Assembly: GCA_014382375.1 (NCBI GenBank)
Contig: JACNJU010000059.1
Location: 1 to 40,184 of the forward strand
Direction: 5' to 3'
DNA length: 40,184 bases
Source of the DNA: Rhodospirillaceae bacterium
Lineage (GTDB): Bacteria; Pseudomonadota; Alphaproteobacteria; Rhodospirillales; JABHCV01
This document shows positions 1 through 40,184 of this stretch, in pieces; positions within the stretch are counted from its first letter, which is position 1, and each line of letters starts with the position of its first letter. The position numbers were made by a program, and so were the translations under genes. Under the pieces are notes generated by a model. It was not told the DNA's origin. It did no database searches and saw only the letters and a program-made list of their open reading frames with translations.

Positions 1-1666
1 CAATAAATGTCGTGACCCCGTCGTCCTGCGCCTTGCAGGCAACCTTCAAGGCTTCGGTCAGATCTTCCGGCGTCTTCACCGAAACCCCTTTCAGGCCACA
101 CCCTTCGGCGACTTTGGCAAAACTCAAATCGGGGTTCAGCTCGGTGCCGACAAAGTTGTTGTCATACCACAGGATCGAATTCCGCTTTTCCGCGCCCCAC
201 TGGAAGTTACGGAAAATCACCATGGTGATGGCGGGCCATTCCTCGCGGCCGCAGGAAATCATCTCGTTCATGGAAATGCCGAAGGCACCGTCACCGGCAA
301 AGCCGACCACCGGCGTGTCCGGGTTGCCGATCTTGGCCCCGAGGATCGACGGGAAGCCATATCCGCACGGACCGAACAGGCCGGGAGCCAGATATTTACG
401 GCCCTCCTCGAAAGTCGGGTAGGCATTGCCAATGGCGCAGTTGTTACCAATATCACTGGACATGATAACGCCTTCGGGAAGTCCAGCCTGAATGGCGCGC
501 CAGGCCTGACGCGGCGACATCAGGTCGGCGTCGCGCTTGCGCGACTCTGCATTCCAGTCGGTGCCCGGATCATCGTCTTCATGGTCCATGCTGGAAAGCG
601 CCTGCAACCAGGATGACTTGGCCTGATGGATAGTTGCCTTGCGTTCTTCGCGGCCGGCATCGCCAGCAGTCGCGGAAAGCTGATCAAGGATTTGCTGGGC
701 CACCAGTTTGGCGTCACCGCAAATGCCGACGCTGACCTTCTTGGCCAACCCGATACGGTCTGAATTGATGTCGACCTGAATGATGCTTGCCTGGATCGGC
801 CAGTAATCGATGCCATAACCGGGTAAAGTAGAGAACGGATTGAGCCGGGTTCCCAAAGCCAGTACCACATCGGCCTTGGAAATCAGTTCCATGGCCGCTT
901 TCGAGCCGTTGTAACCAAGCGGCCCTGCGGCCAGCGGATGGCTGCCGGGAAAACTGTCATTGTGCTGGTAACCACTGGCAACCGGCGCATCAAGACGTTC
1001 GGCCAAAGCCTGACATTCAGCAATGGCGCCGCCGATAACAACACCGGCACCGGAAAGAATGACCGGGAATTTAGCCTCGGACAAAAGCTTCGCCGCTTCG
1101 GCAATGGCCGCGGCACCACCGGCGGGACGTTCCAGCCTGACGATCTGCGGCAGTTCGATATCGATCACCTGCGTCCAGAAATCGCGCGGCACGTTGATCT
1201 GGGCCGGGGCCGAGCCTCGGATCGCTTTTTCAATAACACGGTTAAGGACTTCACCGACCCGGGTCGCATGGCGCACTTCTTCCTGATAGCAGACCATGTC
1301 CTTAAACAGGGCCATTTGTTCGACTTCCTGAAAACCGCCCTGACCAATGGTCTTGTTAGCCGCCTGCGGGGTGACCAGTAACATTGGTGTGTGGTTCCAG
1401 TAAGCCGTCTTGACCGCCGTCACGAAGCCTGTGATGCCCGGTCCGTTCTGGGCTATCGCCATGGCCATCTTGCCGGTTGTCCGCGTATAGCCGTCACAAA
1501 TCAGGCCGCCGTTTGTTTCGTGAGCCACATCCCAGAAATTAATACCGGCCTTCGGGAACAGATCAGAAATCGGCATGAAAGCCGAACCAATGATCCCGAA
1601 CGCATGTTCGATGCCGTGCATCTGCAAGACTTTGACGAAGGCTTCTTCCGTGGTCATTTTGGTCAT
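1..1666 (-). CDS. xsc: Sulfoacetaldehyde acetyltransferase, C-terminus cut by window edge
   Basis: This thiamine-diphosphate enzyme converts sulfoacetaldehyde and phosphate into acetyl phosphate and sulfite, the desulfonation step of taurine and other C2-sulfonate degradation in the cytoplasm. The frame is open from the ATG at 1666 to base 2, giving 555 residues; the family is about 590-600 long, so roughly 40 C-terminal residues lie outside the window. Visible features are the N-terminal ThDP pyrimidine domain with the conserved glutamate near residue 50 (AHETNGG), a central domain, and the C-terminal ThDP/magnesium motif GDGAFGISMNEM near residue 458 followed by FRNFQW. AAGGAA lies 8 bases before the ATG; a second in-frame ATG is at 1657. 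The gene follows a MocR regulator on the same strand after 85 bases. A related acetolactate-synthase-type enzyme is the alternative, but the sequence and context favour Xsc. Confidence 0.88.
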   Translation of the reverse strand, partial: MTKMTTEEAFVKVLQMHGIEHAFGIIGSAFMPISDLFPKAGINFWDVAHETNGGLICDGYTRTTGKMAMAIAQNGPGITGFVTAVKTAYWNHTPMLLVTPQAANKTIGQGGFQEVEQMALFKDMVCYQEEVRHATRVGEVLNRVIEKAIRGSAPAQINVPRDFWTQVIDIELPQIVRLERPAGGAAAIAEAAKLLSEAKFPVILSGAGVVIGGAIAECQALAERLDAPVASGYQHNDSFPGSHPLAAGPLGYNGSKAAMELISKADVVLALGTRLNPFSTLPGYGIDYWPIQASIIQVDINSDRIGLAKKVSVGICGDAKLVAQQILDQLSATAGDAGREERKATIHQAKSSWLQALSSMDHEDDDPGTDWNAESRKRDADLMSPRQAWRAIQAGLPEGVIMSSDIGNNCAIGNAYPTFEEGRKYLAPGLFGPCGYGFPSILGAKIGNPDTPVVGFAGDGAFGISMNEMISCGREEWPAITMVIFRNFQWGAEKRNSILWYDNNFVGTELNPDLSFAKVAEGCGLKGVSVKTPEDLTEALKVACKAQDDGVTTFI

Positions 1667-1751
1667 GATCGATATTCCTTATCAAAACTATATTCTGAAA
1701 TGATTGATAGACAGCCTGTGCCCGGCAGCATAGGGCCAAATGCTGGCGATC

Positions 1752-3233
1752 TTATATGTCAGATGAAGAAGTGGTAAATTCCTTGATCAGGCTGGTAAGA
1801 ATGGCAATGCCCGGTTCGATACGCTCTATGGGAATGGCCGAAAAGCCAAGGCGGAAGTAATTCGCCGGAGCGCTGCTTGATGAGAAGAACACCCGACCGG
1901 GCTGGATGATCAAGCCCTTTTGCAAGGCTTCTTTGGCCAATTCGTCGGCGTCAAGGCCTTCGGGTCCCCTGATCCAGAAACTGCTGCCGCCGAAAGTCGG
2001 CACCCGGAACGAGTCAGGCAGATGTTTGGCCAGCGCCTCCCTCATGCACTGCCATCGTGCCCGGTAGGAACGGTGAAGACGATGCACCAGCGTGTCATAA
2101 TGGCCCAGCGAGAGAAACAGCGACACGGTGCGCTGGTTATTGTTGGGGGGATGCCTGAACATCAAACGGCGCAGGGCGCGGGCTTCCGCTATCAACCTGG
2201 GGTGGCCAACCAGATAACCAATGCGCAGTCCTGGAAAAACGGTTTTTGACAGGCTGCCCACGTATATAACCCGGTCATCGACATCCAGGGACTTGATCGC
2301 CGGTGTCGGTTCGTTGACATAATTGGCTTCCGGTTCGTAATCGTCCTCGATAATCAAAAAGCGTTTCTCGCGAGCTTTCTTAAGCAGCGCCTCGCGCCGG
2401 GCCAGCGGCAGTGTCACCGTCGTCGGCGACTGGTGGCTGGGGGTGACAAAAACATAATCGCAATCATCCAGACGCTGATCGACGGGAAGGCCTTCTTCAT
2501 CAACGGGAATGGGGACCAGATTTGGCGTCCTGAGAGAAAAAATATTACGCACATCCGGGTATCCCGGGTCTTCAAAAGCAACCGTGGTTTTTTCTGTCAT
2601 CAACAAATTGGCAAGCAGGTAAATGGCGTTCTGACCACCCAGGGTGACCAGTATCTGATCCGCATTGACGCGAATGCCCCGGCGCGGCAACAACCGCAAA
2701 CAGATCTGTTCCACCAGCAAGGCGTCGTCATCACAAAAAATATCGCAAGAGTCCTCCTCCATGGCCGTCTTGCTGAGGGCCTGACGCGAGCACTCGCGCC
2801 ATTCGGTCAGCGGAAACAAATCCTGATCGACCTGACCGTATGTGAAGGGATAGGGATAAGAGCGCCAATCACGCGGCAGGTCTATATTACGCTGGCTTGA
2901 GGGTTCAATCCCGAAACGGCCGCTCCAGTCCGGGGTGTCCTTGTGACCTGTTACCTGTCGGGGCGCTTTGCTTCTGCCATCAAGATTTTCACCACTGATG
3001 TAGTAACCGCTGCGTTCACGCGACGAAAGATAGCCGTCATCAACCAGACTTTGATAAGCCAGGGCGACGGTATTGCGCGATACGCCAAGCGTGGTTGACA
3101 TCTTGCGGCAAGAAGGCAGCGCCATGCCGGTGGCGAGATGGCCATCAAGAATGGCCGAAACCAACATTGTGCGGATTTGGGAATGGATACTAAGAGAATC
3201 ATTCCTGCGGATATGGAACAGTGAATCTCTCAC
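1752..3233 (-). CDS. MocR/GntR-type regulator with aminotransferase domain, TauR-like
   Basis: This 493-residue protein has a GntR winged helix-turn-helix at about residues 10-78 (PSCRKMSTTLGVSRNTV) and a fold-type I aminotransferase-like domain from about 125 to the end. The aminotransferase part keeps the PLP lysine K330 in SLSKTVFPGLRIGY and the EDDYE segment at 297-301, so it probably binds PLP as an effector sensor. The start is a GTG at 3233; AAGGA lies 7 bases upstream, supporting it over later ATGs. MocR proteins usually control neighbouring genes. xsc lies directly downstream and a transporter is divergent across about 100 bases. TauR, a MocR protein that activates taurine genes in other alphaproteobacteria, is therefore the best analogy. 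The assignment to sulfonate control is inferred from position, not from a recognised operator. Confidence 0.85.
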   Translation of the reverse strand: MRDSLFHIRRNDSLSIHSQIRTMLVSAILDGHLATGMALPSCRKMSTTLGVSRNTVALAYQSLVDDGYLSSRERSGYYISGENLDGRSKAPRQVTGHKDTPDWSGRFGIEPSSQRNIDLPRDWRSYPYPFTYGQVDQDLFPLTEWRECSRQALSKTAMEEDSCDIFCDDDALLVEQICLRLLPRRGIRVNADQILVTLGGQNAIYLLANLLMTEKTTVAFEDPGYPDVRNIFSLRTPNLVPIPVDEEGLPVDQRLDDCDYVFVTPSHQSPTTVTLPLARREALLKKAREKRFLIIEDDYEPEANYVNEPTPAIKSLDVDDRVIYVGSLSKTVFPGLRIGYLVGHPRLIAEARALRRLMFRHPPNNNQRTVSLFLSLGHYDTLVHRLHRSYRARWQCMREALAKHLPDSFRVPTFGGSSFWIRGPEGLDADELAKEALQKGLIIQPGRVFFSSSSAPANYFRLGFSAIPIERIEPGIAILTSLIKEFTTSSSDI

Positions 3234-3333
3234 AAAACGATCCTTAAATAATGACCCGCCTTACACAGGTTCCAGAGGGCACCCGATAATGTCAGCTTTC
3301 CATGAGGCTCGCAAATGTGTTTAAGGTGACGTC

Positions 3334-4209
3334 ATGATGTCTGACCATCCCTCCCATAGCACGGCGCGTACAGTGTTGTTGACGGCCACTGCCATGCTGG
3401 CCTTTGCCGCCAACTCGTTATTATGCAGGCAGGCTTTGGGGCAGGGGCTGATCGACGCCGCCACCTTTGCATCACTCAGAGTGATCGCAGGTGCGGCAAC
3501 GTTGATCCTGATTGTCATGGTCAGGCGAAGATCGCGCCAGCCCAGCACAGCAAACTGGCGATCTGCGGCGATGTTGTTTACCTACATGGTGTTTTTTTCA
3601 TTCGCCTACCTTTCCCTTGGCGCTGGCACAGGCGCCCTCATTCTTTTTGGTGCCGTTCAGTTGACCATGTTTGTTGTTGCCCTGCGCGGCGGCGAGCATT
3701 TTGCGAAATTGTCATGGGCCGGTCTTGCCCTGGCCGTTTTCGGACTGGTCTATCTGGTTTCCCCAGGCGTCACGGCGCCCGATCCCACAGGCGCCATCCT
3801 GATGGCCATCGCCGGTGTCGCGTGGGGAGCGTATTCCTTGTTGGGCAGGGGGGCGACCGACCCACTGGAGGCAACGGCCAGAAATTTCACCTATTGTGTG
3901 CCCTTGGTTCTGGTTGTCAGTCTGGTGTTCTGGCAGGATTTCAGCAGCAGCCCCACAGGTTTGATTCTGGCCGTCGCCTCCGGAGCGCTGGCGTCGGGAT
4001 GTGGCTATGTTGTCTGGTACGCGGTGCTGCCCGCTTTAAGTGCCACCCGTGCCGCCACTGTTCAGCTTTCGGTTCCCGCGATCGCTTCCTTTGGCGGGGT
4101 TGTCCTGTTGTCGGAAGATCTGACGCTGCGGCTGGTTCTGGCCTCGGCCGCGACTCTGGGTGGCGTCGCCATTGTGCTTGCACAGCGGGCGACCCGGGCG
4201 GCAGAATGA
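3334..4209 (+). CDS. DMT-superfamily (EamA) inner-membrane transporter
   Basis: The 291-residue protein is almost wholly hydrophobic and has two EamA repeats, at about residues 10-140 and 150-288, consistent with ten membrane helices in the cytoplasmic membrane. Family members export or import amino acids, purines and other small metabolites; the substrate cannot be read from sequence. AAGGTGA at 3323-3329 lies 4 bases before the ATG at 3334 and 7 bases before a second ATG at 3337, so either could be used. It is divergent from the MocR regulator and shares its roughly 100-base promoter region, suggesting it may be controlled by it and may carry a metabolite linked to sulfonate or amine use. 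It ends 88 bases before the acyl-CoA synthetase start. Confidence 0.85.
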   Translation: MMSDHPSHSTARTVLLTATAMLAFAANSLLCRQALGQGLIDAATFASLRVIAGAATLILIVMVRRRSRQPSTANWRSAAMLFTYMVFFSFAYLSLGAGTGALILFGAVQLTMFVVALRGGEHFAKLSWAGLALAVFGLVYLVSPGVTAPDPTGAILMAIAGVAWGAYSLLGRGATDPLEATARNFTYCVPLVLVVSLVFWQDFSSSPTGLILAVASGALASGCGYVVWYAVLPALSATRAATVQLSVPAIASFGGVVLLSEDLTLRLVLASAATLGGVAIVLAQRATRAAE

Positions 4210-4297
4210 ATCCTGTTTTTACAGGTAACGGAGGTGCTTGCCTGATTTTATCAAATTCCATAACCTCCTTACACACACAGGAAAAGTTTCCGGGCTT

Positions 4298-5830
4298 ATG
4301 AACATTGGTACTCTTTTACCCCGCCATGCCAGATACCGGCCAGATCATTTAGGCTTCGTTATTGATGATCAGCGCCTGAGTTTTCGCGCCTTTAACAAGC
4401 ACGTTAATTGCCTGAGCAATGCCCTGCTGGCCCAAGGTCTGAAAAAGGGCGATCACGTGTTTGCCGTGCTCTCCAACAGTTTTGAATTAATGACCCTATA
4501 CTGGATGGCCGCCAAAACCGGTATCGTCATTGTCCCGGCCAGCACCTTGCTGCAGGCGGCGGGCCTGCAATCCCTAATCGCCAATTCGGACGCCGCCATG
4601 GTTTTCGCCGATGTCCGTTTCGCAGAGACTTTAAAGGATATTCGAGGCGACCTGGGTGACGTCCGCAACGATGGATACATTCTGGTCGGCGGCGATGGGT
4701 CGTCCCATGACGGATTTCGCACCTATGCCCAATTGATCGAAGGCGCGCCGGGAAGCGAGCCTCCCGAAGCGGGCCTGTGCGACGACGATACCTACAACAT
4801 CATGTACACCAGCGGCACCACCGGCGATCCCAAGGGGATCATTCACACCCATTATGTGCGCGGCCACTATTGCACCACCTTTGCCTCGAGTTTCCGGATG
4901 CACCCTGAAAGCATTGTCCTGCATGCAGGCTCCATTGCTTTTAACGGGGCCATGCTTGACCTGATGCCATGGATGTATGTGGGTTGCACTTACATCCTGC
5001 ATCGCGCCTTCGATGCCAAGGCTGTTCTCGATGGCATTGAGGCCGAGAAGGTGACCCATATTGTTCTGGTGCCCGCGCAAATTATCGAGATCGTCAATCA
5101 CCCTGAATTTGATCCGTCCCGGTTGTCTTCCCTTGAGATGATCCTGTCCGTCGGCGCACCTTTGCCCCTGACCTATAAGGAAGATCTCAACAAAGCCCTG
5201 CCGGGGCGCTTTTATGAGCTGTACGGACTGACCGAAGGCATGTGCACCGTTCTGGATTGCAAGGATTCCATGACCAAGACCGGCTCCGTCGGAGTGCCGC
5301 CGCCCTTGTTTGAGGTCAAAATTATTGACCCCCAGGGCATTGAACTGCCAGCCGGTGAGATCGGCGAGATTTGTGGCCGTTCGCCGATGATGATGCCCGG
5401 CTATTACAAACGCCCGGACTTGACCGAAAGTGCCATTGTCGATGGCTGGCTGCTGACCGGAGACGTCGGCTATGTGGACGATGACGGCTTTCTTTTCCTC
5501 GTCGACCGCATCAAGGACATGATTATTTCAGGCGGGGTGAATGTCTATCCAAAAGATATTGAAGAAGTCCTGGGTGGTCATGACGACATCATCGAGGCCG
5601 CCGTCTTCGGCGTTCCGGATGAAAAATGGGGCGAGAAGCCGGTTGCTGCCGTGCGCCTGAAAGATGGCAGCGCCAGCGACGCCCAGGCTTTAATCAAATG
5701 GACAAACAACCATGTCGGTGCCAAATTTCAGCGGCTGGCCGACCTTCTGATCCTCGATGAATTCCCAAGGAATATGGCCGGTAAAACCCTTAAACGTGAA
5801 ATACGCCAGCGCTATGTGGAGGCACTGTGA
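4298..5830 (+). CDS. Acyl-CoA synthetase of the AMP-forming (ANL) family
   Basis: The enzyme activates a carboxylic acid through an acyl-adenylate and transfers it to coenzyme A. From the ATG at 4298 it has 510 residues. It shows the ATP-binding loop YTSGTTGDPKG (about 170-180), YGLTEG, the hinge region GWLLTGDVG ... DRIKDMIISGGVNVYPKDIEE, and the C-terminal catalytic lysine in NMAGKTLKRE (about K496). The open frame reaches back to a TTG at 4238, but those 20 residues look non-coding and the TTG sits too close to the GGAGG at 4230-4234. The start remains uncertain because only a weak AGGAAAA precedes 4298. The acid substrate is unknown; fatty or cyclic acids are both possible. A truncated short-chain dehydrogenase overlaps its stop, suggesting a former operon. 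Confidence 0.88.
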   Translation: MNIGTLLPRHARYRPDHLGFVIDDQRLSFRAFNKHVNCLSNALLAQGLKKGDHVFAVLSNSFELMTLYWMAAKTGIVIVPASTLLQAAGLQSLIANSDAAMVFADVRFAETLKDIRGDLGDVRNDGYILVGGDGSSHDGFRTYAQLIEGAPGSEPPEAGLCDDDTYNIMYTSGTTGDPKGIIHTHYVRGHYCTTFASSFRMHPESIVLHAGSIAFNGAMLDLMPWMYVGCTYILHRAFDAKAVLDGIEAEKVTHIVLVPAQIIEIVNHPEFDPSRLSSLEMILSVGAPLPLTYKEDLNKALPGRFYELYGLTEGMCTVLDCKDSMTKTGSVGVPPPLFEVKIIDPQGIELPAGEIGEICGRSPMMMPGYYKRPDLTESAIVDGWLLTGDVGYVDDDGFLFLVDRIKDMIISGGVNVYPKDIEEVLGGHDDIIEAAVFGVPDEKWGEKPVAAVRLKDGSASDAQALIKWTNNHVGAKFQRLADLLILDEFPRNMAGKTLKREIRQRYVEAL

Positions 5831-5940
5831 ACAAACTGACAGGAAAATCGGCACTGGCGACAGGTTCGGGGCGAGGTATCGGCCGCGCCCTGGCATTCGT
5901 GACGTCATCGGCAGACCGCTGGCATTTTATCTTGGCTTAA
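5827..5940 (+). pseudogene. Short-chain dehydrogenase/reductase stub
   Basis: A GTG at 5827 overlaps the stop of the acyl-CoA synthetase in the GTGA arrangement used by coupled genes. It opens a 37-codon frame beginning VNKLTGKSALATGSGRGIGR, which is the N-terminus and dinucleotide-binding TGxxxGIG motif of a classical SDR. The frame leaves SDR sequence at about codon 23 and stops with TAA at 5938-5940, where an SDR would continue for some 220 residues. The rest of the gene is not in the following sequence. This is a deletion remnant of an oxidoreductase once translated after the ligase. An 8-base direct repeat, CTGGCATT at 5890-5897 and 5919-5926, lies at the break point. Confidence 0.7.
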
Positions 5941-6065
5941 GCGGCGCGAAATACGAAGAGCGGGTGCGAGAATTACTTAATATGATCGAGCTTGACCCGG
6001 ACGTCTTCATTGACCGCTACCCCGGCGAATTTTCGGGCGGCCAGAAGCCGCGGGTTTGTATCTCC
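5905..6065 (+). pseudogene. ABC-transporter ATPase fragment, osmoprotectant-type
   Basis: In the frame of base 5907 the sequence reads as a piece of an ABC ATPase: RPLAFYLGL, then ERVRELLNMIELDPD, then DRYPGEFSGGQKPRV, which carries the LSGGQ-type signature in degenerate form (FSGGQ). The spacing and wording resemble glycine betaine/proline transporter ATPases of the OpuA/ProV type, where the segment lies just before Walker B. There is no Walker A upstream, and after GGQKPRV the translation becomes meaningless, so only about 50 codons remain. The segment is joined directly to the SDR stub. It cannot make a working ATPase. Confidence 0.65.
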
Positions 6066-6188
6066 ATTCATTGCGCGGTGTCATTCCTGCCCCTGATCAT
6101 TATATATTGCCGGTGCCTAACGTCTGTTAATTTAATGCAAGCACGGCCACAGCAATGCCTAATACCGCCCTTGTATTTTAGCTGAATG

Positions 6189-6197
6189 TGATATACT
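6189..6197 (+). promoter_or_regulatory. Putative extended -10 promoter for serB
   Basis: TGATATACT fits the extended -10 consensus (TG-n-TATAAT with one mismatch). TTGTAT at 6171-6176 could be a weak -35, with a short spacer of 15 bases. Initiation about 7 bases downstream of the -10 would leave almost no leader before the serB ATG at 6211, which agrees with the absence of a ribosome binding site there. Confidence 0.4.
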
Positions 6198-6210
6198 TCG
6201 AACCATTCTG

Positions 6211-7107
6211 ATGACTTCCCACGCCCTCACCCTGATCGGCAATGCCGAAACAAATCCGCTAAAGTCCGCCCATATTGAGCGTGTCTGCCAGCGTCTGGAA
6301 ATCCCTGCCGAGCCCCATTGGCTGGCCGAGGCTGAAGCGTGTGATCTTTTCATGGATACCCCCCTGGCCGCTTTGGAGATTGCCGAACAGGCCCGCGAGG
6401 CCCTGGCGGGTATGGCCATTGATGCGGTCTGCAACGCCGCCCAGGGACGTCGCAAAAAACTTCTTATTTCCGATATGGATTCAACGGTCATTGATCAGGA
6501 ATGCATTGACGAGTTGGGCGATGCTTTTGGTGTTGGCCCACAAATCAGGGAAATTACCACCGCCGTGATTAACGGCGAGATCAATTTTTCAGAAGCCCTG
6601 CGCAAACGAATGTTGCTGATGAAGGGGATGGACCAGCATCTGCTTGAAAGCGTCTACCGGAATCGCCTTACCATTAAGGCAGGGGCGCGCCTACTGGTTC
6701 AAACCATGGCCCATCACGGAGCGTATTGCATTTTGGTGTCAGGGGGTTTCAGCTTTTTCACCAGCCGCATTGCGGAACGGCTCGGCTTTGATGAAGACAG
6801 GGGAAACGAGCTGATCTTTGAAGACGGCAGGTTAACCGGCACCGTTGAAGAACCGGTACTGGGCAGAATCGCAAAGCTTGCGATCCTAAAAGATTTATGT
6901 GCGCAAAAGGACCTGCAGCTTGCCGATGTGCTGGCCGTCGGTGACGGGGCCAACGATATCAAAATGATACAAGCCGCCGGGCTTGGCGTCGCCATTCACG
7001 CATCTGAAAGTCTGAAAGAAGTCGCCAACGCCTGCATCGACCACGGCGACCTGAGTGCGCTTTTATATATTCAGGGATTTCACAAGTCGGAATTTGTCCT
7101 GACCTAA
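6211..7107 (+). CDS. serB: Phosphoserine phosphatase
   Basis: SerB hydrolyses O-phospho-L-serine to serine, the last step of the phosphorylated serine pathway. The 298-residue protein has an N-terminal regulatory-type region (about 1-80) followed by an HAD phosphatase domain. Motif I is SDMDSTVIDQE with nucleophile D88 and acid/base D90. Motif II is LVSGGFSFF, and the late motif is GDGANDIKM near residue 245, with the glycine-rich DGAND loop typical of SerB. No Shine-Dalgarno sequence precedes the ATG at 6211; a near-leaderless message is likely. The stop overlaps by three bases the stop of the convergent Cys-rich gene, leaving no room for a terminator between them. Confidence 0.95.
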   Translation: MTSHALTLIGNAETNPLKSAHIERVCQRLEIPAEPHWLAEAEACDLFMDTPLAALEIAEQAREALAGMAIDAVCNAAQGRRKKLLISDMDSTVIDQECIDELGDAFGVGPQIREITTAVINGEINFSEALRKRMLLMKGMDQHLLESVYRNRLTIKAGARLLVQTMAHHGAYCILVSGGFSFFTSRIAERLGFDEDRGNELIFEDGRLTGTVEEPVLGRIAKLAILKDLCAQKDLQLADVLAVGDGANDIKMIQAAGLGVAIHASESLKEVANACIDHGDLSALLYIQGFHKSEFVLT

Positions 7108-7403
7108 AGACACGACATTTGCAGCGCCTTGCATTCCTTGTGGCAAGCGCTCGGCTGGCCGATTTTTTCCTTGCCGCATTTTGACCGACAGGCTTTGACC
7201 TCGCCCTTGCAATCGCGCATTCCGGCTGGCTTTTGTTTGATCATCGCCGAACCGCAGCGGGTTTTACAGGTTGCCTTGTTGGTATCGGAATTACCGCCTT
7301 CGTAACTGATACATTTTTCCATGCACTGCAGAAGTGTCTCCGCGCGGACGCTTTCAAACGACAACAGCGATAGCAGCAAACCGGCAATAATAAACAGCCG
7401 CAT
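7104..7403 (-). CDS. Small secreted cysteine-rich protein with repeated CX3C motifs
   Basis: This 99-residue protein starts with a clear signal peptide (MRLFIIAGLLLSLLSFESVRA, likely cut after residue 21). The mature part is basic and carries ten cysteines at 27, 31, 46, 50, 65, 72, 76, 87, 91 and 98. Eight of them form four CX3C pairs arranged as two twin-CX3C units, with gaps of 14 and 10 residues between pairs, plus C65 and C98. Such spacing suits disulfide-stapled helical hairpins in the periplasm or metal binding. AAGGGAG lies 6 bases before the ATG, so it is probably a real, well-translated gene. It is convergent with serB. I do not recognise a named family; function is unknown. Confidence 0.72.
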   Translation of the reverse strand: MRLFIIAGLLLSLLSFESVRAETLLQCMEKCISYEGGNSDTNKATCKTRCGSAMIKQKPAGMRDCKGEVKACRSKCGKEKIGQPSACHKECKALQMSCL

Positions 7404-7454
7404 TGAACACTCCCTTCATTGAGAAGAGCTACTGTAACAGTTCAGGCCACGACT

Positions 7455-8159
7455 TTAAAGATGGCCATGTAACTGCCGCAAAAATGCGACATCAACATGG
7501 TCGGGCTCATCCAGATTATCCTGTACGACAAGTGCGCCGGTAAAGTCATGGTTTTTGGTGTAGGGGCATGGCGTGACGATGGTTGCAAGCCCGGCCGCCG
7601 TTGCCGCCTTAAGTCCGTTGGCACTGTCTTCAAAGGCCAGGCACTGTGATGGCTCAAGCCCCAGACGGTCGAGCGCCCAAAGATAGACATCCGGGGCCGG
7701 TTTCAGGTTTTCAACACAGTCACCGGCTCCAATAACGGCGAACCAGTCCAGCGCCGCCGCCCCCAAGGTGCTTTCAATAAGAGACTGAAAATTAACCGGC
7801 GTCGTTGTTGTTGCAATGGCCAGGGTCAATCCTTCGGACCGGGCCTCACCCAACAGGCGCTCAACACCGGATCGTAAGGGAACACGCCCGGCCTGCATGG
7901 CCTCTACATAAAACGTCGTCTTGCTTTTATGCAAATCGGCAATGTCCTGATCGTCCAGCAAGGGCCTTTTGCTTTGCTCCAGAAAAAAGCGCATACGCGC
8001 CTGACCACCAGTCACCGCCAACAGACGGGTGTACAAATCCTGATCCCAGTGCCAATCAAGGCCAGCGGCGGCAAACGCCCGATTAAAGGCTTGCCGATGG
8101 GCTTCTTCCGTATCAGCCAACGTGCCATCAACATCAAAAATCAAGGCCGACAGTGTCAT
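7455..8159 (-). CDS. HAD-superfamily phosphatase, CbbY/phosphoglycolate-phosphatase-like
   Basis: The protein is a haloacid-dehalogenase-type hydrolase of 234 residues from the ATG at 8159. Motif I is LIFDVDGTLADTEE (D9 and D11). A helical cap with several aromatic residues follows. The lysine motif is NLKPAPDVY and the acidic motif is AFEDSANGLKAA. The first residues, MTLSALIFDVDGTLADTEE, are typical of CbbY-type proteins, which act on sugar phosphates. The frame extends to a TTG at 8168 that overlaps the YjbQ stop; I prefer the ATG because family members start there. It is the last gene of the minus-strand run that begins with the SCO1-like gene. Substrate is unknown. Confidence 0.85.
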   Translation of the reverse strand: MTLSALIFDVDGTLADTEEAHRQAFNRAFAAAGLDWHWDQDLYTRLLAVTGGQARMRFFLEQSKRPLLDDQDIADLHKSKTTFYVEAMQAGRVPLRSGVERLLGEARSEGLTLAIATTTTPVNFQSLIESTLGAAALDWFAVIGAGDCVENLKPAPDVYLWALDRLGLEPSQCLAFEDSANGLKAATAAGLATIVTPCPYTKNHDFTGALVVQDNLDEPDHVDVAFLRQLHGHL

Positions 8160-8164
8160 GACTT

Positions 8165-8584
8165 TCAAGTTCCCATCAGTTGTAAAATCACCGTGCGATT
8201 GTGAGGGCGAGTCCGGTGTTCAAATAGATAAATCCCCTGCCAGGTGCCCAGTGTCGGACGGCCCTCCTGAACGGGGATCGATAAAGACACATCACTGAGG
8301 GCGCTCTTGATGTGGGCCGGCATGTCGTCGGGCCCTTCCATTGTATGGCGATAAAGTGCTGAATCTTCGGGTGCCAGATTGGCAAAAAAGGTCAGCAGGT
8401 CGCGCTGCACGTCGCTGTCGGCATTTTCCTGGATCGTCAGACTGGCCGAAGTATGGCTGCAAAAAACCGTTAACAGCCCGGCCGCAATCCCCTGCCCCGA
8501 TACCCAGTTAACCACCTGATCGGTAAATTCGTAAAGCCCCTGACCTTTCGTCGTTATGGCAAGCGTATGTTGAGCCTGTTTCAT
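8165..8584 (-). CDS. YjbQ family protein (UPF0047)
   Basis: This 139-residue protein matches the YjbQ/UPF0047 family, annotated in some genomes as a secondary thiamine-phosphate synthase from weak complementing activity. Family hallmarks visible here are FCSHTSASLTIQENAD in the middle, DMPAHIKSAL, and the C-terminal GTWQGIYLFEHR. The conserved histidines of these motifs form a metal-like site in the trimeric fold. The frame reaches a GTG at 8587, but the ATG at 8584 is the more natural start. The upstream protease gene stops at 8588 and the downstream HAD gene begins within a few bases, so all three are probably translated from one message. The physiological reaction is unclear. Confidence 0.88.
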   Translation of the reverse strand: MKQAQHTLAITTKGQGLYEFTDQVVNWVSGQGIAAGLLTVFCSHTSASLTIQENADSDVQRDLLTFFANLAPEDSALYRHTMEGPDDMPAHIKSALSDVSLSIPVQEGRPTLGTWQGIYLFEHRTRPHNRTVILQLMGT

Positions 8585-8587
8585 CAC

Positions 8588-9286
8588 TTATCCAATCCGG
8601 TGCAGGGCGCTGCCGTTATCACTCAACCAGTCCCGTCCATGCCTGGCATCGGCGGTCAGTTTATCAACGGTTTGCCAGAACGCCGGGCTGTGGTTCATGT
8701 GTTCAAGATGGGCGACTTCATGGGCGACGACATAATCAAGAACCTCGTTCGGCGCCATCACCAGACGCCAACTAAACGACAACCCGCCTTTAGATGAACA
8801 CGACCCCCAACGGGTGCGGGTATCGCGGATGGTAATGCGCGACGGAGCGTGGCCGATGTTGGCCGCCTTGGCGTGAGCGAGTGGCGCAATTTCGGCGCGC
8901 GCCTGTTTCTTCATCCAGTCGCTCAAGCGCCGGGTCATGTGGCGGGCGTCGCCAGCAACATAGATTTCATCACCTTCGATCCAGACCGGGCCACGGGCAG
9001 CCGGATCATGGCGCAGGGTATAGTCCTGACCCTGGAAGGGAACCTGAACGCCATCGCGAAATTCTGTGCGCGCCCCCATGTCATCCAGGCGTTCGCCCAG
9101 CCACGTCGACTGGCGACGCGCCATCTCAAGACCGTCAGCCGGGTCCGCATGGGCAGGAATTGTCACCACCGCGCCTTCGCCTGCCGTATTGATACGCAGA
9201 ATGATCCGCCGGGCGCGTGGATGGCGGCGCACAATCAGGGGTATCTCACGACCATCGATATGGATGCTGTGATGGTCTTCGCGCAT
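8588..9286 (-). CDS. YgjP-like zinc metalloprotease (UPF0758-unrelated, DUF45/M48-like)
   Basis: The protein belongs to the YgjP/DUF45 family of predicted zinc metallopeptidases. It contains HEVAHLEHMNHSPAFW, in which two histidines and a later histidine six residues on would bind zinc and the glutamate acts as catalyst. It also has the family signature RDTRTRWGSCSS about 25 residues before. From the ATG at 9286 it has 232 residues, with HEVAH at about 189-193. The frame continues to a GTG at 9307, 4 bases after the DapA-like stop; neither start has a strong ribosome binding site, so the choice is uncertain. No signal peptide is visible, so it is probably cytoplasmic. It sits in the cobB-containing run but nothing ties it to cobalamin. 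Confidence 0.83.
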   Translation of the reverse strand: MREDHHSIHIDGREIPLIVRRHPRARRIILRINTAGEGAVVTIPAHADPADGLEMARRQSTWLGERLDDMGARTEFRDGVQVPFQGQDYTLRHDPAARGPVWIEGDEIYVAGDARHMTRRLSDWMKKQARAEIAPLAHAKAANIGHAPSRITIRDTRTRWGSCSSKGGLSFSWRLVMAPNEVLDYVVAHEVAHLEHMNHSPAFWQTVDKLTADARHGRDWLSDNGSALHRIG

Positions 9287-9310
9287 CTTTTTTCGGGCAG
9301 ACCTCACCGG

Positions 9311-10228
9311 TCAACCAACAGGCGGCGGGGTGTGCCCTGTCGCCGCAACAAGACCGACAAGGTCCGCAGCTTGCGTCTCATCCAGGGCGACAAGTGGCGG
9401 GCGAACCGTGACCCAACCCTGATCGCCACTGTAATGGGCGAGCAGGGATTTCAGACCCGCACTGTAGGGATAGCTCTGGGCCGCTTCCCTGACGGTGATT
9501 AACTTGTTTTGCAAATCTTCCGCCGCCGGATCATCATTTTGCCAGGCCTGGTAAAGCTCAGCCGACAGATTACAGGCAATATTGCAGACCGCCGTAATGC
9601 AACCGACACCGCCTTTTTTCAGAAGCGGCAACAGGAAATCATCGCCGCCACTAAAGACACCGAAGCCAGGAAACTTTTCAGCCGCACCAGCCATATTGTC
9701 AAACACGCCGGAACTGTCCTTCATACCGGCGATGGTGTCCGGATAACGTTTAAGTAACCGTTCAATCAAATCGTAGCTAAGGGGGACCGCCGACATCTGC
9801 GGGAAATGATACAGATAAACTTTAAGGCGGTCGTCGCCGACCCGCTCAATCACTTCGCTGTAGGCGGCGAACAGGCCCTCGTCGCTAACGTTCTTGTAAT
9901 AGAACGGCGGCAGCATCAGCACCCCGGCAGCCCCCAGCTCAACAGCCCGCCGGGTCATTTCGACAGTTTCGGGGATCGAACAGCTACCGGTGCCCGGCAT
10001 CAGAGCGGAGCCCGGAATTCCAGCATCGGACAGGGTTTCAAGAATGCCAATTCTCTCCGCCAGATTGAACGAGTTCGCCTCGCCAGTGGTGCCCAGCACA
10101 GCCAGCCCGTCACAACCATTTTCAAGCAACCAGCGGCAGTGGCTGACGAGCCTTTCATGATCGACACTCAAATCGCTGTTCAAGGGTGTCAGGGCGGCGG
10201 CGAAAATACCTTTAAGGGTGTCGTTCAT
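9311..10228 (-). CDS. DapA-superfamily aldolase/dehydratase, substrate unknown
   Basis: The 305-residue protein is a class I aldolase-type TIM barrel of the dihydrodipicolinate synthase/N-acetylneuraminate lyase family. It has the pyruvate-binding loop LGTTGEANS (46-54), the tyrosine Y140 in YLYHFPQ, and the Schiff-base lysine K170 in AGMKDSSG. The E. coli DapA segment that carries the substrate-binding arginine after the tyrosine motif reads PQMSAVPL here and lacks the arginine. It is therefore probably not the lysine-pathway enzyme but an aldolase for another 2-oxo acid. The start at 10228 is preferred over the 10282 extension: GAGAAAG lies 7 bases upstream and the family begins at this point. 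Its neighbours are in one tight minus-strand run. Confidence 0.85.
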   Translation of the reverse strand: MNDTLKGIFAAALTPLNSDLSVDHERLVSHCRWLLENGCDGLAVLGTTGEANSFNLAERIGILETLSDAGIPGSALMPGTGSCSIPETVEMTRRAVELGAAGVLMLPPFYYKNVSDEGLFAAYSEVIERVGDDRLKVYLYHFPQMSAVPLSYDLIERLLKRYPDTIAGMKDSSGVFDNMAGAAEKFPGFGVFSGGDDFLLPLLKKGGVGCITAVCNIACNLSAELYQAWQNDDPAAEDLQNKLITVREAAQSYPYSAGLKSLLAHYSGDQGWVTVRPPLVALDETQAADLVGLVAATGHTPPPVG

Positions 10229-10244
10229 CAAAAAATCTTTCTCA

Positions 10245-10706
10245 CTATTTTGGCCAGATAACAATATGGTCCTCAAAATCACCGGCGTCCTCTTGCGAGA
10301 CGGCGCGACCGCGGACGGATATTCCTGCCTTGTGAACCGAATCCGGGTCGCCCGTTACCAGTGGGTGCCAGTCGGGCAGGTCCTTTCCTTCGGACAGCAA
10401 CTTGTAGGCGCAGGTTGAGGGCATCCATTTCAGAAAGGCGATATTCCCCGGCGTTAATCGTTCACAATCCGGCATGAAACGCTTGCGTTCCGGGTAGTTG
10501 GTGCAGCGGCATGCCTGTACATCAAGCAAACCGCAACCGATGTTGGTATAGCTGACTTCGCCAGAATCAGAATCCTCCAGCTTTTCCAGACAGCAACGGG
10601 CGCATCCGTCGCACAGGGATTCCCATTCTTGCGGGTTCATCCTGGCCAATGTCTTTTGATGCCAGAACGGCGGCTCGTTTTGGCGGGCGGGCTTATGTGT
10701 CATCAT
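10245..10706 (-). CDS. UPF0260 (YcgN-type) cysteine-cluster protein
   Basis: This 153-residue protein matches UPF0260/YcgN, a member of the zinc- or iron-chelating CxxCxxCC family. The cluster is CDGCARCC at about 33-40, followed by GCGLLDVQACRCTNYPER and PDCERLTP, so eight or more cysteines are positioned for a metal centre. Motifs WMPSTCAY and LPDWHPL also fit the family. Its start (10706 or the adjacent ATG at 10703) lies inside the end of cobB, a 14-base overlap that suggests translational coupling. Function is unknown; the position after cobB may be chance. No signal peptide is seen. Confidence 0.88.
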   Translation of the reverse strand: MMTHKPARQNEPPFWHQKTLARMNPQEWESLCDGCARCCLEKLEDSDSGEVSYTNIGCGLLDVQACRCTNYPERKRFMPDCERLTPGNIAFLKWMPSTCAYKLLSEGKDLPDWHPLVTGDPDSVHKAGISVRGRAVSQEDAGDFEDHIVIWPK

Positions 10707-12060
10707 CAGCGACCCGGTCGATCAGGTGAATAAACGACCCCATGACCCGGCCATCGGCAAGACCGGCAAGCCCCAGATCGTCACCGGCAGCATTGGACGA
10801 TTTAAACAACGGTGCCCCCGGGCTCTCATTAATGACCGACGCATAATGAAATTCGTGACCGCGAAAACGCTGTCCTGGTGCCCCCAGCACACCGCCCGAA
10901 CCAAGGGACGCGCCAGCGTCCAGTTCAACCTGACGATAACCAAGATGAAGTTTTCTTCGCGCAAACGAGGTCTCAAGCGGCAACAAACCAGCCATCACAT
11001 GGCGCTCGCCATCGGCATCAATGAGTCCCTTTCCCAGAACCATATAGCCACCGCATTCACCAAAGATCACTGTCCCCTTGTCCGCTGCCTCTTTAAGGCC
11101 ATCCATGAAGACGTTGGCCGTGCCTAACCGATAACCGTGCAGTTCCGGATATCCGCCGGGCAGGTAGACGGCGTCAGCATCATGACCGGGGGCTTCGTCA
11201 TCAAGTGGCGAGAAAAACGAAAGCTCCGCCCCTGCTGCCCTCCAACCTTCCAAGATCAGCGGGTAGCGGAATGAAAAAGCTTCGTCATCGGCAATGGCGA
11301 TTCGTTGCCCCAGCGGTTTGATAAATTCAGGCTTATCACTGACAGATTGTTTCAGGGGTTGGGCCAGGGCCAACAATGCGTCGACATCAATATTTTTAGC
11401 AACAAGGTCTGCCGCTGTATCAAGAAAATCCTCCAGGTCATGATGCTCGCGTGCCTGCACCAACCCCAGGTGACGATCGGGCAATTGCAAGTCGACCTGA
11501 CGTGGCACAAAACCGAGTACTTTGATGTTGGGTGCTGCGGCCTCGGCTGCCTTGCTAAGGACATCGCGGTGACGCTCCCCGCCGACCCGGTTGAAGACCA
11601 CCGCCACCGGAGAAAAATGTGGGCGATGGGTGGCAAAACCGCGCAGCACGGCCCCGGCAGAAGCGCCCTGCGCCGCAGCATCGATAATCAAAATAACCGG
11701 CCAACCGGTAATTTCAGCTAAATCGGCGGTCGAGCCCTGTTCCATGATGGCACCGTCAAACAGCCCCATGACCCCTTCGCAAATAACCGTCGTCGCCCCC
11801 CCTGCCTTGGCCCCAAGGGCAGCGGTATGGTTTAAAAGCGCCGGTCGCATGGCCCACGGATCAAGGTTGTAACAAGGCTGGTCGGTCGCCGCCGTGTGAA
11901 AGGCAGGATCAATATAATCGGGCCCGGCCTTAAGCGAGGCCACCGGGGTGCCAATACGGGACAAGTGCCGCAACAACCCCAGGGTCAGCACGGTCTTGCC
12001 GCTTCCCGATGAAGGTGCGGCGATAATCAGCCCATTTGTGAGGCCTGGTGTTTTATTCAT
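10693..12060 (-). CDS. cobB: Cobyrinate (hydrogenobyrinate) a,c-diamide synthase
   Basis: CobB/CbiA amidates the a and c side chains of cobyrinic or hydrogenobyrinic acid with glutamine and ATP. The 455-residue protein shows the N-terminal P-loop APSSGSGKT (15-23), the Mg/ATP region with ICEGVMGLFDG (93-103), and a C-terminal class I glutamine amidotransferase domain with nucleophile C336 in FGECGGYMVLG and the later HEFHYA segment. Because the neighbouring set is of the cobalt-early type (CbiX, CbiD, CbiG), the natural substrate is probably cobyrinic acid, as for CbiA. The ATG overlaps the SCO1-like stop as TAATG, so it is likely co-translated with that gene; no independent Shine-Dalgarno is seen. 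Confidence 0.95.
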   Translation of the reverse strand: MNKTPGLTNGLIIAAPSSGSGKTVLTLGLLRHLSRIGTPVASLKAGPDYIDPAFHTAATDQPCYNLDPWAMRPALLNHTAALGAKAGGATTVICEGVMGLFDGAIMEQGSTADLAEITGWPVILIIDAAAQGASAGAVLRGFATHRPHFSPVAVVFNRVGGERHRDVLSKAAEAAAPNIKVLGFVPRQVDLQLPDRHLGLVQAREHHDLEDFLDTAADLVAKNIDVDALLALAQPLKQSVSDKPEFIKPLGQRIAIADDEAFSFRYPLILEGWRAAGAELSFFSPLDDEAPGHDADAVYLPGGYPELHGYRLGTANVFMDGLKEAADKGTVIFGECGGYMVLGKGLIDADGERHVMAGLLPLETSFARRKLHLGYRQVELDAGASLGSGGVLGAPGQRFRGHEFHYASVINESPGAPLFKSSNAAGDDLGLAGLADGRVMGSFIHLIDRVADDDT

Positions 12061-12791
12061 TAAAGGAGGTCCGATAGTTTCTCGGCCATTTGTTCGGCAT
12101 CAACCCCATGGCCAAAATGAGTGATAAATTCACCATCAGGGCCCATCAGGTAGGTGATTGAGGAATGATCCATTGTGTAATCATCATCGTTGTAACCATC
12201 ACCCGCTTTGGCGAAATAGGCCTTGTAAGCCTTGGCCGCAGCTTTGACTTGCTCGACGGTTCCCGTTAAGCCAACCAGCCGGGGGTGAAAATAGGCAACG
12301 TAGGTTTTCAGTGCATTCGCGTCATCACGTTCCGGATCTATGGTGATGAAGACCGGGGTAATTTTATCACCTTTCGGGCCAAGCATATCCAGTGCGTCGG
12401 CCATCTCAGACAGCGACGTCGGGCAGACATCCGGGCAATAGGTGTAGCCGAAATAGATCAGCATATATCGCCCCATGAAGTCGGCTTCGCTGACGCTTGC
12501 TCCGTCCTGATTGACAAGATTGAAAGGGCCGCCAATTTTCGGCGTTCCAACAGTTTGCACCTGGGCGCCGGCGGGGGCCTTGAATTCAGCAAAATAGGTG
12601 GGTTCGATATAGTGCCGCCAGACCAGAATAAAGGCACTGATAAGGACCATCAGGGCAATATAGGTCATGAGACGCGATGGCATTTTAGAATCCTTTTTGG
12701 GTTCTGCGGGTTTTTTGGGTTTCGCCGCCTTTTTGGATTCTTCACCCTTGAGCGTCTTTTGATCGGGTTTGCTTGGTTTATTGTCAGCCAT
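12060..12791 (-). CDS. SCO1/SenC-family copper chaperone or thioredoxin-like protein
   Basis: The 243-residue protein has a lysine- and proline-rich cytoplasmic N-terminus (1-36), one membrane anchor at about 41-58, and a periplasmic thioredoxin fold. The copper site of SCO proteins is intact: C119 and C123 in YTYCPDVCP and H209 in TMDHSSITYL. SCO proteins deliver copper to the CuA centre of cytochrome c oxidase. The long charged N-terminus before the anchor is an unusual addition. It is the first gene of the minus-strand run leading into cobB and is divergent from cbiD across 141 bases that must hold both promoters. No cytochrome oxidase genes are nearby. Confidence 0.92.
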   Translation of the reverse strand: MADNKPSKPDQKTLKGEESKKAAKPKKPAEPKKDSKMPSRLMTYIALMVLISAFILVWRHYIEPTYFAEFKAPAGAQVQTVGTPKIGGPFNLVNQDGASVSEADFMGRYMLIYFGYTYCPDVCPTSLSEMADALDMLGPKGDKITPVFITIDPERDDANALKTYVAYFHPRLVGLTGTVEQVKAAAKAYKAYFAKAGDGYNDDDYTMDHSSITYLMGPDGEFITHFGHGVDAEQMAEKLSDLL

Positions 12792-12932
12792 GGTCTCTCA
12801 AGTTTCAAATTTACTGTCCGCCACACATGATAGTCGCCCCGGCTCTGCCATCAAGCGCAAACCACACTTAATTTGATTTTCAGTTTAAAAAAATCATGAT
12901 CCGGATTCCGGGAAAGCTGTACTATATCACCC

Positions 12933-14039
12933 ATGAATGACGATCTGTTTAAACCCGCGGGGAAACTGCGCTATGGATGGACAACAGGGGCCTGTGCCAC
13001 TGCAGCCACCAAAGCAGCCCTTCTGGCCCTTCTGCAGGGCCATTTCGAAAATGATGTCACCATCAGCCTTCCCGGTGGCCAGGAACCAATTTTTATCCTC
13101 TCCCGGCATTCACTGGAAGCGGGTCAGGCCAGCGCCGGTATCATCAAGGATGCCGGTGACGACCCGGATGTCACCCACGGCGCTGAAATTATTGTCACCG
13201 TAAGGCAGGGGCACGTCGGCAGCGGGATCACCTTCGTGGCGGGTCCGGGCGTCGGCACCGTCACACTGCCCGGCCTGCCAGTACCCGTCGGTGAGCCCGC
13301 CATCAATCCTGCGCCGCGCAAAATGATGACCGAGGTTGCTAAGGCCGTCGCGGCCTCATTTGGCAAACCCCCGGACTTTGAGATTTCCATCGCCATCCCC
13401 GGCGGCGAAAAGCTGGCGGAAAAAACCATGAACGGTCGCCTTGGCATCATCGGCGGATTGTCGATCCTTGGCACCACCGGGATCGTCAGGCCTTATTCCT
13501 GTTCGGCGTGGATTCATTCGATACATAGCGGTATTGATGTGGCCCGGGCGACCGGCATCACCCACATTGCCGCAACCACCGGCAGCACCTCTGAGACCGC
13601 AATCAAGGCGCTTTATGGCCTTACCGGAAGCGCCCTGATCGACATGGGTGATTTCGCCGGTGGGCTTTTGAAGTACTTGCGTCATCACCGCGTCGAAAAA
13701 CTGACTCTGGCCGGTGGTTTTGGCAAATTGACCAAGCTGGCGCAGGGAAATATGGACCTGCATTCGGACCGCTCACAACTTGATTTTAACAAACTTGCCG
13801 CCTGCCTGAAAGACCTTGGGGGTGGCGAAAAATGCGTTGCCGATGCCAAAAAGGCGACGACGGCCATGGCGGTTCTCGACCTTGCGCGAACTCAAGGATT
13901 GCCCCTGGCCGACCTGATCGCCCGGCGCGCCCACGATGTGGCATTGTCGGCAGTTGATGGGGGCTTGTCTGTCGAGGTTTGTGTTTTCGACAGGGGTGGC
14001 CAACTCGTTGGTCGCGCAGAAGGAGATGCCGATGGCTAA
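12933..14039 (+). CDS. cbiD: Cobalt-precorrin-5B C1-methyltransferase
   Basis: CbiD adds the C1 methyl group in the cobalt-early (oxygen-independent) corrin pathway, replacing the aerobic CobF. The 368-residue length is normal. Family features include the opening LRYGWTTGACATAATKAAL, GPGVGTVT, the EPAINPAPRKMM stretch, and GTTGIVRPYS followed by ATTGSTSETA. The ATG at 12933 has no ribosome binding site. A weak -10-like TACTAT about 10 bases upstream hints at a very short leader, which I hold only lightly. The end overlaps cobK by 8 bases. Its presence argues that cobalt is inserted early here. Confidence 0.95.
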   Translation: MNDDLFKPAGKLRYGWTTGACATAATKAALLALLQGHFENDVTISLPGGQEPIFILSRHSLEAGQASAGIIKDAGDDPDVTHGAEIIVTVRQGHVGSGITFVAGPGVGTVTLPGLPVPVGEPAINPAPRKMMTEVAKAVAASFGKPPDFEISIAIPGGEKLAEKTMNGRLGIIGGLSILGTTGIVRPYSCSAWIHSIHSGIDVARATGITHIAATTGSTSETAIKALYGLTGSALIDMGDFAGGLLKYLRHHRVEKLTLAGGFGKLTKLAQGNMDLHSDRSQLDFNKLAACLKDLGGGEKCVADAKKATTAMAVLDLARTQGLPLADLIARRAHDVALSAVDGGLSVEVCVFDRGGQLVGRAEGDADG

Positions 14040-14787
14040 AATCAAACGCCTGTTAATTCTGGGCGGAACAGGCGAGGCTGCCAATCTGGCCGAACTGGCC
14101 GTCGACCAGTTTGCCGGTCGCCTTGATGTCATTTATTCACTGGCCGGGCGGGTCAAGCCGGTGCGCGATCTAAAAGCGTCCGTTCGCATCGGTGGTTTTG
14201 GCGGTGGCCCGGGGCTGGCCGACTTTATCAAAAACGAAGGCATCGATTTTTTGATCGACGCCACCCATCCTTTTGCCGCGATCATATCGGCAAACGCTTT
14301 TGACGCCTGCCAGGCAACGCAAACACCCCGCCTGACGCTGGCCAGGCCACCGTGGAATTTGCCGCCTGGAGCAAAATTGCTCGAGGCAGACGACATCGGC
14401 GAGGCCGTGCAGTTGTTATCAGGCTTTGCCAAACGAGTGCTGGTGACAACCGGTCAAAGCAGCCTCGATGTTTTGGCTGATTTCCCGGATATCCACTTTG
14501 TCGTCCGCGTTATTGAAGAACCCGCAGGACCGCTTGCAGGAGACAATATCACCCTGATCACCGGTCGCCCGCCCTACCGGCTTGATGATGAACTGGCGCT
14601 GATGGAAGAACACGATATCGACGCTCTGCTTGCCAAACAAAGCGGCGGCGAAGGAACGGTGGCAAAAATCACCGCCGCCATCCGCAATCGCATTGCCATC
14701 GTCCTGCTACGCCGTCCACTGCCTGAACCGGGAGAAGCCGTCGATACTGTAAGCGAAGCCCTGTTGTGGCTTGAAAGCCGGGTTTAG
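14032..14787 (+). CDS. cobK: Precorrin-6A (cobalt-precorrin-6A) reductase
   Basis: CobK/CbiJ reduces precorrin-6A or its cobalt form with NADPH. From the ATG at 14032 it has 251 residues. AAGGAG at 14020-14025 lies 6 bases before this ATG, so it is chosen over the ATG at 14026 and over the long upstream extension, which lies in cbiD. The N-terminus LLILGGTGEAANLAEL is the dinucleotide-binding motif; DATHPFAA and LVTTGQSSLDVL are family motifs, as is LLAKQSGGEGT near the end. It overlaps cbiD by 8 bases and is tail to tail with cobM, sharing 4 bases across their stops, so no terminator fits between. Confidence 0.93.
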   Translation: MAKIKRLLILGGTGEAANLAELAVDQFAGRLDVIYSLAGRVKPVRDLKASVRIGGFGGGPGLADFIKNEGIDFLIDATHPFAAIISANAFDACQATQTPRLTLARPPWNLPPGAKLLEADDIGEAVQLLSGFAKRVLVTTGQSSLDVLADFPDIHFVVRVIEEPAGPLAGDNITLITGRPPYRLDDELALMEEHDIDALLAKQSGGEGTVAKITAAIRNRIAIVLLRRPLPEPGEAVDTVSEALLWLESRV

Positions 14788-15545
14788 GGCCCTTTGGGCC
14801 TGAGCACATGGTGATGATCGGCGGCGTACAGTCTTGAATCATCAAACGCATTTTCACCCAGCACCCGCCCGACCATGATCAATGCGGTGCGGGTGATGCC
14901 TGCCGCCTTAACCTTGGCGCGAATGTCCTCCAGGGTGCCGCGAAGGATCATTTCATCTGGCCAACTGGCCCGGTAAACGACGGCGACAGGGCAATCTTCC
15001 CCGTAATGAGGAACAAGATCACGGACCACTTTGGCCATATTGTTGACCGACAGGTGAATGGCCAGGGTCGCGCCACTCTTGCCCAGTATCTGCAAATCTT
15101 CGCGGGTCGGCATATCCGAAGAGCGCACCGCCGTACGGGTCAGGATAATACTCTGGCTGACGCCTGGCAGTGTCAGTTCTGTTTTCATTGCCGCCGCAGC
15201 TGCGGCGTAAGCCGACACCCCGGGGGTTACGTCATAGTCGATGCCAAGTTCGTCAAGACGCCGCATCTGCTCGGCGACGGCCCCGTAAAGGGATGGATCA
15301 CCCGAATGAACCCGCGCCACATCCTGACCGTTCTCGTGGGCGGCCTTTATTTCATCGATAATTTCATCAAGGTGCAGGGGGGCGGTATCGACAACCCGGG
15401 CGCTTTCGGAGGCTTCGGCGACGATCGCCTCTGGCACAAGAGATCCTGCATAAAGGACAACCCCCGCAGCCTTGATCAGGTTGAGGCCGCGAACCGTAAT
15501 CAGGTCAGGTGCACCGGGTCCGGCGCCGATAAAATGGACGCTCAT
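14784..15545 (-). CDS. cobM: Precorrin-4 (cobalt-precorrin-4) C11-methyltransferase
   Basis: CobM/CbiF methylates C11 of the corrin precursor using S-adenosylmethionine. It has 253 residues from the ATG at 15545. The SAM-dependent tetrapyrrole methylase fold is shown by VHFIGAGPGAPDLITVRG at the start, the VLYAGSLVPE segment, VARVHSGDPSLYGA and DVTPGVSAYAAAAA. GAGGGAG ends 9 bases before 15545 and abuts the earlier ATG at 15554, so 15545 is preferred. The open frame runs back to 15602, but that stretch overlaps the cbiG/cobJ gene and is not family sequence. It is the last gene of the minus-strand ring block. Confidence 0.94.
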   Translation of the reverse strand: MSVHFIGAGPGAPDLITVRGLNLIKAAGVVLYAGSLVPEAIVAEASESARVVDTAPLHLDEIIDEIKAAHENGQDVARVHSGDPSLYGAVAEQMRRLDELGIDYDVTPGVSAYAAAAAAMKTELTLPGVSQSIILTRTAVRSSDMPTREDLQILGKSGATLAIHLSVNNMAKVVRDLVPHYGEDCPVAVVYRASWPDEMILRGTLEDIRAKVKAAGITRTALIMVGRVLGENAFDDSRLYAADHHHVLRPKGP

Positions 15546-15559
15546 GAAGCTCATCTCCC

Positions 15560-17356
15560 TCAAGTCATCTTGGCGGCGTAGCCGCGCGGCGTGTATACCC
15601 ACTGCCGTCCGCCACGCATGATCAGTCGCGACTGGGAATTACCGACCAGCACCATCGTCAACATGTCCGCGTGGTCCGGGGTCAAATCGCCGAGTCTGAT
15701 CACCTTAATGTCTTCTCCCGCACGGCCAAGGTTTCGCGCCAGCACCACCGGCGCATCGGGCCCGCGCTTTGCAACAAGAATTTCCTGGGCCCGGGCCAAT
15801 TGGGTGCGCCTGCGCTTTGACACCGGATTATAAAAAGCGACGACGAAATCCCCATCGGCAGCGGCCTGCAGGCGGCGTTCGATTTCATCAAACGGTGTCA
15901 ACAGGTCCGACAGGGAGATGGTGCAGAAATCATGGCCGATGGGTGCACCAATGCGGGCGGCAGCAGCCTGCAAGGCCGAGACTCCTGGTGTTACAGAAAC
16001 TTCCGTACGGTTCCAGTCGGCCCGGTCTTCCCTGTCCATGAGCTCGAACGCCAGTGTGGCCAGGGCGTAAATTCCGGCGTCCCCGGAACAAACAAGGGCA
16101 ACGTTGCGTCCTTCACCTGCCAGATCAAGGGCCCGGCGAACCCGCTCTTCTTCCTGTGCCAGTTCAGAAACATGGCGCTCCTTACCGGCTATCAAATCGG
16201 CAACCAGATCAAGATAGAGCCCATAACCGACAACATCGCTCGCCGCCGCCAATTGGGCAGAGGCTTCGGGCGTGCGCCACCCGTCCGAACCGGGACCAAT
16301 GCCGACAATGCTTAAACGGCCGCGCGCCCGTCCGGTCGTCGCCGCATCAATTCCGGCTTCATTGAACGCGACGGCGCACGTCGCCCTCTTCGAACGTTTT
16401 TTCTCTACCCGCAAGGCCCCTTTCGCGCCCGCGGCTGCCAGTGCAGCCCCTTCGCTAACCCCATGACAGCCAACTTCGTTAAAAACAACATCTGACGGAT
16501 TGGCCAGGCGCGACGTTTCGTTTAGCAGTTCTTCGCTCGTGAAAAAGCGTGCCGGGACACCAAGGCTGGCCGCTACGGCATGAACAGCGGGCTCATCCAT
16601 TTTCACGTCAAGGGAGACGACACAAGCCACGGCGTTCGCCGACAATCCGGCCTCTGCCAATGTGTCTTCGACCAGTGTGACAAGTTCCGCCGGTTCGCAA
16701 TCACGTTCGCAGCCAACCCCAAGGGCCAGCACCGGCGGATGTAAAATCAGATCATCGCCCGGGTCGCTAATAGCTTCAGCAGTAACCCGAATACGGGGGC
16801 CGGGGGCCGTCTTGTCAAAACGGGCTCCTGATTCCGTCAACCAACAGGCATCGCCACAATCCACATCCAGCCGCACCGGCTCATCGGCCAGCAGGCGGGC
16901 GGCGATGCCTTTGGCGTTGACCCGGCCCGCGACAACCCAACCCTTTGGCGGATCATCAAGGGCCACGCCCAACCGCACATCTCCCGCCGTCGTCATGGCG
17001 TTGATTGCGCCGGTCGTTTGAGCAATTTCAGCGGCCAGACGGTTGCCACCACTGTGTCCCCCAAGCAGCGGCACCACCACCGAACCATCCACCGCCACCG
17101 CAATGACTGGCGGTTCGTTTTTCTTGTCGATCAAAACCGGAGCTAAAGCGCGCACCAGAATGCCGGTTGCACAAAGGCCGATGATTGCCTCGCCGGACTG
17201 AAACAGCCGCCGCAAGTGGGGTGCCGTTTCAGTGAAGGTTTCATCCGCGCCCTCGACCCTGTGGGCAAGCCCGTGAATGGACGCCCCTTCCAGGGCTTTT
17301 TTAAGAGTCTTTGCCATCTCGAGCCCGCCCTGATCGAGCACCAGTATTACCGTCAT
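15560..17356 (-). CDS. cobJ: CbiG-CobJ fusion: ring-contraction protein and precorrin-3B C17-methyltransferase
   Basis: This 598-residue protein joins two pathway enzymes. Residues 1 to about 330 are CbiG: an N-terminal domain with GLCATGILVRAL and PLLGGHSGGNRLA, a middle region, and a C-terminal CobE-like domain with GVGCERDC and FNEVGCHGVSEGAA. Residues 346-598 are a SAM-dependent CobJ/CbiH domain beginning GRLSIVGIGPGSDGW, with VCSGDAGIYALA, SVTPGVSALQAAAA and YNPVSKRR. CbiG opens the delta-lactone made by CbiH in the cobalt-early route, so fusion puts consecutive ring-contraction steps in one chain. The complete CbiG N-terminal domain, rather than CobE alone, again points to early cobalt insertion. 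It begins 4 bases after cobI ends. Confidence 0.93.
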   Translation of the reverse strand: MTVILVLDQGGLEMAKTLKKALEGASIHGLAHRVEGADETFTETAPHLRRLFQSGEAIIGLCATGILVRALAPVLIDKKNEPPVIAVAVDGSVVVPLLGGHSGGNRLAAEIAQTTGAINAMTTAGDVRLGVALDDPPKGWVVAGRVNAKGIAARLLADEPVRLDVDCGDACWLTESGARFDKTAPGPRIRVTAEAISDPGDDLILHPPVLALGVGCERDCEPAELVTLVEDTLAEAGLSANAVACVVSLDVKMDEPAVHAVAASLGVPARFFTSEELLNETSRLANPSDVVFNEVGCHGVSEGAALAAAGAKGALRVEKKRSKRATCAVAFNEAGIDAATTGRARGRLSIVGIGPGSDGWRTPEASAQLAAASDVVGYGLYLDLVADLIAGKERHVSELAQEEERVRRALDLAGEGRNVALVCSGDAGIYALATLAFELMDREDRADWNRTEVSVTPGVSALQAAAARIGAPIGHDFCTISLSDLLTPFDEIERRLQAAADGDFVVAFYNPVSKRRRTQLARAQEILVAKRGPDAPVVLARNLGRAGEDIKVIRLGDLTPDHADMLTMVLVGNSQSRLIMRGGRQWVYTPRGYAAKMT

Positions 17357-17360
17357 GAAT

Positions 17361-18059
17361 TCAGGTTTCCGTCGTCAGTATCATTGAAAAATAAGGGGCG
17401 TCATCGGGCGCATCGGCAAGTGGCAAAACCCTGACTTCGGGCAGCGAGGCGCGCTCTATATAAATTGCCCCGTCCATGCGACCAAGGACATCAAGCACCC
17501 GCTTGACCTTGGCCATGTTGCGGCCAACCTTGAACACCGCCGCCGCATTTGCAGCGGCAATGCGTGATTTGATTTCCGCCTCAGGCAGGGTCGCAGGCAC
17601 GACGGCCAGACTTTGATGGCGCGAGACGAGCGGCAAGTTAGCCGCCGCCGCCGCCGCGCCCAGTGAGCTGACCCCCGGCACGGTGACAATTTTGCAGGAC
17701 TCATTCAAGCGCTCCAGCACATACATGAAGGAACCGTAGAGCAGGGGATCACCCTCGCACAAAACCGCGACATCTCGGCCCGCATCAAGGTGCCCTGCGA
17801 TTTCCCTTGATGCCTGATCATACGCCAGCTGTCCCGGGGCAGGATTTTCGTTCATGGCGATCGGGATTGTGATTTCTATCTTTTCCCCACCAAGGTGCGG
17901 CGCGGCAATGGCCCGCGCAAAGGAGGCGCCAGCTGCGGCGTTTTTAAGTGGTGTCACATAAGCGATAACCGTTATATCGGCCAGCACCGCCGCCGCCTTG
18001 ATGGTGACGAGATCAGGATCGCCGGGACCGAGGCCAAGGCCATAAAGCACCCCGCTCAT
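17361..18059 (-). CDS. cobI: Precorrin-2 (cobalt-factor II) C20-methyltransferase
   Basis: CobI/CbiL adds the C20 methyl group, the first step committed to corrin. The 232-residue protein has the tetrapyrrole methylase start LYGLGLGPGDPDLVTIKA, then VAVLCEGDPLLYGSFMYVLE and TVPGVSSLGAAAAA, which are diagnostic for C20 methylases. Its ATG overlaps the cobL stop as ATGA, so translation is probably coupled. A run of alanines (AAAAAN) at about 135-141 corresponds to a GCC-rich tract in the DNA. Whether it acts on metal-free precorrin-2 or the cobalt form cannot be seen; the CbiX neighbour favours the cobalt form. Confidence 0.94.
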   Translation of the reverse strand: MSGVLYGLGLGPGDPDLVTIKAAAVLADITVIAYVTPLKNAAAGASFARAIAAPHLGGEKIEITIPIAMNENPAPGQLAYDQASREIAGHLDAGRDVAVLCEGDPLLYGSFMYVLERLNESCKIVTVPGVSSLGAAAAAANLPLVSRHQSLAVVPATLPEAEIKSRIAAANAAAVFKVGRNMAKVKRVLDVLGRMDGAIYIERASLPEVRVLPLADAPDDAPYFSMILTTET

Positions 18060-19267
18060 ATTGATTTTCCGAGCACAAACTGGGTTACCGTCATCAACGG
18101 CCTGAATGCGGTCAGACTGCCAATGGGTTCGGCCCGCTCAATGGAAATGCGCGTTAACGAGCCGCCATATTTGGCCCGGAAGGCAAGCAGGGTTTGCCCG
18201 GCTTCGATGCTGACCGCATTGACGACAAAACGGCCGCCGGGCTTTAGCGCTGCCCAGGCCGCTTTTAACAGTTCCGGGTCCGACGCCCCGCCACCCACGA
18301 AAATGGCATCGGGTTGATATTTCAGATCATCTTTTACCGTTCCGAAATCACCTTCGACAATAATCAAATCGGGGGTGCCCAGGTTGGCGGCGTTGCGCTT
18401 CATGGCGGCGACTCGTTTCGCATTCTTCTCGATGGCGATGGCCCGGCGATGACCGCCGAGCCTCAGCCATTCAATGGAAATGGAGCCCGAACCGGCACCG
18501 ATGTCCCACAACACCTGACCCGGCAGCGGTTGTAACTGCGCCAGCGTTGCGGCGCGCACTTCACGCTTGGTCAACTGTCCGTCGTTCTCAAAAGCCTCTT
18601 CAGGCAGGCCCGGCGCGCGCGATAGCGCGGGCGCATCGGCCTCAGCAACGCAGTCGATGGCCAGGGTGTTGAGGTCGGCGGCGCGCTCAAAATTCCATGT
18701 TGCCGCCGTGCCCTCGCGTTTGTTCTCCTTGCTGCCGCCAAGATGTTCCAGAACTGTTATCCGGCTTTCGCCGTATCCCTTGTCGGTCAACAATTTTGCC
18801 ACTTTTGCCGGGCTGTCACCGTCCTGGGTCAACACCAGCAAACGAGCGCCGGGCATGACATACCGGTTCAGGGTTTCAAGCGGGCGGCCATGAATGGTCA
18901 GGGTTTCAATATCGGGAATCGACCAACCCATACGGGCGGCGGCCAGTGAAAACGCACCGGGTGCAGGGTGGATGATCACCGCGTCGGTGCCGAAGTGGCG
19001 GACCAGAACCGCGCCGATCCCGTAGTTCATGGGATCACCAGAGCCCAATACGACGATGTTTTTACCTTTTCGTTTTTCGATTTCCTTGAGCGCCGTATCG
19101 AAACCCTTGCCCCAATCGAGAAGTTCAGCGCCGGGATTTTCGACTTTTCCATGATGGCGGGCACCGCCGATTAACACGTCGGCACCATTGATCTGCTCCA
19201 ATCGGGCAGCGCTTAAACCTTCAAGGCCGTCTTCGCCGATGCCAATAACGGTAATCCAGGCACTCAT
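18056..19267 (-). CDS. cobL: Precorrin-6Y C5,15-methyltransferase (decarboxylating), CbiE-CbiT fusion
   Basis: CobL methylates C5 and C15 and removes the C12 acetate carboxylate. The 403-residue protein is the usual fusion of two domains. The CbiE-type tetrapyrrole methylase (about 1-205) starts WITVIGIGEDGLEGLSAAR and has VVLGSGDPMNYGIGA. The CbiT-type class I methyltransferase (about 225-403) has SAM motif I as LWDIGAGSGSISIEW and a later IFVGGGASDPELL. Its start overlaps the cobH stop and its stop overlaps the cobI start in ATGA junctions, so cobH-cobL-cobI form one coupled unit. Nothing is unusual in length or motif content. Confidence 0.95.
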   Translation of the reverse strand: MSAWITVIGIGEDGLEGLSAARLEQINGADVLIGGARHHGKVENPGAELLDWGKGFDTALKEIEKRKGKNIVVLGSGDPMNYGIGAVLVRHFGTDAVIIHPAPGAFSLAAARMGWSIPDIETLTIHGRPLETLNRYVMPGARLLVLTQDGDSPAKVAKLLTDKGYGESRITVLEHLGGSKENKREGTAATWNFERAADLNTLAIDCVAEADAPALSRAPGLPEEAFENDGQLTKREVRAATLAQLQPLPGQVLWDIGAGSGSISIEWLRLGGHRRAIAIEKNAKRVAAMKRNAANLGTPDLIIVEGDFGTVKDDLKYQPDAIFVGGGASDPELLKAAWAALKPGGRFVVNAVSIEAGQTLLAFRAKYGGSLTRISIERAEPIGSLTAFRPLMTVTQFVLGKSI

Positions 19268-19962
19268 CCCTCATTCCCCCCGGGCGCCTTGGTTTCATTG
19301 CCTCCGGGTGCCTTGGTTTCATTGCCTCCGGCAAGGGCGTTCACTGCCGCCGAGGCCATGGCGCTGCCGCCACGCCGACCTTTGAGGGTGATAAAGGGAA
19401 CCGCCAGTGCCTGCGCGTGATCAATCAGCGCCTGCTTGGATTCGGCAGCCCCGACAAAACCAACGGCAAAACCCAGAACGAGTGCCGGGCGTGGTCCGCC
19501 TCGATCGATCATTTCAAGCAGCCGGAACAAGGCCGTAGGCGCATTGCCAATGGCCACGACGGCACCTTCCATATGGGGCGTCCACAAATCGAGGGCGGCG
19601 GCCGAGCGGGTGGTTGCCTGTTCTTTTGCTCTTGTTGCCGTAGACGGATCATTTAAGGTGCAGATCACCTTGTTATTCGCAGGCAATCTCTTTCGGATAA
19701 TGCCGGCGGAGACCATTTCCGCGTCACACAAAATCGTCGCCCCGGCTGCCAACGCCTGCGCACCAACGGTTCCGGCGTTTTCAGAAAAAGCAAGATCATC
19801 GACAATACCCGCCATGCCCGATGCGTGGACAAGGCGCACCGCCACCGGATAAATGTGGGCAGGAATATCGGCCTCGATAGCGTCATCGATCATCGCGAAC
19901 GATTGTCGGTAAATCGCTATCGGATCTTTCAGGTAATCAAAACGGACAGGGGCTGCGGCCAC
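19264..19962 (-). CDS. cobH: Precorrin-8X (cobalt-precorrin-8) methylmutase with repeat tail
   Basis: CobH/CbiC moves a methyl group from C11 to C12 to give hydrogenobyrinic or cobyrinic acid. The 232-residue protein has catalytic histidine H46 in VRLVHASGM, followed by GAQALAAGATILCDAEMV and GNAPTALFRLLEM, all normal for the family. The family ends near GGSAMASAAVNALA; here the chain continues with two exact copies of the octapeptide GGNETKAP and a partial GGNEG. That tail comes from a 24-base tandem repeat and is probably an unstructured addition. The gene begins 3 bases after cbiX ends and overlaps cobL by 4 bases. Confidence 0.95.
   Translation of the reverse strand: MAAAPVRFDYLKDPIAIYRQSFAMIDDAIEADIPAHIYPVAVRLVHASGMAGIVDDLAFSENAGTVGAQALAAGATILCDAEMVSAGIIRKRLPANNKVICTLNDPSTATRAKEQATTRSAAALDLWTPHMEGAVVAIGNAPTALFRLLEMIDRGGPRPALVLGFAVGFVGAAESKQALIDHAQALAVPFITLKGRRGGSAMASAAVNALAGGNETKAPGGNETKAPGGNEG
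19285..19332. repeat. Two 24-base tandem repeats in the 3' end of cobH
   Basis: Two adjacent 24-base units read GCCTTGGTTTCATTGCCTCC within 19285-19308 and 19309-19332, differing only at the unit ends. A partial, degenerate third unit (TCATTCCCCCCGGG) precedes them at 19271-19284. Being a multiple of three, each unit adds eight residues (GGNETKAP) to CobH without breaking the frame. Copy number may vary between strains by slippage. Confidence 0.9.
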
Positions 19963-19965
19963 CGG

Positions 19966-20910
19966 TCAGCTCCCTTTGTCGCCATTTGCGTGATGATGAT
20001 GGTGGTGGTGGTCATGATCGGTACCGATGCCACGCACATGGTGATGGTGGCCAACTTGTGGCTGACCGACGTCACCCTCAAAACCGATGATTTGTTCCCG
20101 GTATTTACACAGCTGGCAGTTCATCACGTTCTCGCCGCTGAGCATTTCACCGACCCGGTCGATGAAGGTGTCGATCAGCAGCGGATGATCATTCAGGTAA
20201 CCGGCTTTAAGAATTTCGACTTCCGGATGTGCGGCCCCCGCTTCGTCGGCCCAGTCGTATATTCTTTGAACAAGAATGCCGGTGAACAGAAAGTACGGGA
20301 ACACGATAATCCGCTTGTACCCAAGCTTCACAGCGTGGGCGAAACCGGCATCGACGAGCGGCGTGGTGACGCCGGAATAACTGACCTCGGCCCAGCCAAA
20401 GCCCATCCCTTCCCACAACATGCGGGCGATCTTGCAAACATTGGAGTTGGCGTCCGAATCGTTGGTGCCGCGGCCGACCACCATCAGCAGGGTGTCGGTG
20501 CGGGCAACTTTGGTTTCGGCCTGCGCTTCGGCTTCTTCGATACGTTCTGCGGCGGCTTTCAGCAAGCGCCGGTCGATGGCCAGTTCGCGACCATACCGGA
20601 CATCAATATCCGGGTTTTCGGCGGCGAATTCATTGACCTCGCTGGGCAGGTCGTTCTTCACGTGACCGGCGGCGAACAACATGCCGGGCAGGCAGAGAAT
20701 TCTTTCAGCCCCACGCGCTTTCAGGGCGTCAAGGCCGGTGCGCAGCACAGGCGAGGCGAATTCAAGAAAACCGCTTTCAATATCGTACTGGGGCAGCTTT
20801 TCTTTCAAGTGACCGGCCAATGTATTGAATTGACTGACAGCGCCTTGGTCGCGACTGCCGTGGCCACATATCATCACACCCGTTTTCGGGGCTTGGGGTA
20901 GATCGTCCAT
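19966..20910 (-). CDS. cbiX: Sirohydrochlorin cobaltochelatase, long CbiX with His-rich tail
   Basis: CbiX inserts Co2+ into sirohydrochlorin, starting the cobalt-early route. The 314-residue protein has two chelatase half-domains: the first with GHGSRDQGA (H17) and AAGHVKNDLPSE (H83), the likely metal-handling histidines, and the second at about 140-260. MNCQLC at 263-268 matches the MXCXXC motif that holds a 4Fe-4S cluster in long CbiX proteins. The C-terminus is strongly histidine-rich (four histidines at 288-291 and a run of seven at 301-307), probably a cobalt-binding reservoir. The gene leads the minus-strand ring block and ends 3 bases before cobH. The first ATG, at 20910, is used. Confidence 0.94.
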   Translation of the reverse strand: MDDLPQAPKTGVMICGHGSRDQGAVSQFNTLAGHLKEKLPQYDIESGFLEFASPVLRTGLDALKARGAERILCLPGMLFAAGHVKNDLPSEVNEFAAENPDIDVRYGRELAIDRRLLKAAAERIEEAEAQAETKVARTDTLLMVVGRGTNDSDANSNVCKIARMLWEGMGFGWAEVSYSGVTTPLVDAGFAHAVKLGYKRIIVFPYFLFTGILVQRIYDWADEAGAAHPEVEILKAGYLNDHPLLIDTFIDRVGEMLSGENVMNCQLCKYREQIIGFEGDVGQPQVGHHHHVRGIGTDHDHHHHHHHANGDKGS

Positions 20911-21091
20911 ACGCCTGGTCCTAGCCTTCGTGCGTTAATATTATGCCTGCGCCGGACGTCGACTGGTCATTGCCTCCGGTCAAAAATGAGGGGCGCAAGT
21001 TTCGAGTTGGCGACTATAGGCCCGAAGTCCATCCTTGTCAGCAACCGTATTTCATTTGACGCACTGTTTTGGGCCTTTCAAACTGGCACCC
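20911..21091. promoter_or_regulatory. Divergent cbiX/cbiB promoter region, no riboswitch seen
   Basis: These 181 bases separate the minus-strand ring block from plus-strand cbiB and must hold the promoters of both. I checked both strands for a cobalamin riboswitch. A GGTGCC-like string followed by GAAAGG appears on the minus strand, but the CCCGCAACTG core and the GCCACTG B12 box are absent. CTATAGG at 21014-21020 on plus could be a -10 but has no convincing -35. Confidence 0.4.
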
Positions 21092-22093
21092 ATGTTTACC
21101 TTTGGATTCGCAAGCACGGAGCATGGCTTTGACCCGCTTTCCCTGCTCTTGATTGCCCTGTTACTTGACGCCTATCTGGGTGACGCCAGAATGCCGTTCA
21201 AGTTATTTCGCCATCCTGTGGAAATGATCGGCGGCTTGATCGACGGGTGCGACCGCAAGCTCAACCGCGATAACCGTTCCACCGTTGACCGGGCCATACG
21301 CGGCGCGCTGGTCGTGGTCTTTATTTGCGGCATCGCCGGGTTTATTGGTTGGTGCGCCGCCTGGCTGACCCAGAATCACGATTTTGGCTGGGTGCCAGAG
21401 CTGTTCCTGCTGACCGCCTTGCTTGCCGGGCGCGGCCTTTATGACAGTGTCAGGGCCGTCGCCCTTGGCCTGGGTCAGGGTTTGGAGCAGGGCCGTGAAG
21501 CGGTTTCCAATATTGTCGGTCGCGCCCCCAAACACCTGGACGAACACGGCGTCGCCCGTGCCGCCATCGAATCCTGCGCCGAAAATTTTTCCGACGGCCT
21601 GATTGCCCCTGTCTTCTGGTATGTGCTGTTCGGGTTGCCGGGACTGATGGTTTACAAGGCTGTCAACACCATGGATTCAATGATCGGCCACATGACCCCC
21701 AAGTACCGCGCCTTCGGCATGACCGCAGCCCGGCTTGATGATGTGCTCAACCTGATCCCGGCAAGGTTGGCCGGATTATTTCTGACCCTGGCCGCCATCT
21801 TCACCCCCGGGGCCAGTCCACTGAAGGCCCTGAAAATCATGCTCAGGGATTCCGGCAAGCACCGTTCCATGAACGCCGGCTGGCCCGAAGGAGCCGCCGC
21901 AGGAGCGCTTGGCCTGGCCCTGGCCGGTCCCCGGCGCTACCTTGAGAAGGTCATCGATGATCCCTGGATCGGCGACGGCACGGCCCGCGCCACGGACAAG
22001 GACATTGTCCGTATGCTCTATCTTTATGTCACAGCCGCCCTGATCAACGGGGCCTGGGTGGCGGCCCTGGTTATTGTTCGCATAGGCAGCTAA
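21092..22093 (+). CDS. cbiB: Adenosylcobinamide-phosphate synthase (CbiB/CobD)
   Basis: CbiB joins the aminopropanol or its phosphate to adenosylcobyric acid. It is an integral membrane protein of 333 residues from the ATG at 21092. The family start is DPLSLLLIALLLDAYLGD; later motifs are FRHPVEMIGGLI, the GRAPKHLDEHGVARAAIES segment, ENFSDGLIAPVFWY, and KAVNTMDSMIGH with a nearby NAGWPEGAAAGAL. About five membrane helices can be seen. The open frame begins at a TTG at 21035, but the 19 extra residues are not family-like. The stop overlaps the next gene as TAATG. In Pseudomonas denitrificans naming this gene is cobD. Confidence 0.93.
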   Translation: MFTFGFASTEHGFDPLSLLLIALLLDAYLGDARMPFKLFRHPVEMIGGLIDGCDRKLNRDNRSTVDRAIRGALVVVFICGIAGFIGWCAAWLTQNHDFGWVPELFLLTALLAGRGLYDSVRAVALGLGQGLEQGREAVSNIVGRAPKHLDEHGVARAAIESCAENFSDGLIAPVFWYVLFGLPGLMVYKAVNTMDSMIGHMTPKYRAFGMTAARLDDVLNLIPARLAGLFLTLAAIFTPGASPLKALKIMLRDSGKHRSMNAGWPEGAAAGALGLALAGPRRYLEKVIDDPWIGDGTARATDKDIVRMLYLYVTAALINGAWVAALVIVRIGS

Positions 22094-23028
22094 TGCAAAA
22101 CATCATCACCATCACGCTGCCGTTTTTCGCCCTGATCGGTTGCGGTTATCTGGCCGGTCGGAAAGGCTTGCTTGGCGATGAGGGTATCAAGGGCCTGAAC
22201 GCCTTTGTCTTTTACTTCGCCCTGCCAAGCCTGATTTTCACATCCCTTGCCAGCAAACCGCTGACCGACATCATCAACCCCGAATTCATGGGCGCTTACT
22301 TAAGCGCCAGCATCGCCGTGTTCGCCGCCGCCGCTTTTTTGAGCCGCCTCCTGTTCAAGACCACGCTCGGCATGGCGGCCCTGCAGGGGCAGGCCGCCAG
22401 TGTCGGCAATGTCGGCTATCTGGCGCTGCCGCTGATCAGCGCCTTGTTGGGCGCTGAGGCCGCCTTGCCGGTGGTGCTGGGCTGGCTTGTCGACCTGATT
22501 GTGCTTGTGCCGCTTTCCATTGCGCTGCTGGAAGTTGATCGACACGCCACCGGTGTCTGGCTGGATTTTGCCCGCAATGTCATCAGGGGCGTCGTGCTGA
22601 ACCCGTTTGTGTTGTCGATTATGGCTGGCGTCCTGTACGCGGCCAGTGGCCTGCCACTGCCGGTTCCGTTGGAATCGTTCACCGGCCTTTTGGGCAAGGC
22701 GGCGGGGCCCTGCGCGCTGTTTGCCCTTGGCGCCACCCTGGCCAGCAGGCCGCTTTCCGACGGGCTTGGCGAAGCCGCCACCATGAGTATCTTCAAACTG
22801 TTCATCCATCCTGCCGTGATGTGGATTTCGATGGTCATGATTTTTGAAATCGAGCCGCTTTGGGCAACCGCGGCGGTACTGACGGCGGCAGCCCCGGTTG
22901 CCGGCAACGTCTATATCGTGGCCCAGAGTTTCGGGGTTTATGTACTGCGCGTCTCGAGCGCGATCCTGTTATCAACAGCCATGGCGGTGCTGACGCTTTC
23001 GGCGCTGGCGGCATTTCTGGTTAACTGA
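22093..23028 (+). CDS. AEC (auxin efflux carrier) family transporter
   Basis: This 311-residue protein has about ten hydrophobic helices in two sets of five, the AEC layout in the inner membrane. It opens with [18 protein letters not shown], a common AEC start, and has [10 protein letters not shown] in the fourth helix and [12 protein letters not shown] late, both typical substrate-helix motifs. Family members carry malate, other dicarboxylates or amino acids; none is known to me to carry cobalt or corrinoids. Its ATG overlaps the cbiB stop, so it is translated from the cbiB message, which makes a role in cobalamin or precursor transport worth testing. It runs 8 bases into the convergent cobQ end. 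Confidence 0.88.
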
Positions 23029-24532
23029 CGGGCCGCGCACAATCATAAAGATGGTTCAGGTCCAGATGCTTTTCCAGATGTTCGGCCAGGGCGTCGAGGG
23101 TTTTCTCAACCCGGAGATCGTGGGCGGTTTCATGGGACCGGCCAGTCCGAAGCGACGATAAAAAAGCGTGGCGGAAAGAATCGGCAGCAAAGAGCCCGTG
23201 AACGTATGACCCCAACACCCTGCCGTCCGGGCTGCGTGCGCCTTCGCTGCGTCCGTCATCCAGCATGATCCAGGGATTGGCCCGGTCCGGCCCTTCACTA
23301 AGCCCTAAGTGCATTTCATAGCCATGCACTTTCTCGCCGCTGACAAGATCGACACCCGAAACGGTCTCAAGGGCCTTATCGTCCGAGAGAACCGTCTCCA
23401 CATCGAGCAAGCCAAGACCCTCAATCTGGGCTGCCGCCCCCTCGATGCCGTCCGGATCAGAAAGCCGAAAGCCCAGCATCTGATAGCCACCACACAGGCC
23501 GATGACGATGCCGCCGCGGCGGACGTGGGCGGCAATATCAATATCCCAACCCTGATCCCGCAAGAATGTCAGATCGGCAATCGTCGCTTTGGAGCCGGGA
23601 ATCAAAATAACATCGGCTTCGCCAGGCAGAACAGCGCCGGCCTCGATGATGCTGACCGACACATCGGGCTCCGCCATCAGCGGGTCGAGATCGTCAAAAT
23701 TGGCGATCCGTGAAAGCCTCGGCACGGCGATCAGAATATCTTTCCGCCCTTTCCCGCCCTGCTCTTCCTCGCGCCTGTCCAGGGCCATGGCGTCTTCTTT
23801 GGGAAGCAACCGGGCATCGTCGAAAAAGGGAACCAGGCCAAAGGACCGCAGGCCGGTTTTTTTTGTGATGATGTCGTTGCCGCTGCCAAACAGCGCCGCA
23901 TCGCCCCTGAACTTGTTGATGATGAAGCCGGCAAGCAGTTTGCGTTCTTCGGGTTCAAGCAGCAGATCGGTGCCGACGACGGAGGCAATAACACCGCCGC
24001 GATCAATATCGGCGATCAGGACAACCGGAACATCTGCGGCCAGGGCAAAGCCCATGTTGGCGATATCGGCGTCGCGCAAATTGACCTCCGCCGCACTCCC
24101 CGCCCCTTCGATCAACACCAGGTCGGCCTCTGCCGCTATCTCACGGAAACTTTCGAGAACCCGTTTCATCAGCTTTGGTTTCAGCGCGTGATAGTCGGCG
24201 GCCTTGAAAGTCCCCTCGCGCTTGCCCTGAACAATGACCTGGGCCCCGGTCTCACTTTCCGGCTTGAGCAACACCGGATTCATGTGGATGGAAGGGGCAA
24301 CCCCGGCGGCCTTGGCCTGCAGGGCCTGGGCCCGACCGATCTCGCCGCCTTCAACCGTCACCGCGGCGTTGTTGGACATGTTCTGTGGCTTGAAAGGGCG
24401 CACCCTGAGACCGCGTTTGGCAAAGGCGCGGCACAAACCGGCGACCAGCAGCGACTTGCCGACATCCGAACCGGTGCCCTGAAACATCAGGGCGCGGGCT
24501 GCCGAAACGGGTTTTGCCGGTTTTTTTGTCAT
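23021..24532 (-). CDS. cobQ: Cobyric acid synthase (glutamine-hydrolysing)
   Basis: CobQ/CbiP amidates the b, d, e and g side chains of adenosylcobyrinic acid a,c-diamide. The 503-residue protein has the P-loop [13 protein letters not shown] at 18-30, [20 protein letters not shown], the [20 protein letters not shown] stretch, and a class I amidotransferase domain with nucleophile in [10 protein letters not shown] and the later HGYEMHLG and GSYVHGLF motifs. It starts 7 bases after the SYLF lipoprotein ends and overlaps the end of the AEC gene tail to tail by 8 bases. Before the cassette was inserted it may have been in one run with cobO. Confidence 0.95.
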
Positions 24533-24539
24533 CAGAACG

Positions 24540-25226
24540 TCAGGGGCCGGTCAGTGCGGCCCGCAATCCATCGGCCTGGGGGTTCTGTCCCTGGCCCTGA
24601 TAAAGAATGCCCTTGGGAGTCACACCCTGCCCGTAATAGGCCTCGTTCAGATCAACCCGACGTGCCAGTACCGCCCCTTCAAGGGCGGCCCCGCCGAACA
24701 GGCCGATTTTGGAATTGGCGAAAGCCAGAACATCGACGCCGATGTTGGTGGTCGTCGAGACTTCAGCACCCTGACCGACGGTGCCGATGGTGATCCCGGC
24801 GTCGGCGCCCAGTTTGCCCTGATGATCAAGCACGGCGGCGACCGCATTGTTGCTGCGCAGAACCAGCACGATTTCCGTATCCTGCAAGCCCATCTGAATG
24901 CCGAAGCTGGCGGCGCCCAGAATGTAGAAAGCCGGGTGGCTCCATGAACCATCATCGGTTTTAACCATCATCACGCCGTTACCGCCTTCGCCGCCAAGCA
25001 TGAACCCGCCCTTGATGACACTGGGCAGGACGATGATGCCGCGCGCCGTCGGCATGTATTCGGCGAACCTTTGCAGGTCGGGCATCCCCTTGAAGCGTTG
25101 CACGGTCTCGGTCGCCTGATTGACCAGATCAACAGCCGTCGAGCGTTCATCCCGGCGCATCTCTGCGCAACCGGCAAGGCTGACAACAAACGCTAAAAGG
25201 GCGGCTAAAAGAGTCGGTTTATTCAT
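24540..25226 (-). CDS. SYLF/YSC84-domain lipoprotein
   Basis: The 228-residue protein has a lipoprotein signal peptide with lipobox LAGC, so lipid is attached at C20 and the mature protein is probably on the outer membrane or periplasmic face of the inner membrane. The rest is a SYLF (YSC84) domain, known in other organisms for lipid binding: [51 protein letters not shown], and the later [21 protein letters not shown]. It lies directly upstream of cobQ on the same strand (7 bases), an odd partner for a cobalamin enzyme. It is the last ordinary gene before the inserted cassette. Confidence 0.9.
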
Positions 25227-25339
25227 AAGATATCCCTTGTTACATCCCGCAAGCTAACGGCGAATCGCCAAGCCCCGGCATTGTAGCGGAAATCAGAAAG
25301 AAAACAGAGCCGTCATCCCAATTCAACACCGCACCCGTC

Positions 25340-25359
25340 ATTCCCGCGAAAGCGGGAAT
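25340..25359. repeat. Palindrome ATTCCCGC-GAAA-GCGGGAAT
   Basis: An 8-base perfect stem closes a GAAA tetraloop, inside GTCATTCCCGC...GCGGGAATCCAG. Short palindromic repeats of this wording are dispersed in many proteobacterial genomes, and the core resembles the ATTCCC-N8-GGGAAT form of Neisserial dRS3. It could also act as a stable RNA hairpin. Only this copy is in the window. Confidence 0.75.
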
Positions 25360-25493
25360 CCAGTTTTTCCCGTGACTTAAGGAAAAACCACCACCAGAAA
25401 CCTAAACAATTATTGAGAAACGAACCCATTCCACGATGCGGAAAAAACTGATAAAGCACAGATTCCTAGCCCGGACCCCACGTTTACTTACGC

Positions 25494-25688
25494 TTATTCA
25501 GCATGACAAAGAGTGACAGGAATATATTCCAAAATAGGTAAAATGTCAAGAATTTTCAGAGCCAGATATGAAGCTTCAATAGATTGTTCATTCGAGCCAT
25601 GGCTGAGAAGTTCGAGTTTGTGGAACAAGAAGCTATTAAAGTGGAAAGGATAAACATCTATAAGTATGCCCGTCTGACGCCAGTACAT
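25494..25688 (-). CDS. Doubtful 64-residue hypothetical frame
   Basis: An ATG at 25688 opens a 64-codon frame with no ribosome binding site and no recognised domain. The residues (for example IDVYPFHFNSFLFHKLELL and LALKILDILPILEYIPVTL) could be a helical fragment, and base use is AT-rich like the cassette. It is divergent from the methyltransferase, the usual place of a small controller protein, but no helix-turn-helix can be seen. It may be a remnant of a gene from the cassette's former location, or not coding at all. Confidence 0.2.
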   Translation of the reverse strand: MYWRQTGILIDVYPFHFNSFLFHKLELLSHGSNEQSIEASYLALKILDILPILEYIPVTLCHAE

Positions 25689-25721
25689 TATTATGGCTAC
25701 GGAAAATTCGTCGCGTTTTCT

Positions 25722-25739
25722 AACCTAAGCAGTTAGGTT
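25722..25739. repeat. Inverted repeat AACCTAA-GCAG-TTAGGTT
   Basis: A perfect 7-base inverted repeat with a 4-base loop lies 64 bases before the preferred methyltransferase start. It could be an operator for autoregulation of the methyltransferase, a hairpin in its leader, or one end of the inserted segment. Confidence 0.5.
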
Positions 25740-25758
25740 GTTTTATCGAGATACCTGT

Positions 25759-25781
25759 GAGTCGGCGTTCGCCAGTGACTC
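25759..25781 (+). promoter_or_regulatory. Possible leader hairpin before the methyltransferase
   Basis: GAGTC at 25759-25763 can pair with GACTC at 25777-25781, and GGC pairs with GCC around a GTTC loop inside, leaving a three-base bulge (AGT). With the adjacent inverted repeat it would fold the region just upstream of the methyltransferase start. A regulatory role is inference only. Confidence 0.3.
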
Positions 25782-25803
25782 CCTTGGAGCACTAAGCCCA
25801 ATT

Positions 25804-26784
25804 ATGAATGTTAAAACCGAAAACAAGCCCCCAAAAACCAAAGCTAACGAGGCAATGCACCCTCAGGTGATCGGCGAGGAGATTTTTGCTTCCGATGAAA
25901 TAAAGAAACGCGCCTATTACGCCGACGATACGACACTTATCTTCCACATGGAAGTCCGTGAAGCCCTTCATTTTCTCAAAGAGCAAAATTTATATGTAAA
26001 CTGCATTGTGACGTCACCACCATTTTACGGCCAGCGGGATTACGAGGAGGAGCGCCAAATTGGATTGGAAGAGCACCCTAAAAACTTTATAGAAATTCTT
26101 ACTATTATCTTCGGGCTATGCCGCTCTGTCTTAGCAGACAATGGCAGCCTCTGGGTCAATGTTGGAGACACGTATTGGAGTGGAAAAGGACAACACCGGA
26201 GCGGAGAAGCCAAACAAAACGCCCGTCGATTTGGATTGCGGCCACAAGATCGAAAAGGTGACGGCAAGTGGTGTGTGCCGAAGCAATTGCTTCTAATCCC
26301 TCACCGACTAGCGATTTCAATGCAAGATGACGGGTGGTTAGTGCGAAATGACAACGTGTGGAAAAAACCAAACCCAATCCCGGATCAAGTACGTGATCGT
26401 TGCTCTGTCTCGCACGAATACGTTTTTCATTTCGTGAAGGAGCGATGGTATTACTTTGACAAAAATCCGGTTGGTCGCCCAACTGAAAGTGGATCGATCC
26501 TGCCACCGCAGGACACATGGGAAGTTCCGACAGTAAAAGGTAAGCGTAATGGCCATTCAGCTCGCTTTTCTGAGGAATTGGTGCGAATACCAATCCTTAC
26601 AACTACGCCACCAAGGGGTATTGTACTTGATCCATTTGCGGGGAGTGGAACCAGCCTATTATTTGCCAGAAAACATGGATTTCGATGCATAGGAATTGAT
26701 GTAAAAGAAGAGTTTTGTGAGCTAATGAAAAATTCCCTTATGGAAATGGCCGATGAGGAAGAGCGCGAAAGTCAATCAGAGTAG
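25804..26784 (+). CDS. Beta-class DNA methyltransferase (N4-cytosine or N6-adenine)
   Basis: The protein transfers a methyl group from SAM to an exocyclic amino group in DNA. Catalytic motif IV, VTSPPFYGQRDY (S71-P72-P73-F74 from the ATG at 25804), comes first, and SAM-binding motif I, LDPFAGSGTS with D at about 276, comes last: the beta order. The SPP form is more common among N4-cytosine enzymes, but base specificity cannot be decided. Length is 326 residues, usual for an orphan or type II enzyme without an added domain. The open frame starts at a TTG at 25738; ATGs at 25804 and 25855 are better, with GGAG 14 bases before the former. Base use is AT-richer than the cob genes. It heads the plus-strand cassette; a self-protection role for the downstream nuclease is inferred. 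Confidence 0.88.
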   Translation: MNVKTENKPPKTKANEAMHPQVIGEEIFASDEIKKRAYYADDTTLIFHMEVREALHFLKEQNLYVNCIVTSPPFYGQRDYEEERQIGLEEHPKNFIEILTIIFGLCRSVLADNGSLWVNVGDTYWSGKGQHRSGEAKQNARRFGLRPQDRKGDGKWCVPKQLLLIPHRLAISMQDDGWLVRNDNVWKKPNPIPDQVRDRCSVSHEYVFHFVKERWYYFDKNPVGRPTESGSILPPQDTWEVPTVKGKRNGHSARFSEELVRIPILTTTPPRGIVLDPFAGSGTSLLFARKHGFRCIGIDVKEEFCELMKNSLMEMADEEERESQSE

Positions 26785-26839
26785 AATTGATACACCGATT
26801 TGCGCTTTGCTTATGACGTTCAAAGGTAGCTACTGAATT

Positions 26840-27397
26840 ATGTATTTAAATGCTGAAACAGTTACGAACGCTATTCGTATCCTAAGCGAGAGGGTACACC
26901 CATTTGTGGGCATTACTTTTTTGGCTTGCAAGGCATACAACTTGAGCATTGGTCAAGAAGTGAGTGTCAGCATTGATGGATTAACACGAGAACACCTAAA
27001 TAAATATCATCGACTAGACCGGAAAAGTGATTATTTCTTTCAACCATTTAGGAGTGGAAGCAAGTCTCATAGGTGGGTGTCCCCAAAATACGCCTCTTCT
27101 GGTCTTCAAAAAGCAAACACACAAACTTTCAAATCGGTTTTTCTTCATGAAAGTCGATCCCATGAATGGGGCTTTGCAAGTGATTACATAAATCAGATAA
27201 AGGAAGTGCTTTGTGGGGACGCTTTGCCAGAAAAGGCGCCTAGTTGGCCCTTAGCTGTATGGCTCTATAAGAATGTTGAACTTAGCTCAACACCTGAGCC
27301 GCGCCTCTTAGTGGAGGCGTTTTATGAGAAATTTAGAATTTCTGACGACGAACGTGAGCATCTGTTTGAAGACGACTTCTCAAACCTGCCTCCCTAA
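26840..27397 (+). CDS. Unrecognised 185-residue protein of the defence-like cassette
   Basis: I do not recognise a family. The protein begins at an ATG at 26840 with AAAGGTAG about 11 bases upstream, 55 bases after the methyltransferase. It is soluble-looking and rich in aromatics and basic residues in the middle (KYHRLDRKSDYFFQPFR, SHRWVSPKYASSGLQ), with a hydrophobic AVWLYKNVEL segment near 140 and an acidic C-terminus (DDEREHLFEDDF). There is no signal peptide, membrane helix or obvious nuclease motif. Its TAA at 27395 is in the same frame as the ATPase that follows, and the 14 codons between its stop and the ATPase GTG are open. It may be a DNA-recognition or regulatory part of the system, or a split-off N-terminal domain of the ATPase. 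Confidence 0.75.
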   Translation: MYLNAETVTNAIRILSERVHPFVGITFLACKAYNLSIGQEVSVSIDGLTREHLNKYHRLDRKSDYFFQPFRSGSKSHRWVSPKYASSGLQKANTQTFKSVFLHESRSHEWGFASDYINQIKEVLCGDALPEKAPSWPLAVWLYKNVELSSTPEPRLLVEAFYEKFRISDDEREHLFEDDFSNLPP

Positions 27398-27439
27398 AAT
27401 AGTAAATTCTTTTCGAATGAGCCACTAGCTATTCCCAAT

Positions 27440-28720
27440 GTGCTGGACTCGTTTGATCCGCCGCCAGATGGGAAAAGCGAACTAGGAAGAACTCTGACTT
27501 GGCTAAAAATTGAAAACTCAGTGCTCGCACCTAACTTAGAGCTGGAATTCGGTGAACGCTTGAGTTTGATTACCGGCGACAACGGTCTTGGTAAGTCGTT
27601 CCTCCTTGAATTTGCATGGTGGGCGGCAACGGGGACTTGGGCTCACCGACCTGCTCTTCCCAATCTGACTGATCGAGGCGGTGCTCCACGTGTGGAGTAT
27701 TCATTGAGGGGAAATTCAGGGCGATTGACGAAAGGCGCATTTAGTTTTGATTTCCAGCGAAATATATGGTCGCTGAATAGCTCGTCCCCAAACGTCGAAG
27801 CTCTGAGTATTTTTGCTCGCGCTGATAGTTCTTTTGCGGTTTATGATCCAGTTCGTTCTCAACTTCAAGGCCCGTCCGATGATCAAATTGGTCTGCTCAC
27901 AAGCGATGACGTCTGGAATGGCAAAGGGCTACTGATTGAGGGACTCATACGTGATTGGGTCCGATGGCAAAAGGCTGAAAACAAGCTCAGCTTTGATCGG
28001 TTTTGCTCAGTCTTGCGCAGGCTAAGCCCAGAAGACTTGGGGGAACTAACGCCGGGCGCAACAATAAGGATACCGGGCGATTCTCGTGACATCCCCACGA
28101 TTAAGCACAAGTATGGTACGGTTCCAATAATCCATGCATCCTCGGGTGTCCAAAGGGTTCTTCTGCTAGCGTACCTAATAATTTGGGCATGGCAAGAGCA
28201 TGAACTAGCCGCTACCCAACTATCTCGCGAACCACTTCGGAGACTTGTTGTCTTTATTGATGAGCCAGAAGCTCATTTGCATCCGAAATGGCAACGCATC
28301 GTTTTGCCTGCACTTATGAGCATAGGAGACCTGTTAAGCGGGGAACTAACGATACAAACAATCGCTGCTACCCATTCCCCAATGATTCTTGCATCTATGG
28401 AACCATCTTTTGATCCTGAGCAAGATACCCTCCACCATCTATTCGCCGATTTAGGTGCCGTAAAGCTAGAAAACATACCGTTCGTTAAATATGGAGATGC
28501 GTCTGGCTGGCTAATGTCTCCTCTTTTTGGTTTGCAGCATGCTCGTTCGCGTGAGGCCGAACGTACAATTGAACGGGCAAAAGCAGTACAGTTGGAAGAG
28601 CAACCAAGCGCGGCGCGTGTTCAAGAGTTGACGGATGAATTGAGACGTTTGCTCTCAAATGATGACAAATTCTGGCCACGGTGGCTTTACTTTGCCGAAA
28701 AACACGGAGTGGAGCTTTGA
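27440..28720 (+). CDS. ABC/SMC-type ATPase, PtuA-like (Septu-type defence)
   Basis: This 426-residue protein is an ATPase of the OLD/RecF/PtuA type. It has Walker A GDNGLGKS (46-53), an ABC signature HASSGVQRVLLLAY with S235-G236-Q238, Walker B VVFIDEPEAHLHP (D274, E275), and the H-loop ATHSPM (H312). A helical insert lies between Walker A and the signature. The C-terminal about 60 residues are charged and helical. In Septu anti-phage systems a PtuA ATPase of this architecture pairs with an HNH nuclease, PtuB, and here an HNH-like gene follows directly. The start is a GTG without a ribosome binding site; no better start exists before Walker A. Function in phage defence is inferred from family and context. 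Confidence 0.85.
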   Translation: MLDSFDPPPDGKSELGRTLTWLKIENSVLAPNLELEFGERLSLITGDNGLGKSFLLEFAWWAATGTWAHRPALPNLTDRGGAPRVEYSLRGNSGRLTKGAFSFDFQRNIWSLNSSSPNVEALSIFARADSSFAVYDPVRSQLQGPSDDQIGLLTSDDVWNGKGLLIEGLIRDWVRWQKAENKLSFDRFCSVLRRLSPEDLGELTPGATIRIPGDSRDIPTIKHKYGTVPIIHASSGVQRVLLLAYLIIWAWQEHELAATQLSREPLRRLVVFIDEPEAHLHPKWQRIVLPALMSIGDLLSGELTIQTIAATHSPMILASMEPSFDPEQDTLHHLFADLGAVKLENIPFVKYGDASGWLMSPLFGLQHARSREAERTIERAKAVQLEEQPSAARVQELTDELRRLLSNDDKFWPRWLYFAEKHGVEL

Positions 28721-29325
28721 TCCGAGTTTCTCTCAAGCCAGAGTACCCCGATTTTAACATGAGGGTGAGGCAACCTGGGAGAACCTTCTTGGGTGCCACC
28801 CCAAATCCTAATTCTAAGCAGTTTAAGCGAAAAAATTATTGGACCAGGGCGCTTAGCGAACTTCACGCCGCATATGCTGGAGTTTGCGCTTACACAGCCA
28901 TGTATCTTCCGGATCGAGGATCAGTTGACCACTTTAGGCCGAAAACGGCCTTCCCAGAACTTGCTTATGAGTGGAGCAACTTTCGTCTTGCCGGTGGGCG
29001 CATTAACAGCACGAAGGGCAACTCTTTAGACATCCTGGATCCATTTGAGATAGAAGACGATTGGTTTTATCTCGATATTCCGAGTTGTCTAATTCGAGCA
29101 AATTCCAATTTGGATAAAGCACTTAAGGGACGCATTAACCTTACGATAAACTCACTTGGTTTGAATTCCGACGATATCTATGTTCAGGAAAGGTGCAACA
29201 TACTTATTGCATTTGCGCAAGGACAAATTGGGCACGATTTTCTTAAAGAACGGTACCCCTTCTTAGCTCGTGAAATTTTGCGCCAGGAACTTCTTGATCA
29301 ATTAGCGACAATATTCAAATTGTAA
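28717..29325 (+). CDS. HNH-like nuclease, PtuB-like, with altered zinc cysteines
   Basis: The 202-residue protein follows the ATPase in PtuB position. A TTG at 28717 overlaps the ATPase stop as TTGA, with GGAG at 28711-28714 just upstream, so translation is probably coupled; the GTG at 28681 would start deep inside the ATPase gene. The HNH core is seen as VDHFRPK (D71, H72), EWSNFRLA (N88) and RINSTKGN (N97). Homologues of this kind usually carry two CxxC pairs around the core; here the first reads CAYT (only C57 kept) and the second GGRI, so three of four zinc ligands are missing. Catalytic residues appear intact. It may be zinc-free, or a decaying or regulatory variant. Confidence 0.75.
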   Translation: MIRVSLKPEYPDFNMRVRQPGRTFLGATPNPNSKQFKRKNYWTRALSELHAAYAGVCAYTAMYLPDRGSVDHFRPKTAFPELAYEWSNFRLAGGRINSTKGNSLDILDPFEIEDDWFYLDIPSCLIRANSNLDKALKGRINLTINSLGLNSDDIYVQERCNILIAFAQGQIGHDFLKERYPFLAREILRQELLDQLATIFKL

Positions 29326-29373
29326 CAAAATAATCGCATAAAACCGGCTGGTCGATCCCGTAAAACTAGATTG

Positions 29374-29387
29374 GATCAATCTTGATC
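29374..29387. repeat. Inverted repeat GATCAA-TC-TTGATC at the right junction
   Basis: A 6-base inverted repeat with a 2-base spacer lies in the 132-base gap between the HNH gene and the end of cobO. A second short hairpin, AAATCC-GTCT-GGATTT, is at 29408-29423. The gap otherwise holds nothing I can name. On the minus strand the second hairpin is followed by a few T residues and might weakly terminate the cobO transcript. Confidence 0.4.
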
Positions 29388-29457
29388 AGGTCAAATGCCT
29401 GTAAGGAAAATCCGTCTGGATTTAGGGCACTTTCCCAATGACACCAATGAAGCATTA

Positions 29458-30063
29458 CTAAAACTCAACCCCCTGCTGGGCTTTGATGCCGGAGCGGAAG
29501 GGGTGTTTGACCAGTGTCATGTCGGTGACAAGGTCGGCGACTTCGATCAGGTCATCGTGGGCGTTGCGGCCGGTGGCGATGACGTGCAGCATGGGCGGAC
29601 GTTCGCCCAGGCCTTCGATGACGTCGGCGATGTCCAGATATTCGTAGCGCAGGGCGATGTTGATTTCATCGAGAATGACCATTGAATAACTTTCGTCGGC
29701 GATCATGTCCTTGGCCGCCGCCCAGGCTGCCGCCGCCGCCGCAACGTCGCGCTCCCTGTCCTGGGTTTCCCAGGTGAAGCCCTCGCCCATGGCCTTGATC
29801 GTGACCTGATCCGGGAATCTCTCGAAAACATCACGCTCACCGGTCTCCCAGGCGCCCTTGACGAACTGCACGATGCCAACCTTTTTGCCGTGACCGATCA
29901 TCCGCATGGCCATCCCCCAGGCCGCCGTCGATTTGCCCTTGCCCTTGCCCGTATGGACAATCAGCAAGCCTTTCTCTTCGGTCTTGGTCGCCAGAATCTT
30001 GTCACGGGCGGCTTTTTTCTTGGCCATCTTTTCGCTGTGGCGGGCGTTGTCGGTATTGACCAT
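29458..30063 (-). CDS. cobO: Cob(I)yrinic acid a,c-diamide adenosyltransferase
   Basis: CobO/BtuR transfers the adenosyl group of ATP to the reduced corrinoid cobalt. The 201-residue protein has an N-terminal basic helix, then the P-loop VHTGKGKGKSTAAWG (residues 36-50), VQFVKGAWETGE, FTWETQD and the DEINIALRYEYL segment around 130, and ends KHPFRSGIKAQQGVEF, the usual C-terminus of the family. AGGA lies 8 bases before the ATG at 30063. It is the last gene of the late cobalamin run after cobN; beyond its end lies the cassette. Whether it was once followed by the SYLF-cobQ genes is inferred. Confidence 0.95.
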   Translation of the reverse strand: MVNTDNARHSEKMAKKKAARDKILATKTEEKGLLIVHTGKGKGKSTAAWGMAMRMIGHGKKVGIVQFVKGAWETGERDVFERFPDQVTIKAMGEGFTWETQDRERDVAAAAAAWAAAKDMIADESYSMVILDEINIALRYEYLDIADVIEGLGERPPMLHVIATGRNAHDDLIEVADLVTDMTLVKHPFRSGIKAQQGVEF

Positions 30064-30085
30064 GGGATGTTCCTGTTTCTTGTGT

Positions 30086-33000
30086 TTAAGCTAACATTTC
30101 CGTTAAGGCGGCGTGGGTGCTGTTCAGGCGCGGCGTCCAGATTTCGCGGGCCTGCGCTTCGAGCAGACGCTCGATCATATCCTTCAGGGCGTCCGGGTTG
30201 TGGGTTTTTATAAAGTCCCTGACCGCCTCGTCGCCCAGATAAGCCTCGAAGACGGCGTCGAAGTGGTGGTCGCTGACACAGTGGGCTGTGGCGGCGAAGG
30301 CGAACAGGTAATCGACGGTGGCGGCCATTTCAAACGCCCCCTTGTAGCCGTGGCGCATGACCCCTTCAATCCACTTGGGATTAACGACGCGGGCCCGCAC
30401 GACACGGGCGATCTCATCCTCAAGGGTGCGGATGCGCGGGGTTTCGGGCCGCGAGTGATCGTTGTGATAGACCTTGGGCTGGCTGCCCGACAGGTCCCGC
30501 ACCGCCGCCGTGATGCCGCCTTCGAACTGGTAATAATCGTCGCTGTCGAGCAAATCATGTTCGCGGTTGTCCTGATTGTGGATCACCGCTTCGACATTTT
30601 TCAAGCGCGTCTCGAAAAGTCCGTGCGCCGCTTCACCCGCCGCCCCTTCACCGTAGGCGTAGCCGCCCCAGGCGACATAGGCGCGGGCCAGATCGGCCTC
30701 TGTCTGCCAGCCCTTCTCGTCAATCAGGGCCTGCAAACCGGCCCCGTAGGCACCCGGCATGGAGCCGAAAACCCGGTAAGCGGCGCGCTTTTCTGCCTGC
30801 TCTGCGTCCATGCCGTGGGCGATAAGGTCCGCCCGGTCTTCGCCGACCCTGGCGGCCAGTGGATTATCGGCGGGGGTTTCATCAAGAGCGGCGACGGCGC
30901 TTGCGGCAGAGGAAAACAAATCGATCAGGCCGGGGAAGGCATCGCGGAAAAAGCCCGACACCCGAAGCGTCACATCGACGCGGGGCCGGCCAAGAATTGA
31001 CAACGGCAGAACCTCGAAACCGGTGACCCGCCGCGAGGCCGCGTCCCATGTCGGCTTGACCCCCATCAGAGCCAACCCTTGCGCGATATCATCGCCGCCG
31101 GTGCGCATGTTCGATGTGCCCCAGGCGCTGAGCGCCATGGTTTTGGGCCACGCCCCGTGTTCCTGACGGTGATGCTCGATGAGCAGTGATGCCGACTTCC
31201 AGCCCAGTGTCCAGGCCGCCGGGGTCGGCACGGTGCGGGTATCGACGGAATAGAAATTACGGCCCGTTGGTAAAACGTCGGGGCGGCCACGGGTCGGCGC
31301 GCCCGAAGGCCCCGGCTCGACAAAACGGCCATCAAGGCCACGCAGGAGCCCTACCAGCTCCGCTTCGCCGCAGGCTTCCACGGCAGGTTTAATCTTGTCT
31401 TCCAGAGCCTCCAAAACTGACAAAGTACGGGTCCAGCTTGCTTCTGGTTTTTGCTCAGCCGAAACCAGCCGGGCCGCCAGCTGTTCGAGCCGCTCAATCG
31501 TGTCGCCGTGGCTGCGCCAGCTGCCTGTGCCTGTCAGGACGGCCGGTTTCGGACCATCCCAGGGGCTGCCCATCTCGCAATCAAGGGGATCAAAATCCAG
31601 ATCAAGATCAGCGGCCAATGCCCTTAGAATCGAGGCGTCGCCCCCATCGCCGGACGCCCTTGGCACCCGCAGCAGGGCGACCAGGAGATCGGTCAGCAGG
31701 CGGCTTTCGGGGGTCAGTCCAAAGATATGCAAACCGTCGCGAATCTGCATTTCCTTCAACTCGCAAAGATAGTTATCGAGTTGGCCCAGCGCCTCGTCCT
31801 CGTCCGCCGCCTTGTCCATGCCGCAATCGGAGTCCAGACCAATGGCCGCGCACAGACTGAGGATTTCCTTTTGCAGAACTTTCAGGCGTCTGGGATCAAC
31901 ACCGGAAGCCTCGTAAAATTCATCGACCAGCCCTTCCAGATCGGCCAATGGTCCATAGCTTTCGGCCCGGGTCAGTGGCGGAGTCAGGTGATCGATAATA
32001 ACCGCTGCCGACCGGCGCTTGGCCTGGGTGCCTTCGCCGGGGTCATTGACGATGAACGGATACAGGTGTGGCATGGGCCCCAGGGCGGCTTCCGGGAAAC
32101 AATCTTCGGACAAGGCCAGCGACATGCCCGGCAACCATTCCAGGTTGCCATGCTTGCCAAAATGAATAACCGCATGGGCGTCAAAGTCGCTGCGCAGCCA
32201 GGCATAGAACGCCAGATAGCCATGGGTCGGCACCAGGTCCGGGTCATGGTAGCTGGATTGCGGGTCGATGTTGTACCCACGGGCTGGTTGCAGGCCGATG
32301 GCGACATGGCCGATTCGGTATGCGGAAATCGCAAAACGCCCGCAATCGACTTCGCCGGGCATATACATCAAATCGCTCTCAGGCGCCCCCCAGCGTTCGC
32401 TGATCGCCTTTTGAACCGCCACCGGAAGCGCGGCGAAGAATTGCTGGTAATCGGCCATGGACAGGGTTTCGCAAATCTCGCCAACCGGCCCCTGATTGGT
32501 CGGGCCTTTAAGCAGCCGGGCGATCAGTTGTTGCCCGTCCTGGGGCATGTCCTCGATGCTGTATCCTGCGGCCTTCATGGCGCGCAGGGCTTCTACGGTA
32601 CCTGCCGGGGTATCGAGACCGACGCCGTTGCCAATGCGGCCATCCTTATTGGGATAGTTGGCAAGGATGATAGCGACGTGGCGATCTTCGCACGGTGTGG
32701 CGGCGAGGCGGGCCCACTTTGCGGCCAGCGCACAGACAAAATCGATACGGTCAGGGACCGGTTCGTAGGTAATGATATCGGTCTGGGTTTTTTCGTCGCG
32801 ACGGGTCGAACCCTTGAACGAGACGGCACGGCTGAGGACATGGCCGTCGACTTCCGGCAGGGCAACATTCATGGCGATGTCGCGGGCGCTCAATCCATGC
32901 AGGCCGTCCTGCCAGGACTCAAGGCTTGAGCTTGAAAAGACCACCTGCAGGACAGGCGCGCCGGAAGCATCAAACGGTGTCGGGGTACGCACAGCCCCCG

Positions 33001-33817
33001 GGCTTGAAACCGCAAAACCGGTGGAATTCAAGATAACCGCCGGTGGTGCCTCCGCCAGCAAGTGTTCCAGTGTCGCCGCCGCGACCGGGTCTTTCAGGCT
33101 GGCGACAAAGATCGGAAGCGGGTTGAGGCCGGCATTCTTAAGGCCCGCAATCATCGCCTCGACCGCTTTCAGGTTGCCGCCCTGGACCAGCGCCCGGTAG
33201 AACACCAGCGCCGCCGTCGGTTGGCCAGCAATCCAGGTGGCGCGTATGTCATCCAGATCAACATTGTCGCCACCGGCCTTGTAAAGTCCCGCCCTGAGCA
33301 ACGGTTGCGGTTCCAGCCAGTTTTCGTCCTGACCAAGCAGCGACATCCCGTAGTGGAGAAACTGTCTGGCATTGACGGGCCCGCCGTGGACGCAGTACTG
33401 CCACAACCGGTGACAGGCGGCGGGTTCAAGCGTTGACAGGGTCGCCAGTTCCGCGTCCGGCTGGTCATCACCGGGCAGCAGGGCCAGCGGGGTGCCCTTC
33501 CTGAAACATTCGGCGGCGATTTGCTCGACCCCGTATGGCCAGTAACCACGCCCGCCGAGCAGCCGCACGATGACCAGTTTGGCGCCGACAATGACGCTTT
33601 CCACATAAAGATCGACCGACATGTTATGGCCAAGGTTGAGCAAATTGGCCAGACGTAAAGAAGGTGCACCGGCGGGCATCTCCGCGTAAGCATCGGCAAG
33701 GGCTGAAAGTTCGCTGTCGGCCGCACTTAAAACGACAATGTCGCCAGCGCTCTGGCCCAGATCAATGGCTTCCGATCCGTCCGAAACGCCTCCCGGTGTG
33801 GCTGCCAACAGATGCAT
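30086..33817 (-). CDS. cobN: Cobaltochelatase large subunit CobN
   Basis: CobN is the large subunit of the ATP-dependent late cobaltochelatase that inserts Co2+ into hydrogenobyrinic acid a,c-diamide with CobS and CobT AAA+ subunits. The 1243-residue length is normal. The signature FGKHGNLEWLPG lies near residues 550-560, preceded by PARGYNID and followed by a magnesium-chelatase H-type core; YGVEQIAAE and ALSAWGTSNMRTGGDDIAQ are further family segments. It starts 3 bases after the cobW stop and is followed 22 bases on by cobO. The CobS/CobT partners are not in the window. Its coexistence with CbiX and CbiD is unexpected. Some CobN proteins work with ChlI/ChlD-like partners. Confidence 0.96.
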   Translation of the reverse strand: MHLLAATPGGVSDGSEAIDLGQSAGDIVVLSAADSELSALADAYAEMPAGAPSLRLANLLNLGHNMSVDLYVESVIVGAKLVIVRLLGGRGYWPYGVEQIAAECFRKGTPLALLPGDDQPDAELATLSTLEPAACHRLWQYCVHGGPVNARQFLHYGMSLLGQDENWLEPQPLLRAGLYKAGGDNVDLDDIRATWIAGQPTAALVFYRALVQGGNLKAVEAMIAGLKNAGLNPLPIFVASLKDPVAAATLEHLLAEAPPAVILNSTGFAVSSPGAVRTPTPFDASGAPVLQVVFSSSSLESWQDGLHGLSARDIAMNVALPEVDGHVLSRAVSFKGSTRRDEKTQTDIITYEPVPDRIDFVCALAAKWARLAATPCEDRHVAIILANYPNKDGRIGNGVGLDTPAGTVEALRAMKAAGYSIEDMPQDGQQLIARLLKGPTNQGPVGEICETLSMADYQQFFAALPVAVQKAISERWGAPESDLMYMPGEVDCGRFAISAYRIGHVAIGLQPARGYNIDPQSSYHDPDLVPTHGYLAFYAWLRSDFDAHAVIHFGKHGNLEWLPGMSLALSEDCFPEAALGPMPHLYPFIVNDPGEGTQAKRRSAAVIIDHLTPPLTRAESYGPLADLEGLVDEFYEASGVDPRRLKVLQKEILSLCAAIGLDSDCGMDKAADEDEALGQLDNYLCELKEMQIRDGLHIFGLTPESRLLTDLLVALLRVPRASGDGGDASILRALAADLDLDFDPLDCEMGSPWDGPKPAVLTGTGSWRSHGDTIERLEQLAARLVSAEQKPEASWTRTLSVLEALEDKIKPAVEACGEAELVGLLRGLDGRFVEPGPSGAPTRGRPDVLPTGRNFYSVDTRTVPTPAAWTLGWKSASLLIEHHRQEHGAWPKTMALSAWGTSNMRTGGDDIAQGLALMGVKPTWDAASRRVTGFEVLPLSILGRPRVDVTLRVSGFFRDAFPGLIDLFSSAASAVAALDETPADNPLAARVGEDRADLIAHGMDAEQAEKRAAYRVFGSMPGAYGAGLQALIDEKGWQTEADLARAYVAWGGYAYGEGAAGEAAHGLFETRLKNVEAVIHNQDNREHDLLDSDDYYQFEGGITAAVRDLSGSQPKVYHNDHSRPETPRIRTLEDEIARVVRARVVNPKWIEGVMRHGYKGAFEMAATVDYLFAFAATAHCVSDHHFDAVFEAYLGDEAVRDFIKTHNPDALKDMIERLLEAQAREIWTPRLNSTHAALTEMLA

Positions 33818-33820
33818 GGG

Positions 33821-34852
33821 TTAGCTCAGTAGCGCCGCTTCGATGGCCTCTCGATCAAGGCCCCGCTGGCCGATCACAACCAGATGGCCCAGCCGTTCCT
33901 CGTTCTCGCCCCACGGGCGGTCGAAATAGCGCTGAATGCGCGGGCCGACACCCTGAATCACATGGCGCATATCCTTGCCCGGCACATGAACAAAGCCTTT
34001 CAGGCGCAGGATGTCATGGACTTTTGTCAATTGGGCGAGGCACGCCTCAAATCCGCCAAGGTCGGTGACATCATCTAAAGTGACGGTAAAACTTTCAAAG
34101 TCATCGTGATCGTGATCGTCCTCGCTGTCGTGGTGGGACTTGCGCGCCTCGATGCCGTCTTCAGCGGCTACCGACAGGCCGAGCAACACATCGATGTCGA
34201 TGGCGCCCTTAACCGCCGGGATTGCCTTGACCCCGGCCCGCATGTGAGAGCTCAGGCTTTCAGCAATGTCTTTGATGGCTTCGCCGTCAACCACGTCGGC
34301 CTTGTTAAGGACCACCAGATCGGCACACAGCAACTGGTCTTCAAAAACTTCTTCCAGCGGGTTGTCGTGATCAAGGGCTTCATCGGCCTGGCGCTCCGCC
34401 TCGACAGCGTCAACATCATCGGCAAAACGCCCTTCGGCGACGGCCGGTGCATCGATGACGGCGATCACCCCGTCGACGGTCAGGCGGGAGCGAATTTCAG
34501 GCCAGTTGAAGGCCTTGACCAGAGGTTTTGGCAGGGCCAGACCGGAGGTTTCAATAATAATATGGTCAGGCGGCAGATCGCGATCGAGCAGCTTTTCCAT
34601 CGTCGGCAGGAAATCATCGGCGACGGTGCAGCAAATGCACCCGTTGGCCAATTCGACAATGTCGCCCTCTTCGCAACCTTCGATGCCACAACTGTTGAGA
34701 AGCTCACGATCAAATCCCATATCGCCGAATTCATTGATGATCAAGGCGATACGCCGACCGTCTGCGTTTTCCAGCAAGTGACGGATCATGGTTGTTTTGC
34801 CGGCCCCGAGAAAGCCTGTGATAACGGTGGCAGGAGTTTTCATGTGCCTCAT
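33821..34852 (-). CDS. cobW: CobW-family GTPase metallochaperone
   Basis: CobW is a G3E GTPase thought to deliver cobalt to the CobN chelatase. The 343-residue protein has Walker A GFLGAGKT (13-20), the metal-binding CICC motif at 72-75 in ANGCICCTVADD, ETSGLALP, and the guanine-specificity motif VLNKADVV near 181-188. A histidine- and aspartate-rich loop (residues 240-251, SHHDSEDDHDHD) separates the GTPase from the C-terminal CobW domain and is a likely metal-sensing site. AAGGA lies 6 bases before the ATG at 34852; a second ATG at 34843 is less favoured. It is directly upstream of cobN, the usual order. Confidence 0.95.
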   Translation of the reverse strand: MRHMKTPATVITGFLGAGKTTMIRHLLENADGRRIALIINEFGDMGFDRELLNSCGIEGCEEGDIVELANGCICCTVADDFLPTMEKLLDRDLPPDHIIIETSGLALPKPLVKAFNWPEIRSRLTVDGVIAVIDAPAVAEGRFADDVDAVEAERQADEALDHDNPLEEVFEDQLLCADLVVLNKADVVDGEAIKDIAESLSSHMRAGVKAIPAVKGAIDIDVLLGLSVAAEDGIEARKSHHDSEDDHDHDDFESFTVTLDDVTDLGGFEACLAQLTKVHDILRLKGFVHVPGKDMRHVIQGVGPRIQRYFDRPWGENEERLGHLVVIGQRGLDREAIEAALLS

Positions 34853-34854
34853 TT

Positions 34855-35379
34855 TTATCCTTTTAAGACCTGCGCCAACCCGGCGGTGATCATGACCACG
34901 CGCGCGGCCTGGGCGGCAATTTTTTGATTGGCCGAACCCAAAGCGTCAATAAAATTACGCGCCAGGGGATTTTCAGGAATAATACCAAGGCCAACTTCGT
35001 CAGAAACAATAACAACAGCAGATTTAATACTTTCCAGCGCCTGAACAAGGGCTAAAGTTTCCGCCTCGACATCGCGGCCTGCTTGCAGAAGATTGGCAAC
35101 CCACATCGCCATGCTGTCGACCAGCACCGGCTGTTCAGCTCCCTTGAGCGCACCGATAATGTCGAGCGGTTCTTCAAGGGTCGTCCAATGAGCGCCGCGA
35201 CGGGCGCGATGCAGGATGATGCGGGCGCTCATTTCATCGTCCAGCGCTTGCCCGGTGGCCAGATAAATAGCCTTGCAGCCCACGCCGATCAGGCTTTCGG
35301 CGTAGGCGCTTTTGCCCGAACGCTGGCCACCCAGAATCAAGGTCAGCTGCGGCAGGGCTGGTATCGTCTTATTGCTCAA
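34855..35379 (-). CDS. cobU: Adenosylcobinamide kinase/guanylyltransferase (CobU/CobP)
   Basis: The enzyme phosphorylates adenosylcobinamide and then transfers GMP to give adenosylcobinamide-GDP. I place the start at TTG 35379, giving 174 residues: AAGGAA ends 8 bases upstream, and the family begins just before TLILGGQRSGKSAYAE (P-loop at 17-24). The open frame extends to 35475 but that part overlaps cobC and is not family-like. Other motifs are YLATGQALDDEM, the HRARRGAHWTTLEEPLD segment with the guanylylated histidine of the family, VLVDSMAMWVANLL, and VSDEVGLGIIPENPLAR. It ends 2 bases before cobW starts. Pseudomonas denitrificans naming is cobP. Confidence 0.93.
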   Translation of the reverse strand: MSNKTIPALPQLTLILGGQRSGKSAYAESLIGVGCKAIYLATGQALDDEMSARIILHRARRGAHWTTLEEPLDIIGALKGAEQPVLVDSMAMWVANLLQAGRDVEAETLALVQALESIKSAVVIVSDEVGLGIIPENPLARNFIDALGSANQKIAAQAARVVMITAGLAQVLKG

Positions 35380-35395
35380 AAATCTCGTTCCTTCA

Positions 35396-36043
35396 TCAAA
35401 CAGGCGGCAGGTTGACGCCGACAATGCGCCAATTACCACCCTGGCCTTTAAACATACCACTCGATATATGATCAAGGCGGGTCAGGGTCAGGTTATCAAC
35501 TGTCACCGCCAGCGCCATCACCGGTTCACTTTGCATGGCGTGGGCTACGGCAGCGCGGATGGTGCCTCCATGGGTCACGGCGACGATATCACGACCCTGG
35601 AACTGGCTGTTTATGCGGTCGATGGCTGTTGCCGTACGGGCCATCTGATCGGCGAAACTTTCACCGCCGGGCGGCGCGTTGCAGCCGGGGTTTTGCCAGA
35701 ATGTTTTAAATTCAACGCTATCCGCAGCGTGCAGATCATCCCAGCTGTCATACTGCCAGTCACCGAAGCTTTGCTCGGCGAAATCCGGCTCGGCGAAGGG
35801 CTCGCCCGGATCAACCGGAACCGGGCTACCAGCATCAAGGATCGCCGCCGCCGTATCAATGGTGCGGCTCAGGTGCGAGGTCACCCACACCGCCCCTTCG
35901 GGCACCTTGGTCGCCAACCCTTCAAAAGAGCGCCTGTCAGAGGTATCGCAACGGACATCGCGCTGGCCGTAAAGGATGCCAACATGATTCGTAACCGGTG
36001 CGTGGCGAACCCACCACCAGCGCGTGACGTGGACTGATGACAT
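35396..36043 (-). CDS. cobC: Histidine phosphatase, probable alpha-ribazole phosphatase
   Basis: This 215-residue protein belongs to the phosphoglycerate-mutase-like histidine phosphatases. The catalytic RHA motif is WWWVRHAPVT (H14 from the ATG at 36043), with the second arginine region SHLSRTIDTAAAI, the acid EQSFGDWQYDSWDD, and the late histidine VAVTHGGTIRA. In cobalamin operons such enzymes remove the 5'-phosphate of alpha-ribazole phosphate or cobalamin phosphate. The ATG overlaps the cobS stop as TGATG; an extension to 36067 lies inside cobS and is rejected. Position between cobS and cobU supports the role, though sequence alone would only say histidine phosphatase. Confidence 0.88.
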   Translation of the reverse strand: MSSVHVTRWWWVRHAPVTNHVGILYGQRDVRCDTSDRRSFEGLATKVPEGAVWVTSHLSRTIDTAAAILDAGSPVPVDPGEPFAEPDFAEQSFGDWQYDSWDDLHAADSVEFKTFWQNPGCNAPPGGESFADQMARTATAIDRINSQFQGRDIVAVTHGGTIRAAVAHAMQSEPVMALAVTVDNLTLTRLDHISSGMFKGQGGNWRIVGVNLPPV

Positions 36044-36825
36044 CACGACACCACCGCAGCAACGCAAAGCAGCGCCGTGACGTCCGTCACCTGTTGTGTC
36101 GTTCCCAGAACGTCACCGGTCAGACCGCCTATTTGACGCTTCGCCAGCCAGCCGACCGCCAAAGCGGCGAGGGCGGCGAAGGCGAGAACGCTCCAACCGG
36201 CGGCTCCCAAAAGCAGAAACGCCGAAACCGCAGCAAGTCCCAGGGCGACCAGCATTTTTTCATGGCCCGGTTTTCCCGCCCCGGCGGCAAGTCCGTCGAC
36301 GCGCGCCATGTCCATCTGGCTCATCAGGGCGACCATCATCGCGCGGGAAACCGCCGCTGCGGTGATCAGGGCAAGAACCGCGGTTGTCGGGGTCGCCATG
36401 CCTGCCAGTCCGCCTGCCCGCAGGGTGATCGAAAAAATCAGCGCCAGTGCACCATAACTGCCAATCGATGAATCCCGCATGATCCTCAATTTGTCTGACA
36501 CCTTGGCCCCACCGCCAAAACCATCGGCCACATCGGCCAGACCATCTTCATGTAATGCGCCTGTGATCATGACCTGCAGGCCAATGGCGAGCAGGCCGCA
36601 GACAAGTGGATGCAGCCCAAGCTGAAAGCCCAGCAGCAGGGCCAGCCCGGCCAACCCGCCAACCAGCAGTCCGACAACCGGAAAGGCCCAGGCCACGTCA
36701 GCCAGCGGGCGGCCTTTGGAATCGGCGCTTACAGGCACCGGCAGACGCGTCAAAAAGGCTGCTGCCTGCATGATATCCTGCAACCAGCGACTGATAATGT
36801 TCAGATTGTTTTCGCCAATCGCCAC
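36043..36825 (-). CDS. cobS: Adenosylcobinamide-GDP ribazoletransferase (CobS/CobV)
   Basis: This membrane enzyme joins adenosylcobinamide-GDP to alpha-ribazole or its phosphate, the final assembly step. The 260-residue protein has FLTRLPVPV near the N-terminus, AWAFPVVGLLVGGLAG, the acidic motif GALHEDGLADVADGFGGG that binds magnesium, KLRIMRDSSIGSYGA and a series of hydrophobic helices to the end. It is probably the first gene of the minus-strand late run (cobS-cobC-cobU-cobW-cobN-cobO). It is divergent from cobT across about 106 bases. Pseudomonas denitrificans naming is cobV. Confidence 0.94.
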   Translation of the reverse strand: MAIGENNLNIISRWLQDIMQAAAFLTRLPVPVSADSKGRPLADVAWAFPVVGLLVGGLAGLALLLGFQLGLHPLVCGLLAIGLQVMITGALHEDGLADVADGFGGGAKVSDKLRIMRDSSIGSYGALALIFSITLRAGGLAGMATPTTAVLALITAAAVSRAMMVALMSQMDMARVDGLAAGAGKPGHEKMLVALGLAAVSAFLLLGAAGWSVLAFAALAALAVGWLAKRQIGGLTGDVLGTTQQVTDVTALLCVAAVVS

Positions 36826-36931
36826 GGGCTGTCCTTTTACAAAATTAGCGGTGTCGGAAATTTAAATTCGGTTATAGGTTAATGGCCGACAAAAAGAAAT
36901 CCATCTCGCACCCTGAAAGGCAAAAACGCCC

Positions 36932-37933
36932 GTGAACTCCCTGAACGATGTCAGAACCTTGTTAGCGACGCTTCCCGATGCTGACGAACAAGCCCAGGCC
37001 CAGGCTGTCGAGCGCGAACCGCAATTGACCAAGCCGCCGGGATCCCTGGGAAGACTTGAGGCATTGTCACATTGGCTGGCTGCCTGGCAGGGCCGTCACC
37101 CGCCGCGCATGGAAACCCCGCGGGCCCATGTTTTCGCCGGAAATCACGGCGTCACTGAGAGGGGTGTTTCGGCATATCCTGCCGCCGTTACCGAGCAGAT
37201 GGTCGGTAATTTCAAGGCGGGCGGGGCGGCCATCAACCAATTGTGCAAGACTTTCGGGATTTCACTCGCCGTCGATGCGCTGGAATTAGACAGGCCGACC
37301 GCTGACTTCACCACAGGCCCGGCCATGAGCGAGGCCGAAACCGTACAGGCGATGGCCCGCGGCATGGCCGTGGTCGAGGACGATTGCGATGTGTTGTGCC
37401 TTGGCGAAATGGGTATTGGCAACACTACATCGGCCGCCGCCATTTGCCACGCCCTTTACGGCGGTGGGGCTGCCGACTGGACCGGCCCCGGCACCGGTGT
37501 TGAGGGCGAGGCGATGACCATAAAAATTGGTTGCGTTGAGGACGCCGTCAAACTCCACAGTGGGGGTGACGGGCTGGATATTCTGATGCGCCTCGGCGGG
37601 CGCGAACTTGCCGCCATTGCGGGGGCAATCATTGCGGCCCGCCTGAAACGGGTGCCGGTGTTGCTTGATGGCTATGTTTGCAGCGCCGCAGCAAGTGTTC
37701 TGGAAGCAACCGCTAAGGGGGCGCTGGATCATTGTCAGGTCGGCCATGTGTCAAGCGAGCCCGGCCATCTTCGCCTACTGCAAAAACTCGACAAAACGGC
37801 GTTAATTAATTTTGAGATGCGCCTTGGCGAGGCATCGGGTGCTGCCCTGGCGGTCGGCCTGCTTAAAGCAGCCGTGGCTTGTCATGGCGGCATGGCGACC
37901 TTTGCCGAAGCCGGAGTCAGTGATAAGGACTAG
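36932..37933 (+). CDS. cobT: Nicotinate-nucleotide-dimethylbenzimidazole phosphoribosyltransferase
   Basis: CobT makes alpha-ribazole phosphate from nicotinate mononucleotide and 5,6-dimethylbenzimidazole. The 333-residue protein opens at a GTG at 36932 with GAAAGG 11 bases upstream; KPPGSLGRLEALS, FAGNHGVTERGVSAYP, GEMGIGNTTSAAA and the GVEGEA region are family motifs. The catalytic glutamate lies in the late MRLGEASGAALAV, and SSEPGH precedes it. It is divergent from cobS, so the 106-base gap at 36826-36931 must carry both promoters; I see no riboswitch there. Pseudomonas denitrificans naming is cobU. It ends 15 bases from the convergent EAL-like gene. Confidence 0.95.
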   Translation: MNSLNDVRTLLATLPDADEQAQAQAVEREPQLTKPPGSLGRLEALSHWLAAWQGRHPPRMETPRAHVFAGNHGVTERGVSAYPAAVTEQMVGNFKAGGAAINQLCKTFGISLAVDALELDRPTADFTTGPAMSEAETVQAMARGMAVVEDDCDVLCLGEMGIGNTTSAAAICHALYGGGAADWTGPGTGVEGEAMTIKIGCVEDAVKLHSGGDGLDILMRLGGRELAAIAGAIIAARLKRVPVLLDGYVCSAAASVLEATAKGALDHCQVGHVSSEPGHLRLLQKLDKTALINFEMRLGEASGAALAVGLLKAAVACHGGMATFAEAGVSDKD

Positions 37934-37948
37934 AGACGGAAATACAGA

Positions 37949-39250
37949 CTAGCCATCATTTTCACCAAATTCAGAACTTTCTTCGGCTCTCTCCATCCGT
38001 CGTTTCAGACGCAATAACTCGCGTCTGCGGCCATCTTCGGCAATCAGGTTTTCAACAAAGTGCCCCTGAAACATCTTGATGCCGACCGAGTGGCCAAAGT
38101 CGATGGCTTCGCGGGTATCGACACGGCACAAGATAACCTTTGACGGATTGGCACGCTTGACCACGGAGCGCACTTTTTCATGCATATCCGTGCCGCCGTC
38201 AACCATATCGGAGTGCCACACCAGCTTGACCAGATCCGCGCCCAGCCTTTCCCGATCAACCATTCCCATGGTGTTGTGCGTGAGTCCATCCAGACAAATC
38301 CGGTAGCCCTTGTCCTGGACAAATTCACGGGCGAACAGGTAGGCCCCCAGGTCAGCGAAAATATCGACCTTCTGCAGTTCAATAATCATCGAACCACGAC
38401 GCGAGGCCATAATGTTGTCGTCGAATTCCTGAAACCCGTTTGACAGAAGGGTCGTCACATTGGCGTTAAAACTGATATCGCCGGAAATCGTCAGGGCATC
38501 ATTTTTTGATAACAGCGACAACATCCTTTTATCCAGGGTTTCTGTCAAATGCTGGAACAGCCAGCGATTGGAAAGCAGATTGATGCCGGGCACCATGGTT
38601 TCACGTAAATCGGCAATGGAAATAAACATCTCCGAAAACGACTGCTCAGGAATCATCTGGCCATCGATCGTACAAATGAACTGACGGCGCACCAGATTGG
38701 AAAGATCGGTGCGCTCCAGGGCGCTTTCGACCCGCGCCAGAATTTCCGGTGTTATCGGTTCGCCCTCCTTCTGGCGGATTTTCAGGGAGCTTCGCGTGTC
38801 CATGCGGGCGCGGGTTTCTTTTTTTCGCTTTTCTTCCGTCTCAATGGCGCCTTCAATCAAGTGCAGAAGTTCTTCAAATTGATGGGCGATATTGTACCAG
38901 GTGGAAAACCTGTTCTCGTCGGCATCTTCATTTTCAAGAAGCGGGTCATCGCCAAAGAGGAAGCGTACTTTCTGGACCACGGTTTCGGTTTGCGCCTGGG
39001 CTGCGGCCTTAAAGAAGAAAAACATGTCAGAATTTTTGGTCATGAACAGTTGTCCATGAAGCGACTTGATCAGGTTTTCAAAACTGTTTTCAGCGGCCCG
39101 TATATGATGATCGCGCCGATTGTAAGGCTTTAAAGCCGACAGGTGCAGGTGGACAGCCATATGCTCGTCCTTTTGCTCTTCAAGCCGCCGCATATAATCG
39201 AGTAGCAACTTTTCCTGACTTGCCAGATGTTTGTTTTCAGTGTCAGCCAT
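37949..39250 (-). CDS. Degenerate EAL-domain protein, downstream paralogue
   Basis: This 433-residue protein has a mostly helical N-terminal half (1-190, with RFSTW at 114-118 and a charged coiled-coil-like stretch at 120-150) and a C-terminal EAL-like domain (about 195-405). The fold is recognisable: SEMFIS at the EAL position (E207), SFNANVTTL, IIELQKVD (E291), GYRICLDGL (D321), K342 and MFQGHFV. Catalytic residues of c-di-GMP phosphodiesterases are lost: EAL reads EMF, DDFG reads DGLT, KID reads KLV, and AEGVE reads CRVDT. It is probably a non-catalytic binding or signalling protein in the cytoplasm. It begins 2 bases after its paralogue ends, so the two are one operon. Confidence 0.8.
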   Translation of the reverse strand: MADTENKHLASQEKLLLDYMRRLEEQKDEHMAVHLHLSALKPYNRRDHHIRAAENSFENLIKSLHGQLFMTKNSDMFFFFKAAAQAQTETVVQKVRFLFGDDPLLENEDADENRFSTWYNIAHQFEELLHLIEGAIETEEKRKKETRARMDTRSSLKIRQKEGEPITPEILARVESALERTDLSNLVRRQFICTIDGQMIPEQSFSEMFISIADLRETMVPGINLLSNRWLFQHLTETLDKRMLSLLSKNDALTISGDISFNANVTTLLSNGFQEFDDNIMASRRGSMIIELQKVDIFADLGAYLFAREFVQDKGYRICLDGLTHNTMGMVDRERLGADLVKLVWHSDMVDGGTDMHEKVRSVVKRANPSKVILCRVDTREAIDFGHSVGIKMFQGHFVENLIAEDGRRRELLRLKRRMERAEESSEFGENDG

Positions 39251-39252
39251 GT

Positions 39253-40184
39253 TCAGATGATCCCCTTGACCATCATGGCGTCAACCAGGGTATCAACATA
39301 GTAACCCTGAAAACGGGTGATCCCAAGGCCCAGGGCCCAGACGACGGCTTCTTCAGAATCGACACGCCCCAGAATGACACTATCCTTGCCGACATTTTTC
39401 ACCACTTGGGCCATATCATCAACACGCGCCGCGGAATCTTCATTGATGAATTCCGGTCCCCAGTTAACCTTGATCAGATCGGCCTCCAGCAGGGCGGGAT
39501 CCAAAAATTGCAGAGACAAAGGATTGAGGCCGTCAATGAGAACACGGTAGCCATTTTCCTGCAGCATATCGCGGGCGTCCGAAAAAGCCGCCATTCCGGA
39601 GAAAACATCAATGAGTTGCAATTCAACAACAATATTTGATGAATACCCCCCTGCCTTTTGATGGAAATGCTGAAACTCCCGCCCCAGGACCGTCGAAATA
39701 TTAAGATTCAAACTGATTGGGTCGGCTAAAAACTCTAAATCACGCTGACCGACAACACCCAGCAAACGTCGATCAATGGTTTCCGTCAGGTATTGAAATA
39801 ACCAGTTGGAAGCAAACAGGTTGATATTGGGGGCGATGCGTTTTTGCAGCCCCGACATGCTCACAAACTGTTCGCGAAACAGGATCTTCCCCTTTCCCCC
39901 CGGCTGAATAACGACGGCGCTTTGGGAATGTATTAAATCTTCGATTTCCACCGTTTGCAGGCGCAGGGTGATATCGGTGATATCGACCGGGCGCATGTCG
40001 TCGCCCGGCAGGGAATTCGAGGAAAGCATTTCGCTGGCCTTGCGCAAGCGGTCAATCGCCTGTTCGGAAAGCAGCTCGATGCTTTCAACAAGCGCATCAA
40101 CTTCACCCTGTTGTACAAGTGCGGACCAGGTTGAAAAACGATCATAGATTGAACCGTCTTCGCTATCAGTCCAGGGAGCTTCAC
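39253..40184 (-). CDS. Degenerate EAL-domain protein, upstream paralogue, start outside window
   Basis: The frame is open to the right edge, so the first in-window ATG (40047) is not the true start; at least 46 more residues precede it, including YDRFSTW and a helical stretch that match the N-terminal half of the neighbouring gene. The EAL-like domain runs to the C-terminus with the same losses: REQF at the EAL position, VLIDGLN for DDFG, IKVNW for KID, and GRVDS for AEGVE, while VVELQLID and RFQGYYV remain. Similar order and identical loss of catalytic residues show a tandem duplication. It is inferred to be a catalytically dead EAL protein that works with its partner. Confidence 0.75.
   Translation of the reverse strand, partial: EAPWTDSEDGSIYDRFSTWSALVQQGEVDALVESIELLSEQAIDRLRKASEMLSSNSLPGDDMRPVDITDITLRLQTVEIEDLIHSQSAVVIQPGGKGKILFREQFVSMSGLQKRIAPNINLFASNWLFQYLTETIDRRLLGVVGQRDLEFLADPISLNLNISTVLGREFQHFHQKAGGYSSNIVVELQLIDVFSGMAAFSDARDMLQENGYRVLIDGLNPLSLQFLDPALLEADLIKVNWGPEFINEDSAARVDDMAQVVKNVGKDSVILGRVDSEEAVVWALGLGITRFQGYYVDTLVDAMMVKGII

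What the first reader, a model, noticed from the sequence alone, without database searches (positions are those of the whole stretch)
25804..29325. Methyltransferase + unknown protein + PtuA-like ATPase + PtuB-like HNH: a possible new Septu/R-M hybrid
Four plus-strand genes in AT-richer DNA interrupt a minus-strand cobalamin region. The ATPase/HNH pair has Septu architecture, but Septu is usually described as two genes without a methyltransferase. Here a beta-class DNA methyltransferase and an unrecognised 185-residue protein come first. A working hypothesis is that methylation marks self DNA while the ATPase/HNH complex attacks unmarked DNA, with the unknown protein as recognition or licensing factor. 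Motifs are seen in sequence; the defence role comes from family knowledge; the hybrid model is inference.
Basis: partly seen in the sequence, partly recalled or inferred. Interest (0 to 1): 0.82.

Follow-up and report, generated by a model that had tools for sequence, protein, structure and literature searches.

The report
Methylase-coupled Septu operon with interrupted ptuA
Three genes, not four, form a defence cassette in which a DNA-marking enzyme is tied to a Septu-type ATPase and nuclease through a front domain that related DNA-cutting systems also carry, so this looks like a restriction system that borrowed another system's weapon; the copy seen here has a stop codon in its ATPase gene.

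Summary
The cassette is real but mis-parsed. The "185-residue unknown" and the "426-residue ATPase" are one ptuA gene (627 codons, one frame) broken by one TAA at codon 186, in the linker between an N-terminal domain (NTD) and the ABC-ATPase. The operon is methyltransferase (MTase)-ptuA-ptuB, in a ~4.16-kb insertion whose empty site exists in a same-genus genome. The MTase link is conserved: 25 of 25 testable loci with NTD-bearing PtuA (window included) have an MTase directly upstream; 0 of 21 PtuA loci without the NTD do. The same MTase lineage also sits on plasmids beside McrBC-like AAA/nuclease pairs, whose AAA protein begins with a homologous NTD (hhalign probability 97.2; 17 control windows at most 1.1). 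Best reading: an R-M-like system in which the NTD reads the site that the MTase protects and PtuAB replaces McrBC as effector. Recognition, methylation and cleavage are inferred. Whether this copy works is unknown: no other locus shows the stop. New variant of known kinds (Septu crossed with LlaJI/McrBC-type R-M).

The parts
25294..29457 (.). about 4.16-kb insertion that holds this cassette
   Evidence: Window 22000-25293 and 29458-32861 align at 87-88% to G001 (same genus) with about 16 bases between them; G002 also lacks the insertion. No other gene was recognised among the ORFs (short ORFs were not searched against families). Only 7-base direct matches and no inverted match of 8 bases or more between the 160 bases around each border.
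25804..26784 (+). DNA methyltransferase, 326 aa, motif IV before motif I (beta order, recalled term), group A of two groups
   Evidence: PF01555 E 1.2e-40; PADLOC MTase_II PDLC03387 E 9.2e-79; motifs TSPPF and DPFAGSGTS. Base type unsettled: TSPPF suggests N4-cytosine (recalled rule), nearest PDB chains include both adenine and N4-cytosine MTases.
26840..28720 (+). ptuA, 627 codons in one frame with one in-frame TAA
   Evidence: PDLC00270 split over both halves; read with TAA=X; relatives uninterrupted.
26840..27379 (+). PtuA N-terminal domain (residues 1-180), candidate target-recognition domain
   Evidence: 23-row alignment with 20 invariant columns; model pLDDT 89.5, pTM 0.87; homologous to N-termini of MTase-linked McrB-like proteins.
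27395..27397 (+). in-frame TAA, codon 186, in the inter-domain linker
   Evidence: nearest relative has GCG there; residues 182-184 of the L018 PtuA model, the matching place, have pLDDT under 50 (three other short segments of the ATPase part are that low too).
27491..28717 (+). PtuA ABC-ATPase domain (residues 218-626)
   Evidence: GDNGLGKS and IDEPEAHLHP (Walker A and B, names recalled); PF13304 and PF13175 above cut-off; the model of the L018 relative is closest to Septu and retron PtuA chains in PDB.
28717..29325 (+). ptuB, HNH nuclease, 202 aa, TTG start overlapping the ptuA stop
   Evidence: PDLC00348 E 1.5e-65 (with the longer start); core CAYT..VDHFRPK..YEWSN..N..K conserved; profile A5 finds retron PtuB chains in PDB.

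Best explanation
MTase-PtuA-PtuB is a self/non-self DNA discrimination system: a restriction-modification system whose restriction half is a Septu effector. The MTase marks a specific host sequence. The N-terminal domain of PtuA reads the same sequence on incoming DNA when it is unmarked. Binding changes the ATP-driven state of the PtuA ABC-ATPase, which releases or fires the PtuB HNH nuclease. The recognition module (MTase plus NTD) is portable: related plasmid systems attach it to McrB/McrC-like effectors instead. Shown: conserved three-gene order, NTD homology across two effector types, NTD-MTase linkage, conserved motifs. Inferred: DNA reading by the NTD, protective methylation, firing on unmethylated DNA, and the substrate of PtuB. 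In this copy ptuA is split by TAA in the linker, so it is either recently inactivated, a sequence error, or working as two polypeptides.
For: MTase directly upstream in 25 of 25 testable NTD-bearing loci: the window (the starting point), 23 of the 24 loci L018-L041 (L036 begins inside ptuA at a contig edge) and L044; the 24 others were found through PtuA sequence, not through the MTase. 0 of 21 N-less PtuA loci have an MTase-family or NTD profile match in the fetched flanks. Fisher p 1.4e-13; 2.2e-9 if the three loci with a doubtful MTase (L024, L035, L041) count as lacking it and the two N-less loci with short flanks are dropped; neither is corrected for kinship. The same MTase lineage (58-73% identity, six plasmid records) occurs with AAA + DUF2357 cassettes (PDDEXK_7 in L050). 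The NTD profile hits their N-termini (E 4e-7, 1.4e-5, 1.7e-5, 2.3e-3, 0.02 in a small set); profile-profile probability 97.2, E 4.5e-11 over 172 columns, 17 control windows at 1.1 or less. MTases nearer group B sit with AAA_5 and McrC (PF10117) genes; profile-profile 91.9 over 102 columns for their N-termini. In McrB and LlaJI R1 the N-terminal half holds or is tied to DNA specificity, and LlaJI acts on unmethylated DNA (passages of PMC1459862; PMC12707154). The NTD is the faster-changing part of PtuA (39-53% to the window in the eight other group-A loci besides L018, against 56-63% for the ATPase).
Against: No experiment. The NTD model matched no solved structure (Foldseek none at E 0.001; best Z 4.5), so DNA binding is not shown by fold. 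MTase distances do not follow NTD distances better than ATPase distances (partial r 0.20 against 0.33). The MTase falls into two groups (31-40% identity between them) on PtuAs that differ less sharply, so the NTD did not simply co-diverge with it. Of the four group-B-like McrB proteins the NTD profile alone hits only L062 (E 2.8e-6); L061, L063 and L064 score E 0.25 to 1.1. The 672-aa proteins are AAA only weakly by Pfam (L050 below cut-off), better by PADLOC PDC-M26A (E 6.4e-30). L041 keeps an unbroken PtuA and PtuB with only a 110-aa MTase remnant, awkward for an essential protector unless that assembly is faulty. N-less PtuABs do without this MTase. This copy carries a stop codon.
Confidence: 0.62

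Rival explanations
1. About this copy only, and compatible with the best explanation for the family: it is dead or dying. A nonsense mutation (or assembly error) separates sensor from ATPase, and the locus has no present function.
For: Single in-frame TAA; 23 of 24 other NTD-bearing loci have one unbroken frame over both domains (L040 is frameshifted); no ribosome-binding site seen by eye before the GTG at 27440 (sequence).
Against: No other lesion seen in the three genes; low dN on both sides of the stop against the nearest relative (NTD 0.24, ATPase 0.11, synonymous sites near saturation). M. abscessus plasmids encode a homologous NTD and AAA as two ORFs joined as TAAATG (L053; same annotation in L065), so a split arrangement exists. 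A single base error in the assembly cannot be excluded.
Confidence: 0.45
2. Methylation-guard with an RNA or single-strand DNA effector: the MTase/NTD pair detects unmarked DNA, but PtuB then cleaves tRNA or ssDNA and aborts the infection rather than cutting the invader's dsDNA. A variant of the best explanation.
For: Retron-Eco7 PtuAB leads to depletion of tRNA-Tyr and an E. coli Septu cleaves it (passages of PMC11555353 and PMC13096335); retron Ec83 PtuAB is reported to degrade ssDNA (passage of PMC12948488).
Against: The PtuB here is remote from the retron Ec78 one (NCBIfam PtuB 28.2 bits against a cut-off of 150); Septu of E. coli ATCC25922 is cited as acting on nicked DNA (passage of PMC11555353).
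Confidence: 0.2
3. Ordinary Septu with a neutral or regulatory MTase: the NTD is a regulatory or oligomerisation domain or senses a phage protein, and the MTase controls expression or counters other restriction.
For: PADLOC profiles call both proteins Septu; the NTD has no recognised fold; MTase and NTD distances are not specially coupled.
Against: NTD-MTase linkage (25 of 25) against 0 of 21 N-less loci, and the same NTD-MTase pairing with another effector family.
Confidence: 0.12
4. Licensing by methylated DNA: the NTD binds the host's methylated sites and this holds PtuAB off; loss or dilution of the mark during infection releases it.
For: E. coli McrB reads methylated DNA through its N-terminus (passages of PMC1459862); retron-Eco7 PtuAB is neutralised by its msDNA and reverse transcriptase (passages of PMC11555353).
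Against: MTase-coupled LlaJI reads the unmodified site (passages); no test here distinguishes the two.
Confidence: 0.08

Closest known systems
Septu (PtuA-PtuB), PADLOC type I
   Same: PtuA ABC-ATPase and PtuB HNH nuclease, adjacent and overlapping.
   Different: Extra ~180-residue N-terminal domain on PtuA and a linked upstream MTase. The passages read of PADLOC's 2021 paper name type I (AB) and type II (with reverse transcriptase) (PMC8565338).
LlaJI-type R-M (McrBC-like restriction with cognate MTases)
   Same: MTase in the operon, NTPase subunit with N-terminal recognition region, separate nuclease subunit (passages of PMC1459862, PMC12707154).
   Different: One MTase rather than two, an ABC-type PtuA ATPase instead of the McrB-type GTPase, HNH PtuB instead of the PD-(D/E)XK subunit; the LlaJI recognition domain is described as B3, to which this NTD was not matched.
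MTase + AAA (PDC-M26A-like) + DUF2357 cassettes on plasmids (L050-L053, L057, L065)
   Same: Same MTase lineage (58-73% identity) and homologous NTD.
   Different: McrBC-like effector instead of PtuAB (PDC-M26A tested for L050 and L053 only; the McrBC-like label for this group is my inference).
Retron I-A (Ec78/Eco7, Ec83)
   Same: PtuA-PtuB effector pair; among the closest solved structures.
   Different: No reverse transcriptase gene recognised in the 4.16-kb insertion; NCBIfam PtuA 48.9 bits against a cut-off of 500.
Hma (helicase, m5C MTase, ATPase)
   Same: An MTase-bearing operon reported often near Septu (passage of PMC8565338).
   Different: Separate three-gene system with a helicase; no helicase gene recognised in the insertion.

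Membership tests
Septu | PtuA-family ABC-ATPase | tested here: met
   PDLC00270 E 5.2e-190 and 6.4e-54 over the two halves; L018 PtuA model matches Septu and retron PtuA chains (Foldseek E to 4.2e-14, TM-score by target at most 0.58 in the rows shown).
Septu | PtuB-family HNH nuclease directly downstream | tested here: met
   PDLC00348 E 1.5e-65; conserved HNH core.
Septu | Uninterrupted ptuA in this copy | tested here: not met
   In-frame TAA at codon 186.
Septu | Two-gene system without other partners | tested here: not met
   MTase upstream in 25 of 25 testable NTD-bearing loci, window included.
Septu | Anti-phage activity | not testable with these tools
   Needs phage challenge.
Restriction-modification (MTase plus cognate restriction) | DNA MTase with intact motifs in the operon | tested here: met
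   PF01555 above cut-off; TSPPF and DPFAGSGTS.
Restriction-modification (MTase plus cognate restriction) | MTase linked to the recognition/restriction part | tested here: met
   25 of 25 against 0 of 21.
Restriction-modification (MTase plus cognate restriction) | Methylation protects host; unmethylated DNA is cut | not testable with these tools
   Needs methylome and restriction assays.
McrBC / LlaJI | N-terminal domain shared with MTase-linked McrB-like proteins | tested here: met
   hhalign 97.2, E 4.5e-11; controls.
McrBC / LlaJI | McrB-type NTPase plus McrC or PD-(D/E)XK subunit | tested here: not met
   The window has an ABC-type ATPase (PF13304/PF13175) and a PtuB HNH.
McrBC / LlaJI | NTD has the B3 or other known McrB-N fold | tested here: inconclusive
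   No Foldseek match at E 0.001; best Z 4.5.
Retron type I-A | Reverse transcriptase beside PtuAB | tested here: not met
   No reverse transcriptase ORF recognised in the insertion.
Retron type I-A | msr/msd RNA beside PtuAB | not tested
   No RNA family search was made.
MADS (methylation-associated defence) | MAD3 ATPase at family cut-off | tested here: not met
   NF047739 21.2 bits against 420.

The most novel reading that the evidence does not exclude
A portable 'MTase + reader' module plugs into unrelated killing machines: McrBC-like nucleases in some plasmids and the Septu PtuAB complex here. Septu would then be, in this lineage, a methylation-gated restriction system (possibly an abortive one acting on RNA or ssDNA), which supplies a definite trigger (unmarked target DNA) for a Septu ATPase. 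The window's split ptuA could be a two-polypeptide version with reader and ATPase working in trans, as the homologous pair of ORFs on M. abscessus plasmids suggests.
Probability: 0.45. Interest if true: 0.8.

Novelty: new variant of a known kind. Interest (0 to 1): 0.62.

Why it matters
My impression, from the passages read and from memory, is that how Septu senses infection is not settled. Here the sensing input appears to be written in the operon: a methylated site and a reader domain. That makes the trigger of a PtuA ATPase directly testable with a defined DNA, and the effector swap with McrBC gives a natural chimera to guide the experiment. It also warns that an annotation of 'Septu' from PtuA/PtuB alone misses a linked MTase in this lineage.

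Tried and rejected
Rejected: four-gene reading. Rejected: alternative code or conserved recoding; in 23 of 24 other NTD-bearing loci one frame runs unbroken over both domains. Rejected: special co-divergence of MTase and NTD; partial r 0.20 with NTD (4 of 2000 label permutations reach it) but 0.33 with ATPase (21 loci; dropped beforehand L024, L035, L036, L040, L041). Trees of the four parts agree broadly and L027 gives no clear mosaic. Dropped: an HTH gene upstream of the MTase as a general feature; Pfam supports it in L044 and L050 but not for the 100-aa ORF in L028.

Led nowhere: viral-contig scans with PtuA, MTase and the McrB-like NTD (no relatives); A3 in four genomes (no match, no positive control); target sequence of the MTase (an MTase annotated Pac25I, beside an XcyI-family enzyme, is only 34-41% identical to our set). 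NTD fold: best rows were Cdt1, MarR-type and ROQ chains at Z 4.5 or less, too weak to use.

Limits of the control: the 21 N-less loci were tested with a profile of this MTase family, so an unrelated MTase would be missed; the feature tables of L014-L016 list no DNA MTase, L017 has no annotation, L012 and L013 have 1.5 kb of flank. Of the six plasmid records four were fetched. Neighbours were looked at for 9 of the 104 records (H7-H15 without gaps: H7, H8, H9, H10, H11, H12, H13, H14, H15) and for 4 more of the 75.

Literature: searches listed no paper that by title, abstract start or opened passage describes MTase-PtuA-PtuB; not all listed papers were opened. Passages only were read of PMC13096335, PMC11555353, PMC8565338, PMC1459862, PMC10853773, PMC12839542, PMC12707154, PMC12948488, PMC11811056, PMC10013915. 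The ABC-ATPase classification PMC7544218, the Septu structure paper PMC12318543 and the LlaJI structure paper PMC6066307 are not held, so prior description there is possible. PMC10853773 mentions an 'MTaX1' domain in R-M systems; I could not test whether the NTD is that domain.


Full report
What is there. A plus-strand, AT-richer stretch interrupts the cluster. In a same-genus genome (G001) the two flanks, window 22000-25293 and 29458-32861, lie about 16 bases apart; a second genome (G002) also lacks the stretch. So 25294-29457, about 4.16 kb, is an insertion that carries this cassette; I recognised no integrase among its ORFs and found no clear terminal repeats.

Three genes, one broken. PADLOC's PtuA profile PDLC00270 is 627 positions long. 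The 185-aa ORF matches its positions 1-174 and the 426-aa ORF its positions 202-627. Both are in one frame, and reading the TAA at 27395-27397 as X gives a 626-residue protein plus stop that aligns end to end with uninterrupted PtuAs of 77% and 55% identity. Of 24 other loci with this architecture, 23 have one unbroken frame over both domains and one (L040) is frameshifted. The nearest relative has GCG at the site. The stop sits in the linker: residues 182-184 of the L018 PtuA model, the matching place, have pLDDT below 50 (so do three segments inside the ATPase part), whereas the NTD is mostly above 80. Against L018, dN is 0.24 for the NTD, 0.11 for the ATPase, 0.12 for the MTase and 0.16 for PtuB, with synonymous sites near saturation, so both halves were under constraint until recently. 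Whether the stop is real, and whether the halves work apart, cannot be told here.

The MTase belongs to the system. A scan of genome contigs with the PtuA alignment gave 24 loci. Apart from L036, which begins inside ptuA at a contig edge, all 23 have an MTase match directly upstream and PtuB directly downstream; adding the window, the starting point, and viral contig L044 makes 25 of 25. Caveats: L024 has frameshifts in MTase and PtuB, L035's MTase is cut by the contig end, L040's PtuA is frameshifted, and L041 has only a 110-aa MTase remnant. The rows used for trees come from seven phyla (Pseudomonadota, Bacillota, Bacteroidota, Nitrospirota, Gemmatimonadota, Acidobacteriota, Thermodesulfobacteriota; labels) plus the viral contig. 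Control: PtuA relatives without the NTD, 15 places in 14 of 398 genomes of the phylum (all fetched), and six earlier loci (L012, L013; L014-L017, four of the six plasmid records). None of the 21 shows an MTase-family or NTD profile match at E 1e-3 in the fetched flanks, whereas 20 of 21 show PtuB (L012 and L013 have only 1.5 kb of flank). Fisher p is 1.4e-13, or 2.2e-9 with three doubtful MTase rows counted against and the two short-flank rows dropped, without correction for kinship. The system is rare in these samples: the NTD alignment matched 2 of 398 genomes of the phylum, the window's own included, and full-length PtuA relatives occur in 3 of 385 genomes of the class, own included.

The N-terminal domain is a shared module. 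The window-type MTase (group A) also occurs on plasmids at 58-73% identity. I looked at the neighbours of the six best records. All six have an annotated DUF2357 protein downstream and, between it and the MTase, a 672-aa protein or a pair of ORFs that takes its place; in the M. abscessus records a minus-strand gene lies between as well. The 672-aa protein of L050 matches PADLOC PDC-M26A (E 6.4e-30) and AAA families of Pfam only below cut-off; L051, L052 and L057 are 45-79% identical to it; the second ORF of L053 is AAA_5 above cut-off. L050's DUF2357 protein carries a PDDEXK_7 nuclease domain. Three records have an annotated HigA-type HTH gene before the MTase. A profile of the PtuA NTD hits the N-terminus of these proteins (E 4e-7, 1.4e-5, 1.7e-5, 2.3e-3 and, for the separate M. 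abscessus ORF, 0.02; small search set). Profile-profile comparison gives probability 97.2 and E 4.5e-11 over 172 columns, positions 2-176 against 3-197. Of the 20 windows compared, two N-terminal ones score 96.5 and 95.7, one overlapping the domain's end 11.1, and the other 17 are at 1.1 or below. On plasmids this N-terminal domain was found in six records, the same six that hold the MTase. MTases closer to group B (45-50% to L028) sit, in four further plasmid records, before an AAA protein (AAA_5 in the three tested) and a third gene, McrC-like (PF10117) in two of three tested. Their N-termini score 91.9 over 102 columns by profile comparison; with the NTD profile alone L062 is hit (E 2.8e-6) and L061, L063 and L064 are not (E 0.25-1.1). 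On the M. abscessus plasmid of L053 the NTD and AAA parts are separate ORFs joined as TAAATG, a split like the one in the window.

How it most likely works. In McrB and in LlaJI R1 the N-terminal half carries, or is held to carry, the DNA specificity, and LlaJI, which has MTases, acts on unmethylated DNA (passages of PMC1459862 and PMC12707154). By position, linkage and homology I infer that the NTD here reads the site that the MTase protects, and that PtuAB is the effector. What PtuB cuts is open: published PtuABs are reported to act on nicked DNA, ssDNA or tRNA-Tyr (passages of PMC11555353, PMC13096335, PMC12948488).

Results against. MTase distances do not track NTD distances more than ATPase distances. 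The MTase falls into two groups of 31-40% identity to each other, on PtuAs that differ much less sharply, so the MTase was probably exchanged at least once (depends on rooting) while the NTD stayed; a change of target would then need changes within the NTD. The NTD fold matched nothing known. The base that the MTase marks is unsettled: its nearest PDB chains include adenine and N4-cytosine MTases. L041 has PtuA and PtuB without a whole MTase.

Verdict. It is a new variant at the border of Septu and McrBC/LlaJI-type R-M. PADLOC profiles already recognise these PtuA and PtuB proteins; the paper describing PADLOC names no MTase-linked Septu type in the passages read, and my searches listed no description, with the limits named under Tried and rejected.

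Noticed in passing
L014:4380-7814: An N-less PtuA-PtuB pair on an Allocoleopsis plasmid is preceded by a gene with YpsA (SLOG), DUF4326 and weak Macro matches: possibly another sensor type for the same effector pair.
   Followed up: no
L016:4884-7940: On Azospirillum plasmid pAB510c an N-less PtuA-PtuB pair follows a 344-aa protein without a Pfam family above cut-off.
   Followed up: no
L030:1333-6375 and L031:444-4499: In Gemmatimonadota locus L030 an Eco57I-type 1349-aa R-M protein and an Mrr nuclease lie upstream of the cassette; L031 has a 1351-aa ORF that begins alike (by eye): a defence island.
   Followed up: partly
L044:101-5456: A 5.8-kb IMG/VR contig has a recombinase-like ORF (by eye), a Cro/CI-type HTH gene and the whole MTase-PtuA-PtuB cassette, suggesting a mobile carrier with a controller-like regulator.
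   Followed up: partly
L041:6805-7134: Unbroken PtuA and PtuB with only a 110-aa MTase remnant in a gammaproteobacterial MAG: either an assembly fault or loss of the MTase with the nuclease kept.
   Followed up: no
L061-L064: Plasmid cassettes of MTase + AAA (McrB-like) + third gene (McrC-like in two of three tested), with the MTase nearest group B (45-50% identity to L028), look like LlaJI-like R-M systems.
   Followed up: partly
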